Below, piece after piece: positions 1 through 64,000 of a DNA stretch of 64,000 nucleotides. The notes beneath the pieces are model-generated. The model saw only the letters and a program-made list of their open reading frames with translations, did not search any database and was not told where the DNA came from. The DNA is from Halicephalobus mephisto. Lineage: Eukaryota > Nematoda > Chromadorea > Rhabditida > Panagrolaimidae. The stretch spans positions 620,001 to 684,000 of the forward strand of contig SWDT01000005.1 in assembly GCA_009193035.1 (NCBI GenBank), in the 5' to 3' direction. Every line of letters begins with the position of its first letter. Position 1 is the first letter of the stretch. The position numbers were made by a program, and so were the translations under genes.

Positions 1-339
1 TTCATCCCCATTTGTGTAATCATTCACCACTACTATCTATTTTATAAGTTTGCAACTATGTCCAAACAACTTAGTTAAACTTCGTCACAGTACTAGATCT
101 TTTCTATATCCCTTGGTAAATTGGAACAATCAGTTTTTATTATAAATAAAGAATTATATATATTTATCATTTTTCTAGATACTCGACAAATACAAAGATT
201 TCTGCTTTCATTTCTGTTATTGATATCTTTTCATCAATCTACGGATATTACTTCTGTAACTAATTAATCATTTTTAATTTTCTGATTATCCTGAATACGG
301 TTTTCAGCATTCAGAAATCATATTAGATTTAATTAATTA

Positions 340-340
340 A

Positions 341-410
<70 letters not shown>

Positions 411-420
411 ATTATTATTA
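340..420. repeat. (ATT)n microsatellite
   Basis: A nearly pure run of TTA/ATT trinucleotides of about 80 bases, ending roughly 30 bases before the putative start codon of the fucosyltransferase-like gene. Confidence 0.95.
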
Positions 421-448
421 AATTCCTTCTGAATACGGTTTTTCAAAA

Positions 449-1951
449 ATGCATAAATTTCGTCGGAAATTTGTACTTTTTCTTTTAATTTTACCAATTT
501 TACTTTTTATTTATTTTTACAACGAAAACCGTAATGTTAAGAAAGTGCTTATCGTACTAGAACCAAGGAATCCGAATTTGGTTGATTTTTATGAAAGAAA
601 ATTCGAGAAATTTATTTTTTCTCTCAACAGCAATGGATGTGCTGACCTTGGAAATCAGATGTTCAAGATAGCGTCGCTTTACGGAATCGGACTTCATCCG
701 AACGTCAACAGAACTCCAGGGTTGAATGAACCTATATATTGCCTCAGGCAGTACATCAGGGAATTTTCCATGACATTCCCTAATGTTATAAAACTGATTA
801 AATTCGATGTAGGTTTTATTAAGAATTATATTGTTGTACAAGTTAGAAATGAATACTATTAGGGTATTATTTCAAAACAAATTTCTAAGACATGAATTTT
901 GGATTTCATTTATAGAAACTTAGACTTGATTGTGAAAAATTCTAAAATTTTGGAATTACTATGGTACTAATTCACTAAGGAATAATACACACAAAAATAG
1001 ATATATAGTACATAATGTATGAACATATTAAAACAAGGCTGAAGTATGAGATACATTAGATCGATGTATTGATACTGTTAGGACCGCTGAATCCAAGATA
1101 ACATGAGGACTAGCATACTCCGGAGAATAGTTATCATTAATATTTAGCAACCTGTAGTAGAATATAAAACGGAACTTTAAACTTTCAGGATTTAAAAAAC
1201 AAAAAAGTCGCAGAAGTCAAGTTTGAAACTCGAACGTACGGAAATTTAGAAATGTAAAGTTTTATTTTAAAAATAAATTTTATGTTTTATTTTTAGAATC
1301 CACGATATCCCGAATAAATATTTGGTTGTTAATGGTGGATATTTCCAAAGATTCAGATACTTTAGTCACATCATGGATGAAATCCGCCAATTGTTCGACT
1401 TTCATCCGAAAATAAAATCTGAAGTTGAACAATACGGGACTCAGTTATTCAAGTTCGACAAATTTTCATACAAAATGTGTATCCACATTAAAGAGAAGAA
1501 TTTTATCGAAGACCGATTACTACAAACAAAAACCGAATTTTTGATTCCAGCAATTGCAACTGTGAGGAACTTTATTCTTCAGAAATACTCCAAAATACAC
1601 ATCTCATTGGTCTTCTTTACTGACGATGAGAAATTCGTCAATTCGTTCAATTTTTCAAAAGAATATTATTCGGACTTTTACCGACCAAAATTAACTTCTC
1701 GAGGAGCAGCTATGTACTTCGGAGTCAGATACTGCGATTCTCTATTGATATCTGCCGGTGAATCCTCATTTGCGTCTTGGATAGGTCTTCTGATGCCGAC
1801 AGGAAAGGATATTTTTTATAATCGCCGTGGTTCTAACAACGTTGCTGAAGATGTCGGAGAAGATCATGTCGATTACGAAAGATACCCAAAGCATTGGAAC
1901 AGTCTCGAATTGATTGAATCAAATAATACTGTAGTTATTAATAATAGGTAG
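449..1951 (+). CDS. GT11 alpha-1,2-fucosyltransferase-like protein, probably inactive
   Basis: The family comprises Golgi type II membrane enzymes moving fucose from GDP-fucose to galactosides, and it is expanded in nematodes. Exon 1 (449-808) encodes a short cytosolic tail, a hydrophobic anchor (residues ~8-24) and CADLGNQMF (residues 64-72), matching the family GLGNQMF motif. Exon 2 (from 1297, after TTTTTAG) encodes the GT11 core, including a GGYFQ block, SLVFFTDDEKF and SAGESSFASWIG. Two oddities: where active enzymes carry HxRRGDF this copy reads HIKEKNF (1484-1504), removing the arginines and aspartate of the GDP-fucose site; and the likely donor after 808 leaves phase 0 while exon 2 needs a two-base carry-in, giving a stop. 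A donor at 751 restores the phase but removes a conserved-looking stretch. It may be a pseudogene or lack an unseen middle exon. Confidence 0.6.
985..1080. repeat. Dispersed ACACAAAAAT-type repeat, copy 1
   Basis: A short AT-rich block starting ACACAAAAATAG and holding near-palindromic TACATAATGTA and GATACATTAG-like words. It belongs to the same degenerate family as the blocks near 2052, 4440 and 33562. It lies in the intron of the fucosyltransferase-like gene. Confidence 0.5.
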
Positions 1952-2051
1952 GGTTTTGAAAGATGTAAAGAAATCCAATTTTCGAAAAGTAATAAATTAT
2001 TTATCTTGTCATGGATATATTTTGCTATCTTGAAATTCAGAATCAGGTATC

Positions 2052-2205
2052 ATTGACACACAAAAATAGTTCTAATGTACCAGTACATAAGTTGAGCATA
2101 ATGTATAAGTGCATCATCCCAATGTATCGGTACATTGAATATAATCTATCTGACACATCAAAGCTGTTTTAATGTATTCCCACACTGTACACAATGTACC
2201 GGTTT
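2052..2205. repeat. Dispersed ACACAAAAAT-type repeat, copy 2
   Basis: Begins ACACACAAAAATAG and is rich in TACCGGTACATTG-like self-complementary words (AATGTATCGGTACATT, GTACACAATGTACCGG). Family resemblance to copies near 985, 4440 and 33562 suggests a small non-autonomous element. Confidence 0.55.
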
Positions 2206-2345
2206 TTGTTTGTTCAAGTTTAGTTTCTTTAAAAAAAGCTGTCCGAGAGGATCTAGTACTCTGACGAAGTTTAACTAAGTTGTTTGGACATAGTTGCAAA
2301 CTTATAAAATAGGTAGTAGTGGTGAATGATTACACAAATGAGGAT

Positions 2346-2844
2346 GAATTTCGTAATTCATCAAGTTGATACACGCCATACAGTATGACGTATCTTTTTC
2401 TGAAGGTATTCAACATCAACTTATTTTTACACTCATAATCTCCTCGTTATTATATATTAATACTATTTAATATTGTCATTTACTCAGAATTCAACTGAGA
2501 TTCATATGTCAGAAATTTGAGCAAAAGTGTGATTTAATGATTTTTACACTTGCCCTATATAATTTTGAGAAATTTTCGTTTATAATCATTTAAAGAAAAA
2601 TCTAACGAGTATTTGAAATAAGCAAATGAAATCCGAAGTTGATAGACTGAAAATCGAAGAACAATTTTAGATGTTTTTTGATATTTGGATGTTGAATTTT
2701 GAATAAATGACGATATTAAATAGTCTTAATATATAATAACGAGGATATTTTGAGTGTAAAAATAAGTTGATGTTGAGTACCTTCAGAAAGATATCGCAGG
2801 AAATTCATACAGTACATGTCAATTTGATGAATCACGGAATTTTA
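2346..2844. repeat. Foldback/MITE-like element with ~150-base inverted arms
   Basis: Arms at ~2346-2495 and ~2691-2844 are reverse complements at roughly 85-90 percent, sharing for example TCAACATCAACTTATTTTTA and CCTCGTTATTATATATTAA. The ~195-base spacer shows no coding potential. It abuts the right arm of the inverted-repeat unit ending at 2348. Read as a single strand it would form a long hairpin. Confidence 0.8.
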
Positions 2845-3220
2845 TTTTTTGTAATAACGAATCATCATTACAGTTTACGTGTTTTTAGTTCAGTGCAAAC
2901 AACGTGTTAATTAAATCTCCTCAAAGTGCTTGATCCTCTCAGACAGCCTATTTTAAAACTTGAATCCATTATGGATTGAAAGGGATTGTTTTCAATCAGG
3001 CGGAAGATGAACGGTGGTGTCAATAACTTGTTTGGCCTCAAATCCCCGGTTCGATTTGAGTTCATTTTCTTGTCACGAAGCAGTATCGTTCTATTTTGAT
3101 TTCGATGCATTTTTATTGACTATTCGGGGATTGCGAGACAAGGAGATTATGACTGGTTTACCTGACTCCGCATAAATTTGCAAATCCTGAAAATCGGTTT
3201 ACTCAAATCAAAGATTAGCA

Positions 3221-6200
3221 ATGGACAAAGTCTTCGAAGTCCTCAATAACGTCGGAGCCGGCATGATGAGTCGTTGGTCCAAATCTGTCACCAATTGGAC
3301 TTGTATCTGTATCGCCAGCAGCGTTGCTTTCCTGGAATCCATCCATAGGAATTCCATTGAACCTACAGTATGGCCATATATGAAAAAAGTGAGTTTTTCA
3401 TTTGCTGGAGATCTGTAAAGGATTCTGAGATCTTCTGGAATCTAGTAAAAGTTGTTAAAATTTAGGGAATCTTACGGAAGTTTCTGGAAGTATTTAGAAT
3501 TTTGTGGAGGTTTACAGATCCAGTGGAAGCTTCTGAAATCTTGTAGAATCTCGTGGAAACTTTTAGAATGTTCCAGAGTCCAATAAAAATGTTAAAATTT
3601 AGGGAATTTCGTAAAAGCTTCTGAAGGTTTTGTGGAATTTCGTAAGTCTCCAGAATCCAGTGAAATCCGCTGGAACCTTGTAGAATCTCCTTTCGACCTT
3701 TGTAACCTTCCAGAATCTCGTAAAAATTTCTAAAACTAACATCTGAAATCCCAAATTCTAAAATTTTCCAAAAATTCGTGTTAAAACAACTTCGTGAAAA
3801 AATTGATTTTTATAGTACTGTGATTTTTTACTAAAATTTTATTTCAGCTAGATCTTGATGCTTCTGAATCGGAATTTGGATACATCCAAGCCGGTCAAGC
3901 CTTCACAAATGCCCTTGCTTCGGTGTTATCTGGATGGATGGCAGATAGGATCTTCGACACTCGACCCCAGTTGATCATCGGAAATTTCATCGCAATTATC
4001 GCCGTTTTCGCTTATTTTTTCGTAGAATTTGACTTTACAAGTACCACAGGATTATTCATTACTTATAACCTCCTGATGGGGGTTGCGTTTGGATTCTTAA
4101 GTGTCTACCGTACATTCATCGCAATGGAAACAAAAGAACACGAAAGATCGAGAGGATTCGGAATTGTTTTGATGGCAGAAGCTATGGGATTACTTTTCGC
4201 TTCTTGTAAGTTTATTTTAAAAGTATTGAGTCCAAAATGTGTAGTGTGCATGAGTTAGATGAATAACGTTCATGGTGAGTATAGAGTAAGTCGTAGATCG
4301 TACAACAGAAGAATAGGAAAGCAAATAAGACTTGAATATGAACGTTTTGAGTCTCATTTTATATCTTACTATTGACCGTTAGGTATTGAGAATAAGTAGT
4401 CTTTAAAATCATGTTAGTCACTGTATCATCTGGTATTCTCATAAAGTACGGTAAATGGTATGTAATGTATAGATGCGTCAAAATGACTCTGATATATCGG
4501 ATACATTATATTCCATGTATTGATATATTAAGTGTAATATCGATAAATCGAGTGCAATGTATCTAATACATCAGAGTCGTTTTAATATATCAATACACTA
4601 AGCACAATGCACCGATATCATAGTTAATATACCGGTACATTGAATGCAATGCATCGATATATTAGAATCATTTTTGTGTAGTAATAGAACGTTCATGGTG
4701 AGTATAGAGTAAGTCGTAGATCATACAATAGAAGAATAGGAAGGCAAATAAGACTTGAATATGAACGTTTTGAGTATCATTTTATATCTTGCTATTGACC
4801 GTTAGGTATTAAGAATAAGTAGTCTTTAAACTCATGTTAGGCATTATATCCCACAGGTTCCAACAAAAACATCAATGAATTTACAGTGATCCAACTAGCG
4901 GCTTCTTTGCTGACGTACCCTGGATGGAAGTCGATTTTCTTGATCCATGTGAACATCTACACTTCGCCCGTCATCCTGTCCCTGGTCGCTTGTTTGTTCG
5001 GCTACATCTGCTTCCACTTTTCCTTCAGCGGTAAATTAGGTACTTCGAAATCCTCTCAGCCGAGTGTTTCATCGATTGAGAAGAATTTTGATTTGAAATC
5101 TGATTTGCCCCAGAAGGAACCCAGATCTTACGACAAAGTAGCTTTTGTCGTTCTCATCATGGCCAAAATCGGAACAGGATTAATCATGATCACGTTTACT
5201 TCGATCACGACCCTGTATGCGATGAACGTTTTTGCATGGACAAGTCGGGAATTTGTGATTTTCCAATCTTCTTTGATGATTGCCAACGGCGTCGTTTCAA
5301 TGCTCATCGGCCTTGGTTACGTGTTTTTCAAAATTGACAGAAAATTATTTAATAATTTTGGGTAAATTAAATTATTCAAAAAACTGCTTAATTTATTTTT
5401 TCAGAATATCCGAAAGAGATTACATAATATTTAGTTTTATTTTATTTTTTATTTTCTTCATTATTACATATCCATGGTGGTTCATCGAAGAAACAATTCC
5501 GTATTTCCATCCAAGCGATGAAGTCCCCGTGTTTAATCGTGGGTTTTTATTACAAAATTACAATCCTGTGGAAATCTTTAACAATCTAAGAACAGATTCT
5601 GCAGGTTTCCAGAATTTTTGAAGTTCTAAGAACAGATTCTGTGAAAATTTCTAGAATCTAAGAAAGAATTTTAGAAGTTTCTAGAATCATTGAAAATTTA
5701 AGAATGGATCTCGTAGAAGTTTCTAGAATCTTTAACAATCTATGGACAGATTCTGTAGAAACTTAGAATCCTTAGAAATCTATAGGGAAATTTCAGAACC
5801 TTCCAAAATCTAAGAAAAATTTTTTAAGTTTCTAGAATCATTGAAAATTTAAGAATGGATTCTTTAGAAGTTTCTAGAATCTTTAACAATCTAAAACCAG
5901 ATTCTGTAAAAATTTCTAGAATCTAAGAAAAATTTTAGAAGTTTCTAGAATGTAGTAAAAGATTTTGGAGCTTTTTAAAATCATTTGGAAATTTTTAGAA
6001 TTTCGTTGAACTTTCTACAATTTTACATTTCATAGATTATAAAATTTTGTAAAAACTTCAAAATCAAAGTTGAAACTTCTGGAATTTTCTAAAATCACTG
6101 AATTTTTAAGGAAAAATTCCAAAATTCAGAGAAATATTTTGAAACTTTAAAATTTTTGAAAACAAACATTTTAAATTTTGAATTTTAGAAGTTTCTAAAA

Positions 6201-6734
6201 AGTCCTCCTGAGACAATTTTATAAAAAGTTAAAATTTTTATAACAATGTACTTTGTTAAAATATGGATTATTTAAGGAACGATGTCCTTAATCCTCGTGG
6301 AGTCGACGAATTCGACGGATCAGTTTGTCGGATGCAATGTGGACTACGAGTGGTGTCAGTTCACTCCTCGAGTCGATGTTTATCTCTACAATTTGTGTCT
6401 ATTCCTGGCTTCTGGATTAGCTTTGCCTTTGATAAACTTAAATCTCGATATTCTTCTTTCGAAAGTCCTCGGACCTATCAACCAAGGCATCCAACAAGCA
6501 GTTTTCAACGTTGCTGGATTGATGGTGAACATTTTTGGTCCTCTTGCATTTACGTAAGTTTTTGAAAAAATCTATTTTTTTATTTTTTGTTTTTTCAGAG
6601 CCGTGTATGAAGCCACTGGACCGATCCTTTTGTGGATTTTCGAAATAATTATCTCCGGTGGATGTCTCGCGATGATGGTCGTTTTTTACAAAAGAATGAT
6701 ATCCTTCACTCAGAGATCCATGGAGCAAAAATAA
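3221..6734 (+). CDS. MFS transporter, MFSD8/CLN7-like
   Basis: A major facilitator superfamily membrane transporter resembling the lysosomal MFSD8/CLN7 group. Six exons in consistent phase: 3221-3388, 3848-4205, 4857-5361, 5405-5604, 6277-6553, 6599-6734 (547 residues). It shows a first membrane span after residue ~25, the MFS loop A motif GWMADR, the GYIQAGQAF helix, an ERSRGFG stretch before helix 5, and a C-terminal half with LGPINQG and several more spans, ending RSMEQK. The substrate is not predictable. Intron 2 carries a duplicated segment and a dispersed repeat. Intron 4 (672 bases) is a tandem array that repeats the coding end of exon 4, so the exon 4/5 junction is the least certain. 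No reading-frame damage is seen. Confidence 0.85.
3389..3847 (+). repeat. Intron 1 array of TTCTRGAA-like words
   Basis: The intron is built from degenerate direct repeats of words such as CTTCTGGAATCT, GTTTCTGGAAG and CAGAATCTCGT. TTCnnGAA words recur every 20-40 bases. The same word family recurs in many introns of this window. Confidence 0.6.
4265..4430. repeat. Intronic direct repeat, left copy
   Basis: About 165 bases repeated at 4688-4853 with roughly 93 percent identity, starting AACGTTCATGGTGAGT and ending CATGTTAG plus a CACTGTATC-like tail. The two copies flank a dispersed ACACAAAAAT-type repeat inside intron 2 of the MFS gene. Confidence 0.9.
4440..4680. repeat. Dispersed ACACAAAAAT-type repeat, copy 3
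   Basis: The central 240 bases between the two intronic direct repeats contain GATACATTATATTCCATGTA, ACCGGTACATTGAATG and an ATTTTTGTGT end, matching the same family as copies near 2052 and 33562. Confidence 0.6.
4688..4853. repeat. Intronic direct repeat, right copy
   Basis: Second copy of the 4265-4430 block. It ends three bases before the splice acceptor used by exon 3, so the duplication may involve the 3' end of the intron itself. Confidence 0.9.
5610..6200 (+). repeat. Intron 4 tandem array of TTCTAGAATC words and exon-derived units
   Basis: Repeats of AAGTTTCTAGAATC and of AATCTTTAACAATCT plus ACAGATTCTG. The second word also forms the last coding bases of exon 4 (near 5574-5604) and recurs near 5728 and 5877. 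The array therefore contains pieces of the exon end and splice donor. Confidence 0.75.
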
Positions 6735-6754
6735 CCGAAAAAAATAAAAACAAA

Positions 6755-7150
6755 AAAAATGGTTCTTAGGACGAAAATTTCATAAATTTGACTCCTAAAA
6801 TGAAAATTCAAAAAATCTAGATCCTGAAACGAAAATTCAAAAAACATTGTTCCTAGGACGAAAATTTCATAAATTTGACTCCTGGAACGAAAACTTTTCG
6901 AATCTAGATCTTGGAACGAAAATTTTATAAATTTAGTTCCCGAAACGAAAACCCAAAACATATGGCTCCTAGGACGAAAATTTTATAAATTTGGCTCCTG
7001 AAACGAAAACTCAAAAAACATGGCTCCTGGGAAGAAAACTCAAAATACATGGCTCTTGAAACGAGAATTTCATAAATTCGACTCCTGAAACGAAAATTCA
7101 AGAAATATGGCTCCTGGAAAGAAAACTAAAAAATCTAGATCCTGAAAGGA
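6755..7150. repeat. Tandem array, ~28-base sub-unit
   Basis: Alternating sub-units built on CTCCTGAAACGAAAATTCAA and CTCCTAGGACGAAAATTTCA, more than ten copies, starting about 20 bases after the stop codon of the MFS gene. The unit shares the ACGAAAATT core found in many repeats of this window. 7151-7420 holds no recognisable feature. Confidence 0.85.
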
Positions 7151-7424
7151 ATATTTTCTTTAGGATCATTTGGTTTGTTGAACTGCGGGTGAATAGTTGG
7201 TAAATTAAAAAATTAATAAAATTTTGATCAGTGTTATTCGTGTCAAGACCATTAATTTTAATTTTTCTTATATGATAAAAGTCAAAAAAATGTAAAATGA
7301 AAATCTTTGATCCTATTACGAATAAAATTTACTTTTTTGGTCACGAATTTAGTTATTTTGTAAAAGTAATTAAGAACAAGATTATCCTCATTTTAGGAAG
7401 GTGTTTTTTGAGATTAAAGAAAAC

Positions 7425-7660
7425 TGGGTTCGTGACCGAGGAATGAACCGCAAATCACGCGTCAGGTCCCCGAACCCGGATTTGCGAGGATACAGACCGA
7501 GGGATTAGTAAAGTAAAAAATTGGTTTTGTAGCAAAATTATATTTTGTTTTTTATAATTGTTAAATCGTGGTGAGACTTCTGGTTCATGTGGAAATGAGA
7601 AATAAGTACAAAATTGATTTACTGAAGCCAGAAGCACGAGATACAAAACTTTAATAATTA
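7425..7660 (-). repeat. Possible LTR-like fragment
   Basis: The minus strand contains ATCTCGTGCTTCTGGCTTCA followed by an AT-rich stretch and a GC-richer tail near 7430-7500. A related block with the same ATCTCGTGC start lies on the minus strand at 29590-29700, where it also carries AATAAA. The pair looks like degenerate long terminal repeat material. No flanking direct repeat is identified. Confidence 0.3.
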
Positions 7661-7670
7661 TTACGTAATC

Positions 7671-7760
7671 AAGTTACCGTATTTCCTCTAAAATAAGTCC
7701 TCCTCTTAAAATAAGTCCCCCTTAGGGGGTGATTGAAAAAAATAAACCTTGGATAATATC
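7671..7760. repeat. MITE arm (TACCGTATTTCCTCTA family)
   Basis: Begins TACCGTATTTCCTCTAAAAT and holds two AAAATAAGTCC words. A complete hairpin copy with both arms lies at 29444-29530; here only one arm is preserved. 7761-8824 otherwise holds only AT-rich sequence with nothing I can name. Confidence 0.7.
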
Positions 7761-8824
7761 TTATGATATTCGAAAAAAGTGAATTTCGGAAGAACTAACA
7801 TGAACCAAAATTTAAAAAAGGTTAAAAGTGTAATTTTACTGAATTTATTTCTGGCTGTCAATTCATTTTTTTACTAGAAAGTGTGTAATATCGACGATTT
7901 TAGGGGATATAATTAGTAACAGTATAATTTGCACAAGAACTGAAATATTTTCTAAAATGAATTTTTAGCGAGAATTTCCTTGATTTTGATCAAATGTTTC
8001 TATTTTATAGACCTTGATATTCTTTTTACCTCTAGCTAAACCAAAGTTGCCCAGTATTAGAAAATAAAGTACTTTTATTTTTTCAAAAAATGAGAAATCA
8101 GTGCACATTCTAGAAGTATAATACTTTAATTCATGTTGGTGATGATGCACTCGCTTGTCTCGAAGACCATAATATCTAATTTGTTCATTGGTCAACATCC
8201 TTTTCAAGCCTTAATCTTATAAAAACTTTACTTAGTATTCTAATTAGAAATATTTTCAAGGGCAATTTTCAATTCAATAGGTCAAATAATCGAAAAGTAA
8301 TTTAATTTAAAGCTGATCAAAGGTTCGAAAAATCTTTAAAAAATTCGTCATCTCCACGGAATATCAAATGTTTGAAATTGTTGTCAAACATGGCAACTAT
8401 ATTGATTATTGAATTGTTTTCTCAGCCAGAATTTAAATAAATATGACACAATAGTGTTTTTTTTTCAATTTCTCAGGGATTCAGATAAAAGTTTCGAAAT
8501 TTTAGCGTCAATTCTGAGGAAGAATTGTAGGTTTCTATGTATGATTTGTGTTTACTAGTGGTAACCTATTTTTTTACTAATACTCATTTTTATCATAAGA
8601 TGGAGAATACTAGAAAAATACCATAAATGCATATTTTTTCTAAGAATTTATAAATAAAAACATTAATTGAAAATTGTTGGTTGAGGATTCTGAAGCACTT
8701 ACCAACTGGGCGGTGCTTGCTGTTTCTACATTAGTAATTGAAACTACTTTAACCTTTAAAACTATAATTACACAAGTATATAACAAAGTCAACTATCTAC
8801 TTTGATAATTCACAATAAGGAAAA

Positions 8825-10291
8825 ATGAACACTTTCCTGTTCAATCCCGATTATATGGCTAAATATTACAACTGTTCTGGAAGGACCTATGACGAATGGA
8901 AGGCACTTGGAAATCCAAACATTGTCGTGGGCATTATCTATGCCGTCCCCGGATTCATCTACTGGACTGTACTAATTCCATTTCTGATTGTGTTTGCCAA
9001 ATCCGATTTCATGCAATATTCTTGTTACAAGGTTAGTAAAATCCATGCGATTATTTCATGCATATGTTGCATATTTCAGATAATGTTTGTTCTCGGACTC
9101 ATTGACTGTCTCGAGCTTCCAGTCGCAGGTTTCTACTGTGGATACGGAGCAGCCGTTGGGATGGTCTACTGTATGGCCCCAACGATGAACTACATTTGCG
9201 GGTGTATTCTCATGGCCTGTTGGTGTGGTGGATCCATGGCCTGTGTGCTCCTCGCCCTTAACCGCTGCATTGACCTAATCAACCCACAACTCGGAAAAAA
9301 TCTTTTCGCCGGGAAAAAAACCGTCATTTGGCTAATGCTTCCAATCGCTTATTTTTCTTACATCTTCTTCTTTCATGCCCCAACGGTCTTCAACTCGAGT
9401 ATACATGCCTTATTCTCTGATCCTTTTGTCGGTACCCCTGAGAGACATGGCCTTCTCGACGACGAACATGTAAGTTATCTTGTATGTTTCCTTGCATTCT
9501 TACTTTATGATTACAGTACCCATATATATTTCATTCAATCCACAATACTGTCCTTGTCATTGTCCTCCCTGCTCTTTATGCCTCCTTGTTTATTCATCTG
9601 TCAGTGAAAGCTGCTCAATCACATAATCGAATTAAGATGAGTAAAATCCAGAGACAAACATTTCTCCAATGCACCTTGATCTGTATCACAACCTTCATTG
9701 GCGCTGGAATCTACGTAATCTTTTTTATTTAAAGAAAAACGAACATTGGGTTACTACGACGAGTAGGTATAAGGAAGAGTGTTTCCGTTTTGAGAGTTTA
9801 TCAATGAGTTTCTTCATTTTTAACTGCAATGACATCTCGTTGTTTTTACGGCAAAATATAATAACATAGATAAGCATCTGAAGATGCCAGATTTACAGAA
9901 GTTAACGAAAGTAACATCATGTTTATCTAAGTTTGAATGATAGAAGAAAGTGGAACTGATTATAGAATTTCTAGAACGGAAACCTACTACCTTACAACCA
10001 CTTGTAGAAATAACTCGTAGTTGACTTTTGTGTTTTAACTATTGCTTCTAATTCTAGGTCTGTCTGCAATTCTTCCCGACTCCAATATGGATCATCGTCT
10101 TTGGACACACTGCCTGGCAGCTGAGTCATGGAGCTGCTGGGATCTCCTATGCATTCTTGAATCCAACAATGAGAAAAGAATTAGTTAAAGTCTTTCGTCC
10201 CAAGACAAATGTAGTTCCAAGCACAGGAGCTTGGAGTACAGTAAAACCTACAGTTTCTGAGTATCCCCAATCCACTACCATGAATTATTGA
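8825..10291 (+). CDS. Serpentine receptor class T (SRT) GPCR
   Basis: A nematode seven-transmembrane chemoreceptor of the SRT class, expected in chemosensory neuron membranes; the ligand is unknown. Four phase-0 exons give 342 residues: 8825-9031, 9080-9469, 9517-9714, 10058-10291. Family marks: an N-terminal YNCSG sequon followed by an EW pair, SCYKIMFVLGLID across the first junction, a cysteine- and glycine-rich third helix, LALNRC after it, SKIQRQTF before helix 6, and QFFPTP then AWQLSHG in helix 7 with a terminal FLNPTMR. The start gives the expected N-terminus. Introns 1 and 2 are 48 and 47 bases; intron 1 is in frame without a stop, so retention would add 16 residues. The gene looks intact. 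Confidence 0.93.
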
Positions 10292-11083
10292 AATTTCAAC
10301 ATTGAATTTCTCAGAGTATGTTGATGACAATCTCGTGACAAAAAACAGTTTATAATAGTTGTATCAGGATGTATTTTGCAAGAAGAAAGGATAAATTCAA
10401 TGAACTGCTTGTCAAATTACTTGGAAAACAAGAAAAAATAGATTATTTTCTACACTTTGTAACATAATATCAAGTACTTTTGAAAATTGTAAAAAAATAA
10501 ATCATTAGTTTGCCAAAAAGCAATTTGTGTACAACAATGATCTTCTAAACTTTTCTGTCAATTGTGGACAGGTAAATTTTGATATTCTTTAGAATCTGCT
10601 TCATTGAATACTTGTACAAATTTAAATTGCTTAAATTCCAACTCAGGTCAAAAAAATTCTTGCAAACAGCAATTAAAGCATTATGTCGTGGACCCTGACG
10701 TAGTCCACATAGTCCTAATCGCTAAAGTGGAGGAACAATCCTTTATTCACGTACAGAAAAAAACATAAATAGTTCAATTCTAGGGGACAATAGGATAATA
10801 TGGGTGATGAACATAATACGACATGTTAGGGCCTTAATACCTGCCACGCATGAGATAAAAGTTTGTCAGCTTCCTTACATACTAGGAGTTTGAGCATCAC
10901 TCGACTTGCCCTCAGAGGCTAATGGACTTCTGTAGCTCTCGGGGAATTTCGTGTCGGAACCAGTTTCGCGTTCCGCGACATTCAAAATAATTCACAGCAT
11001 CGTTATGATTACAGAATTTCTACCTTACTTTCTGCGAATCATCTGTTTGGATCAGAATAATAACATAAAGGAGTTTCTCAACA
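10292..11083. other. Intergenic, no gene seen
   Basis: AT-rich sequence downstream of the SRT gene, with AATAAA near 10496 as a plausible polyadenylation signal. No open frame shows family resemblance. Confidence 0.6.
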
Positions 11084-11415
11084 GCCGGACTGAAGCTCAT
11101 CAGAAGCCAAAGAAGACTAGAAAGAGCTATACTGGGAGTCCGCCTGTCAGATGAGATCAGTTCGAAAACTATTAGAAGGAGAACAGATCTCTCTGATTAG
11201 GCAATCAATGCTCTTAAGCGAAAATGGAAATTCGCAATAAAGCTGGCAAGTCAGACGGAACCCGATTGAGCGAAACTGACCACACTATGGATTCCAAAGA
11301 TGACGAGGCCGACCGGAAGACCGCGAACAAGGTAGACGGATGACATGGCAGAAGAAGCCGGAAGACGGACTTTGGAATTGAGCTGCTGCGCCCTATTTCA
11401 AACCGAGCTACCACC
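11084..11415 (+). pseudogene. RTE-like non-LTR retrotransposon relic (3' end of reverse transcriptase ORF)
   Basis: In one frame the stretch from ~11084 reads the C-terminal signature of RTE-type endonuclease/reverse transcriptase ORFs: RRLERAILGV, then a KTIRRRTD block, KRKWKFA, RPTGRPRTR and a DDM...AGRR tail. At least three in-frame stops break it. No 5' part of the element is present, as expected of the 5' truncation typical of these elements. No terminal microsatellite tail was identified. Confidence 0.75.
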
Positions 11416-11549
11416 TACGCACATCACCAAAGGCAACGGTATTTAGGTCAAAGGACCAAACAATTATAATTTGTAGTTGTACGGGTATTTTGATTTTGTG
11501 CGATATAGGAATAAAAGTAAAGCAAAGGAGTTTCTCCAAAAAATTATAA

Positions 11550-11943
<394 letters not shown>

Positions 11944-11952
11944 TTGTTGATT

Positions 11953-13244
11953 TTATTCCGGCGGAAAATAAACCAAAATAGGAATCTGAAAAAAAAATTA
12001 TTTTTAAAAATTTAAATTCTATAAAAATTTCAGAAATTAAAGATTTTTAGGATTTTCCGAAAGTTTTCAGAATTTCGTGAAAAATTTCGAAATTTTAGAA
12101 TTTTGTAGGAGATTTCGAAATCGAATATAAAATTTCAGTTTTCCAGATTCTTGTGAAAATTTCAAAATCTAACTCGATTCTGAAATTTTCTAGAATTTTG
12201 TGGGAATTTTTTAATTTTCTAGAATCCTCCAGAATCCGTTAAAGGAATCTAAAATCCAGGATTCTAGAAGTTCCTATAAAATCCGAAAGATTCGTGTCGG
12301 GACCATTTCGTAGTATTTCTAAGTTTCCGATAGTACGATTATCGACTTCTGAAATCACTTACGAAGGCCGGAATACGGTGACCGTCGATGTCGATTTCAA
12401 CATCGAAGGAGTGTACTGTAATCTCCGAATCCACAGTGCCAGTTTTGTTGTTTTTTTTCGTCGATTTTCGGTTCCAAATGTTTCTTCCAGAATCTGGATA
12501 ATTTAAAACAATTTTTTCCTGATTATGATGAGAAACAAAATTTCGCAATTCATCGTTTTCAGAAATCAGCTGAATCCATTCTTGTTTTGTCCGTCTTTCC
12601 CAAAAAAACGGATCTCCGATGATGACGGATCCGAAAGCGAAAGGACAAATCCCGGAAGATTCATCTTCAAATTCCTCCATCTGTCTTACAGTATCCCTAC
12701 CAGAAAGTAGAACAACATATCTAGGTCCGAAAAATCCAGAAGACAAACTACCGTAATCGTTGGACATTATTTTTAAAATTTCGGTTATCTTCGTTTTTTC
12801 GAAATTTTCCAGACATCCTTTTTTTTTACTTTTTTCAATTATCAGAATCCCCGGATCGAAGGTGATAGCTTCTTCGGTTTCTTCCATTTCTGGAGTTTTC
12901 AACCCCGGGATAGTAGTGTAGTCGACCGCCGGAGGCTAAAAATAAAAATCTGTCAAAAAATTTAAAAAAACAAAAAAATCTTTCAGAAAATTAAAAATCA
13001 TTCAAAATATTTTTAAAAAATTAAAAAAAAAAAACAAAAAAATCTTTCAAAAAATTTTAAAAAATTAAAAATTAAAAAAAAAATAAAAAAATCTTTCAAA
13101 AATATAAAAAAAATTTTTAATTTTTAAATTTAAAATATTTTTAAGATTTAATTTTAAACAAACCTTTTTGATCCTTTTCCAAATTTCATTAAAAATAAAA
13201 AATCCAAGAAAATTTAAAACAAAATATTGGACCACTTTTTCCAT
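11953..13244 (-). CDS. Unrecognised single-pass membrane-anchored protein
   Basis: Three phase-0 exons on the minus strand: 13164-13244, 12363-12935 and 11953-11985, joined at GTTTGT/TTTTTAG and GTAAGT/TTTTCAG (228 residues). The N-terminus has a hydrophobic stretch (residues ~5-20) followed by KRIKK, suggesting an uncleaved anchor. The rest is a soluble region with acidic patches, a serine/glycine run around SSGFFGPRYVVLL, and a C-terminus reading VEIDIDGHRIPAF then IPILVYFPPE. I do not recognise the family. Open frame, matched phases and normal splice sites argue that it is a real gene. Its stop lies 10 bases from the end of the convergent ABCC fragment. Intron 1 is low-complexity A/T sequence; intron 2 holds TTCTAGAA-type words. 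Confidence 0.7.
11986..12290. repeat. TTCTAGAATC-type repeats within intron 2
   Basis: Degenerate repeats such as AATTTTCTAGAATTTTGTGG and TTCTAGAATCCTCCAGAATCC inside the last intron of the minus-strand gene. Confidence 0.6.
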
Positions 13245-13423
13245 TGAAAATTCTTATCGAAATAATCGATATATTCGTTTGGATAGAGACTGAAAGCAAA
13301 AAATTGTCACACTATTCCGTAACTGATTTGTACTTCCAAAAACGATCAGAGTAGAAAATAATCACATGTAGTTATCAAATAATTCTCTAATTTATGCATA
13401 TTTTCAAAAGTAGGAAAAATAAG

Positions 13424-13800
13424 TAAAAATCACGCATACTTAGTAGATCATTCCATACCTAACTCGCACTTTCAGAAATAAGAAAAATAGGCAAAAATTG
13501 TACCTACTAGATCATTCCATACCTAAAACGCACTTTCAGAAATAAGAAAAATAGGTAAAAATTGTACCTACTAGATCATTCCATACCTAAAACGCACTTT
13601 CAAAAATAAGAAAAGTAGGTAAAAATCATGCATACTTAGTAGATCATTCCTCAACTAACTCGCACTTCTAGAAATAGGTAAAAATCGCACGTATTTACCA
13701 GACCATTCCTCAACTAACTCGCACTTTCAAAAATGGCCCAGCTAAGAAAGAAAACTTCGCGCATCTGCTGACTTATTTCGTAACCCACACGCTCTTCCAG
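13424..13800. repeat. Tandem repeat, ~65-75-base unit, about five copies
   Basis: Units contain AGATCATTCCATACCTAA, CGCACTTTCAGAAATAAG and AAAATAGGTAAAAATTG. The central two copies are almost identical and the outer ones are diverged. The array lies upstream of the unrecognised minus-strand gene, between it and the 3' end of the CCDC50-like gene. Confidence 0.85.
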
Positions 13801-14033
13801 AAATGTCCAAAGTAGGTATAGTCGTCGCGTATCAATCATTCCAAACCCGTCTTTTATTTCTATACAAAATATTCATATATACCCTTACTAGTCACCATCC
13901 ATAACTATGACAAAATATCTTTATTCTCAAATATTGCTCGATTATTCAATGAAAGGTTAAAAATCACAAAATGCACCATTATATATGATCTTATTTTTGG
14001 TCAAACACTGGAATCAATCATTTTTACATCAAT

Positions 14034-15539
14034 TCAATTTTGCTGTTTCGGAAGTTTCGACAAAAGTTCATTCCGATCAACACCAGGGACCAACGGCACA
14101 CCTCCCTGAGGGTTTCGACCGTTGCCAGATGTCGATTGTCTCTCACTAGCTATGTTCTCAGTAGCATAAAAGAGGTCCGACGGAGGAGGAAGACCAAATT
14201 CACTCCTAAAAAACAAAAATAATTTAAAAATTAAAAAAATCAAGAAAATAAAATTCTTTTAAAAATTAAAAAATACATTTAAAAACTTTAAAATTAAAAG
14301 AAAAAAATTCCTTTAAAAAAATCAAAAACAATTCTAAAAATTTAAAAATAACTTTAAAAACTCACTCCAGTCTATTCGACGACGATCCAGCCGTTATCTC
14401 ACTTCCCGGATTATTTGCATTATATTCATTAATAAGCAAATCCTGTAAAAATGGATTCGTTGGATGAAAATTTTCTATTTTAATTTCCGTATTATTATTA
14501 GTCAAACTATTTGTTAATTCTGTTGGTGGTTCTGGTAATGGAGAATCCATCTGATTCCCATTAACCAAATTCCCCGATTCATCCCTCACAACAATCGGAT
14601 GCAACGGAGCTCTTGCCGGGATAGCCGCATTTCCCGTATCCGTCAAAATACGAGCCGATGCCGGAGAAATAGTTCCAGTCGTTGTTCCTAAATATTGTTA
14701 GTTTCCTAATTGTTAAAAAAAGCAAAACAAAAAACAAAAAAAACACACCACAATTACCAAACCCAGAATTTACAGTAGTCACAACAGGTGTCATTGGAGA
14801 ACACACCTCAGTATAAGACGGCAAAGGAGGCAACATTCCCGAATCAATAACAGTAGTCGTCGGTGGAACAGCCGCAATTGTAGAAAAGTGAGTAGCAGGA
14901 ATTCCAGGAGGTGGACCAAGTTGCGAAGGATCTCTCGATCTAGGTAGAAGATTTTCCGGTGGTGATAAAACTTGTCTACCAACATAATACATCTATACAA
15001 AAAAAACCACCACAAATCATATTACAACATATCACACAACTTACCAATTCATTTTGTGTTCTTTCATCCATCATTCCTCTACTTCCACTTACTCTTCTGA
15101 GATATCTTTCTTGCAATTCTCTTGCCAATCTTTCATCTTCTTCATACGGCAAAGGAGTACTAAATACTTCATCCGAATATCGTCCACTATCTTGTAATCT
15201 TCTTGCAACTTCCAAATCATGTCTTGCCTGTTCTTCTGCTTTTCTTCTTTCTTCCGCTTCTATTTCCATTTGTATTCTTTTTGCCAATTCTTCATCTCTT
15301 CTTGAAATTTCATTAAATTCTCTCATTCTTTTTTCTAACATTTCTTTTTTTTCTTTTTCATGTTCTTCTTTGGATTTTTTCGTATCTACTCCCATTACTC
15401 TTCTTTCATTTCTATTCCTGTCATAATGACTATTAAATTCTTCTTCTTGAAGTTTCAACGCAAGATTAAAATCCTCACATTCTCTCAATTTCGACGTTAC
15501 TTTTTTCACCGATGACGTATGTTCAGGAATTCCGTTCAT
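14034..15539 (-). CDS. CCDC50-like protein
   Basis: Four exons: 15045-15539, 14758-14992, 14366-14687, 14034-14205 (407 residues, all phases agree). The N-terminal ~165 residues resemble the CCDC50 N-terminal domain: CEDFNLALKLQEEEF, then an arginine/glutamate coiled coil with repeated A(K/R)xLQ motifs (ELAKRIQ, EVARRLQ, RLARELQ), the type of helix that in CCDC50 binds ubiquitin. The rest is proline/serine/threonine-rich and probably disordered. The start is chosen at 15539 because a TTTTAG acceptor lies 10 bases upstream, suiting trans-splicing. Last and most distant gene of the putative operon, 374 bases after transportin-3. Confidence 0.75.
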
Positions 15540-15912
15540 TTTAAAAAACCTAAAACAATACAAAAAAATCTTTAAATATTTAAAAAGATATAAAAATCGA
15601 ACAACAATTAATATTAAATCTTCAAATTTTTAAAATTTTCTTTAATCACAAACAAAATACAAATGATTCAAAGACTCAAAATAAACCTGTAATCAATGCA
15701 AGACAATTAGTTTGAAAAAAACAACAAACCACTCACATTGCTCAAAATTCAAACAAACCCTATAACGCATCTCACCTATTTGTATAGGCAAATTAACCGT
15801 ATTCAATAAAAAAAATAAATTAGAGCGAAACCGAAATACTTGAAAAACTTTCTCAAACCCTACCTAGAACGGACTGCGTTATAATCCGTATTTTTTTAAA
15901 ATAAATTAAATT

Positions 15913-18900
15913 TCAAGCATATAATCTAGAAAATTCACGCATAATAGTTATAAGTTCTCCACTTCTTGTCGTCCTAAAAAAACAAATAATCATTTTTTTT
16001 TAAAAATATTACAAACATACCTTATTGCATCCGAGTGAAATTTTTCAAGTTGCTCTTGACTTGCTCCAAGTGATCCACGTTCTTGAGCTAAACGATGTAA
16101 TGCTGATTTTAACCATATTGAAAATTTTTCTTTGTAAATTTCTGATACATCAAACATTATTTCTGTTATATCTTTCCATAAATTAGCACTAACTGAAAAT
16201 AATGCTGAATGTATACAATGCCAAATAAGACTTTCTCCAAGTTGATCAAATAAATTATCAACAGCATCTAATGCAGGATGATTACCACCAGCTTTTTTAG
16301 CCATTTGAACCGATTTCAATGTTTCATCAAAAAATTTAGTAACAGATCTATGAGCTTCATTGTGATCTAATTCAAGAGCAATAATAGCACATTCAAATAA
16401 ATCTCTTGATATTTGATCCGAAAAAAATGCAGCTGGTACCCGTTGTACAAATCGAAAAGCTAATCTAAAAAGATCATCAATTGTATCTGGATTATTTTGA
16501 AGACCATTAGGTTGTTGAAATAATACAAATGATCGATTTGCAATAACTCTTCCCATTTCTATTAATCTAGGTAACACATTCTGGAATGCAGCATATTCAT
16601 CCACAATAACACTTCCAAGATATAAGAAACATGAATGTGGATTAGCATCATATATTCTAACAATCTAAAAAAACACGTTAAAATGCAATAATTAATTCAA
16701 AAAACCTACCAAATCAGCCAAATCACCAACATATGCAACAGATTGCGCTCCCATTGATCTAATCAAGTATCTCAAACATCTACAACAATGTTCAACAGTT
16801 CGAAAATTACTTTGATACGCTTCAAGTATAACTTGAACAGCACTCCAAACATTACCACCAAGTTGTAACCATGGAACTTGTAATTCTGGAACTGTTTCAA
16901 ATATTTGAGGAGTTCCATTATGTTTAGCATGTTCAGTTTTAAAAGCTTTCTGTAAATGCCACGGTGTTAAAGTCTTAAATATTGCCGTAAGTCGATCAAT
17001 CCAAATAAGAGGATCCATACTCGCTCTTGCCCATGAATCGCGAGCATTTTCATTTCCGATACTTTGACCATTTCCATGGGCAGTTGCAATCTAAAAAACC
17101 AGACATTAGTTTAAAAACAATCAAATAAAAACGATTTTTTCACCTAAAAATTACTTCAAAAAATCTAGGGCAACAGAAAAGTAAACATTTCAGATTTCGA
17201 TAAGAAAAAAACGTCATCTAGTCACATTGGAGAGAAAACAAAAAAGAGTCATGATTTTAGCTTTTACACCGGATGAAGTATGACTCATTGAATTGATGCA
17301 AGAATTATTCAATAATCAAACAAATCATCTTCAACTATTTCAATACTTATAAAAATAATCACAAACCTTTGTTAGTCTTTCTATTGGATCACGACAAAGA
17401 TCTTCAAGTTGAATACGAATATCTTGAGCCGGTAAATCATTCAATAAAAGAGCACATGCTAAAATAATTTAAATCAATAAAAAACCAGCAATCTTTAACT
17501 TATAAAAATTCCAGACAATTGCTATAATCCAAACACCTGACATATCCGAAAAAACTAAAAACAACAGCCGGTCATTTAAACTGGACGATCATTCCAAAAA
17601 AAATTCTTATCTTCCAAAGTAAACGACCATTTTCCATAAAGATAAGCAGCTGTTATTCAACGTTTAAAAACGTAAAAACGTAAAAAATACAACTTACATC
17701 TTAAAATAGCTTGAGCAGCAGCTTCAGCTCTAACACCATTAGTTTGACAAGATTCTACTCGATGCATAAAAGCAACAAGATCATTAAAATAATGTCTCAA
17801 TTTCTCATAATCTGCTTTACATATAACTTCAATAGCTTCTGCAGCTGATTTCAATAATTCTTGTTTTGCAGATAGGGATAACAACCAATTAAATGCCAAA
17901 ACTAAAAACAAAAATCATTTAAAAATTACATATAATGACTTACTCATATGTTGATTATGAGTAATAAACCAATCAGATATTGATCCCAAAACTTCTGCTG
18001 CTGTATTTAACAAAGCAACATGAGCTGTTGTTGGAAAATTCAAAATAATATTCAAAATAGGAGGAATAACACATTCATCTGATTCAGCTATATTTCCAAT
18101 AACAGTTGAAGCAATAAATAATGCCGATTCTACTTCATTCCAATTTCCCGTTGTATTCGATTCAATTAACTGAATCACAGAAGTTAATAATTGAATCGAA
18201 CTCAAAATAAATGAAACATCTTTGATAGATTCTGCAGCACGTTCACGAAAATTAATAAAATCATCTTTGTCATCTTGCACACCCTCATAATCAACATCAA
18301 GTTGGCAATGTCGATACAAGCACAATATATATCTAAATGATCAAATTACAGTATAATAAACACATTTAAACCTTACCTTTCAACATAAGGTTTAAAATTA
18401 CTCAACAAATGAGAAAAACTATCATCATCCGTTATTTGGAAAATAAACTCTGATAGTCTATACCATACACTAAAAGTCATTTCAGCCATTGAATAATCAT
18501 GATGATCCACAATTAACAATAGTAAATCCAAAGTTCTCAAATCACCCAAATTCTTTCCCGGTTGATTAGCAACTTCAACAATAAACGATTCAGCCATTTC
18601 AACATATAATCTAGCCAGAGAAGCACATTTATCAAAATCTTCAGCTGCAACCAAATTCCTAAACGTTTGAGCAGAAGCATATATTCCATGTTGTAACGTT
18701 GTTGCCAACTTGTAATGACTATTCACGTCCTCACATAATATAACTGCACTAGACAATGCTTCACAATTAGCTTCATAAATATCAGATGGAACATTCGTCA
18801 TCATCAGAAGTTGCAACATATTCTGCAATAATGAACTACTTGCAAAATTTTCCGTCTTATTTTGTGGATTATTTATCCATGGACTAATACATTGAATTAC

Positions 18901-19583
18901 TTTCTTAATCATTGCTGGATTTTCTTGATGACTCGCCAATATTTGGGTCTAAAAACACTATAAGCAATATATTGTTTAAAAACACTTACTAAGCAATTAA
19001 TCAAAGTTTCAAAATTTCCCGCAAGTTCTTGTCTTACTGCTTCTCTTCTATTCGATCCTAATTTCAAATGTCTTCCGGCCAATTCTTCAGGAAACACTCT
19101 CAATAAAGCTAGCATTATATTCAACGCTCCATCATTTCCTGAGGCAAACATATTGACAACTTCGCCTATAAATCCAATCCATTGCGGAACTTGAAGATAC
19201 AAATCAGCCAATGCCAATGCTAACTGTGTCACAATGACGCCATAATGTTCTGGATTCAATTGTTCCATTCTTTTCAAATGTTGAATCAATGAATCACGTA
19301 AAGATTCATAACTATCACTTGGAAGTTCTCGAAAATCATTCAAAATTTTTTGTCGTATAGTTTGTGCACCAAAATAGCATGCTTGATAATGTCGATTATG
19401 TTGTAACAATGTATCTGCTATTTGCCATGCATATACCTAAAAGTAATTATTAAAATTTTAAAATTATTGAATTTTCACCGATTTTTGAAATTCAGAAAGC
19501 CATTTCGCAGCAGCACTACTTTGCTCTGGATTCTGGCCATTAAGAAGTTCAATAGCTTGATAAACGTGTTCAATATTATCCAT
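15913..19583 (-). CDS. TNPO3: Transportin-3 (importin-beta family, SR-protein import receptor)
   Basis: A nuclear import receptor which, in the family, carries phosphorylated SR splicing factors through nuclear pores in a Ran-dependent way. Nine exons in full phase agreement: 19479-19583, 18990-19436, 18377-18948, 17944-18332, 17698-17901, 17367-17458, 16710-17090, 16021-16664, 15913-15973 (964 residues; human protein ~923). Landmarks in order: VYQAIE near the start, CYFGAQTIRQKI, the LRDSLIQHL and VIVTQLALALADL block, GDLRTLDLLL, FSVWYRL, VERCCRCLR-like EHCCRCLRYLIRS, HSCFLYLGSV, QQPNGLQNNPDTIDDLFRLA, and a C-terminus ending FSRLYA. Start supported by TTTCAG four bases upstream. Intact; 121 bases after mnat-1, which fits operonic trans-splicing. 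Confidence 0.95.
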
Positions 19584-19703
19584 CAGACTGAAACATTTAA
19601 TTAAAAAAAATTCGCAAAATTCAAGATATCTACAGTATAAAACTGATTACATTTTTCAAAATAACTTTAATGAAAATTTAATACCCAACAATGCATTCTA
19701 AAA

Positions 19704-20711
19704 TCAGAGACCAGAAAACAAATCCTGTCTTGCATCAAACAAATAACGAGTAAGTCCTAAAGCAGGAGTAAAACCTCCAACAATTTTATCCTTTCGAGGA
19801 ACAGGTGTATGAGCCAGGTATCCGAGAGTTTCCATTTCGACCGGAGAAGGCAGAGCAGGTCCACTGATGTGCAATTTCGGAAGAACATGCATATATGGAT
19901 GACCAGACACAGAAACAGAACCAAATATGACTTTCTCTTGGCGATTTGCTGAAAGTTCTTGATTATTCATCAAAAGACAAATAGAAAACTACCCAGTTTG
20001 AGGACTTTTTTCTTTTTTTCTTCATCTCTTAACAATATTTCTTGTTCAATTTGCTGTTTTCGTCTTCTATCAACGATAACCTCTGCAGGAAGACCAGCAG
20101 TCTTCAGCTCGTCTAAGACCTCCTTTGCTATGTCTTCTGCTGTCTTCTTCTTGATTTGATTGTTTTCGTTATTCAACTCAGCACTAATTCGTTTTTGTCG
20201 TTCGGCTTCTTCATCCAGCATCCGTTTGATCCACAGATCGTCTGCACTGGGTTTCTTCCGATTGCGTTCGATGGCTTCCATGTTCTGTTCTTTGAATTTG
20301 GCGATTTCGGCTTCTGTTTGTTCTACATCTATTCCTTCGACAAGATTGAAAATAATATTCTCGAATTTCTCAAGATAATCGTCATAGGCTCTGGTGTTTG
20401 GAAATTCGTCTTCTTTCAGACAGAAAATCTGAAATTTTAAATTAAATTTGAAAAATTACAAAACTTGCTTTTGATAGTTTTTTCCGATGGTAAACTTCTC
20501 GTTCGATCAGTGGATTGTCAAACTTTTGTTCCCAATAGTTATTCTTCCGAAGCGTTTTTCCACATGTCGGACAAGGAGCACTGTTTTTCGCAAATATGTT
20601 TTCGACGCAGTTTTTGCAGATTGGATGGACGCATTCGTTAACCATCATAACTAAGGATTTGTTGGAGGAATCTGTGGTTTTGCATTTCGGGCATTGTCTA
20701 ATAGTGGTCAT
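19704..20711 (-). CDS. mnat-1: CDK-activating kinase assembly factor MAT1
   Basis: MAT1 joins CDK7 and cyclin H in the CAK complex of TFIIH, in the nucleus. Three exons: 20469-20711, 19993-20428, 19704-19948 (307 residues; human MAT1 309). A C3HC4 RING finger uses C7, C10, C27, H29, C32, C35, C47 and C50. It is followed by LRKNNYWEQKFDNP, a charged coiled coil, and the C-terminal YLAHTPVPRKDKIVGG...LFSGL block which in the family contacts the kinase-cyclin pair. Intron 1 has a GC donor (GCAAGT) with a TTTCAG acceptor; only that choice keeps the frame. For exon 3 I chose the CTTTCAG acceptor (44-base intron). Second gene of the putative operon, 43 bases after the LYRM4-like gene. Confidence 0.93.
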
Positions 20712-20754
20712 TGTGAAAAATAAATAAAGTAATCGCGGAAATACAGGGGATAAT

Positions 20755-21148
20755 CTAGAGTCGAACTGGAGACGGTTCTTCGATCACGAGCTTCGATTGA
20801 GGATAGCTTTTGCTCAATGCCGCTTGTCTGTTGATGGTTTTTAAGGTGTTGCAACCTTCCTAAAACAAATCAATGGGAATTAAGAAATCAAAGTAAAAAA
20901 CTACTTCGAACAACTTGGAGAGTTCTTCCGGAGAATCCTTTCTGTGGATTTCGAAATAATCACGGACTCGACGACGAGCAAACAATCTATAGTTGTATTG
21001 AGGAAACTAAAAACCATAATTAATAATTTAAAAAAGATTTTTATATAAAAGTTAATTAAAAAATAAATAAAACAAAACTAACTTTGTCCGAAGCTCGTAA
21101 GAGATCTTTATAGAGCTTTATCCAGGTAGCACGAGGAATACTCGACAT
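20755..21148 (-). CDS. LYRM4/ISD11-like LYR-motif protein
   Basis: ISD11 stabilises the mitochondrial cysteine desulfurase NFS1 in iron-sulfur cluster assembly. Three phase-0 exons (21083-21148, 20905-21006, 20755-20859) give 90 residues, the usual length. The LYR motif appears as LYK (residues 12-14), followed by FPQYNYRLFARRRVRDYF, which matches the ISD11 YNYR...RR.RD.F pattern, and a C-terminal KSYPQSKLVIEEP resembling the family's KLIIE. First gene of the minus-strand cluster, divergent from rps-11. Only the middle residue pattern distinguishes LYRM4 from other LYR proteins, so the subfamily is likely but not proven. Confidence 0.85.
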
Positions 21149-21705
21149 CAAAGTAGCTTCAAGATGGTGATTTCAACTAATCTGAATCAAAAAACTCAAA
21201 GAAAAAAGCAGCAATAACATACGAAATCGAAACGGGTCCCGGAAAGTCAATTGCAAAGGCTGAACAAGCCCTCGCACGATGCTCCCGCCGCGAAAGCCTG
21301 ACCCACAGTGACGGGCGAGAAGAGCGCTCAATTTCTTGCTTTGTCGTCTATTGCTTCTCTTCTTCGTTACCTTCTTTTTTTGTCCTACCCTTTTACATTT
21401 TTATATCAAATCTTATTCATATCTATTTGCCTCCATATCCCCCATCTCTATTACCCCTACTTTCCATATCTTCTTCCTCAAAAACAAGGTTTTTTCTCCG
21501 TAAAATTTCCATTATAAATTCCCTCAGTAGGATCTTGTATTTCTCACTTCTAACTATTCTATTTCCCCTTTTTTGTGCACAAAAACCTGTCTCACATCCG
21601 TTTTTCGCTAAATCGATGCATTTTGATATATGAAATCTCGAAATGCGCTTTGTTTTTTGGGGAAATTTATTGATTATTGCTTTTCCAGGTGTCGAACCCG
21701 CAAAC
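21149..21705. promoter_or_regulatory. Divergent promoter region between the minus-strand cluster and rps-11
   Basis: The ~550 bases between the two start codons include a GC-rich core at ~21230-21330 (GCTCCCGCCGCGAAAGCC, GTGACGGGCGAGAAGAGCGC). This leads into a long pyrimidine tract (CTTGCTTTGTCGTC, TTGCTTCTCTTCTTC), typical of ribosomal protein gene starts. TTTTCCAG at ~21681-21688 is a trans-splice or leader-intron acceptor 17 bases before the rps-11 start. Confidence 0.6.
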
Positions 21706-22224
21706 ATGGCTGAACAGACGGAACGTGCTTTCCAGAAGCAGGATAACATCTTCTTGAACAACAAGCTTCGTACTCTTGGCTTGTTGAAGAAGACTAAGAG
21801 AGAACGCTATTACAAGAACATTGGTCTCGGCTTCAAAACTCCAAAGGAGGTAGGTTTTCTCTTTTCAGTCGGTTTGCCAACGCTCCAATTGTAGGCAATC
21901 GATGGAACCTACATTGACAAGAAGTGCCCCTTCACCAGCAATGTGTCCATCAGAGGTCGTATTTTGACTGGTGTTGTAACCAAGATGAAGATGAAGAGAA
22001 CCATTGTTGTTCGTCGTGATTATCTCCACTACATCCCGAAGTACCGTCGTTTTGAGAAGCGCCACAAGAACGTCTCAGTCCATCTCTCCCCTGCCTTCCC
22101 TGACGTATCCATCGGCGATGCTGTTGTCATCGGTGAATGCCGGCCTCTTAGCAAGACGGTTCGCTTCAACGTTGTTAAAGTGCTTTCCAGTGGCCGCTCC
22201 AAGAAGGGTTTTGAGAAGTTCTAA
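21706..22224 (+). CDS. rps-11: 40S ribosomal protein S11
   Basis: Small-subunit ribosomal protein uS17. Exons 21706-21849 and 21895-22224 (157 residues, typical). Conserved blocks: [86 protein letters not shown] and a C-terminal SKKGFEKF. The 45-base intron is phase 0. GC-richer, codon-biased composition fits a highly expressed gene. Confidence 0.97.
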
Positions 22225-22301
22225 ACGCTGTTTGTTTTCTGTCCGGCCGTCAATCCTTCTGGCTAATGGGAAGCGTTATTTTGTCGTTGTTGTTTGAACG
22301 G

Positions 22302-22307
22302 AATAAA
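22302..22307 (+). terminator. Polyadenylation signal of rps-11
   Basis: AATAAA, 78 bases after the stop codon, in a GGAATAAAATAATATTC context. Confidence 0.75.
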
Positions 22308-22323
22308 ATAATATTCTAACTTG

Positions 22324-22984
22324 CCCCAGTCACGATTACGATGATGGCAAACATCTCACTTTCGGTTATTGAGATCAAGAGGCTAGTGTTTGATCGCCAA
22401 ACGGGATCGTGAAAATCTTATGAGGTTTTTTAAACGGAATTCGGGTACTTTTTTGCCGCTGTCATGACTTGTGGTTTGGTGTGTTCTTTAAGTATATTAC
22501 GCAGCGTTGCACCCGAGGAGATGGAACCACTTCCGGCTATTGACACCAAAGCCGCGGCAGATGTATCTCGGATGATCCTCTCCGAATGTCCATTTGACAG
22601 TTTTGATCCCTTCTGGCCTTGGACTGATTTTTTGTTTCGTAATTTCCGGTTTAATACGAAACCTCCGTATTTGGAACATCTATAATCGTTTTCGGCCAGT
22701 TTCCGCTCGATTTCTTGAGGTCGTTCTCAAGCCATGGCCTAGTTTTTTAGGATTACAAAAAAAGTTAAAAATATTTTAAAAAAATTATTTTAAAATGTTT
22801 TTTTTCATATATCGAAAACAATGGATGTTTCTTGGACAGTCTAATGGCCAGTCAAGCGCGAAATCTCAAGCAGACGGAAGGTCAAGGCTGGCTTTCACAA
22901 TACCTGCAGAGCGTCACTCTATTGCCAAATAAGATTCCGAGGATCCCTAAATTGCCGCACTTTCTCATCTACCACCTGTAGGAC
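22324..22984. other. Unassigned GC-richer block downstream of rps-11
   Basis: Non-repetitive and markedly less AT-rich than the array that follows. Short open frames exist (for example 22521-22685 +, 22845-22982 +), but none has recognisable family features or matching splice phases. It may hold an undetected small gene, a non-coding RNA or regulatory DNA. Confidence 0.4.
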
Positions 22985-24740
22985 AATTTTTCCTAAAATT
23001 TCGGTACGAAACAAAGCCAATGAAATAAAATTTTCCAAATTATTGAATTATTATTTTTAGGACATTTAAAATTTTTTATAAAAATCCCAAAAATCAGTCA
23101 GGTAGTTATGAAATAAGATTTTTTATAGATATCGTCGAATTTATTCTTTTTGGGTGCTTTTTAAAAAGTTAATATATGACAAAATTAGGTTATTGTTAAA
23201 AAAGTATTTTTTATACACCGAATTTGTCATTTTTTCTACTACTATATGTAGGACAGTTTTCTCAAAAAATTGATATATGACAAAGTCAGTTGATTACCAA
23301 GTAAAATTATATAAAATTTACTACTTTTTTCTGTTTTTTATTGAATAATTTTTTCAAAAAAGTTAATATATAACAAACTCGAAAATCAAAGTTAGTTGAT
23401 TACCAAATAAAATTATATAAAATTTACTATTTTTCTTTTCTGTTTTTTATTGAATAATTTTTCCAAAAAAGTTAATATATAACAAACTCGAAAATCAAAG
23501 TTAGTTGATTACCAAATAAAATTATATAAAATTTACTATTTTTCTTTTCTGTTTTTTATTGAATAATTTTTTCAAAAAATGATATAAAACGAAATTTATT
23601 GATTGTTAAAAATTACTTTTTATATCTCAAAATTGCTTTATTTTCTTGTTTGCCATCAATTATAAAATTTTTCCAAAAAAGTTACATATAATCAATTTAC
23701 TTTATTACTAAATAGAAAAAATTAAAGATTTTCGAATTTTTTTATTTTCAATTTTTTTGAAAATTATTTTTAAGACAAGTTTTTAAAATTTTTTATTAAA
23801 TCGATTTTAAAAAATAAATTAGTTCATTACCAAAAAAGATTCTTTATACTTCACTTTTGCCGCACTTTCTTCTTCACTGCTGTTAGTAGGACAAGTTTTC
23901 CAAAAAAAATTAGTGCAAAACGGATCCAGTCAATTGTTGAATAAAGTTTTTCAAAATTTCAAGATTTTAAAATTGTGACATTTTTCAATTTATTATTTTT
24001 AGAACATTTTAAAAAAGTTCAAAAATCAAAGACAAGTAGGAAACGAGATTTAAAAAATCAAAATTGTCGAATTTGTTATTTTTGAATAATTTTTTAAAAA
24101 GTTGATATATGATGAAATTAACTTATTTTAAAAAACATTTTTTTATATCAAAATTGTCATTTTTTTCTATTACTATTTGTAGAATAGTTTCTGAAAAAAA
24201 TTATAAAAATAATCCAAAAATACAGTTTTTTAATTATTGAAAATTTTTACATATCAAATTTATTAAATTTTTTCAATCATCGTTTCTAGGACAATTTTTG
24301 GAAAAAAAATTATAAAAATAATCCAAAAATACAGTTTTTTAATTATTGAGAATTTTTACATATTGAATTTATTAAATTTTTTTTCTTATTTGTCATTTCT
24401 AGGACAATTTTTTGAAAAAAAAATTATAAAAATAATTCAAAAATACAGTTTTTTAATTATTGGGAATTTTTACATATTAAATTTATTAAGTTTTTTTCTC
24501 GTTTGTCATTTCTAGAACGGTTTTTTGGAAAAAATTATAAAAATAATTCAAAAATACAGTTTTTTAATTATTGGGAATTTTTACATATTGAATTTATTAA
24601 ATTTTTTTCTTATTTGTCATTTCTAGGACAATTTTTGGAAAAAATAAAACCAGTTGATTGCCAAATAAGATCCTTGATACTTCGGAATTGGCACATTTTC
24701 CCATCTTCTTCTTCTTAGAGGACATTTTTAAAAAACAAAA
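22985..24740. repeat. Long degenerate tandem array, ~110-120-base unit
   Basis: Units combine TTGATTACCAAATAAAATT, TTTACTATTTTTCTTTTCTG and TAGGACAATTTTTTGAAAAA. Two neighbouring sub-blocks are nearly perfect: 23340-23580 (period ~110) and 24190-24640 (period ~112, four copies). The unit's first recognisable copy overlaps the end of the preceding non-repetitive block. Confidence 0.8.
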
Positions 24741-25090
24741 CCAGTCCGAAAACGAAGCCAGTCATTGGGTTTCCGGCGGATTTCCCATAATTTCTGGCCT
24801 CCCACACAAATCAAATTTTTGTAAAAACTTTGATTTTGACATCGTGTTCTAATTTTTGCCGTTTTCATAATCGGAAGAAGGCCAAGGTTCCCAGATTCTT
24901 TTCGATTTTGATTGGAGTTCCATTGGCGGGAAAGGCAAACAGGAAAATGAGTAACAAAAAAAGAAAACAGCCTTGGCACGAGTTAGTCAAGCGATACCGT
25001 TCTGGAACGATCTGGTACCGGCCTCTTGGGTTGTGTCAAAGTATCCAATTTATTGCTTTTAAAAATTCCTTTAAAATCTCAATTTTCTAA
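24741..25090. other. Unassigned non-repetitive block
   Basis: Mixed-composition DNA with GGAGTTCCATTGGCGGGAAA and CAGCCTTGGCACGAGTTAGTC. Open frames on both strands, no recognisable protein. Confidence 0.4.
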
Positions 25091-25640
25091 AATCTTGTAA
25101 AAACTAGAAAGTTCTGGAGAATTTTCAGTTTTTGACAACTTTGATAATTTTTGGAAGATTCTGGAATACTGTAGAAAATTAGAAAATTTAAAATTTGACA
25201 ATTTCGATAATTTTTGGAAGATTCTAGAATACTGCAGAAAATTTTCAGCATTCTATGGAATACTGTAGAGAATTAAAAAATTTAAAATTTCTGTCAATTT
25301 TGATAATTTTTGGAAAATTCTAGAATATTGTAGAAAATTTAAAATTTCTGACAATTTTGATAATTTTTAGAAGATTCTGGAATCTGGAAGTTTTTAGAAT
25401 CTTATGGAATAGCAGAAAATTTTAAAACTGAAAAATTTTAGAGAATTTTATGAAAAATTTTGGAATTTTTTTTGAATCTAATGATGGTTTCTGGAGATTT
25501 TCAAAATCTTATAACATATCATGAGAAGTTACAGAAGCTTCTGAATTCCTTGAAAATCTCCTTGATGCTTCTGGAACTTTCCAGAATCCTCCAGAAATAA
25601 AACCATCTTCTGAAACTAAGAATTTTGAAAAATTCAAAAA
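25091..25640. repeat. Array of TTCTGGAAT/TTCTAGAAT words
   Basis: Repeats of GATAATTTTTGGAAGATTCTGGAATACTGTAG and related words, period ~60-80 bases. Confidence 0.6.
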
Positions 25641-25689
25641 TGTTTTTGAAATAATTTTTAGAGAAATCTATTTTTGATTTTATATAATT

Positions 25690-26095
25690 TTCAAATAAAA
25701 ATTCTGAAATTTGGTGTTAGGGTTATTTTCGAAATTTTGAAAATCATAAAATTTGGTGTTAGGGTTATTTTCGAAATTTTGAAAATCATAAAATTATAAA
25801 ATTTAGTGTTGGGGTTATTTTCGAAATTTTGAAAATCATAAAATTTGGTGTTGGGGTTATTTTCGAAATTTTGAAAATTCTGAAATTTTAAAATTTGGTG
25901 TTAGAATTATTTTCGAAATTTTGAACTTCTGAAATTTGGTGTTAGGGTTATTTTCGAAATTTTGAAAATCATAAAATTATAAAATTTAGTGTTGGGGTTA
26001 TTTTCGAAATTTTGAAAATCATAAAATTTGGTGTTGGGATTATTGAAAATTATAAAACTACAAAATGTCGTGTTAGGATTATTTTCGAAATTTTT
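25690..26095. repeat. Tandem repeat, ~50-base unit, about eight copies
   Basis: The unit is TTTGGTGTTAGGGTTATTTT followed by CGAAATTTTGAAAATCATAAAA. TTAGGGTTATT resembles telomere-like words only by chance of composition. Confidence 0.85.
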
Positions 26096-26818
26096 GGGTT
26101 TAATTTTCACACCGACATGGGCGTTTTTTGGATCAAGTTAATTTCTGGCCGATAATGTCGATCCATGTTCTTACCTGTGACCTCCCGATCAGGCCGGATC
26201 TTCCTTTTGTGAAGGTCCAGAAGTGCATGTCATTATTTTTTGCCGAGAAAGACAATTGTGCCGTTCATGCCGAGACAGTCAAGACGATAATTTGGGTTCT
26301 GTTTGAATGGATCTATTCACCTGGACTTGACCCGGGATGAACCTTGTTGACTTGTTCAATTTTTTAAAAATTTAAAAATCAAAAATAGGTTATGGCCATT
26401 TTCGCAATTATTTTCTGAAAAATTTTCGGCCAAAATTGGCCTGATTTTCCGAATTTTTAAGTTTTCCGTTCGTAAATCCTCCTAAAGCCATGTTCCAGAA
26501 TTCGGAAACCTGGTTGGTCCTTGTTTTGCTTCAAGAGGGTTCTCGCGAAATTGTAAATTTGCATTCGATTCATCCTATTGAAAAGGGCCAGGAAGGAGGT
26601 CTTTGAAAAAGATGATCGCTTTCATTTTGGGGACAGTTTGGAGGCGGAGACAGCTTGAAGGTCAGTCGACGGACGGAATTTTGACGGCAATCTTGTTCTG
26701 ATTTGTGTTTCCCTACGGCAGTCCCCACTTGAACTTGACATAGTCCTTGGCCATCTCTTGACTTTGTTCGTTTGCCTTTGAAATTAAATTTTTTTCATTT
26801 TAGATTAATTTTCGAACA
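26096..26818. other. Upstream region of the cuticlin-like gene
   Basis: Mostly non-repetitive, moderate GC, no convincing ORF. Probably promoter and leader DNA for the gene starting at 26819. TTTTCATTTTAG lies ~17 bases before the start and could be a trans-splice acceptor. Confidence 0.4.
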
Positions 26819-29159
26819 ATGTTGAATCCAGAAAATCCAAAAAGGATAGCCTTGATCTGGTTTTTCATCCTTATCTCGACCGGAAAGCTATCGAACGCAG
26901 AAATCCATTCCGCGACTCAATTCGACAACGAAATCGAAGGTTTGTGTTTTTTTTAAAATTAAAATTTTATAAAATTCGGAGTTGAAAAACTTTATAGCAG
27001 CTTCTGGAGGTTTTCAGAATCTTGCGGAAAATTTTTGAAAGACCTAGAATCCAGTACAAGGTTGTGGATTTTCATAAAACTTCATAGCAACCTCCACAAA
27101 TCTTCGGGGAAACTTTGTAGAAGATTTTAGAATCTCATAGGACCTTTTGGAAATTTTTAGAAACCTTGTGGAAGATTATGAAAGGTTTTTAGAAGTTTCC
27201 AGAATCCGATAGAAAGTTATAAAACTTTCCAGAATCTTATAGGAGCTTCTAAAAATTCTCAGAATTTCTGTAGAAGAATTTCAAAGATTCCAGAATCCGA
27301 TAGAAGCTTTTTAGAACTTTACAAGAGCTTCTGGAGGTTTTCAAAAACTTTGCGGAAGATTGTAGAAGCTTCCAAAAATCTCAATAATCTCAAAAAATTT
27401 TGGAAAATTCTGTTTTCGAAAAAACTTAGAATTCTGCATAATTTTGTAGAATTTCCCATTATACAGTAGGAATTTCCAAAATTTTCTACAATTTCATAAA
27501 AACTTCGAAATTTTTCAAAAGATTCTGAAATCTTCGAAAACATAAAAATTTTATATTTTTTGTAATTTTTATTTTTTATAATATTGTGACTTTAAAAATT
27601 AAAAAGCATAATTACTGTAATTGGTCATTGAAATTTTCACTTTTGACGTGAAAAGTGCGTTTTTTAAATACAAAAGATTTTTGAGGACAAACCTTCGAAA
27701 ACTCTTAAATTCCGACTTCTTTGTTGAAATGACTCAATTGACTGGTCATGACACTTTTGACCTTCAAAAAAGTTTGACAAATTATTAGAAAATTATTCCA
27801 GGGAAACCTGAGATTGAATGTAAACATGACGAAATCAGATTCAACGTCCAAACGATGAAGAATCCGCCGTCTTCGATCTACGTAAAAGGCAACAGCGACA
27901 ACGATGAATGTATCTTCAGAAACGTCGGAAATGCGTCTTTTCCGCTGAATAAGTGCAACATGAGAAGGAAAAGAGAAATCAGCCCCAGTGGAGTCGGATA
28001 CAGCTTCACTGTTGTTGTTCAACTTCATCCGTTGTTCATCACGAAGGTCGACAGAGCCTACAACGTCCATTGCTTCTACATGGAGACCCAAAGAAGTCTG
28101 GAATCCGAACTGGAAGTCTCCGATCCGACGACCCAGACCATCAACGGAAATCCGCCATTGCCTGAATGTCAGTATACTGTACATAGGGACAGTCCCCACG
28201 GACCTTTGGCGAAGTTCGCCAGAGTCGGAGATGTCCTCTTCCACGTCTGGGAGTGCCAGACGGAGCTATATTCCATGTTACTTCATTCATGTCTGGCTGA
28301 TGACGGAGCAGGAAACAAATTCATGGTCGTTGACGACAAAGGTTGTGCTTCGGACGAATACCTGATGCCTCAGATAACTTACAACGAAAATTTGACAACT
28401 GCGATGACGAAAACTAATGCGTTCATGTTCGCGGACAAAACTTCGATGACGTTTACATGTCAGATTCAGCTATGTTTCAAAGGCGAAGATTGCTCGTCCG
28501 TAACTCCGCCCAGATGCGGAATCGAAGACAACATCGACGAAGAAGACGAAATAGCCACAACAACGGAGAAAATAATTCTAAAAAATTCTAATTCTATTTC
28601 TAATGAGTTGGAAAAAGAACAACTTATCCCTACTTCTTCATCGACGACCTCCTCAACGACCATCGGACCTCTCGTGGCTCGTCCTGTCAGAAAGCACCCT
28701 AAGGAAATCGAGATGCCGGCGGATTTCCCGAGACCTGATGTTCTTCCAAGTGCTGACAATCTCGAAGGTTCTGGAGAGGACGATGCTGATCTTCTATCGA
28801 CAACTCCGACTTCTAAAACTACAGCCACATTGAAGGTCCTTGAGAAAAAATCAAAATCGACAAAACCAGGAAATCGGCCTCAGAGACACACCGGACCGAA
28901 GCCCAGAAGTCTGGTCAACATGGACGTCCAATCTCCGGAACTGACTATCATGGACGATTATCTCGATCCTGCAATGCAGAAAATCTCTCCGAAACCTCTA
29001 TTTTCAGAACCCGAGAACTTCAACGGAGTCCTCAAGGACCGGGTCTGTGTTCCTGCTTCTGGATTCTACGGAAGTCTCGCCTTGATTCTTCTTTTCAGCA
29101 TCGTCGTCATTGTCCTCCTTATCAAATCCCGCAAATCCCTCGTTCACAAGTTCTATTAG
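26819..29159 (+). CDS. Cuticlin-like ZP-domain protein
   Basis: ZP-domain membrane protein of the nematode cuticlin class, made by epidermal cells as polymerising cuticle or apical-matrix material. Exon 1 26819-26939 gives the start and a signal peptide (residues ~9-27). After an 862-base intron, exon 2 27802-29159 is one long open frame (492 residues in all). The ZP region starts at IECKHDEIRFNV and holds paired cysteines, a HCFYME block, CQYTVHRDSPHGP, FHVWEC, LLHSC, VDDKGC and a CQIQLCF end. A threonine/serine/proline-rich, probably disordered linker and a C-terminal membrane span (residues ~460-482) with a short basic tail follow. RRKR at residues 95-98 is basic but lies inside the ZP region, so it is not the expected processing site. 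Which cutl gene it corresponds to is unclear. Confidence 0.88.
26980..27560 (+). repeat. Intronic TTCTGGAA/CAGAATC array
   Basis: The intron of the cuticlin-like gene is made of repeats such as GCTTCTGGAGGTTTTCAGAATC and TTTCCAGAATCCGATAGAAG. Confidence 0.6.
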
Positions 29160-29443
29160 GGGTTCGAGACGGCGATTACTTGTAACTCAGAAATTCTGAA
29201 TTCATTTTGCCCATTCCAAGATGATGCTCATTAGTTTTATTCGCCTTAAAGATTTCAATTTTTTTCTTGCCTTTCAGATTCGATAATAATGAATAAAGTT
29301 TGAGAGAAATTAATTATAGATTGAATGAGGTCATTTATCACGGATAAAATTTTTAAGGAACTTCCAGAATCGTTTATCGAAGAGTTTCAAAGAATGATTA
29401 TCTCTACACATATCTGTTGGGACCAGAGGATCAAAGATTTAAT

Positions 29444-29530
29444 TTACCGTATTTCCTCTAAAATAAGTCCCTTCTGGGAGGTGATTGAAAAAAATAAGCT
29501 TCGGGACTTATTGTAGAGGAGATACGGTAG
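29444..29530. repeat. Complete MITE hairpin (TACCGTATTTCCTCTA family)
   Basis: Left arm TACCGTATTTCCTCTAAAAT with AAGTCCC; right arm GGGACTTATTGTAGAGGAGATACGGTA, reverse complementary with a few mismatches; ~35-base loop. A half copy is at 7671. Confidence 0.85.
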
Positions 29531-29589
29531 TTGAATTTTAAGGAAACTTTTTTTTATTGAAAACTATCTACTCCACAAGTTGTGATAGC

Positions 29590-29700
29590 CAAGAGAGTAT
29601 CTAAGTGTTGGATCGTCGCTGAGGAATCCGGATTCGCGTGTAGACACAAATACGTGAAAATAAATTTATTGGGGCCACAGGCACGAGATAAATCACAACT
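29590..29700 (-). repeat. Possible LTR-like fragment, second copy
   Basis: On the minus strand ATCTCGTGCCTGTGGCCCCAATAAATTTATT is followed by a GC-richer tail. It resembles the block at 7425-7660. The AATAAA would suit a repeat-region polyadenylation signal. 29701-30935 holds AT-rich DNA without a recognisable gene, plus a degenerate repeat (~30455-30660) related to 36565-36745. Confidence 0.3.
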
Positions 29701-30935
29701 CTATCAAAAATACTGCGCAATCTCAAAATCGCCGCCAAAAGGCAATCGTACGTCTTTCGTTGATCCTCAGGGTATTTCCCTTCGAGACCAAAGTTATACA
29801 ATCTTCTACTCAAATAGATTTTGCGCAATCCAACACTAAGAATATTATGAATGCTCAACTTAACGACAGTAACGATTTATCATTTGAAGTCGCAATGTGA
29901 GGAGATGCTTTGCTTTCATTTTTCAATGGATGCAGAGGTATCCAAAAAGGGAATTCTTTATATAAAAATTACATTTTAACCTTTTCCCCTTAGAATTAAA
30001 CGCTTTTCAAAATATTTAATGTAGTATAAGAGTAATTAGATGGAAATTATTTCCTAATCTAATTCAAAAGTAACTCGTTACTTAATCATAAAATGAGAAT
30101 TTGCATGTTAAATCAAGTATGTTCTTGGGCATTAACAGATATGCAGTAGAACTTGGATATAAGATACCCTAGTTATAAAATATCTCTTGTTATAACATAT
30201 GGTGTGAGTTTGATTAGTCTGTCTTCAAATTTACCCTTGCTATAATATATCCTTTGTTATAATATACACTTTCCCCAGTCCCTAGGGGTGCCTTATGCCC
30301 AAGTTCGACTGTATTAATATCTGTTTCTGAAAAGTTCACTTTGCTCATTCCTGACTCTTCTTTTTTGAATTAATTCGATTTAAATTCAAGTTTTTCTAAC
30401 TTCGGAATCCACGATTTTGGAATTGAATTTTGTTCAAAATTCGAAATAATCAATTCCAGTAATCAGAATAGAAAAAATTAATCATGTGATATTTGTGTTT
30501 GTCGGGAAGAAAACTAAACTAAAAAGAGAAAACCTGAAGCAACAGCCCGAATGTCAGGAAGCGTGGAATACTGTAGGCCATGAACAAGATTCGGTTTTGC
30601 TGTATGAAATATAATAATTATTATCTGTCTTATTCTGCTACTAAAAATCACTAAAAATTTTTTCTATCCAAATAGTGTTGTGATTTTAAAAAAATTTTTA
30701 CTAAATTAATTTTAAAACTTTAGACTTTTAAATTCATAAAGATATTATTAAATTTATTTAACATTTTTATAAAATAACTCAATTTTTCTCGATTTATGAT
30801 GAAATTGGAAAATTATAAAATTTTCATTTTTATGATTTTGATAAGAGCAATAAAGCATTTTTTGTTCATCCTGGTCACGAAAAATCGACGATTTTTATTC
30901 AATCATCAAGTATTGCTGAATGGTCGGTTTCGACC

Positions 30936-32029
30936 ATGATTGTCTGCAGTACTTTTGCTGATATTGACACACATCCTCTTTTGCAGAATTTGTAAGTTTT
31001 TTAAAAATTTCTTAATTTATTTAAATTGTTAAATTTCTTTATTTAAAATGTTAAATTTCTTTATTTAAAATGTTAAATTTCTTTATTTAAATTGTTAAAT
31101 TTCTGTATTTATTTAAATTGTTAAATTTCTTTATTTATTTAAATTGTTAAATTTCTGTATTTATTTAAATTGTTAAATTTCTTTATTTATTTAAATTGTT
31201 AAATTTCTTTATTTAAAATGTTAAATTTCTTTATTTAAATTGTTAAATTTCTTTATTTATTTAAATTGTTAAATTTACTTACAGCAATGCGATTTTACAA
31301 GTTGTTAGTTGTCATCGAGTGGAACATTGTGGAATGCTGTTCATTAACTGTATGACCCAGGACAAACGTGAAATTTCATGTTGTGGACCCATCGCACTCT
31401 GCAATCCCGAAAAAAAACTAAATCCAGGAGATTTGATAGAGTTGGAAAACGTCTATCGATGTATTTTCATCGATAAAATTTCTAACTTTTCTAAATCAAA
31501 CCTAAAAATTCATGGAACTTCAGTCGTCAGAGTCATCAATTCCAAAGACAACTCCAAACAGAAGATCATCCCGTGGTCTCCAGAATCGTTTTCGCAGCCT
31601 CTCAAAAGGTCTCACATACGGTACTCCAAGGCTCCATCTGGTGCTTCTGTTCGGGAACTTGATGATAAAAAAAGTAAATTATTTTTTAAATTTTTTTGAA
31701 TTTTATTTTCAGTAATTGGAACCATCGAATCTGACCTGAAACTTACGAAGGATTCCACTTACAAATACGATACATACGTGACTAATTTGATTCTTTTCAA
31801 TGGATCCAGACTAAAATTGGTGATTTCGAAAGAGTTCGGAAATTGGCCCTGTCGTTTTCTTCGTCAAGGCCACCTAGTTTCTGTCGTCAGAAAACCGAAT
31901 ATGGGTTACGGTATGCAAACCATACTTGTCGAACCTGGTGATCATCTGGATGTCGTTTCTGATGATGAAATCTCTCTCGTCAAGAAACCTACCGTACGAG
32001 TTCTACGAAGCTATCCTGTTCGAAACTAA
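30936..32029 (+). CDS. Double OB-fold-like protein, divergent paralogue
   Basis: Exons 30936-30991, 31285-31673 and 31713-32029 agree in phase (253 residues). It has the same plan as the genes at 32384 and 46156: an ~18-20-residue first exon ending in phase 2, then two segments with alternating hydrophobic strands resembling OB folds. Segment 1 runs from NAILQVVSCHRVEH through NPGDLIELENVYRCIF; segment 2 from IIGTIESDLKL through GMQTILVEPGDHLDV. It lacks the proline-rich tail of the other two and has an extra intron between the segments. I infer nucleic-acid or protein binding from the fold only; no known family was recognised. Intron 1 is a TTGTTAAATTTCTTTATTTA tandem array. Confidence 0.65.
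31003..31275 (+). repeat. Tandem repeat in intron 1, 23-31-base unit
   Basis: About ten copies of AAATTGTTAAATTTCTTTATTTA, some with an extra TTTA. The array fills nearly the whole intron. Confidence 0.9.
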
Positions 32030-32383
32030 ATTTTCGATTTTAATTTAACAAAAAAGGAAGAAAGAAAAAATTTAACATTTTTGTTCATTTGTATAATTTT
32101 GAACGTTTCTGTCTTAAATACAGTATCTTTTGAAATCTAGACAAGTTTATTTATCAAATTTATGGACGAAAAGTCAGTTGATCACAGTGAATAATAAACG
32201 AGACATGTCAAATGTTTCTTTTTTTCTGTTCCGTCTCATGGAATCATTAGAGGATTATAAACCTGTTGATAAAAATATAGATAAACTTTCCTGCTTTCTT
32301 CCCTGCATCAATTTAAGAATAATCTACTTCATTGACCGTTTTTCCTTTTTTGATTGGTTGCAAACAATTTCTTCGTTTGAAAA

Positions 32384-33515
32384 ATGTCATTCGACGTCTC
32401 AACTTCTGATGATCTTAAAAAATACGCATGCGGAGAACATTGGTAGGTATACAAAAATACATATTTTTACTTTTAAATCTTTCAGTCAAGCGGTTTTGGA
32501 AGTAACGAATGTGAAGACCGTGAATGCTGCGAAATTTAAGAAAACCATCATCCAGGGAAGAACCAGTGATTCAAAGTACATAGTCATCACTTATAATAAA
32601 ATGATCAGACTTGATCTAATGCTGGGAGATATCGCTTTCTTCATGGATACAGTTGTCGGGAGATATAAGGATAGAGAAAATCACTTCAACTACGACTGGG
32701 AGTTAAAAGAAAACTCCAAAATCCGGCTTCTGAAGAGGAATGGAAATGACATTGGAAAAGATGTCTTTCCTGGTGCCCCTGAGATTACTCCACTTCTCAA
32801 TGCATTCAACAATCAGAAGAAACCTTCAATGAACGAAACCCCGAATCCTGGTTTTGTCAAAAAAGAAACTCAAAAACCTGTAAATACAGCTCTACCGAAA
32901 AAAGGCCCATTGAGAAGCAAAAATAAAATTAATGATTCCAAATCTCTCTATTCTGTAAAACTCCCCTATGCGAAGAAGTCAGTTATTCAAGGACATCTTG
33001 AAGAAGAATTCCGGTCAGAGAGGATTCTTGAAAATGGAAAAGAGAAAGAGTACTTCTTTGCTGATGTTCGAAAAATTGAAGGAGAATTAATCTCAGTGAT
33101 GGTATCCAAGACAGTGATGTTGCCTTTGATCCTGAAAAAAGGTTATCTTCTTCAACTTAACGGAAACGATCAGCAATACAACGGTAAAACCACCAGAGTT
33201 ATTGAAGCCGATAGTCAGATCATCTTCAAAGGGCTTGGAAGATTTGAAGAGCAAAAAGATCAGATAAAGAAAGTTCCAGAGATGAGATTAAATCCGTCTC
33301 AACCCAAACTTCATGAAAATGCAAAAACTATGGAAGAAACGCAAATTCTAAAGCTGAGCTCTATTTCTTCCCGAACTCCGCCCATTCCTCCTCCCCGGCC
33401 AAATTCAATAAACACAAATAATGCTGATACTAGACAAAATAATCCTTCATTTCCTGACTCTTTACCTTTTTTTGGAGGTCGTCAGCCACCTCATACAAAT
33501 TGGTCTTCGAAATAA
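32384..33515 (+). CDS. Double OB-fold-like protein with proline-rich tail, copy A
   Basis: Exons 32384-32442 and 32486-33515 around a 43-base intron (362 residues). After a 20-residue start, segment 1 (QAVLEVTNVKT ... LDLMLGDIAFFMDTV ... KIRLLKRN) and segment 2 (SVIQGHLEEEF ... ISVMVSKTVMLPL ... DSQIIFKGLG) each show the strand-turn rhythm of an OB fold. They are separated by a basic, proline-containing linker (PNPGFVKKETQKP). The C-terminus carries PPIPPPRP and ends GGRQPP plus a short tail. No signal peptide or membrane span; likely intracellular. The first half is nearly identical in DNA to copy B at 46156, including the intron; the second half is not. Function unknown; OB assignment is by pattern and unproven. 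Confidence 0.75.
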
Positions 33516-33561
33516 CCAAGTACTGATTTGAAATCAAGTATCGCATTCTTTATAACTCAAT

Positions 33562-33728
33562 TATACACATAAAAAGAGTACATTAAAATGCTTCTAATGC
33601 ATCTGATACATTGTATTTAATGTACCGATATTGACTTGATATATTAGTACATCGAATACAATGTACTTCATGCATCAGAGCTGTTTTAATATATATATAC
33701 ATTATATATCATGTATCCATTTTTGTGT
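33562..33728. repeat. Dispersed ACACAAAAAT-type repeat, copy 4
   Basis: Starts ACACATAAAAAGAG and ends CATTTTTGTGTATAAC, with GATACATTGTATTTAATGTACC and TGTTTTAATATATATATAC inside. The ends are roughly inverted. Just downstream of the OB-like gene. Confidence 0.65.
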
Positions 33729-34163
33729 ATAACTATTTATTTTTGGTTATTATAATATTTCAAACATAATTAACATATATTAATAAATAATGCTTTTGTA
33801 TCTGCTGCAGAACCTTGACGACTATGGAAGAATGTTTTTGTTTCATGTTTTTATATTTAGATTTGCCAACAACTGTATGAAGAAAGCAGCAAGAATCTGT
33901 AGCCAAGTTTGCCCAAGTTTTGCATTATACAATAAATAGGAATCTTCTTGTTGCTAATAGAAGATTCTGTTTTACAAACTTCATAATTGTTATTACTCCT
34001 TTACTTTTCTCCACAGTAGTTAAAACACAGAAATAAGAAGGTATGCGTCTAGCTGGTTGATGTCCAGATCTTGACTATGACTCACAGTTAAGATTCTCTT
34101 GATTGTTAACATGTTTTTAGATATCAATCAGTTCGACAATACTTCAGGTTTTTGTATAAACTT

Positions 34164-34443
34164 GTAGGCATAAAGATCGGAGTTAAACTGCAAACGGCCT
34201 AGACAGAATGCCCAAAGCTCCATCCAGTCAGCCGACGCCTGGAAGGAGAAACTAAAGTGTTAGAGAGTCAGCCTTTGAGAGAATCCAGCTTTAAACTGGT
34301 CCGAGTTTGACTTCGATTGAACGAGGACCTTTCCTCTCTTGTTCTATGCTTATGTTAAGATAAACAGGCTTAATTTCTAATGGTAGGAATCAACAGTTTT
34401 CCGCCCAATGAAGGAGCTCCCAAGGTGTCACACCATCGACATC
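34164..34443 (+). repeat. 280-base dispersed repeat, copy 1
   Basis: About 90 percent identical to 43970-44249 in the same orientation, with abrupt ends. It includes GCCCAAAGCTCCATCCAGTC, CCGACGCCTGGAAGG and TAATTTCTAATGGTAGGAAT. A short block at ~43665-43700 (CCAAAAGCACCGCCCAATCA) resembles its first part. No coding potential; nature unknown (element, or promoter-derived duplication). Confidence 0.85.
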
Positions 34444-34712
34444 CAATCAATAATATACCCACAATACTACATTACATAACTGGCACTACCACAATCTTCA
34501 AAAACATATTTTCCTTCTGATATAACATTAGAATTTTTTGATCATTCTGTTTATCAAAAGAATCCAAATCCTAATTTATCGATCGCAGAAGATTAGGGAA
34601 TTCTTACATATTTTAACTTTTATCAAATTATGAAATAGTCGAGAATTGTGATGCAAATGACTTTATTTTTAACCAATTTCTGTATTATATTTTTATCATG
34701 TTATTTCAAGAA

Positions 34713-35298
34713 TTATCCACTGCAACGGCCGCAAGTGAGGGGACATTGTTGGGTCTGAAATGGGAAGTTTAAAATATGCAGGTGGTTTTGAAACAAACCA
34801 TGAGGGTGTAGTAGGCGGAGTTGTTGCAGAGATAGGACACAGAAGGACAGTCACTGGTTCCTGTTGACGGATTTATTTTGTCGACACCTTTAAATCATAT
34901 TATTTAAGTAAAAAAACGAAAACATACAAGTTGAAGAAGGTGTTGATGAACATCTGCCACAGGTTTGTCCGCATTGTTGAGTCATCAAATCCTGAAAATT
35001 GTTCAGTGATTAGGTAATAAAAATCAACTTACATAGTAAATAGAGTTTGAGCAAAGGTTAGCATTAGCAGCACAGTTGGAAGCTACATCAGAGCACGTCG
35101 AGGGAGTCGTGGTAGTTGTTGGAGGAGGAGAAGAACAACACAGTCCGGAAAAACAACCGTATCCTACAGGACAAGCATCCAAGATACATGCTAAATAAGC
35201 TTTATTTTTAAAGAAGATACTTCTAAAAATTTACCTCCAATACATTGTCCAGTAACTAAGTTGAAACAGGAAAATACGACAATCAGGATTTTGATCAT
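34713..35298 (-). CDS. Secreted ShKT-domain protein, two-domain copy
   Basis: Five exons in agreed phase: 35235-35298, 35033-35190, 34928-34991, 34799-34887, 34713-34754 (138 residues). A signal peptide (residues 1-~18) is followed by a short cysteine cluster (QCIGACILDACPVGYGC...), a threonine-rich spacer and two ShKT domains. Each domain is split over two exons: a CSDVASNC...LCSNSIYY half with a DLMTQQCGQTCGRC half, and a CPSVSYLCNNSAYY half with a TQQCPLTCGRC half. ShKT domains are small six-cysteine modules common in secreted nematode proteins; presence of the fold does not imply a toxin. Intact. The neighbour at 41671-42733 is an expanded copy. Confidence 0.85.
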
Positions 35299-35342
35299 CC
35301 TTTCAGATCCACAGCTATTGTGAAATGAAAGAAATGGAGGGG

Positions 35343-35350
35343 TTTATAAA
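35343..35350 (-). promoter_or_regulatory. TATA-like box of the ShKT gene, copy 1
   Basis: Minus-strand TTTATAAACCCCTCC, ~50 bases before the start codon, repeated identically upstream of the second ShKT gene (~42778). Further upstream both genes share a C-rich CCCCCCAAT block (plus strand ~35404 and ~42841). Confidence 0.65.
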
Positions 35351-35419
35351 GCCTTCAAGGTCAGAAGTCAGACATATATTTCCGGCAAATCTAAACAAAA
35401 TCCACCCCCCAATCAAATA

Positions 35420-37464
35420 AAAAAATTCAAGTTGTGTATCCAAAAAAAAGGTGGGTAAATTTCCAATCAAGCTACTGCACAGCGCAACGGAGAAATAGAC
35501 AACATAGGATCTCCCCAGAAAAACCCATTGTTGAAAAAATGCAAGCTCTTTATTTTGCTGGCTACCGTAGCTCAGGATTTAACAGCATTGCAAATGTGAT
35601 ATCGCTATTGAATTCAACATAGTCCATTACTCCTTAAACATCCTGTTTACTTTCTGTGATCTATGTTTATCTGATTTCTAAAGAAAACCTCATTTGACTC
35701 TGACCAAGACCACAACTATTGGTTTTGAACTTTCGAATCACACTTTGAATCGATTTCGAAAGATCGACAGCTCTGATCAACATCATCAGGTTGAAGGATG
35801 GTCGGAAGAGTTCTATCTTCAGAATTCCATAATTGTTATTGACGAATTGATAAACTGAAATTTCTTCTGGCAAATGTTCAATTGCCGAAAGCTGACGATC
35901 AGAAAATAATCTGTGACGGCTGAACACTCCAAACTACTCTTGGAAAGCAACAATGAAACAGGGATCTTGGAACTTTCAGATGATTCACAAATCAGATTAT
36001 AAATGTGCTATTCATTGTAAGGAAGTGTGCAGAAAATGAGTGCAACTCTTTAGTATTGGAAGTCTCAGAGATTACCATATTATCAGAACACAGGTAATTC
36101 CAAGTAGTGTGATTTCTCAAAATAGAGTATTAATAGCTTCTTTGATTTTCGAGAAAATTGGGTGTTGCCTACTTCGTGGTCCATACTATAAACAGAATGA
36201 GTATTTCTGCGAGTGACTGAACACAAGTTTCCGGGAATTACAAATTATTCAGAATCTAAAGTTTCATATATTTATTTTATAATCATTACTGTAAAAGTCG
36301 AAGGTAAATGGCATTACGAAACTGCGTCGAGACGAATCCTAATGATTCACTAGGAATTACAGTGGTCTGTGTGACAATTTTGGTCTTCTATGGTAATTTC
36401 ACGATTTTGCAATTGAAGTTTTATAATTCCTAGCCCTAAACGATGTTTAATGAAAACATGATTCAGATCATGCCCACGTCATACAGCATTTCCTTTTAAA
36501 CAGCAATATGAATGACATTCAAGAGGAGAAAGTAAACAGTCGGATTTAAATTATTTAAAATACATTGCTGTCATTGTTAGGACAGAAACTACTAGAAAGA
36601 GAGCACCCGAAAAGATAGTCTGAATATCAGGGATCATGAAGTATTATAGGACATCAGTGGGACCTCTGGTTGTCTTGTGTGAGTAGTAATATATACATAT
36701 ATAATCGCTATCTGTCTTATTGTTGCGTAGAGATTATTAATATACTTCCTATCTCTATCCTAACACGGAAAATAAGAAATCTCAAGATTCGTCATTTTGG
36801 GCGAATTGACGAAACGTGACAGAAATAATTGTTCTTTCTCCGGAAACTTGGATGAGAATCTGCTTTTGTAGAGTTCTACAACTTTCACAATATAATAAAA
36901 TAGCTATTGAAACTACAGTAAATATTAGAATTAGTGGCTATTAGAGTGAGCACGTTTTCTTATAATTGCTGCAGACATCATTATTTTGTTGTGCAATTTT
37001 TTCTGCATAAGACTTTCCAAAGATAAAACAAAATAGAAATTTTCGTTATAATGACTTCACTAGCACAATGTCTGTCCACGAGCCGCATGGGGAATATTCA
37101 CCGGGCGTTGTGTCTCTATTATTACACCTGGACTAGCAAACATCATACCACATATTGGATCTACCTGCTGCTGATATCATGATCAAAACTCAAATCATAA
37201 TCGGATACTAACTTTCCCGAATATTCCTCCTAGTCGCATTTTCTGTGAAAATCCAATACCTTATATTCAAACTCAGAACATAACAAGTCAGCAACTGAGA
37301 CTATTGCGCAACATTGCACAATATTAATGTCTGTGTAAAATAAGGTCGAACAGAAAATACTAGTTGAGGGCAGAACTATCGAATCAAAGACCAATTCTGA
37401 GCGTGTATAAAGGTCGATTGAACTAAACTTGATTCTATTTGATTGTACTTTTTGTCTAGCCAAG
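35420..37464. other. Intergenic region with degenerate repeats
   Basis: No gene recognised. 36565-36745 resembles 30455-30660, and 36763-36850 resembles 39918-40010 (AAGAAATCTCAAGATTCG words). A TATAAAG at 37406-37412 probably belongs to the kinase-like gene downstream. Confidence 0.5.
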
Positions 37465-39399
37465 ATGACCGCTGAAGTTGGAACTGAAACTACTTCTACT
37501 CCAAACGGAGGAGGACCTTCAAAGTTAGAGCCTGTGAATGGCTTGACGAAGAAAGTTGCGGGAGATGTATTCGATGGGTGGAAGACGTTGACTGGACATT
37601 CCTTCACTGCCGGATTTGCGGTTGAAAGTCTGAGAAGCAATGATGAGGTATATAAGAAGCTCCATGGAGACAGACCAATCAAAAATGTAAGTTTATAAAA
37701 TAATTTTTGTGAATTCAGTTACTATGAGTTTTATTGAAAGAGTTCCTGAATAATGATTAGTCTTAACAGTTTTCCATATTTTGGGTTACAATGATATTTT
37801 CTTATTGGAACTATCAAATTCGGTATTCATAAAACAGCTTTAATGGTAACTGATATATGAACACTATCTATTTTCGCGTTAAAAGCACCTCAATTAGATT
37901 AACAACTAAGTCGTACACTCTTCAGGTGACTGCTTCCGATGTGAGCAACGGCAAGTTTCATGTCCGAAGTCCTTCGGTGCATCATCCACTTTGTTGATTT
38001 CGCTTCCGAATCTGACATCTACAGCACTATTCTCAAAATCCCCGGAATGGAGTCGTTTGAGGCTGTGAATGAAACCTCCGCAACCAAAATTCTTCTAGAC
38101 GATAAAATGATGAAGAAAATGCTAAATCTTCATCAGACTGAAGTTGACTTCTATGAACATTTATCCAAGACCGTTGATATTCCCATTCCTCGTGTCTTCA
38201 AAACCCTTCCTTGGGAACTAGGAGAGACTGAAGGATTAGTGCATATGGAGGATATGACTGGAAGAGGAATTGTATTAGACCACAGTAATTCCTTGACCAT
38301 TTCTCAGATCAAAGAAATTACCAGGCATCTGGCTCATATGCACAGAATGGTCTTGACTTCGGAAGATGAAGAGTTCAATTCCTGGAAAGGGGAACATAAT
38401 GATAATCAGTTTAGCTTTGCGTCATTTTGTAAACTGTTAAATGATCCAGAGCTATTCTTGGCTATCTGCGGAGATAGAAGTGATTTTGATTACTTCAACA
38501 TGGATAAGTATTGTCGTAGGCATGAGAGCGAATTTGAAACATTAATTTTTTTGAACTTTTGGAAAACACTAAAAATAGGTATATTTTTGATTCTTGTCTA
38601 TCTGCAGAACAGCAGTTAAGTTTCATAAAAATCTAGATTAATTCTATTAGCATTCGTGCCAAGAAAATCAAATAATTTAACATTCTTCATCAGTAAGGAA
38701 TTACCATATTTTTCGAAATGATATATACTTTTTGTATTACATGTTCAAGATATGGTAATTCTCACACTTAAAATTTATTGACTTTTTATTACCAATTATT
38801 CTAAACTCTTTCATTCTAGGTGCTTTCGAACCTTTGATCAACAAATGCATAAAGTGGGGTCAATCGAACATACATCGAGTACGCTTTCTCGCAGTCATGG
38901 AAAGACCTCAACATGCCCCAGTGATTGCTCACGGAGATCTTCACTCTGGAAATATGATGTGGAAACTAGATGAAAGCGGTGGAGTTACCAATGAAGTACT
39001 GGCTGTCTTCGACTGGCAAGAATATCACGAAGGATCTCCTATGGAAGATATAGCCAGAATCTTGACTTTTTGTTGTAATGGTGGGTACTAGAAGAGAAGC
39101 AGAAGAATTCATCTTCGATTTCTACCTTGAACAACTACAAAGGAAATGAGGAAGTCGGAAAAGAGGCTCCGTATACTTTAGATCAGGTCAAGAAGGCTTA
39201 CAATTACATGTATCTTACTCAAGCTTATGGACTGATTATGATACCTAATTTTCTACAGGAATTCTTCAAAAACGACAGTCCTGGATTGAAACAAGCCAAA
39301 ATAGACACGGTGATTCTCAGGTGCAAACATGCTTTGGAGGATATGAAGAGACTTTTTGACGGGGAAATGAAGGATGTTTATGACAAATATGAGCAGTGA
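37465..39399 (+). pseudogene. CHK/DUF1679-type kinase-like gene, frameshifted
   Basis: Nematode-expanded small-molecule kinase family related to choline/ecdysteroid kinases. Exons: 37465-37686, 37926-38578 and 38820-39399, joined by normal GT-AG sites. Family blocks: DVFDGWKTLTG, VTASDVSNGK, LKIPGMESF, VDIPIPRVF, GLVHMEDMTGRG, the catalytic-loop HGDLHSGNMMW (~38930) and the metal-binding VFDWQEYHEG. The frame is broken by an apparent two-base loss near 37957, a one-base gain near 39083 and another shift near 39147; the downstream frames stay recognisable to the C-terminal ALEDMKRLF. Either a young pseudogene or a gene with assembly indels. A TATAAAG sits ~55 bases upstream of the start. Confidence 0.8.
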
Positions 39400-40071
39400 T
39401 TTCGTTGTTAATTACGGGATAGGGTTATGCTGTTGAAAAGCAAATATATTTTACAACCTTCTATGAGAAAGTTTCTCAGTCTAAATTTCAAGATCTTTCC
39501 GATTAAAAGTGATCACTAGGGTGTTGTGTTTACATCTTTCTGTAACAGTCTAAAACTGTATATTCGATGTAAAAATTCCAGAACTCATGACTATATATTT
39601 CGAGCTTTCTTCAAGGTCCCGATTGAAACTTAAGCATAATTCACTATCAGTCAATCAAGTTCTATTACTAGACAGATGATTCTTAACCTGAACTCCTAAC
39701 TTGATATATGAACTTTTACTACAAAGCATTCACCATTTTGCAACTAAATAAACCTATGATAATAATTGGATAAATTGGGTATTTTTCTGTAAAAATGCAT
39801 CTAAATGATTATTTGTAAGTACCAGGATAGAGAAAATTGCAAAATATATCGTAATAACTAAGTAACAACGAGAAGAAGCGAATTTAGTGGTAATTCCAAA
39901 CACCAAGAAATCTGTGGTGCTAACACGAAAAAATGAGAAATCTCAAGGTTCGCCATTTCGGGAGAATTAGCGAAGTATGATAGAAACAATCATTCTTTCT
40001 TCGGTTTTCTGATTGTCAACATTTTCCTTAAACCTGCTGTTAATTCCCAATTAGAATTTTCATTGTTTTTA

Positions 40072-41293
40072 TTAGATCGTCTCAAAAAGAATTGCTTGAT
40101 TTTAACAAGTTTATTTTTTAAAAATATTTAACAATTTTTTAATTGAGATTTATTAATGTATGATCCATTATTATCTACGATATGGTTCCATCGCTTGAGC
40201 AAAGCATCGATGCCGTCCCTATAAAACTTACCGGGCAAGGAGGCAAAATATTTGTTCAACCACGATTCTAGGTTCTCTTGATTGTCAAACTTGATTGCCC
40301 AAATGATTTGATATTGAACGAAATAAGTGATAGTCTGATGGTGCGATGTCAGGGGAATACGGTAGATCAGGTACTAATCGAAACCCAGGCTTTATAATCA
40401 TTTCACGGGTCATCAAAGCTGTGTGAGGTCGTGTATTACCGTGAAACAGGAAAACTTCGTCATGCCGTTTTCTTACGCTTATAGCGACTTTCTTTAAAAT
40501 CTCACAATATGCTTTGGCAGTAACTGTAGTTCTCTCAGGAACAAACTCCCAGTGAACAATTTCAGAAAACCGCGATCATCATCTTCTTCTCCGTGAGTTT
40601 ACCTTTTACATATGGAATCCCTGTTTCTCCACGTCCCAGTCACTGATGCCTGTTGGTGTGGTTTGCGTAAAGTACAAGCTTTTCATCACCGGTAACTAAG
40701 TCATGAAGCCAAGCCGTTGTATGTTTGAAGTGAAATGCATACAGGAACCCGCATGCTCAGCTGAGGCTGAGTAAGTTTGTGAGGTATCCATTGTCCGTAT
40801 TTATACACTTTTCCCAATGAATGCAGATAACGGGCAATTGTGTTCTTGGAGCACCCAAACCGATGTGCCATATCACGTGTTGAACGAGCCGGATTTGCTT
40901 CAATGACAGCATAAAGCTTTTGTTCATCCAGAGTCAAAAGGACACCTGGTATGGGCTTGTCATCGAGATTGAAGTCTTCTTCACGGAAGCGGTGGAACCA
41001 AAGTTCAACTGTATGTTGACTGAAGACATCTGGAGCTCTACATTCACACATAGCTTGATGAGCTTTAGGTGCAGAGTAGCCCATACGGAACAAAAGAACA
41101 AGCATGACTCGAAGTTTGCGTCGGTTGAAAAATAAATTTTCCGTTATAAATATACAAACTAAGTTCGAAGAAATCTTTAGTAGATTGCTTAATGCTTGTG
41201 CTATTTATACTAAAAGTATGGAACATTCCAGAAACTTCTAAAAAAATCTACGAAATTCTACTTAAATCTAGCAATTCTTTCGAGACAACCTAA
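40072..41293 (-). mobile_element. Mariner-family DNA transposon relic
   Basis: Imperfect terminal inverted repeats of ~26 bases lie at 40072-40098 (TTAGATCGTCTCAAAAAGAA...) and 41268-41293 (reverse complement TTAGGTTGTCTCGAAAGAAT...). Between them, on the minus strand, runs a decayed transposase. Length ~1.2 kb, normal for mariner. Confidence 0.85.
40128..41126 (-). pseudogene. Mariner transposase pseudogene
   Basis: The N-terminal helix-turn-helix region is a long open stretch (41105-40701) with FRMGYSAPKAHQAMCE, HTVELWFHRFREEDFNLDD and STRDMAHRFGCSKNTIARYLHSLGKV. Later, in broken frames, come the first catalytic block VTGDEK, then YSPDIAPSDYHLFRS with the last catalytic aspartate, and the RWNHIVDNNGSY terminus. 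Several stops and shifts make it inactive. Confidence 0.85.
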
Positions 41294-41670
41294 TATTTAG
41301 TATAATAAATTTTTGTATAGCATCTGAAAAGAGTATTTAAAAGCTATTGATTTAAAACTTTCAGATCAAATTCCAAACCGATTTTTAATCAAATGTAAAT
41401 CATTGAAGTGGTTCAAGTTTCAAAATTAAAGTATTAAAAGTCTAAAAAATAAAATCTGTCATCCATTTCCTTTAAGTACACAAATTGCTTCGTGCCAAAC
41501 AATATTATAGTTGAAAAAGATAAAAACGCGCCATCTGAGTAAACAAATTCAACGTTTTACTTCCTGTGATTTAAAAGTACACAAATATGTCAAAGATAAT
41601 GAACCTGAATGCAGATAACTTTATTTCTATCCAATTTCTGTATTATACTTTTATCATGGTATTTCAAGGA

Positions 41671-42733
41671 TCATCCACTGCAACGGCCGCAAGTGAGGGG
41701 ACATTGTTCAGTCTGAAATAGAAAGTTTAAAATATGTGAGTGGTTTTGAAACAAACCATGAGAGTGTAGTAGGCGGAGTTGTTGCACAAATAGGACACAG
41801 AAGAACAGTCGCTGGTTCCTGTTGACGAATTTACTTTGTCAACACCTGTAAACTATATTAGCTAAATAAAAAAACAAAAACATACAAGTTGAAGAAGAAG
41901 ATGTTGATGAACATCTGCCACAAGTCCGTGCGCATTGGTCATGACGGTCTGAAATTATTAATTATATCTGTAATTAACTAGGTGATGTTACATAATAGGT
42001 AGTATTCTGACAAAGATATGACAGCGAAGCACAGTTGGAAGCCACATCAGAACCTGAAAGTCATTTTTACCTTTACAAAGTGATAAACTTAAATCCTACA
42101 AGTGGTGGAAGAGGATGTTGATGAACATCTGCCACAAGTCAGTGCACATTGTTGAGTCATGACAGTCTGAAAAGTATTAATTACATCAATAAATAATTAA
42201 GTAGTATTACATAATAGACTGTTGTTTTGGCAGAGATATGACAACGAAGCACAGTTGGAAGCCACATCAGACCTAAAAACGAATTATATTTAAAAAGTAT
42301 AATTTTTAATTTTACAAGTAGTAGTAGAAGAAGAAGAAGAGCATCTTCCACAAGTCAGTGCGCATTTCTGGGTCATCAAGGTCTGGAAATTCTTTAATAA
42401 TTATTAAAAAAAGTTAACATACGTAATAGGCAGAATTGGTGGAACAGAGGTAAGCATAAGAAGCACAATTGGAAATGGTATCCGAGCATGTTGTGGAAGA
42501 TCTGGTGGTCGTTGTAGGGGTTGTGGTCGTTGTAGTTGTAGTAGTAGTTGTAGTTGCTGGATTAGAAGGACAACAATTTCCAGCGACACAAACTAATCCT
42601 GCAGGACAAGTGCCACCGAGACATGCTGAACAAGTTTTATTTGTGAAGGAAATACTTCCAAAAACCTACGTCCCTGACACTGCCCGGCAATCAGACCAAC
42701 GTAAGCAAAAGCTAAAATCAGGATTTTGATCAT
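41671..42733 (-). CDS. Secreted ShKT-domain protein, expanded four-unit copy, C-terminus frameshifted
   Basis: Nine exon-like blocks: 42670-42733, 42423-42625, 42316-42382, 42211-42272, 42100-42166, 41992-42053, 41886-41948, 41757-41845, 41671-41712. The first encodes a signal peptide; the second a cysteine cluster, a polythreonine spacer and the first ShKT half. Blocks 3-7 are repeated 62- and 67-base exon pairs with CGRC-ending halves. Two defects: block 4 has a one-base loss and a later one-base gain that keep the length but change ~18 residues and remove the ShKT cysteines; block 7 lost four bases (63 instead of 67), which brings a stop early in block 8. So the gene may end early or be a recent pseudogene, unless splicing skips blocks 7-8. 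Confidence 0.65.
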
Positions 42734-42775
42734 CTTTCCAAATTCACAGCTATAGAGGAATGAAGGAAATGGAGG

Positions 42776-42786
42776 GGTTTATAAAG
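42776..42786 (-). promoter_or_regulatory. TATA-like box of the ShKT gene, copy 2
   Basis: Minus-strand TTTATAAACCCCTCCATTTC at the same distance from the start codon as in the two-domain copy. Confidence 0.6.
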
Positions 42787-42859
42787 TCTTCAGAATCAGA
42801 GGTCCAATGTGTTTGTTTCAGGAAAATGCAAAAGGTTCGCCCCCCAATTGGACATAAAA

Positions 42860-43969
42860 ACTGACATTGTGTAACTAGAAAACAGGTGAACAAATCTGGA
42901 AATAAACTATTGTTAAATTAGAAATCAACACTGTTACACATGATCAGATACGAATTTTGAGAACTTATAAAAAAACCATCCTGAGCTTAAAATTTCATAT
43001 AGTTATTTTAAAATCATACAATTACAAAAATCAAAGTTAATATTTGTTATGATACTGTCTTAATTTCAATTTTAATGACTAGTCAAAAACTACAGTAGTT
43101 GGTGGGATAATGTTAGTTTTTTGTAGTGAATTCGTAATCTTACAAGATTTTGCAATTAAAATTTTAGAAATACTAGTACTTAGTAATCTTTAGGCAAGAA
43201 GGCAATCAGATCATGTCTGTAGATTTTACTATAATTTTTGTTCTTTTGAAAATCTTTCAACTATTAAGTCATACTGCAACTAATTTATGTATTTTTTATA
43301 TGCTGAATCGAATTACACTGCATAATATATTCTAATAATCTGTTACTTCATGGAATTCTGTTTTTATGTCTTTTGTAAGTGAATTCTGCTGTTTGCTCAT
43401 GAAATGACAGTTCATGAACAAAATGACAAATCATCAATTTCTATTGACAACCGGTCTACGTGATTTTTAAATTTTTATAATACACACTCAAAACAACATC
43501 ATGATATTCTATCTAGATAGATCTAGAAACTTCTGAAGTACATTACAATAATAAGGAAAACTGTCTACACACCCATAAGGATGAAATATTATACGTTAAG
43601 ATATTAAGGAAATCACAGCTGTAGACATCAAGAACGGAATTCAGCTTGTGGGACGACCTACATGACGTGCCAAAAGCACCGCCCAATCACACGACGTTGC
43701 AAAAATACCATAAAAAGCCAGAATGTAAAGTCTAAATTCAGTCTTTCTATGTAATTGTATCTTCAATTTGTTTCCACATCATTTGAGTCTCCAAATTTAG
43801 TTGAAGACAATCAGACGGTAATTCCCTCTTCCTTGGTCAAAGTCTTGAGTAATGAATACAACCTGGTATGTTCTGCATATATGGTAGGAATTTATAGTTT
43901 CCGTACGTTAAAGGTATCTAAAAGTTCTAAAAATTCTAGTGGTCCAGTGTATGAAACCTATTTGTTACT
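42860..43969. other. Intergenic, no gene recognised
   Basis: AT-rich to ~43600. At ~43665-43715 lies a block with CCGCCCAATCACACGACG and CATAAAAAGCCAG spaced like a CCAAT and TATA pair. The open frame that follows (43755-43973) has no recognisable features. Confidence 0.4.
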
Positions 43970-44249
43970 GTAGGCATAAAGATCGGAGTGAAACTGCAAA
44001 CGGCGTAGACGCGATGCCCAAAGCTCCACCCAATCAGCCGACGCCTGGAAGGTGAGACTAAAGTGTTAGATAGTCAGCCTTTGAGAGAATCCAGCTTTAA
44101 ACTGGTCCGAGTTTGACTTCGATTAAACGAGGACCTTTCCTCTCTTGTTCTATGCTTATGTTGAGATAAACAGGCTTAATTTCTAATGGTAGGAATCAAC
44201 AGTTTTCCATCCAATCAAGGAGCTCCCAAGATGTCACACCATTGACATC
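43970..44249 (+). repeat. 280-base dispersed repeat, copy 2
   Basis: Same sequence family and orientation as 34164-34443; it ends ~30 bases before the piggyBac-like relic. Confidence 0.85.
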
Positions 44250-44276
44250 TCATCTTTACTATATCAATACTACACT

Positions 44277-45530
44277 GACGAGATTTTGGAGATAATTGTG
44301 CAAGAGACCAACAAATACAGCTATAAGAAGAACCAAAACTGGATCCACACAGATAAACAAGAGATGTTGAACTTTCTTTCTGTGGTCCTACGAATGAGCG
44401 TGGTTAAGCTGCCAAAACTGAGGGACTATTGATCAACAAATCCCATTCTTAGCTCTAACTGTAAGATCATGTCTCGCAACCAATTTAAGCAGCTAATTTT
44501 CAATTTACACTTGATGAACAATGATACGTTCAATGGAACGTACAGACTCTACAAAATTTCGAACTTTTTGTCGGTTTTCATAAAAATTGCCAGGTTGTTT
44601 GTACTCTTGATAAGAACATCTGCATAGATGAGTCTCTAATCCTTTTCCATGGACGGATTGTCTTTAAACAATACATTCCCAATAAGTGATATAGGTATGT
44701 GATCAAGATGTTTCAACTTTGCTGTGATGGAGGCTTTACTTACAATATGAGAATATGTGCTGGCAAGATCAATCGGCCTAGATTGGGGTCATTATCTAAG
44801 GAAGTGATGCTCAAGATGATGCATTCCGAACGTGCTATATATGCAGATAATTGGTACTCCAGCTTATCCCTAGTGAAGAAATTACCAAACAGAAGGACTA
44901 ACTATGTCGGAACCAAAAAGGAATTTCATCTGCGATCACACAAAGAAGACTTAAACAACGAGAATATATGGTGAGACAGAATCGAAATGGGGTAATAATT
45001 TTAAAATGGAAGGATAAACGGGATATTTTGATGATTTCATCGAATCAAGGCAACACAGTTGATGAGCAGAAGACGTCGGAGGTGACCAAAGACTACAATG
45101 AGAACAAATCATTTGCGGATTTGTCCGGTCAAATGACAGCATATTCATCCTTTATTCGGCGAACTAGTAAGTGATATGTTAAAGTTTTTTTCACATTGTC
45201 TATCAGTTGGCGGTTGTTAATGCATGGAAGATGTATACCAGTTTGCAACAACTCATTTCTATTGGTGATTTTAGAGTAACTCTGATTGAAGAATTGCACG
45301 ACATCAAATTGGAAGCATCAGCAAGGAACCACTGCTTAAAGATACCATCAGGATCAAGGAGATTTTCTAAGCATCGTTGTGTTAATTGTTATAAACAAAT
45401 GCCAATAACTCGTGGGACGATAGAAACCAGATCCAAATGTAAGAAAACAAACATTTATTGTAATAACTGTAACAAATCTTATTGTCTGGGTTGTTTTAAC
45501 AAAAAGCATAGAATTTGTTTAATTCAATGA
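44277..45530 (+). pseudogene. piggyBac-type transposase pseudogene
   Basis: Recognisable in order despite stops and shifts: KLPKLRDYW, MSRNQFKQL...LHLMNND, the first catalytic block ICIDESLILFHGRIVFKQYIPNK, a CAGKI strand, the second block IYADNWYSS followed by YVGTKK, LKWKDKRDIL with the third aspartate, and a C-terminal cysteine-rich zinc-ribbon-like end (RCVNCYKQ ... CKKTNIYCNNC ... CLGCF). Internal stops occur near 44431 and in the first catalytic block region. I could not place terminal repeats or TTAA target duplications. Confidence 0.85.
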
Positions 45531-46155
45531 GTAAATTTATGATTTTTCTATTTTGTTAATGTGAATGACTCGTGGATTATATTGAATTGGATCATATTTA
45601 CTATGATATAGATAGGATCTTCGTAAACAATCATAAAAAAGAAAAATTTCGAACATGTGCTTTTCATCGAAAAAAATCACACTGAAAAGTGTGACTCACC
45701 ATGAGTGTCACGCCATCCAAAACAGCAGTCAGACTGCAACACTCAGGGATGTCACGTACGTGTTAAAAAATAGCTGAAAATGGACAAAAATATACTCATT
45801 CATTTTAGTCAAGAATTTTGTGAAGAATTTCAAGTTTATTTTGAATGCGTTTTAAGCTTTAGTATTGCCTGCAAAGCATGATATAGGACTATAGAGAGTG
45901 ATTTAGAAAAAAATAGCCAAATATCGTCCCGAAAAGTATTCTTTAATCAATATAATGTTATAGAAACAACACAAATTGATCAAATACAACTTATCTTTCT
46001 ATTGTATTTTATGGAATAATTACTGCAAATTGAAGCTGGCTGATAAATGATATAGATAAATTTTCCTGCCTTATTCCTTTTTTTGCATTGATTGGAAAAT
46101 AATTTGCTTAGTCGAATAATTTTTATTGGTTGTAAACAATTTCTTCGTTTGAAAA

Positions 46156-47212
46156 ATGTCATTTAGCGTCTCAACTTCTGGTGATCTTAAAAAATACGCA
46201 TGCGGAGAACATTGGTAGGTATACAAAAATACATATTTTTACTTTTAAATCTTTCAGTCAAGCGGTTTTGGAAGTAACCAATGTGAAGACCGTGAATGCT
46301 GCGAAATTTAAGAAAACCATCATCCAGGGAAGAACCAGTGATTCGAAGTACATAGTCATCACTTATGGTAAAGCGATCAGACTTGATCTAATGCTGGGAG
46401 ATGTCGCTTTCTTCATGGATACAGTTGTCGGGAAAAATAAGGATAAAGACAATCACTTCATCTATGACTGGGAGTTGAAAGAAAACTCCAAAATCCGGCT
46501 TCTGAAGAGAAGCGGAAATAACATCGGAAAAGATGTCTTTCCTGGTGCTCCTGAGATTACTCCACCTTCCAATGCATTCAACAATCAGAAAAAACTTTCA
46601 ACGAACGAAACCCCGAATCCTGGTTCTGTCAAAAAAGAAACTCAAAAACCTATAAATAAACCTCCACAGAAGAAAGAACGACCCAAAAAAGTAGATAAAC
46701 GAGACGATTCTAAATCAGATATCTCCAAGATCTTTACTAACAAGGCGAAAACTCAATCTATCCAAGGATATTTATATGAAGACTTCAAAACGGATATGGT
46801 CAACGATGGCGACAAACGACTCGAATTCTTCGTGTCCAAAGTTGAAAAAGACGATGGAAACATAGTCCCGATGATGGTCTCAAAGGCCGTCATGTTGCCT
46901 TTGCTCCTGAAGAAGGGCTACCGTATCCATCTCACCGGACAAGACATTAACTTTTACGGCGAAATCACCAGAATTATCGAAAACGATAGTCAGATCATCT
47001 TCAAAGGATTCGGGAAGTCTGAAGAACACAAAAACCAGTTGCGAAAGGCTCCGGAGTTGATGAATATTCCGTTTCATAACCAGCACCTGAACTACAGCTC
47101 GGCTCCGTTGTACTCAAGAACAGTGAATAACCCCAACAACACAGGCTTTGTCCAGATGCTTGAAAATTTCTCACAACTTCTCGGAGGACGTCAGCCACCT
47201 CGTTCAAATTAG
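46156..47212 (+). CDS. Double OB-fold-like protein with proline-containing tail, copy B
   Basis: Exons 46156-46214 and 46258-47212 around a 43-base intron identical to that of copy A (337 residues). Segment 1 differs from copy A by only a few residues. The linker (PPQKKERPKK) and segment 2 (QSIQGYLYEDF ... MMVSKAVMLPL ... NDSQIIFKGFG) are clearly diverged but alignable. The C-terminus lacks the PPIPPPRP run of copy A but ends with the same GGRQPP motif. Upstream, the ~110 bases before the start also resemble copy A. Intact; role unknown, likely the same class as copy A. Confidence 0.75.
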
Positions 47213-47820
47213 TCCTCAAAATAATTAGAAAAATTCATACTCATTATTTTATAAAAGTAATAAACAAAATGAGAGTCCATTGAATTAAAAAAAGATTTGA
47301 GAAATTCGATGTTTGTTTTTTGGATTTCGCGATGCTTCGTCCACTGCAAAGTTTTTTTAAATTTTTTTGAAACCAAATTGAATCATTATCCTTCCAAAAA
47401 TTGACATTTCTGAAACGTCAATATTATAATTACTTTTTTTTAAATATATTATAAAAATAGAATTTCTTCACTTTTCAGAAATACGATATTCAGATAACAT
47501 TACAAAATACCATATAGGATTAACGAATCTCTCAGAGTTTGTTAGATAGCTTTGGAACCTTATGGAACAACAAATAGAAATTAAATTTTATAATTTTAGT
47601 CCCGACTGGAAAATCCAGAATTTTCGTGTTGAGACAATTTCCTTAAATTTCATTACAAAAATTTTTTTTCTATAATTAATTCCTTTTAAAACTATATAAA
47701 CGAAAATTTCTTACTTTTTGGTCCCGACTGAAGAATTTCAGAAATTTGTGTTGGGACAATTTTTTCGAAATTTTGTAATAAAAATTTGTTTTTTATAATA
47801 TTTTGGTTTTTTTTATTTGA
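47213..47820. other. Intergenic AT-rich DNA
   Basis: Contains two copies of a GTCCCGACTGnAnAAT ... TTCGTGTTG(A/G)GACAATTTT unit (47600-47640 and 47722-47763). No gene seen. Confidence 0.5.
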
Positions 47821-47824
47821 TAAT

Positions 47825-48105
47825 GTTTCCAGAAGAAATAAATATTCCATCAGCTGACTGGCTGGGATCATCAATCAATTCTGGACTTTCAATTTTCGAT
47901 AAACTCTTTTTAGGGAGGACAGCCCAAAAGTCAAGTCTTCCCGAACAATGAAAATCCCCTCGGGACCAGCGTTCCTTTCTCCAATACGACTAACACAAGT
48001 GTCTAAAAAGTTTTTTATTTTTATATTTGGAAGAAAAAACCACAAATAAGCTAGTTTTGACTGCTTCATCTCATTTCTCGTCTTCGACTCCTAAGGATTT
48101 GCTTT
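47825..48105 (-). pseudogene. Coding-like island, unknown protein fragment
   Basis: On the minus strand, after a possible CCTTAG acceptor at ~48090, one frame reads KQSKLAYLW and GERNAGPEGIFIVREDLTF. A shifted frame continues ESPELIDDPSQSADGIFISSG to a stop. GC content is above the flanks. The frame change within it suggests a decayed exon. I do not recognise the family. Confidence 0.3.
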
Positions 48106-48117
48106 TCAATTTTGAAT

Positions 48118-48380
48118 TCCAAATTTATTTTTAATATTTTTCGAATTTTATTTTTAATATTTTTCAAATTTTATTTTTAATATTTTTCAAATTTTATTTT
48201 TTAATATTTTTCGAATTTTATTTTTAATATTTTTCAAATTTTATTTTTTAATATTTTTCGAATTTTATTTTTAATATTTTTCAAATTTTATTTTTTAACA
48301 CTTTTCGAATTTTATTTTTAATATTTTTCAAATTTTATTTTTTAACATTTTTCGAATTTTATTTTTAATATTTTTTAATA
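48118..48380. repeat. Tandem repeat, ~25-base unit, about eleven copies
   Basis: The unit is ATTTTATTTTTAATATTTTTC followed by AA or GA, strongly A/T. Confidence 0.9.
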
Positions 48381-48439
48381 TTTATTTATTTTAAATAACA
48401 ACATTGGAAAATTTCAAAATTATTATTTGTTTTATTTTT

Positions 48440-48770
48440 GGAAACTTTTGGAAGGTTTCAGAATCCACTTGAAGCTCCTGGAAAAATTCGAGAATTTTCT
48501 AGATTTTGGAGATCTTCAAAATCTTGTCAAAGATTTTCTTAAATTTTCTAGAAATTTAACGGCTTCTGAAGCTTTCTGAAATTTTGTCAAATTTTTAGAA
48601 TTTTATAAGAAGATTCAGAATCCATTCAGAACTTCTGGAAAATTCAAAAACATCATTTAAGTTTCGAAAATTTTTCATTATTTTAACGAAGCTTCTGAAA
48701 TTTTGTCTAATTTTTAGAATTTTATAAGATTCAGAATCCACCTAAAGCTTCTGGAAAATCCGTCAAGTCC
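48440..48770. repeat. TTCTGGAA-type array upstream of mpz-1-like gene
   Basis: Repeats of GAAGCTTCTGGAAAATTC and TCAGAATCCACTTGAAGC in the presumed promoter region of the downstream gene. Confidence 0.55.
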
Positions 48771-48811
48771 AAAATTTCGCCGATTTGAAAAAATAAATTT
48801 AAAGTTTAAAA

Positions 48812-51800
48812 ATGACTTCGATATTGAATGCCGGGAAATTGCCCCAAAGTAAGTTTATTATTTCGTCGTCCGATGAATATTAATCGATGGATACTGTAGA
48901 CGAAGAAGCAGTGAGGCAGATTCTGAGAGAACTTCGAGAAAAAAACGTTTCTTTGGAAAATGACATCGTCAAATTAGAAACCGTTCTTCAGGATCCGGCT
49001 TTCCGGAGAATTACTGGAAAGGTCTGGTTTTATCTTTTTCATTGGCTATACGATAGTCGTGCCCTGAGGGCATTTGGCACTTTCAATTTTCTGATTTTAG
49101 AATTTTTATTTTTTTAGATCAGTTCTATCTGATCGGCATTTTGAGTCATTTCAGAAAATAAAAAATAACTGGTCTAAAATGATAAAAACGGGATGTACGA
49201 TAGTTATACCCTGAGGGCATTTGGTCTTCTTCAACTCTAATTTTAAAATTTTTTAAATCAGTTTTATGAAACATCTGATTGGCATTTTGGGTCATTTCAG
49301 AAAATAAAAATAACTGGTCTAAAAGAACAAAAAGGAGCTTTTGATAGTTATACCCTGAGGGCATTTGGTCTTCTTCAACTCTAATTTTTTACCTTTTAGA
49401 ATAATATTTTCGATCACTGTATTGAAATTTCCGAATAATCCAAATGCCAAAAATACTAATCTAAAAACGGAAAAATTTCGAAACTAATACAAATCGAAAA
49501 AAACGAATATTATGCAACATTTTTTTTGGGTTAATATTTTTGTCTACTTGGTTTTTTTGTTAAGCTATCCAACTGTTAAAAAATTAAAAAAATAAAACTG
49601 TTATGAAATCAGGAATTAATTTTCATGTAATTTTTTCCAGAAATGTCGATTTTCGAAATTCTCAAATTGAACTTCGAACAAATTTCGAATTAATTTTATT
49701 TGAAAATTAAGAGATACAAATCTAAATCAAACTAGTTCGATTCAAAAATTTACAGATTCAAATTCGAATAAAATTAATTTTTTTTTTAAATTAAGACTCA
49801 AATTTAAATAAATTAATTTTTTTTTGAAAATTAAAAAATATGAATTCGAGTGAAACTGGTTTGATTCAGTAATTTAAAGATTGTAAATTAAATAAAATTA
49901 ATTTTTTTTTTGAAAATTTACAAATTTAAATTTGAATAAAATTAATTTTTTTTTGAAAATCGAAAAGTACGAATTTGAACAGAATTAATTTTATTCGAAA
50001 ATTTAAAGATTCAAATTAATTTGAAATCAGCTCGATTCGAAGATCTCGAAAACTCAACAGCTCTGGTCTTTTCACTATAGTTTGGTCTTTTTTGTACAAG
50101 GAACTTTATTGTTAATGCATAAGATCCAAATTTGTTAAAGACAAGTAACCAATTCCGTGGGCGAAAAAAAATTAAAATCTATATTAAAAATAGTTTTATT
50201 TTTATAAATCGATAAATTAATTATTTTTGTAAATTACCAGAAAATAATTAATCAATTTTACTCAAAAATAAAAACTTATTAATTTGTTTAAAAAATAAAA
50301 AAAAATAAAAATTTAAATCTTGGTCCTGGAGCGAATGATGATTGAGTCGTACTATAATTGCCAGTTTAGTTATTAGTGTTGTAAAAACTTGGTAATCAAG
50401 TTCATAATTGGAAAATAAATTAAAAATCATTCGCGGTGGGACCTTTTTTGGAAGAATTTTTTCGAATGATACAAATCAACGAAGCATTTAACATAGAGAT
50501 ACCGGTCCCACCACGAATGACATTTTATTAATCTTTTGACTACTGATTTGATTATTAATGCTGTAAAAAGTGGGTAATCAAGTACGTAATTGGAAAATAA
50601 ATTAAAAATCATTCGCAGTGGGACCATTTTTGGAAGAATTTTTTCGAATAATACAAATCAACGAAACATTTAACATAGAGATACCGGTCCCACCACGAAT
50701 GACACATAATCAATCTTATGATTACTGACATGATTATTCATCATACAAAGAATCAATAATTTATTTCATAATTAAAAAGTAACTCGGGCATTGTTCGTGT
50801 CAGGACCGTTACTTAAAACAAAATTACTAATTAAAAATAATCTATATCACGAATGAAGTTTATTTTTCGACGACTTGGTTACTAATTTTTTAATTTGCAT
50901 AATTTCGACAAAAAAATAGAATTATTTAAGCTTTATATGTGTTCGAATTCTGCGAACAACAACAACAAAACCGAAGACGCTGACTTACTGAGGAGAATCC
51001 AACGATGTAGGCAGATAATCGCTCCAAAAGTTGAATCGTTTCTTCGAAAGGGTCAGGTGGGTCATTTATACAGTATGGTTTGTAATTTTGAAATTATTTC
51101 GGTTTATTTCAAATATTTTCTGAATTTAAAAAACATCATTGATATCTCTATTTTTAAATTCCCTTTTGAAGTTTACAGTAACATACAGTACTTTGTCACT
51201 ACCGTATGATAGTAGAAATTAAAATCAATAATTTTAAAATTACATATTATACAGTACACCTGTTTTTCTAAAATTTTGAACAGATTGATTCGTATTTTTG
51301 AAATTATTTCGATTTTTTAAAAATATTATAATTTCTAAAACAAGAAAGTTAAAAATATTACATATAAATTTAATTTTAAATTCCCTTTTGAAGTTTACAG
51401 TAACCTACAGTACCTTGTCACTACCGTATGATAGTAGAAATTAAAATCAATTATTTTAAAATTACATATTATACAGTACACCTGTTTTTCTAAAATTTTG
51501 AACAGTATCCTCTATAATTTCAAAATTATTTCAATTTTTTAAAAATATTTTCTAAAATAAAAATATTTCCAATCACATATTTTATTGAATAAATTACAGT
51601 AATCTAAAATATTTTTACTACTGTACTTTGAAAATTACAATGATCATAAAATTGTTGCATACTGTAATTGATTATTTTATTTTTAATACGATATTTTAGA
51701 AATTGTTATTTTTCCGAATTGATCCTTGTCAACAGAACCCAGAACTGCTCTTCAAGCCTACTGTAGACTCCAACGGGAATCGACTACCCTTCGCCTTAGG

Positions 51801-54800
51801 GCATTTTGCAGTCATAGGCCCTAGGAATTTCATCAAGAGGTTAGTCATTGTTTTTTCTTTCTTGAGTGACCGCAATCGAGTTACTTCATTTCCTGTCTTT
51901 CCTTTTTCGGAAAATTTAATTCTCTCCGAAAAAACTTTTTTAAAAGTGGTGTAAAATCGGCTTGCGCAACGAAAACTGTAATTCTTTCAATTGAAAGTCT
52001 AAATTTGACGGGTACAAATTGCCTGGATTAGCTGCTTCCTTTTAAAACCCCATTGGCTAAGTTTATAGTCGACAAAGTAATCAAGAATTTTCGTCTCAGA
52101 ACCGCTTTGAAATTTTTATTAAAAAATTAAAAGTAAAAATAAAAACGAATTGGTCCTATAACGAAAATATTTAATTTCTCTATAATCATGTTAGTAGTGT
52201 TTTGAAATCTTATTGACCAAGTTTATAGTCAGCAAAGTAATCAAGAATTTTCGTCTCAGAACCGCTTTGAAATTTTTATTAAAAAATTAAAAATAAAAAC
52301 GAATAGGTCCTGTAACGAAAATATTTAATTTCTCTATAATCATGTTAGTAGTGTTTTGAAACCTCATTGACCAAGTTTATAGTCAACAAAGTAATCAAGA
52401 ATTTTCGTGTCAAGACCATTTTTAGGAATTTTTATTAAAAAATTTAAAAAATCGGTCCCGCCACGAAAAATACTTGATAATTTTCTTGATTCCCGACTGG
52501 ATAATTTCAAAATGCCATTGGCTAAGTTTATAATCGAAGAAAAAATACAAAATTTCGTGTCGGAAAAATTTTTAGAAATTTCCGTAAAAAAATTAAAAAT
52601 TAAAAAAATTGGTCCCGCTGTAAAAATTTCCGATTCCTTCTTGGCTCATGGTTAAGCATTCTTTTAAAATTTATTAATAACTAATTTTGTAGTTAAAAAT
52701 TAATCATAAAATTTGCATTAGGAGCTGTTTCTAATTTCTTTCAAAAAATAAAAAATTACTCCCACCACGAAAATTCTTAATTTAAATTTTGGAGTGTAAA
52801 TTTAGTAACTTTGAAATTAGTTATTAATTAATTTTTAAATAGATCCAAAATAAGTAAAAAATTATTTCTACTAAGAAAACTCTCAATTTATATTTAAAAA
52901 ATAAATTAATAATTTTTTAAAATTAATTATTCACTAATTTTAAACTTACAAAATAAGTCAAAAATTTCGCGTTAGGATCTTTTATTTTTTAATTTTTCTT
53001 CAAAAAATTTTAAAATTATTCCTAATAAGAAAATTCTCAATTTATATTTAAAAAATAAATTAGTAACTTTTTAGAATTAATTATTCACTAATTTTAAACT
53101 TACAAAATAAGTCTGAAATTTCGCGTTAGGATCTTTTACTTTTAATTTTTCTTCAAAAAATTTCGAAATTATTTCTACCAAGAAAACTCTCAATTTATAT
53201 TTAAACTGCAAATTTAGCTATTAGTCATAAGTATTGTAAAACCGCTTTCTCATTTTTGCAAATCCCCTCTGGCTAATCTTTGTAAGTTTCCTGTATCGAT
53301 TTTTCATCTTATTAATTTCCACGTTTTTGACCATAATGAAGTTTTTTTTAAATTTTAATTTTTAAAATTTCGAATTTTTAAAAAAATAATTTTTTGACAA
53401 TTAAAATTGAATTTAAAATGAGTATTTTTTACAATTTCGGATGAGGGTGCCATATTTCCAAAAGCTTCGTCACTGCCAATTTGCATTTTGGCATTTTGGG
53501 CAGAGCCCCACAGCCAGCGGCCATTTTGTGTTGCGCGTGTTCCCCTGCCGACAAATAAGCCGGGCAATAGTTGTGGATTGACGGACTTGGTCGTTTTTTT
53601 GCCCAATTTGAGCTGCTGAAGAAGTCCATCTTAGTTCCAAAAATGGAAAATTTGGTCATTTTATCATTTGTGTCTCATTCTTTATTCTTTATAAATCTCA
53701 ATAGTCAAAATTCAATTTTCTAAGTTTTCGCTTCAAGACAAAAAAAAAATAAAACTTGTGTCTTAACACGAAAATTTAAAAGTTTTTATTTTTTTTGTAA
53801 ATCTCAATAGTCAAAATTCAATTTTCTAAGTTTTCGCTTCAAGACAAAAAAAAATAAAACTTGTGTCTTAACACGAAAATTTAAAAGTTTTTATTTTTTT
53901 TTGTAAATCTCAATAGTTAAATTTAAATTTTTAAGTTTTCGCTTCAAGACAAAAAAAGTGAGAATTTTCGTGTTAAGACAAAATTTAAGTTTTTAATTTT
54001 TTTTTGTGAATTTTAATAGTCAAAATTTAATTTCTAAGTTTTTGCTTTAAGACACAAAAAACTGAGAATTTTCGTGTTAAGACAAAATTTAAAAGTTTTT
54101 ATTTTTTTATAAATTTCAATATCCAAATTTTCGCTTTAAAACACAAAAAAGTAAAACTTGTGTCTTAACACGAAAATTTTTTAAAGTTTAATTTTTTTGT
54201 AAATCTCAATAGTTAAAATTTAATTTTCAAATTTTCGTGTCAAGACATAATAATTTTTTTAAAGTTGTACTTTATTCTCGAAAACTTTATGACGGAAATT
54301 TCGTGTTAGAACTCAACTAGTAATGTTTTTATTTTTCAAAAAGTTATGGCTTTTTTTGTAAAATTTGATAATTAAAATTTAATTTTCGCTTCAGGACGAA
54401 AAAGCAAAAATTTTTAAAAAGTTCTATCTTATAAAATTTTGTAATAAAATTTTCGTGTTAAGACAAAATTTAAGTTTATATTTTTTTGCGAATTTTAATA
54501 ATCAAAATTTAATTTTTAAGTTTTCGCTTTAAGACACAAAAAAGTAAGAATTGTGTTTTAAAACAAAAAATTTGAAACTTTTTAATTTTTTTTGTGAATT
54601 TTAATAGTCGAAATTTAATTTTTAAGTTTTCGCTTTAAGACACAAAAAAGTGAGAATCTTCGTGTTAAGACAAAATTTGAAACTTTTTATTTTTTTGTGA
54701 ATTTTAATAGTCAAAATTTAATTTTTAAGTTTTCGCTTTAAGACACAAAAAAGTAAAAATTGTGTTTTAAAACAAAAAATTTTTAAGTTTTTAATTTTTT

Positions 54801-57800
54801 TTGTGAATTTTAATAGTCAAAATTTAATTTTTAAGTTTTCGCTTTAAGACACAAAAAAGTGAGAATTTTTCGAAAGTTGTACTTTATAAAATTTTCGTGC
54901 TGAGACTCAACTAGTAATGTTTCTGTTTTCCAAAAAATCACACTTTTAAAAATCTTAATAGTTGAAATTTAATTTTCAAATTTCCGCGTCGAGACCCGCG
55001 TAATGGTATTTTTCAAAGTTGTACTTTGTTCTCCTAAACTTCCTAGTGAAAATTTCGTGTTTCAGTTTTCGTGCTGAGACTCAAGTGTCATATTTTTTAA
55101 AATTGTACTTTTTATAAAAATCATTATTCAAAATTTTCGTGTTAAAACATAACTTTTTAAATTACAATTTTTATAAAAATTATTATTCAAATTTTAAAAA
55201 ATTTTTTGTTTTAAAACGTAATAAAAAATTTATTTTTAAAAACATTAAAAATTTGCAAAAAAACAAAAAATTTGTGAATTTCTATTATAAATTTTTTTAA
55301 ATTATCAATTTTCGAAAAATAAAAATTTTGATTTTTATATTAATTTTATTTTTTAAAATTTTGGATTTTTTAACACGAAAATTTTATTTTTAATTTTTTT
55401 AAATTATAAATTTTTGAAAAATAAAAATTTTATAAATTATATATTAATTTGAAAAATTTCGACTTTAAGATTAATTTTATTTTTTAAAATTTTGGATTTT
55501 TAACACGAAATTTCTATTTTTAATTTTTTTAAATTATCAATTTTTGAAAAATAAAAATTTCATAAATTAAATATTAATTTGAAAAATTTTGATTTTTATA
55601 TTAATTTTATTTTTTAAAATTTTGGATTTTTAACACGAAATTTCTATTTTAAATTTTTTAAAACCAAGTATTGGTCAGTTATGACTCGAGAAAAATCAAA
55701 AATTCATTCACTTCCTTTTTCCGAAAAAAGGATTTGTCTGGCATCCTTCAGTCGGATTATGGAACATGTTTGAAAATTTTTTGATTTTTTATTCACTTGA
55801 GTGTTTTACGTTATTGTAGAAAAAGTTGGAAACATGCTTCAGAAAAACCTTTGAAAAAAGCAATTGTCGAAAAAAAACTTTTTGTTGCTTTTTTGAATTT
55901 TGTTCAGTTAGCTGCCGGACTCTCTTGCCTCAGGAAAAGAACAGTTTGAAGGTCTATGACGGCTTATTGACTCCTCTCCTGCTTTAAATTCCCGTCATTT
56001 GAGCTCGGCTGATCCGTTTTTGATCTTTTTCGAAAGCTATTAAATTTTATGTTTTTTTTAATTGAATTTTATAAAATCCTCTAAAATCCAGAAAAAAGTT
56101 GTAAAAAATTTAGAAATTTCAAAAATTTATTAAAAAATTCTAAAAATTTCAAAAATTTTCGAATTTATTTGAACTTTTCAAAGTTTTTTTTTTATTTTTA
56201 AAGATATTTATAGAAATTTTCGAAATCTTTTAAATTTCAAAAGCTCGAGAAATTTTTCGAACTTATTTGAAAAGTTTTCGAAATTTCTAAAATTCTTGTG
56301 GAAAATTTTAGAATTATTTTAATTTTTTAAAAATTTTTAGTTTTTTAAAAATTTTTTAATTTTTTAGAAATTTTTGGAAATTTTAGTTTATTTGGATTTT
56401 TAAATTTTTTAAAAGTTTTTTAATTTTTTAGAAATTTTCGAAATTTTCAGAATTCTTATAGAAACTTCTGGAAACTATAGAATCCACTGGAAATTTTCAG
56501 TTTCCAAAATCTCGTAGAATAGTCCAGAATCCAACAAAATGTGAAATTTTTAAAAATCTTCAAATTTTTGAAATCCTATATTTCATTAGACATTTTTGAG
56601 ACTTTCCAGAAATCCGTGTCGAAACTACTTTGTAAAAAATTCCTATTTTCAAAATAAAATATTTCAATTATTTTTGCATTTCGAGAATGTCCAAAAAATT
56701 CACAATTTCGTGTTTAGAGTATTTCGAAATATTTTTAATTTTCATCATTATTCAAATTTTTTGATTTCGAGAGTTTTAAAGGTTTCTAAAAAGTTAGGAA
56801 ATTTCGTGCTGAGAGTACTTTGTAAAAATAATTTTGTTTTTTTAAAATAATTTTATTTTTTTTTAAATAATTTTATTTTCAAATTCAAATTTTTTTGATT
56901 TCGAGAGTTTTGAAGATTTCTAAAAAGTTAGGAAATTTCGTGCTGAGAGTATTTTGTAAGAAATTTTATTTTTTTTAAAAATAATTTTATTTTCATCATT
57001 ATTCAAATTTTTTTGATTTCGAGAGTTTTGAAGGTTTCTAAAAAGTTAGGAAATTTCGTGCTGAGAGTATTTTGTAAAAGATTCCGTTTTTTTAAAATAA
57101 TTTTGTTTTTTTTATTTAATTTTTTAAATTTAAATTTTTCCAGAAATAAGAATTCGATCAGATTAGCGGATCGGATTATCTCGATCGATTATTCCTTGAT
57201 TTCCGAACTGGTGGCCGACTCGACTCATGAATCGGCCACTCGGTTGTTCAAAGACGTCAACTGCCATCAGAAGGACGTGGTTTTTCTTCTGGAAGAATCT
57301 TCCAGCAGACCCATAATCGGAGTAGTCAGAGACAAGCTCGATGAACACGTTATGGCTGTAAGTTCCAATTTTCCCTAAGGCAATTTTAAAAATAATCAAA
57401 AAATTCAAAAAAATTCATTTTTAAAGAAACTTTGCTTTTTAAATTTTCTGCCTCAGGCAATTTAAAAATATTTCACTTTTTTAATTTTTTCCTTTCAAAA
57501 AATTTTTAAAAAATCAAAAAAATTTTTAAAAATTTGTAATTTTTAGAGAAATTTTAATTTTTTAAATTTTTTTGCCTCAGGCAATTTGAAAAAAATCAAA
57601 AATATTAATGGTTTTTTTAAAGAAGTTTTGGATTTTTTTATTTTTGAAATGAAAAAATTTGTAATTTTCAGAGAAATTTTACTTTTTTTAATTTTTTGCC
57701 TCAGGCAATTTGGAAAAAATCAAAAATATTAATGGTTTTTTTAAAGAAGTTTTGGATTTTTTAATTTATAGATTTAAAAAATTAATAATTTTTAAATAAA

Positions 57801-60800
57801 TTTTACTTTTTTTAAATTTTTTGCCTCAGGCAATTTGGAAAAAATCAAAAATATTAATGGTTTTTTTAAAGAAGTTTTGGATTTTTATTTTTGTTGCAAT
57901 GTTGGTTTCGGATTTCTTTCCGTAGTTTCCCCTCAGGACACGAAACGGATTGGATTTCTCTCGCTCAACAAGGATAGGAAAGTCTCTAACTTGGGAAGTT
58001 ATCATAATAGAAACGGCTCAAAAATTACATTACTATAAAAATAGAAATAAAAATTTGTACGAAAATGGTCTTCAAAAAAGTTTTCGAATTTAAAGTTAAA
58101 TGAAAATTTTGGCTTACATAATGAAAGATTTATGAAATCCGGAGATTCTGGAAGTGTTTATAAAAATAAAAATTTAAAAAATTCTGGAAATTTTTACAGA
58201 TTTTTCAAGTTTGAGAATCTTTCTGTTGAATTTTTGAAATTTTAAAAATTTCTAAAAAATTTGAAAATTAAAAAAAATTAAAATTTTTGAAATTTTCAGA
58301 ATTATTTGTTAAATTTTCGGAATTTTAAAAATCGCTAAAAGCTTCTGGAAGAATTTTGGAAATATTTATAAAAATAAAAATCTATAAAATTCTTGGAATT
58401 TTAAAAATTTACATTCGATTTTGAAAACTTGTGAAATTTCAAAATTTTCTAAAAATCGGAATTTTCGTGAAATTTCTGAAACTTTCAGAATTTCAAATTT
58501 TAGAAACATCTATAGAATTCTGAAAATTTCCACGGACTTCTGGAACTTCCTAGAAGCTCTCAGAGAATCCTTGAATATTCTAGAAGTTTCCACGAGATTC
58601 TAAAAGTTTTAAAAATTTCCAAAATTTTGAAAAATTTCTGAAAATTTGAAAAATCTCTAAAATTTTCAAAAATTCCACTGATTTCTCTAATCTGGTTTGT
58701 CAAAGTTAAAAATCACAAAATTTGAATTTTTCAAAATAAAACAACTTTGAATTTAAACAATTTCGATTTTATTTCAAAATTAAAAAAAGCTAATTTTATT
58801 AAAGAATTTTGATTTTATTAGAAAATTTAAAAAATTAATTTTAAAAATTTCGATTTCATTTTAAAATTAAAAAAATTAATTTTAAAAATTTTGATTTTAT
58901 TTCAAGATTAAAAAAGTTAATTTTATTAAAGAATTTCGATTTTTGAACTTGATAATCCGAAAATTTGGCCAACTTTAATGAACTCAAAAAAATTAAAATA
59001 ACTTTAAAAATAAAATGATTGCGTAATGGAAGCTGGGTAATTAGTCTCCATTTGAAGGAAGTCCAAGAAGAATTTTACTTTTCTGGCATTCATATGAGCT
59101 GTCCCTGGAGTAGGAGACTCCCAAGAGCGACAACCTATGCTCGTGCTTGCCTGAGGTGCGTGAGTGAGGCCGGCCATTGAGTGAGTGCATTAAAGCTTCG
59201 GTCTTCTCGTTTTTTCATCTGGCTCCATATTTTCCCAGAAAAATTTCAACTTGTTAATTTTTTTCATTTACATTGATTGATGCGGTTTTTTAAGTCTTCG
59301 AGTTGCAAACCTCGGAGAAATTCCAAAAAATCCTCCAATTCTGAAAAAAACAACCAAAAACCAGGTGTTTCTTCTTTTTTGTCGAAACATTACGATGCTG
59401 TCTATGTGTCGACGGAGGAGGAGGATTCGGGGCCCTACACGCCGTCGACGAGGACGATCGATCGGTGCAAGGAGATCCCGGCGTTGGTGGCGGCCCCTAT
59501 CCGGGCCCAGTACCCCCAGTCGGCCTTGTCCGCCAGGATCCGTCAAGTCACCCGAGGCCAAGGACCCCCAGGGTACAAACGGGACAGCGGAGATTCCGAG
59601 TTGTCAGTGAGATTCGCGGATCAAGTCGTGATTTCGAAGAAAAAAAATCGAGTCGGATTCAAATCCACCGCTTCTGAAGGAGATTTCCCCGACTCAAAAT
59701 CCAGCGAATCCGGCACCAGCAGAATAGCCAAGACCACCGTCAGCTGTCCCACGATGCCGAACAGCGAACCAGATAAATTCGATTACGAGTCCTATGTCAA
59801 ATATATCATCAAGGTTCGAGGACCCAATTTGTACTTTTCTAAAATCTCAAAGGGGCGCTTTTTCGAAATTCTTCCACCACGAATTCCTAACAAATTCTTA
59901 ACTTCTAAAATTCTTAATTTTTAAAATCTTTAATTTCTAAAATTCTTAATTTTTAAAATTCTTAATTTCTAAAATTTCTAAAAATTCTTTAAAAACGAAA
60001 TTCTTAACTTTTAAAAATATTCTTAACTTCTAAAATTCTTAATTTTTAAAATTCTTAATTTCTAAAATTTCTAAAAAAATTCTTAATTTCTGAAATTCTT
60101 TAAAAATGAAAATCTTAATTTCTAAAATTTCTAAAAATATTCTTAATTTCTAAAATTCTTAATTTCTAAAATTCTTTAAAAATGAAAATCTTAATTTTTA
60201 AAATTTTTTTGAATTTTCTGTAAGATCTTTAAAATTTTCAGAATCCTCTATTAGATTCTAGAAAGTTCTATATTATTTTAGAATTTCCAAAGTTGTAAAA
60301 AATTTCAGAAACATCTGATTTTGGAATTTTGGAAACTTAAAAAATTACAAATATTTTAAAAAATTATGATTTTAATAAAAATATTTCAGTTGACGGGTGA
60401 TTGGACCCAGATTCAGGTGGTCCATCTTCCGAATGACCCGACGGCAGGTCTGGGATTTGGGATCGTCGGGGGGGCTTCGACGGGGGTCGTGGTGAAGACG
60501 ATCCTTCCCGGATCCGCAGCAGACCGGGATGGCCGTCTCCGACCAGGGGATCGGATTCTGCAAATCGGCAGGATAAATGTGCAAGGGATGTCCAGTCAAC
60601 AAGTAGCCGGTCTTCTTCGTCAACCAGAGCCCATAATCGAGATAATCGTCGGAAGACCCATAAACGTGACAGAAACAATCGAAGATTCACTTTGTAAGTT
60701 TATAATTTTATATTTTTTAAAATTTCACATTTTTGGAATTTTATTTTAAACTTAATTTTTTTTAAATTTTATATTTTTTAAAATTTCGTGTTTTTTAAAT

Positions 60801-63800
60801 TTCACATTTTTAGAATTTTATTTTAAACTTAATTTTTCTTAATTTTTATATTTTTTAAAATTTCACATTTTTAGAATTTTGTATTTTTTAGAATTTTATT
60901 TTAAACTTAATTTTTTTAAATTTTTCTTTTTAAAATTTTTATATTTTTTAAAATTTCACATTTTAAAAATTTTATATTTTTTAAAATTTCACATTTTTAG
61001 AATTTTATTTTAAACTAATTTTTTTAAATTTTATACTTTTTAAAATTTTGTATTTTTTTGAATTTTATTTTTTTAAAAATTATTTTTTTTTAAATTTTAT
61101 TTTTTTTAAAATTATTTTTTTTTAAATTTTATTTTTTTTTTTTTGAATTTCAGCTTTTTTTTAAATTTTATTTTTTTTAAATCTGGTTTTTTCATCTTGA
61201 TGGTCTTGTCATTCATTTTTTGGAACGGAATTTTCCCTCAGGGGACCAAATCTTGAGCATTAGAAACCTTTTTCTGAAAGTATTGACTGCCAATTACAAC
61301 TATTTTCTTTTCCTGAAACTTCTCCGACTTTTTTAATTCTGGACACTTTTCCAACTTCTGCAATTGACGCTCCAAATCGAAAATGTTTTTTGTTATTTTT
61401 CTTCCACAATAAAGCACCAGATTTTCGGCACTTTTGATAAACAAGATTAAAATTCTTTGGAGACCCCCAGGCTTCGATGGAGGTTCCTGAAAGCTTTGGA
61501 ACTTCCTGTCCAAGTTTCTGGAAGATTCTGGAATCTCCAAAATTTTATAAAAAATTTTTAGAATTCAAAAAAAAATTTTAAAATTTGAAATTTTAGAATT
61601 TTAATAAAGCATTTTGAGATTTTTTAGAACATTCTAGGATTTCATAGAAGATTTTAAAAACTTGTAAAAGATTCTGTAAGATTTTGAAAACTCTAGAATT
61701 TCAAAAAAATTCTGAAAATTTCTAAAATTTCGGAAAATATTTTAAAAGTTTCTAAAGATTTCTAAAATATTTTTTGAGAATCTTTAAAAATTTCAATAAT
61801 TTCTAACTTTTCAGAATTCTGTGGAAGATTCTGAATATTTTTAAAATTTTGAAGAAATTTTTAGAATTTAATTAATTTTTTAATTTTTGAAAATTTTAAA
61901 TTTTTGCGAATTTTTGAAAATTTTTAAAACTTTGTAAAATTTTCAAAAATTTCCAAAATTGAAAAAAATCTAAAATTTTTCAGAAATTTCCGGAATCCTA
62001 CAGTATCTCTTGAAGATTTGGAATTTTTAAAGTTTTTACATTTTTCAAAAATAAAAAATTTCGAAATTTTAAAAAACTTCCAAAACCCAATATGCAATTC
62101 TGAAAATTTTAAAATTCTCACATGTTTCTAAAGTCCTCCAGAATTTTATAAAATTCCTTTAAACTTTTCAAAATTCGTTAAATTTTGGATTTTTGGAAAT
62201 TTAAACAAAAAATTTTTAATTTAAGAATTTAAATTTTTTTATATTTTTAAATTTTCTAAATTTTTACATTTTTAAAGTTACTTTATTTTAAAATTATTCA
62301 ATTTTTAAAAATTATTTAATTTTTTAATTATGTAAATTTTTAAAATTTTTAAAGTTTTCTAAACTTTTAAATTTACATTTTTACATTTTTATATTTTTTT
62401 TGAATTTTCGAAATTTTTAGATTTTTTTAAATTTCTATATTTTTTTAAATCTTCGAAATTTTTATATTTTTTAAATTATCAAAGTTTTTAGATTTTTTAA
62501 TTTTTATATTTTTTGAATTTTATACAATATGATTTTTTTGACAATGAAGCAGCAGATTTTTCGGCATTTTCAGTAAATTCCTCTTCAGGAATAGCTTGTC
62601 TGGTCCCTCTTGACGGGCCTTCCTTTTCATCCAGGCCAATTGAATGGAAATTTTCTCAGTTTTTCCTTTGCTCGAATCCGCTCTTGTCCAGTTCGTTCTC
62701 GAGTGGAAAAATAATTGATATTCTTTTAATTTTGGATAATTTTTGAATTTATTTTTTGATATTGATTCATTTTTGAATGTTTATTTATATCGATTTTTGA
62801 ACGTTTACTTTTGCTGACAACCAGTGTAATTTAGAAAAACCAATGTGCATTTATTTGAAATTTTTAAATTCCCGCGCAAGAGCGAGTGGAAGTAAAAAAA
62901 GGCAAATCTGGCAATTCGTGTTGAAATCGATTCATTCTAAATTTGATTTTTTGTTAAAATTCTAAAAAAGTTACTTTTTTACAAAAATCTAATTTTTCGA
63001 ATTCCCGCGCAAGAGCGAGTGGAAGTAAAAAAAGGCAAATCTGGCAATTCGTGTTGAAATCGATTCATTATAAATTTGATTTTTTTGTTAAAATTCTAAA
63101 ATTCTAAAAAAGTTACTTTTTTACAAAAATCTAATTTTTTAAATTTCCGCGCAAGAGCGAGTGGAAGTAAAAAAAGGCAAATCTGGCAATTCGTGTTGAA
63201 ATCGATTCATTCTAAATTTGTATTTTTTTTGTTAAGATCCTAAAATCTTAAAAAAGTTACTTTTTTACAAAAATCTGATTTTTTGAATTCCCGTGCAAGA
63301 GCGAGTAGAAGTAAAAAATGGTAATTTTGATAAATCTGGCAACTCTACCGAAACCGACTCGCTCCGTTCTCACTCTCGCTTTTTATTCTTTTTACCTAAA
63401 TTCCTAAACTTTAAAATCTTCTTGAACTTTTATAAACTTTTTTTTATTTTTTTAATTATAATATTATTTTCGAATGTTTATTTTTCGTATTTTAAATTTC
63501 TTCATTAAAAGAATTTTTTTATTAAGTTTTTAAAAATACTTTTATTGAACTTTTAAAACTATTAATTTTTAAAATATTTTTTAAATCTGTTTTTGTTAAT
63601 TTTTAATTTCTTAAAAGTTTTATATCATTTATTTTAATTTTTTAAAACTAATTGGTAATTTTTTTTTAATTTTTAGATAAATTTCGATTTTTTTATTAAT
63701 TTTTATTTTTAAAATTTGAAATTTTCTTTAAATTAAAATTAAAATGTTTTTATTGATTTTAATTTAAAAAATTTTTCTTTATTAATTTTTATTTTTTAAA

Positions 63801-64000
63801 TTTTTGTTTATTAATTTAAATTTTTCTTTATTAATTTTTATTAATTTTAATTTTTTTCAGCTTGTTGGACGATGGCGACCCGAGCGGCCCTGAATCCGAC
63901 TTCCTTGGAGGAGCAGATTCAGCAGAGGATTAACTCGATGCAGAACGGTAGTCTCAGAAGGGAATCCCATCCACGGACTCCTCTGACGGCGACTGGGCCT
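48812..64000 (+). CDS. mpz-1: Multi-PDZ scaffold protein, MPZ-1/MPDZ/PATJ-like (5' part, cut by window end)
   Basis: Scaffold that gathers membrane receptors and polarity proteins through many PDZ domains. Visible exons, all phase-consistent: 48812-48848, 48900-49021, 50931-51056, 51736-51839, 57144-57357, 59295-59813, 60390-60693, 63861-64000 and beyond. Residues ~13-60 (RQILRELREKN ... VLQDPAFRRI) resemble the L27 domain of MPDZ/INADL. A divergent first PDZ-like region spans exons 4-5 (LPFALGHFAVIG; LADRIISIDYS; STHESATRLF; KDVVFLLEE), interrupted by a 5.3-kb intron. Exon 6 is a serine-rich linker. Exon 7 is a canonical PDZ (AGLGFGIVGGASTGVVVKTILPGSAADRDGRL in pattern) close to PDZ2 of MPDZ. 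More PDZ domains should follow outside the window. The start has no close upstream competitor and leaves the right phase. Confidence 0.85.
49022..49400 (+). repeat. Tandem repeat in mpz-1 intron 2, ~140-base unit, three copies
   Basis: GATAGTTATACCCTGAGGGC recurs at ~49051, 49198 and 49335, each followed by CATTTGG and a GATCGGCATTTTGAGTCATT-like word. The first unit begins at the splice donor. 49400-50320 is AT-rich with CAAATTCGAAT-like words and no feature. Confidence 0.8.
50322..50780 (+). repeat. Tandem repeat, ~182-base unit, about 2.5 copies
   Basis: AAAATCATTCGCGGTGGGACC at ~50425 and its near-copy at ~50607, each with ATACCGGTCCCACCACGAAT downstream; the two words are partly complementary to each other. 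Confidence 0.85.
51155..51520 (+). repeat. Two-copy direct repeat, ~223-base period
   Basis: AAATTCCCTTTTGAAGTTTACAGTAAC begins at ~51155 and ~51378; both copies contain CACTACCGTATGATAGTAG and ACAGTACACCTGTTTTTC. Confidence 0.85.
52040..52660 (+). repeat. Tandem repeat, ~155-base unit, about four copies
   Basis: AAGTTTATAGTCGACAAAGT with GAATTTTCGTCTCAGAACC recurs at ~52060, 52220, 52373 and 52524, with GGTCCTATAACGAAAAT words between. Confidence 0.85.
52661..53430 (+). repeat. Degenerate repeats in mpz-1 intron 4
   Basis: Words such as ATTTCGCGTTAGGATCTTTT recur at ~52970 and ~53115 with a ~145-base period. Confidence 0.6.
53431..53650. promoter_or_regulatory. GC-rich island in mpz-1 intron 4
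   Basis: About 220 bases with GGCAGAGCCCCACAGCC, GTGTTGCGCGTGTTCCCC and CAAATAAGCCGGGCAATAG, sharply unlike the AT-rich surroundings. Open frames on the minus strand carry no recognisable protein. Inferred candidate internal promoter or enhancer. Confidence 0.35.
53660..54960 (+). repeat. Large tandem array, ~110-120-base unit, about eleven copies
   Basis: The unit is AAGTTTTCGCTTTAAGACAC, AAAAAAGTGAGAATTTTCGTG, TTAAGACAAAATTT and TTTGTGAATTTTAATAGTC. Both orientations of the AAGACACGAAAA word appear within a unit. 54960-55680 continues as more degenerate TTTTAACACGAAA repeats. Confidence 0.85.
55690..56030. promoter_or_regulatory. Second GC-richer island in mpz-1 intron 4
   Basis: Contains GTTAGCTGCCGGACTCTC, GTTTGAAGGTCTATGACGGC and CATTTGAGCTCGGCTGATCC. 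Non-repetitive and without a convincing exon; inferred regulatory candidate. Confidence 0.3.
56580..57110 (+). repeat. Tandem repeat, ~120-140-base unit, about four copies
   Basis: TTAGGAAATTTCGTGCTGAGAGT recurs at ~56793, 56928 and 57048, each preceded by TTTTGATTTCGAGAGTTTTG. Confidence 0.85.
57365..57880 (+). repeat. Tandem repeat around a palindromic GCCTCAGGC
   Basis: TTTTTTGCCTCAGGCAATTT recurs five times (~57448, 57569, 57697, 57820 and in part at ~57376) with AAATATTAATGGTTTTTTTA between. Confidence 0.85.
58080..58640 (+). repeat. TTCTGGAA/TTCTAGAAG array in mpz-1 intron 5
   Basis: Words such as GGACTTCTGGAACTTCC, ATATTCTAGAAGTTTCC and AAAGCTTCTGGAAG. 58640-59030 is AT-rich with TTTCGATTTTATTTCAAAATT repeats. 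Confidence 0.6.
59035..59230 (+). promoter_or_regulatory. GC-richer island just upstream of mpz-1 exon 6
   Basis: Contains GGCATTCATATGAGCTGTCC, GCTCGTGCTTGCCTGAGG and GAGTGAGGCCGGCCATTGAG. It lies 65-260 bases before a large in-frame exon whose acceptor is followed by open coding, so an internal start giving a shorter isoform is plausible. Confidence 0.4.
59920..60230 (+). repeat. Low-complexity TTCTTAATTTCTAAAA repeats
   Basis: About fifteen copies of AATTCTTAATTTCTAAAATT-like words directly after the exon 6 donor region. Confidence 0.85.
60700..61180 (+). repeat. Low-complexity TTTAAAATTTCACATTTT repeats
   Basis: Repeats of ATTTTTTAAAATTTCACATTTTTAGAATTTTATTTTAAACTTAA-like units just after exon 7, decaying into T/A homopolymer runs. 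Confidence 0.85.
61238..61491 (-). other. Coding-like open stretch on the opposite strand of an mpz-1 intron
   Basis: On the minus strand, a GCTTTCAG acceptor at ~61492 leads into 84 open codons ending in a stop. The peptide starts EPPSKPGGLQRIL and has a helical, heptad-like middle (LYCGRKITKNIFDLERQLQKLEK). Composition is above background. Similar in style to small coiled-coil subunits, but I cannot name a family. It may be the last exon of a nested gene; a possible partner island is at 62540-62720. Confidence 0.35.
61540..62520 (+). repeat. AT-rich degenerate repeats in mpz-1 intron 7
   Basis: TTTTAGAATT, CTAGAATTTC and TTTTTAAATTTT words with no clear period; nothing else seen. Confidence 0.5.
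62540..62720. other. GC-richer island in mpz-1 intron 7
   Basis: Contains GAATAGCTTGTCTGGTCCCTC and CTCGAATCCGCTCTTGTCC. All three minus-strand frames look coding-like in parts (for example a frame with AIPEEEFTENAEKSAASL), so the frame is ambiguous. Candidate nested exon or regulatory DNA. Confidence 0.3.
62871..63350 (+). repeat. Tandem repeat, 133-145-base unit, 3.5 copies
   Basis: CCCGCGCAAGAGCGAGTGGAAG followed by AAAAAAAGGCAAATCTGGCAA recurs at 62871, 63004, ~63145 and ~63290; copies one and two are nearly identical. The CGCGCAAGAGCGAG core is unusually GC-rich for these arrays. 63351-63860 is T-rich intron with nothing visible. Confidence 0.9.

Follow-up and report, generated by a model that had tools for sequence, protein, structure and literature searches.

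Genes A, B and C, which lie on the forward strand of a 64,000-nucleotide stretch of the Halicephalobus mephisto genome (the window), are members of a nematode gene family found so far in Halicephalobus and on unplaced contigs. Each family protein is predicted to contain two OB folds, OB1 and OB2, and the proteins probably bind single-stranded nucleic acid, either DNA or RNA, with the two folds acting as a clamp. The OB fold itself is known; the double OB-fold family is apparently undescribed. The window lies on contig C113 of a 59.9-Mb genome, and loci elsewhere are named by contig and position.

Gene structure and extent of the family

The original prediction had placed three related genes at the positions given in Table 1, and the reading frames and splice sites agree with all three. 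The splice sites are ordinary GT-AG, with three exons in A and two each in B and C. The gene structures also bore out the shared short first exon, which is 56 or 59 bases long and ends in phase 2 in A, B and C alike. The GGRQPP motif expected at the C-terminus of two of the three proteins is present in B, in the tail GGRQPPHTNWSSK, and in C, which ends in ...GGRQPPRSN and lacks the last WSSK of gene B.

Table 1. Features of genes A, B and C in the window.
Feature	Position	Strand	Description
Gene A	30936..32029	+	A-type, 253 aa; from reading frame and splice sites
Gene A exons	30936-30991, 31285-31673, 31713-32029	+	Intron 1 phase 2, intron 2 phase 1
Gene A OB fold 1 (predicted)	31286..31567, approximate	+	Alignment to P0004 model
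Gene A OB fold 2 (predicted)	31715..31960, approximate	+	Alignment to P0004 model
Gene B	32384..33515	+	B-type, 362 aa; exons 32384-32442, 32486-33515
Gene B OB fold 1 (predicted)	32487..32765	+	Model residues 1-93; AlphaFold2 model ma33401fec4c5, two-domain Foldseek alignments
Gene B OB fold 2 (predicted), SSB/PriB-like	32982..33236	+	Model residues 166-250
Gene B C-terminal tail	33474..33512	+	GGRQPPHTNWSSK; P0001 tail similar
Gene C	46156..47212	+	B-type, 337 aa; exons 46156-46214, 46258-47212
Gene C OB fold 1 (predicted)	46259..46537	+	Alignment to gene B
Gene C OB fold 2 (predicted)	46757..47009, approximate	+	Alignment to gene B
Tract common to B and C	32352..32891 vs about 46125-46665	+	Exon 1, intron 1, OB1 and part of the linker

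The three genes are related as proposed, but they do not make up the whole family. When A, B and two paralogues served as queries, the genome yielded 12 family loci, with copies on six contigs in addition to that of the window. Using the homologues P0003 and part of P0006 as genome queries gave no further loci, and all locus counts are lower bounds. The loci fall into three branches. The A-type loci are A, C111:375k, C191:340k, C29:186k, C235:244k (where OB1 alone was found) and C16:40k (which has five stops in frame); the B-type loci are B and C; and the R-type loci are C174:39k, C191:202k, C174:132k and C174:532k, the last of which is short with an unclear start. Two-domain gene models were obtained for nine of the 12 loci. 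Exon 1 was modelled at 10 loci, ends in phase 2 in all 10, and, by our reading, carries a loose motif centred on S-[ST]-x-x-[ED]-I. Intron 1 is common to all three branches and the tails differ between them. A second intron, located directly before OB2 and in phase 1, is found in A and two R-type genes and is missing in B and C.

Profiles of each branch matched other branches at up to 87.7 bits, whereas 3000 shuffled versions of six of the proteins scored no higher than 10.8 bits over the full sequence, and profile-profile comparison aligned both domains across the three branches. Gene A alone is the weak link, scoring 13.4 bits with the RRM-type profile and not appearing among the B-type profile matches. 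Its tie to the family depends on its paralogues. Protein searches outside the genome, which required shared five-residue words and on which we base no claim of absence beyond Halicephalobus, returned seven homologues (P0001-P0007). P0003, P0004 and P0005 are "hypothetical protein" entries from Halicephalobus sp. NKZ332, and P0001, P0002, P0006 and P0007 come from unplaced contigs. Gene A is 46% identical to P0004 and gene B is 50% identical to P0001; P0003 has an additional OB2-like segment (two matched stretches). In a tree of 15 of the 17 sequences, which left out P0002, where just OB1 is covered, and the C235 copy, which is truncated, the A-type, B-type and R-type sequences formed separate groups; this tree is partly resolved, with full support at four of 12 inner branches and long branches that meet. 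The C16 copy and the short C174:532k were left out of all alignments.

As the original prediction had it, the proteins belong to no family that we could recognise. Pfam returned nothing at E≤10 for proteins A, B and C, the RPA and SSB families gave no match at E≤10 in the Pfam scans, and NCBIfam returned RRM-containing models on one member and otherwise nothing below 0.03. At their cut-offs, none of the Pfam and NCBIfam models matches the core, the sole pass of a Pfam cut-off being the RRM tail of some relatives, and the NKZ332 homologues are annotated merely as hypothetical. Searches of PDB sequences with single proteins and with profiles found no RPA, Teb1, SSB or HIN chain. Single-protein matches, among them a 3C protease and a copper ATPase, were regarded as chance (E≥0.44), as was one match at 0.76 in a profile search; another profile search gave none. 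Sub-threshold Pfam matches to DUF5110, TPPII, Diphtheria_T and PH_BEACH were set aside. In the open-licence PMC literature we found no description of the family, no paper on the NKZ332 locus tags, and none that joins prenylation, CaaX and RNA-binding to an OB fold. To our knowledge, neither a PABP-type RRM nor a CaaX-like end was known before on a double-OB core.

Predicted folds and their closest known counterparts

AlphaFold2 predicted two beta-barrels both in exon 2 of gene B and in P0004, the full-length relative of gene A, with a long disordered linker between OB1 and OB2 in both models. Each predicted domain is a five-stranded beta-barrel like those of solved OB folds, in keeping with the two OB-like segments that had been proposed from the letters of the DNA. 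Searching with these models for similar structures, the check suggested at that point, returned OB folds of POT1, Teb1, RPA, HIN and SSB. The folds nearest to OB1 are of the RPA/POT1/Teb1/HIN kind and those nearest to OB2 are of the SSB/PriB kind. The first PDB match of the A-type model was OB1-OB2 of human POT1, and a search among viral models placed LEF-3 first, with SSBs also among the matches. Whole-query TM-scores among the fold matches listed were 0.16-0.34. The Foldseek alignment to POT1 covers both domains with an rmsd of about 19 Å; the pTM is 0.46 and the orientation of OB1 to OB2 is not predicted. With OB predictions and matches led by ssDNA-binding proteins, the models support the earlier suggestion that these are candidate nucleic-acid-binding proteins.

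The DNA-binding domain of POT1 (3kjo, 1xjv) likewise has two tandem N-terminal OB folds, and POT1 is the best whole-model Foldseek match of the A-type relative. However, the family lies below the Pfam cut-off for POT1, shares about 10% identity with it in the fold alignment, has an OB2 that is more SSB/PriB-like, and occupies many dispersed loci in a genome where the gene matching POT1PC is a separate one. No chain of RPA or Teb1 appeared in the PDB sequence searches to tie the family to RPA70 or Tetrahymena Teb1. Unlike bacterial and mitochondrial SSB and PriB, the SSB/PriB-like domain of this family is the second domain of a two-OB chain, and it has no Pfam SSB match. HIN domains consist of two OB folds packed together with a short linker, whereas the linker predicted here is long and disordered, and no chain of the HIN-200 proteins (IFI16, p204) was found by sequence.

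Tails, selection and probable exchange between copies

The C-terminal tail differs by branch, being a PABP-like RRM, a CaaX-like end, GRQPPxxNW, or almost nothing. The sequence GRQPPxxNWSS is common to gene B and P0001. The tail of C174:39k is an RRM (Pfam 9.8e-13), and the RRM of P0007 (3.1e-13) occupies the corresponding place. C191:202k has one at 4.2e-4 and 20.6 bits, just below the Pfam cut-off of 20.7. In all, RRM_1 was found in two of 10 scanned proteins of the genome, both R-type, and in one of 11 family members, as one stretch each in the exons scanned. It was not found in C174:132k and none was reported for P0006. PABP chains are the closest solved structures to the C174:39k RRM, and the best single domain in two alignments was RRM1 of human PABP1 (53.4 bits). 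The RRM of P0007 is slightly closer to RRM2 than to RRM1 of PABP chains and, thus, it is not certain that RRM1 was captured just once. PABPs are defined by four RRMs plus an MLLE domain; by contrast, these relatives have one RRM_1 stretch per protein behind two OB folds, with MLLE not listed among the matches, and A, B and C have no RRM. In RRMs, aromatic residues in RNP2 and RNP1 usually stack on RNA. Relative to RRM1 of PABP1, C174:39k has H in place of Y in RNP2 and E in place of Y in RNP1. With these stacking aromatics partly lost, RNA binding by this RRM is doubtful. A CaaX-like end is seen in the R-type protein C174:132k (...KKCPWCPIL) and in P0006 (...KKSCSIL). Ends of the form CxxL behind lysines resemble CaaX prenylation signals, and both are putative lipid anchors of this kind.

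The original prediction described the genes as fast-evolving, and the copies do diverge fast. Among A-type copies dS is 1.2-2.0, which is near saturation and makes the corresponding dN/dS rough: 0.28 and 0.32 (NG86) for gene A against the C111 and C191:340k paralogues, 0.28-0.36 (NG86) over three A-type pairs, and 0.33-0.37 by YN00 for two pairs. For OB2 of B and C the ratio was 0.32 by NG86 and 0.56 by YN00, and for C174:39k and C191:202k it was 0.32 (NG86) in the OB1 half and 0.67 in the RRM part. In tracts with low dS the ratio is unreliable (NG86 0.74 and 1.55). Selection on the family looks mostly purifying.

Divergence between copies is unequal along their length. Measured in steps of 50 columns, identity between genes B and C is 88-100% from 32342 to 32891, a stretch whose intron 1 is the same in both, and 40-82% over OB2 with gaps counting against. 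The dS (NG86) between them is 0.13 for residues 1-165 and 1.35 for residues 175-290, which contain OB2. The pattern is reversed for C174:39k and C191:202k, where dS is 0.77 for residues 1-150 and 0.035 for residues 151-245, and a tract of about 400 bases, second intron included, is 88-100% identical. Gene conversion, or some other exchange of roughly a single domain per event, would explain this most simply. Strong selection on one domain would leave the identical introns and low dS unexplained.

Proposed function and alternatives

In POT1, Teb1 and RPA, tandem OB folds clamp single-stranded nucleic acid. We think it probable that OB1 and OB2, with the disordered linker between them, do the same here. 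The tandem arrangement and the linker suggest this, as does the net charge of OB1 plus linker, which is +6 in A, +14 in B and +10 in C174:39k, and the lead of ssDNA-binding proteins among the fold matches strengthens it. The low whole-query TM-scores weaken it, as does OB2, which is neutral or slightly negative (0 in A, 0 in B, -2 in C174:39k). Proteins and sugars are among the ligands of OB folds as well, and the fold alone does not reveal the ligand. The branch-specific tail, whether PABP-type RRM, CaaX-like lipid-anchor end or GRQPPxxNW peptide, may set the site of action or the partner of each protein; this role for the tails, and any cellular process served by the family, we infer. Copies that diverge fast under mostly purifying selection while swapping domain-sized pieces would bring OB1 and OB2 variants together in new combinations. 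It is a speculative extension, and an improbable one, that the family forms a lineage-specific toolkit in which domain-sized conversion recombines a double-OB core that also carries interchangeable address tags, as would be expected in an intragenomic conflict. If this were true, the conflict could, for example, be over warding off selfish nucleic acids or over rivalry at the chromosome ends of a parthenogenetic worm. The family adds apparently undescribed tandem OB-fold proteins to a nematode group whose single-strand telomere proteins have become hard to recognise. One double-OB core is seen here with several different tails, and paralogue pairs that differ mainly in one OB domain provide natural chimaeras for determining what each OB recognises.

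Of the alternatives, the one that we give most weight, while still considering it unlikely, is that the double-OB core works on mRNA or small RNA and that the PABP-like RRM marks its context, such as poly(A) RNA, translation or germ granules. The PABP-like RRM of C174:39k favours RNA for one branch, and P0007 has an RRM in the same place. However, the RRM occurs in just two of the 10 scanned genome proteins, one of them just under cut-off, and was neither found in C174:132k nor listed for P0006; its stacking aromatics are changed in C174:39k and P0007, and that of P0007 leans towards RRM2. A divergent POT1 branch at telomeres, whose OB1-OB2 would bind the single-stranded overhang beside or in place of canonical POT1, has a distinctly small probability. 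The first PDB match of the A-type model speaks for it, and for P0004 the strongest lead in Pfam is POT1PC. POT1PC (PF16686) was sub-threshold in two of 11 family members (best E 0.0042; P0004 E 0.0091, over OB1). In a survey (PMC10844300), the clade IV nematode proteins that carry this ssDNA-binding domain showed no recognisable orthology to the POT proteins of C. elegans, which was taken to suggest that they diverged strongly or that other proteins were recruited. Against this, neither POT1 (PF02765) nor POT1PC exceeded its cut-off in any of the three window proteins, nine paralogue exons, 11 family members or 10 full-length proteins of the genome, and POT1PC had no match whatever in the 10 scanned proteins of the genome. 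PF02765 was silent over the whole genome and in the controls too, and we draw no conclusion about absence from that scan. A separate gene at C93:813565 does exceed the POT1PC cut-off, and PMC6872716 reports TTAGGC repeats, TERT and two homologues of POT1 in H. mephisto. The best matches of OB2 are SSB and PriB, and a dozen dispersed loci with varied tails are unlike a telomere cap.

Some Helitrons encode RPA-like proteins and baculoviruses encode LEF-3, and the family could by analogy consist of accessory proteins from a transposon or virus, either domesticated or mobile to this day, which we consider very unlikely. Copies on six contigs besides that of the window, LEF-3 at the head of the viral fold search, and the Helitron-rich repeats of H. 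mephisto reported in PMC6872716 are consistent with this. Flanking DNA is also shared between copies, at window positions 29598-29853 with the C235 copy and 30141-30320 with C111, and in short stretches with C191:340k. However, the two longer flanks are common dispersed repeats, with at least 40 matches genome-wide (40 of 318 candidates scored) and at least 89 (40 of 538 scored), and a transposon origin is therefore not supported. Helitron_like_N gave one degenerate sub-cut-off match about 150 kb from the nearest copy, in a weak test that matched none of the control genomes. Two intron positions are conserved in the family, and selection appears to be purifying, both of which argue against mobility.

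Repeats around genes A, B and C

Genes B and C share a near-identical tract over the first predicted OB fold (OB1) and have diverged in the second (OB2). The interval between them contains a pair of repeat copies that are 91.6% identical over 309 columns, and this pair may have aided duplication of, or exchange between, the two genes. The same interval holds the N-terminal piece of a Mos1/mariner-type transposase and a partial DUF1679 gene.

Two dispersed repeats lie upstream of gene A. Genome-wide, the one further from the gene has 318 candidates, 40 of which are scored matches. For the nearer one there are 538 candidates, and the 40 that were scored yielded 89 matches. Four copies of the nearer repeat, with 78-81% identity, lie next to the A-type paralogue on contig C111. 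Intron 1 of gene A is occupied almost entirely by an AT-rich tandem array (10-11 copies of 22-26 base units).

Features in the window and on contig C93
Feature	Position	Strand	Remark
Dispersed repeat	29598-29853		upstream of gene A
Dispersed repeat	30141-30320		upstream of gene A
AT-rich tandem array	31005-31276		gene A intron 1
Repeat pair	34163-34471, 43969-44274	same strand	B-C interval
DUF1679 gene fragment	37945-38616		profile match 2.2e-6, above cut-off
Mos1/mariner-type transposase, N-terminal part	40704-41204	-	HTH_48 match, 1e-10
POT1PC gene	C93:813565-813816		profile match above cut-off

Paralogues on separate contigs

The R-type paralogues C174:39k and C191:202k, located on separate contigs, showed the reverse of the B/C pattern, with a near-identical OB2 tract and diverged OB1.

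A separate POT1PC gene

A gene on contig C93, distinct from the double-OB family, exceeded the cut-off for POT1PC, the POT1 ssDNA-binding domain. By eye, an open frame shortly upstream reads like OB1 of POT1, and the locus is possibly a POT1 with two OB folds. If read rightly, it would differ from the POT proteins of C. elegans, which have a single OB fold.
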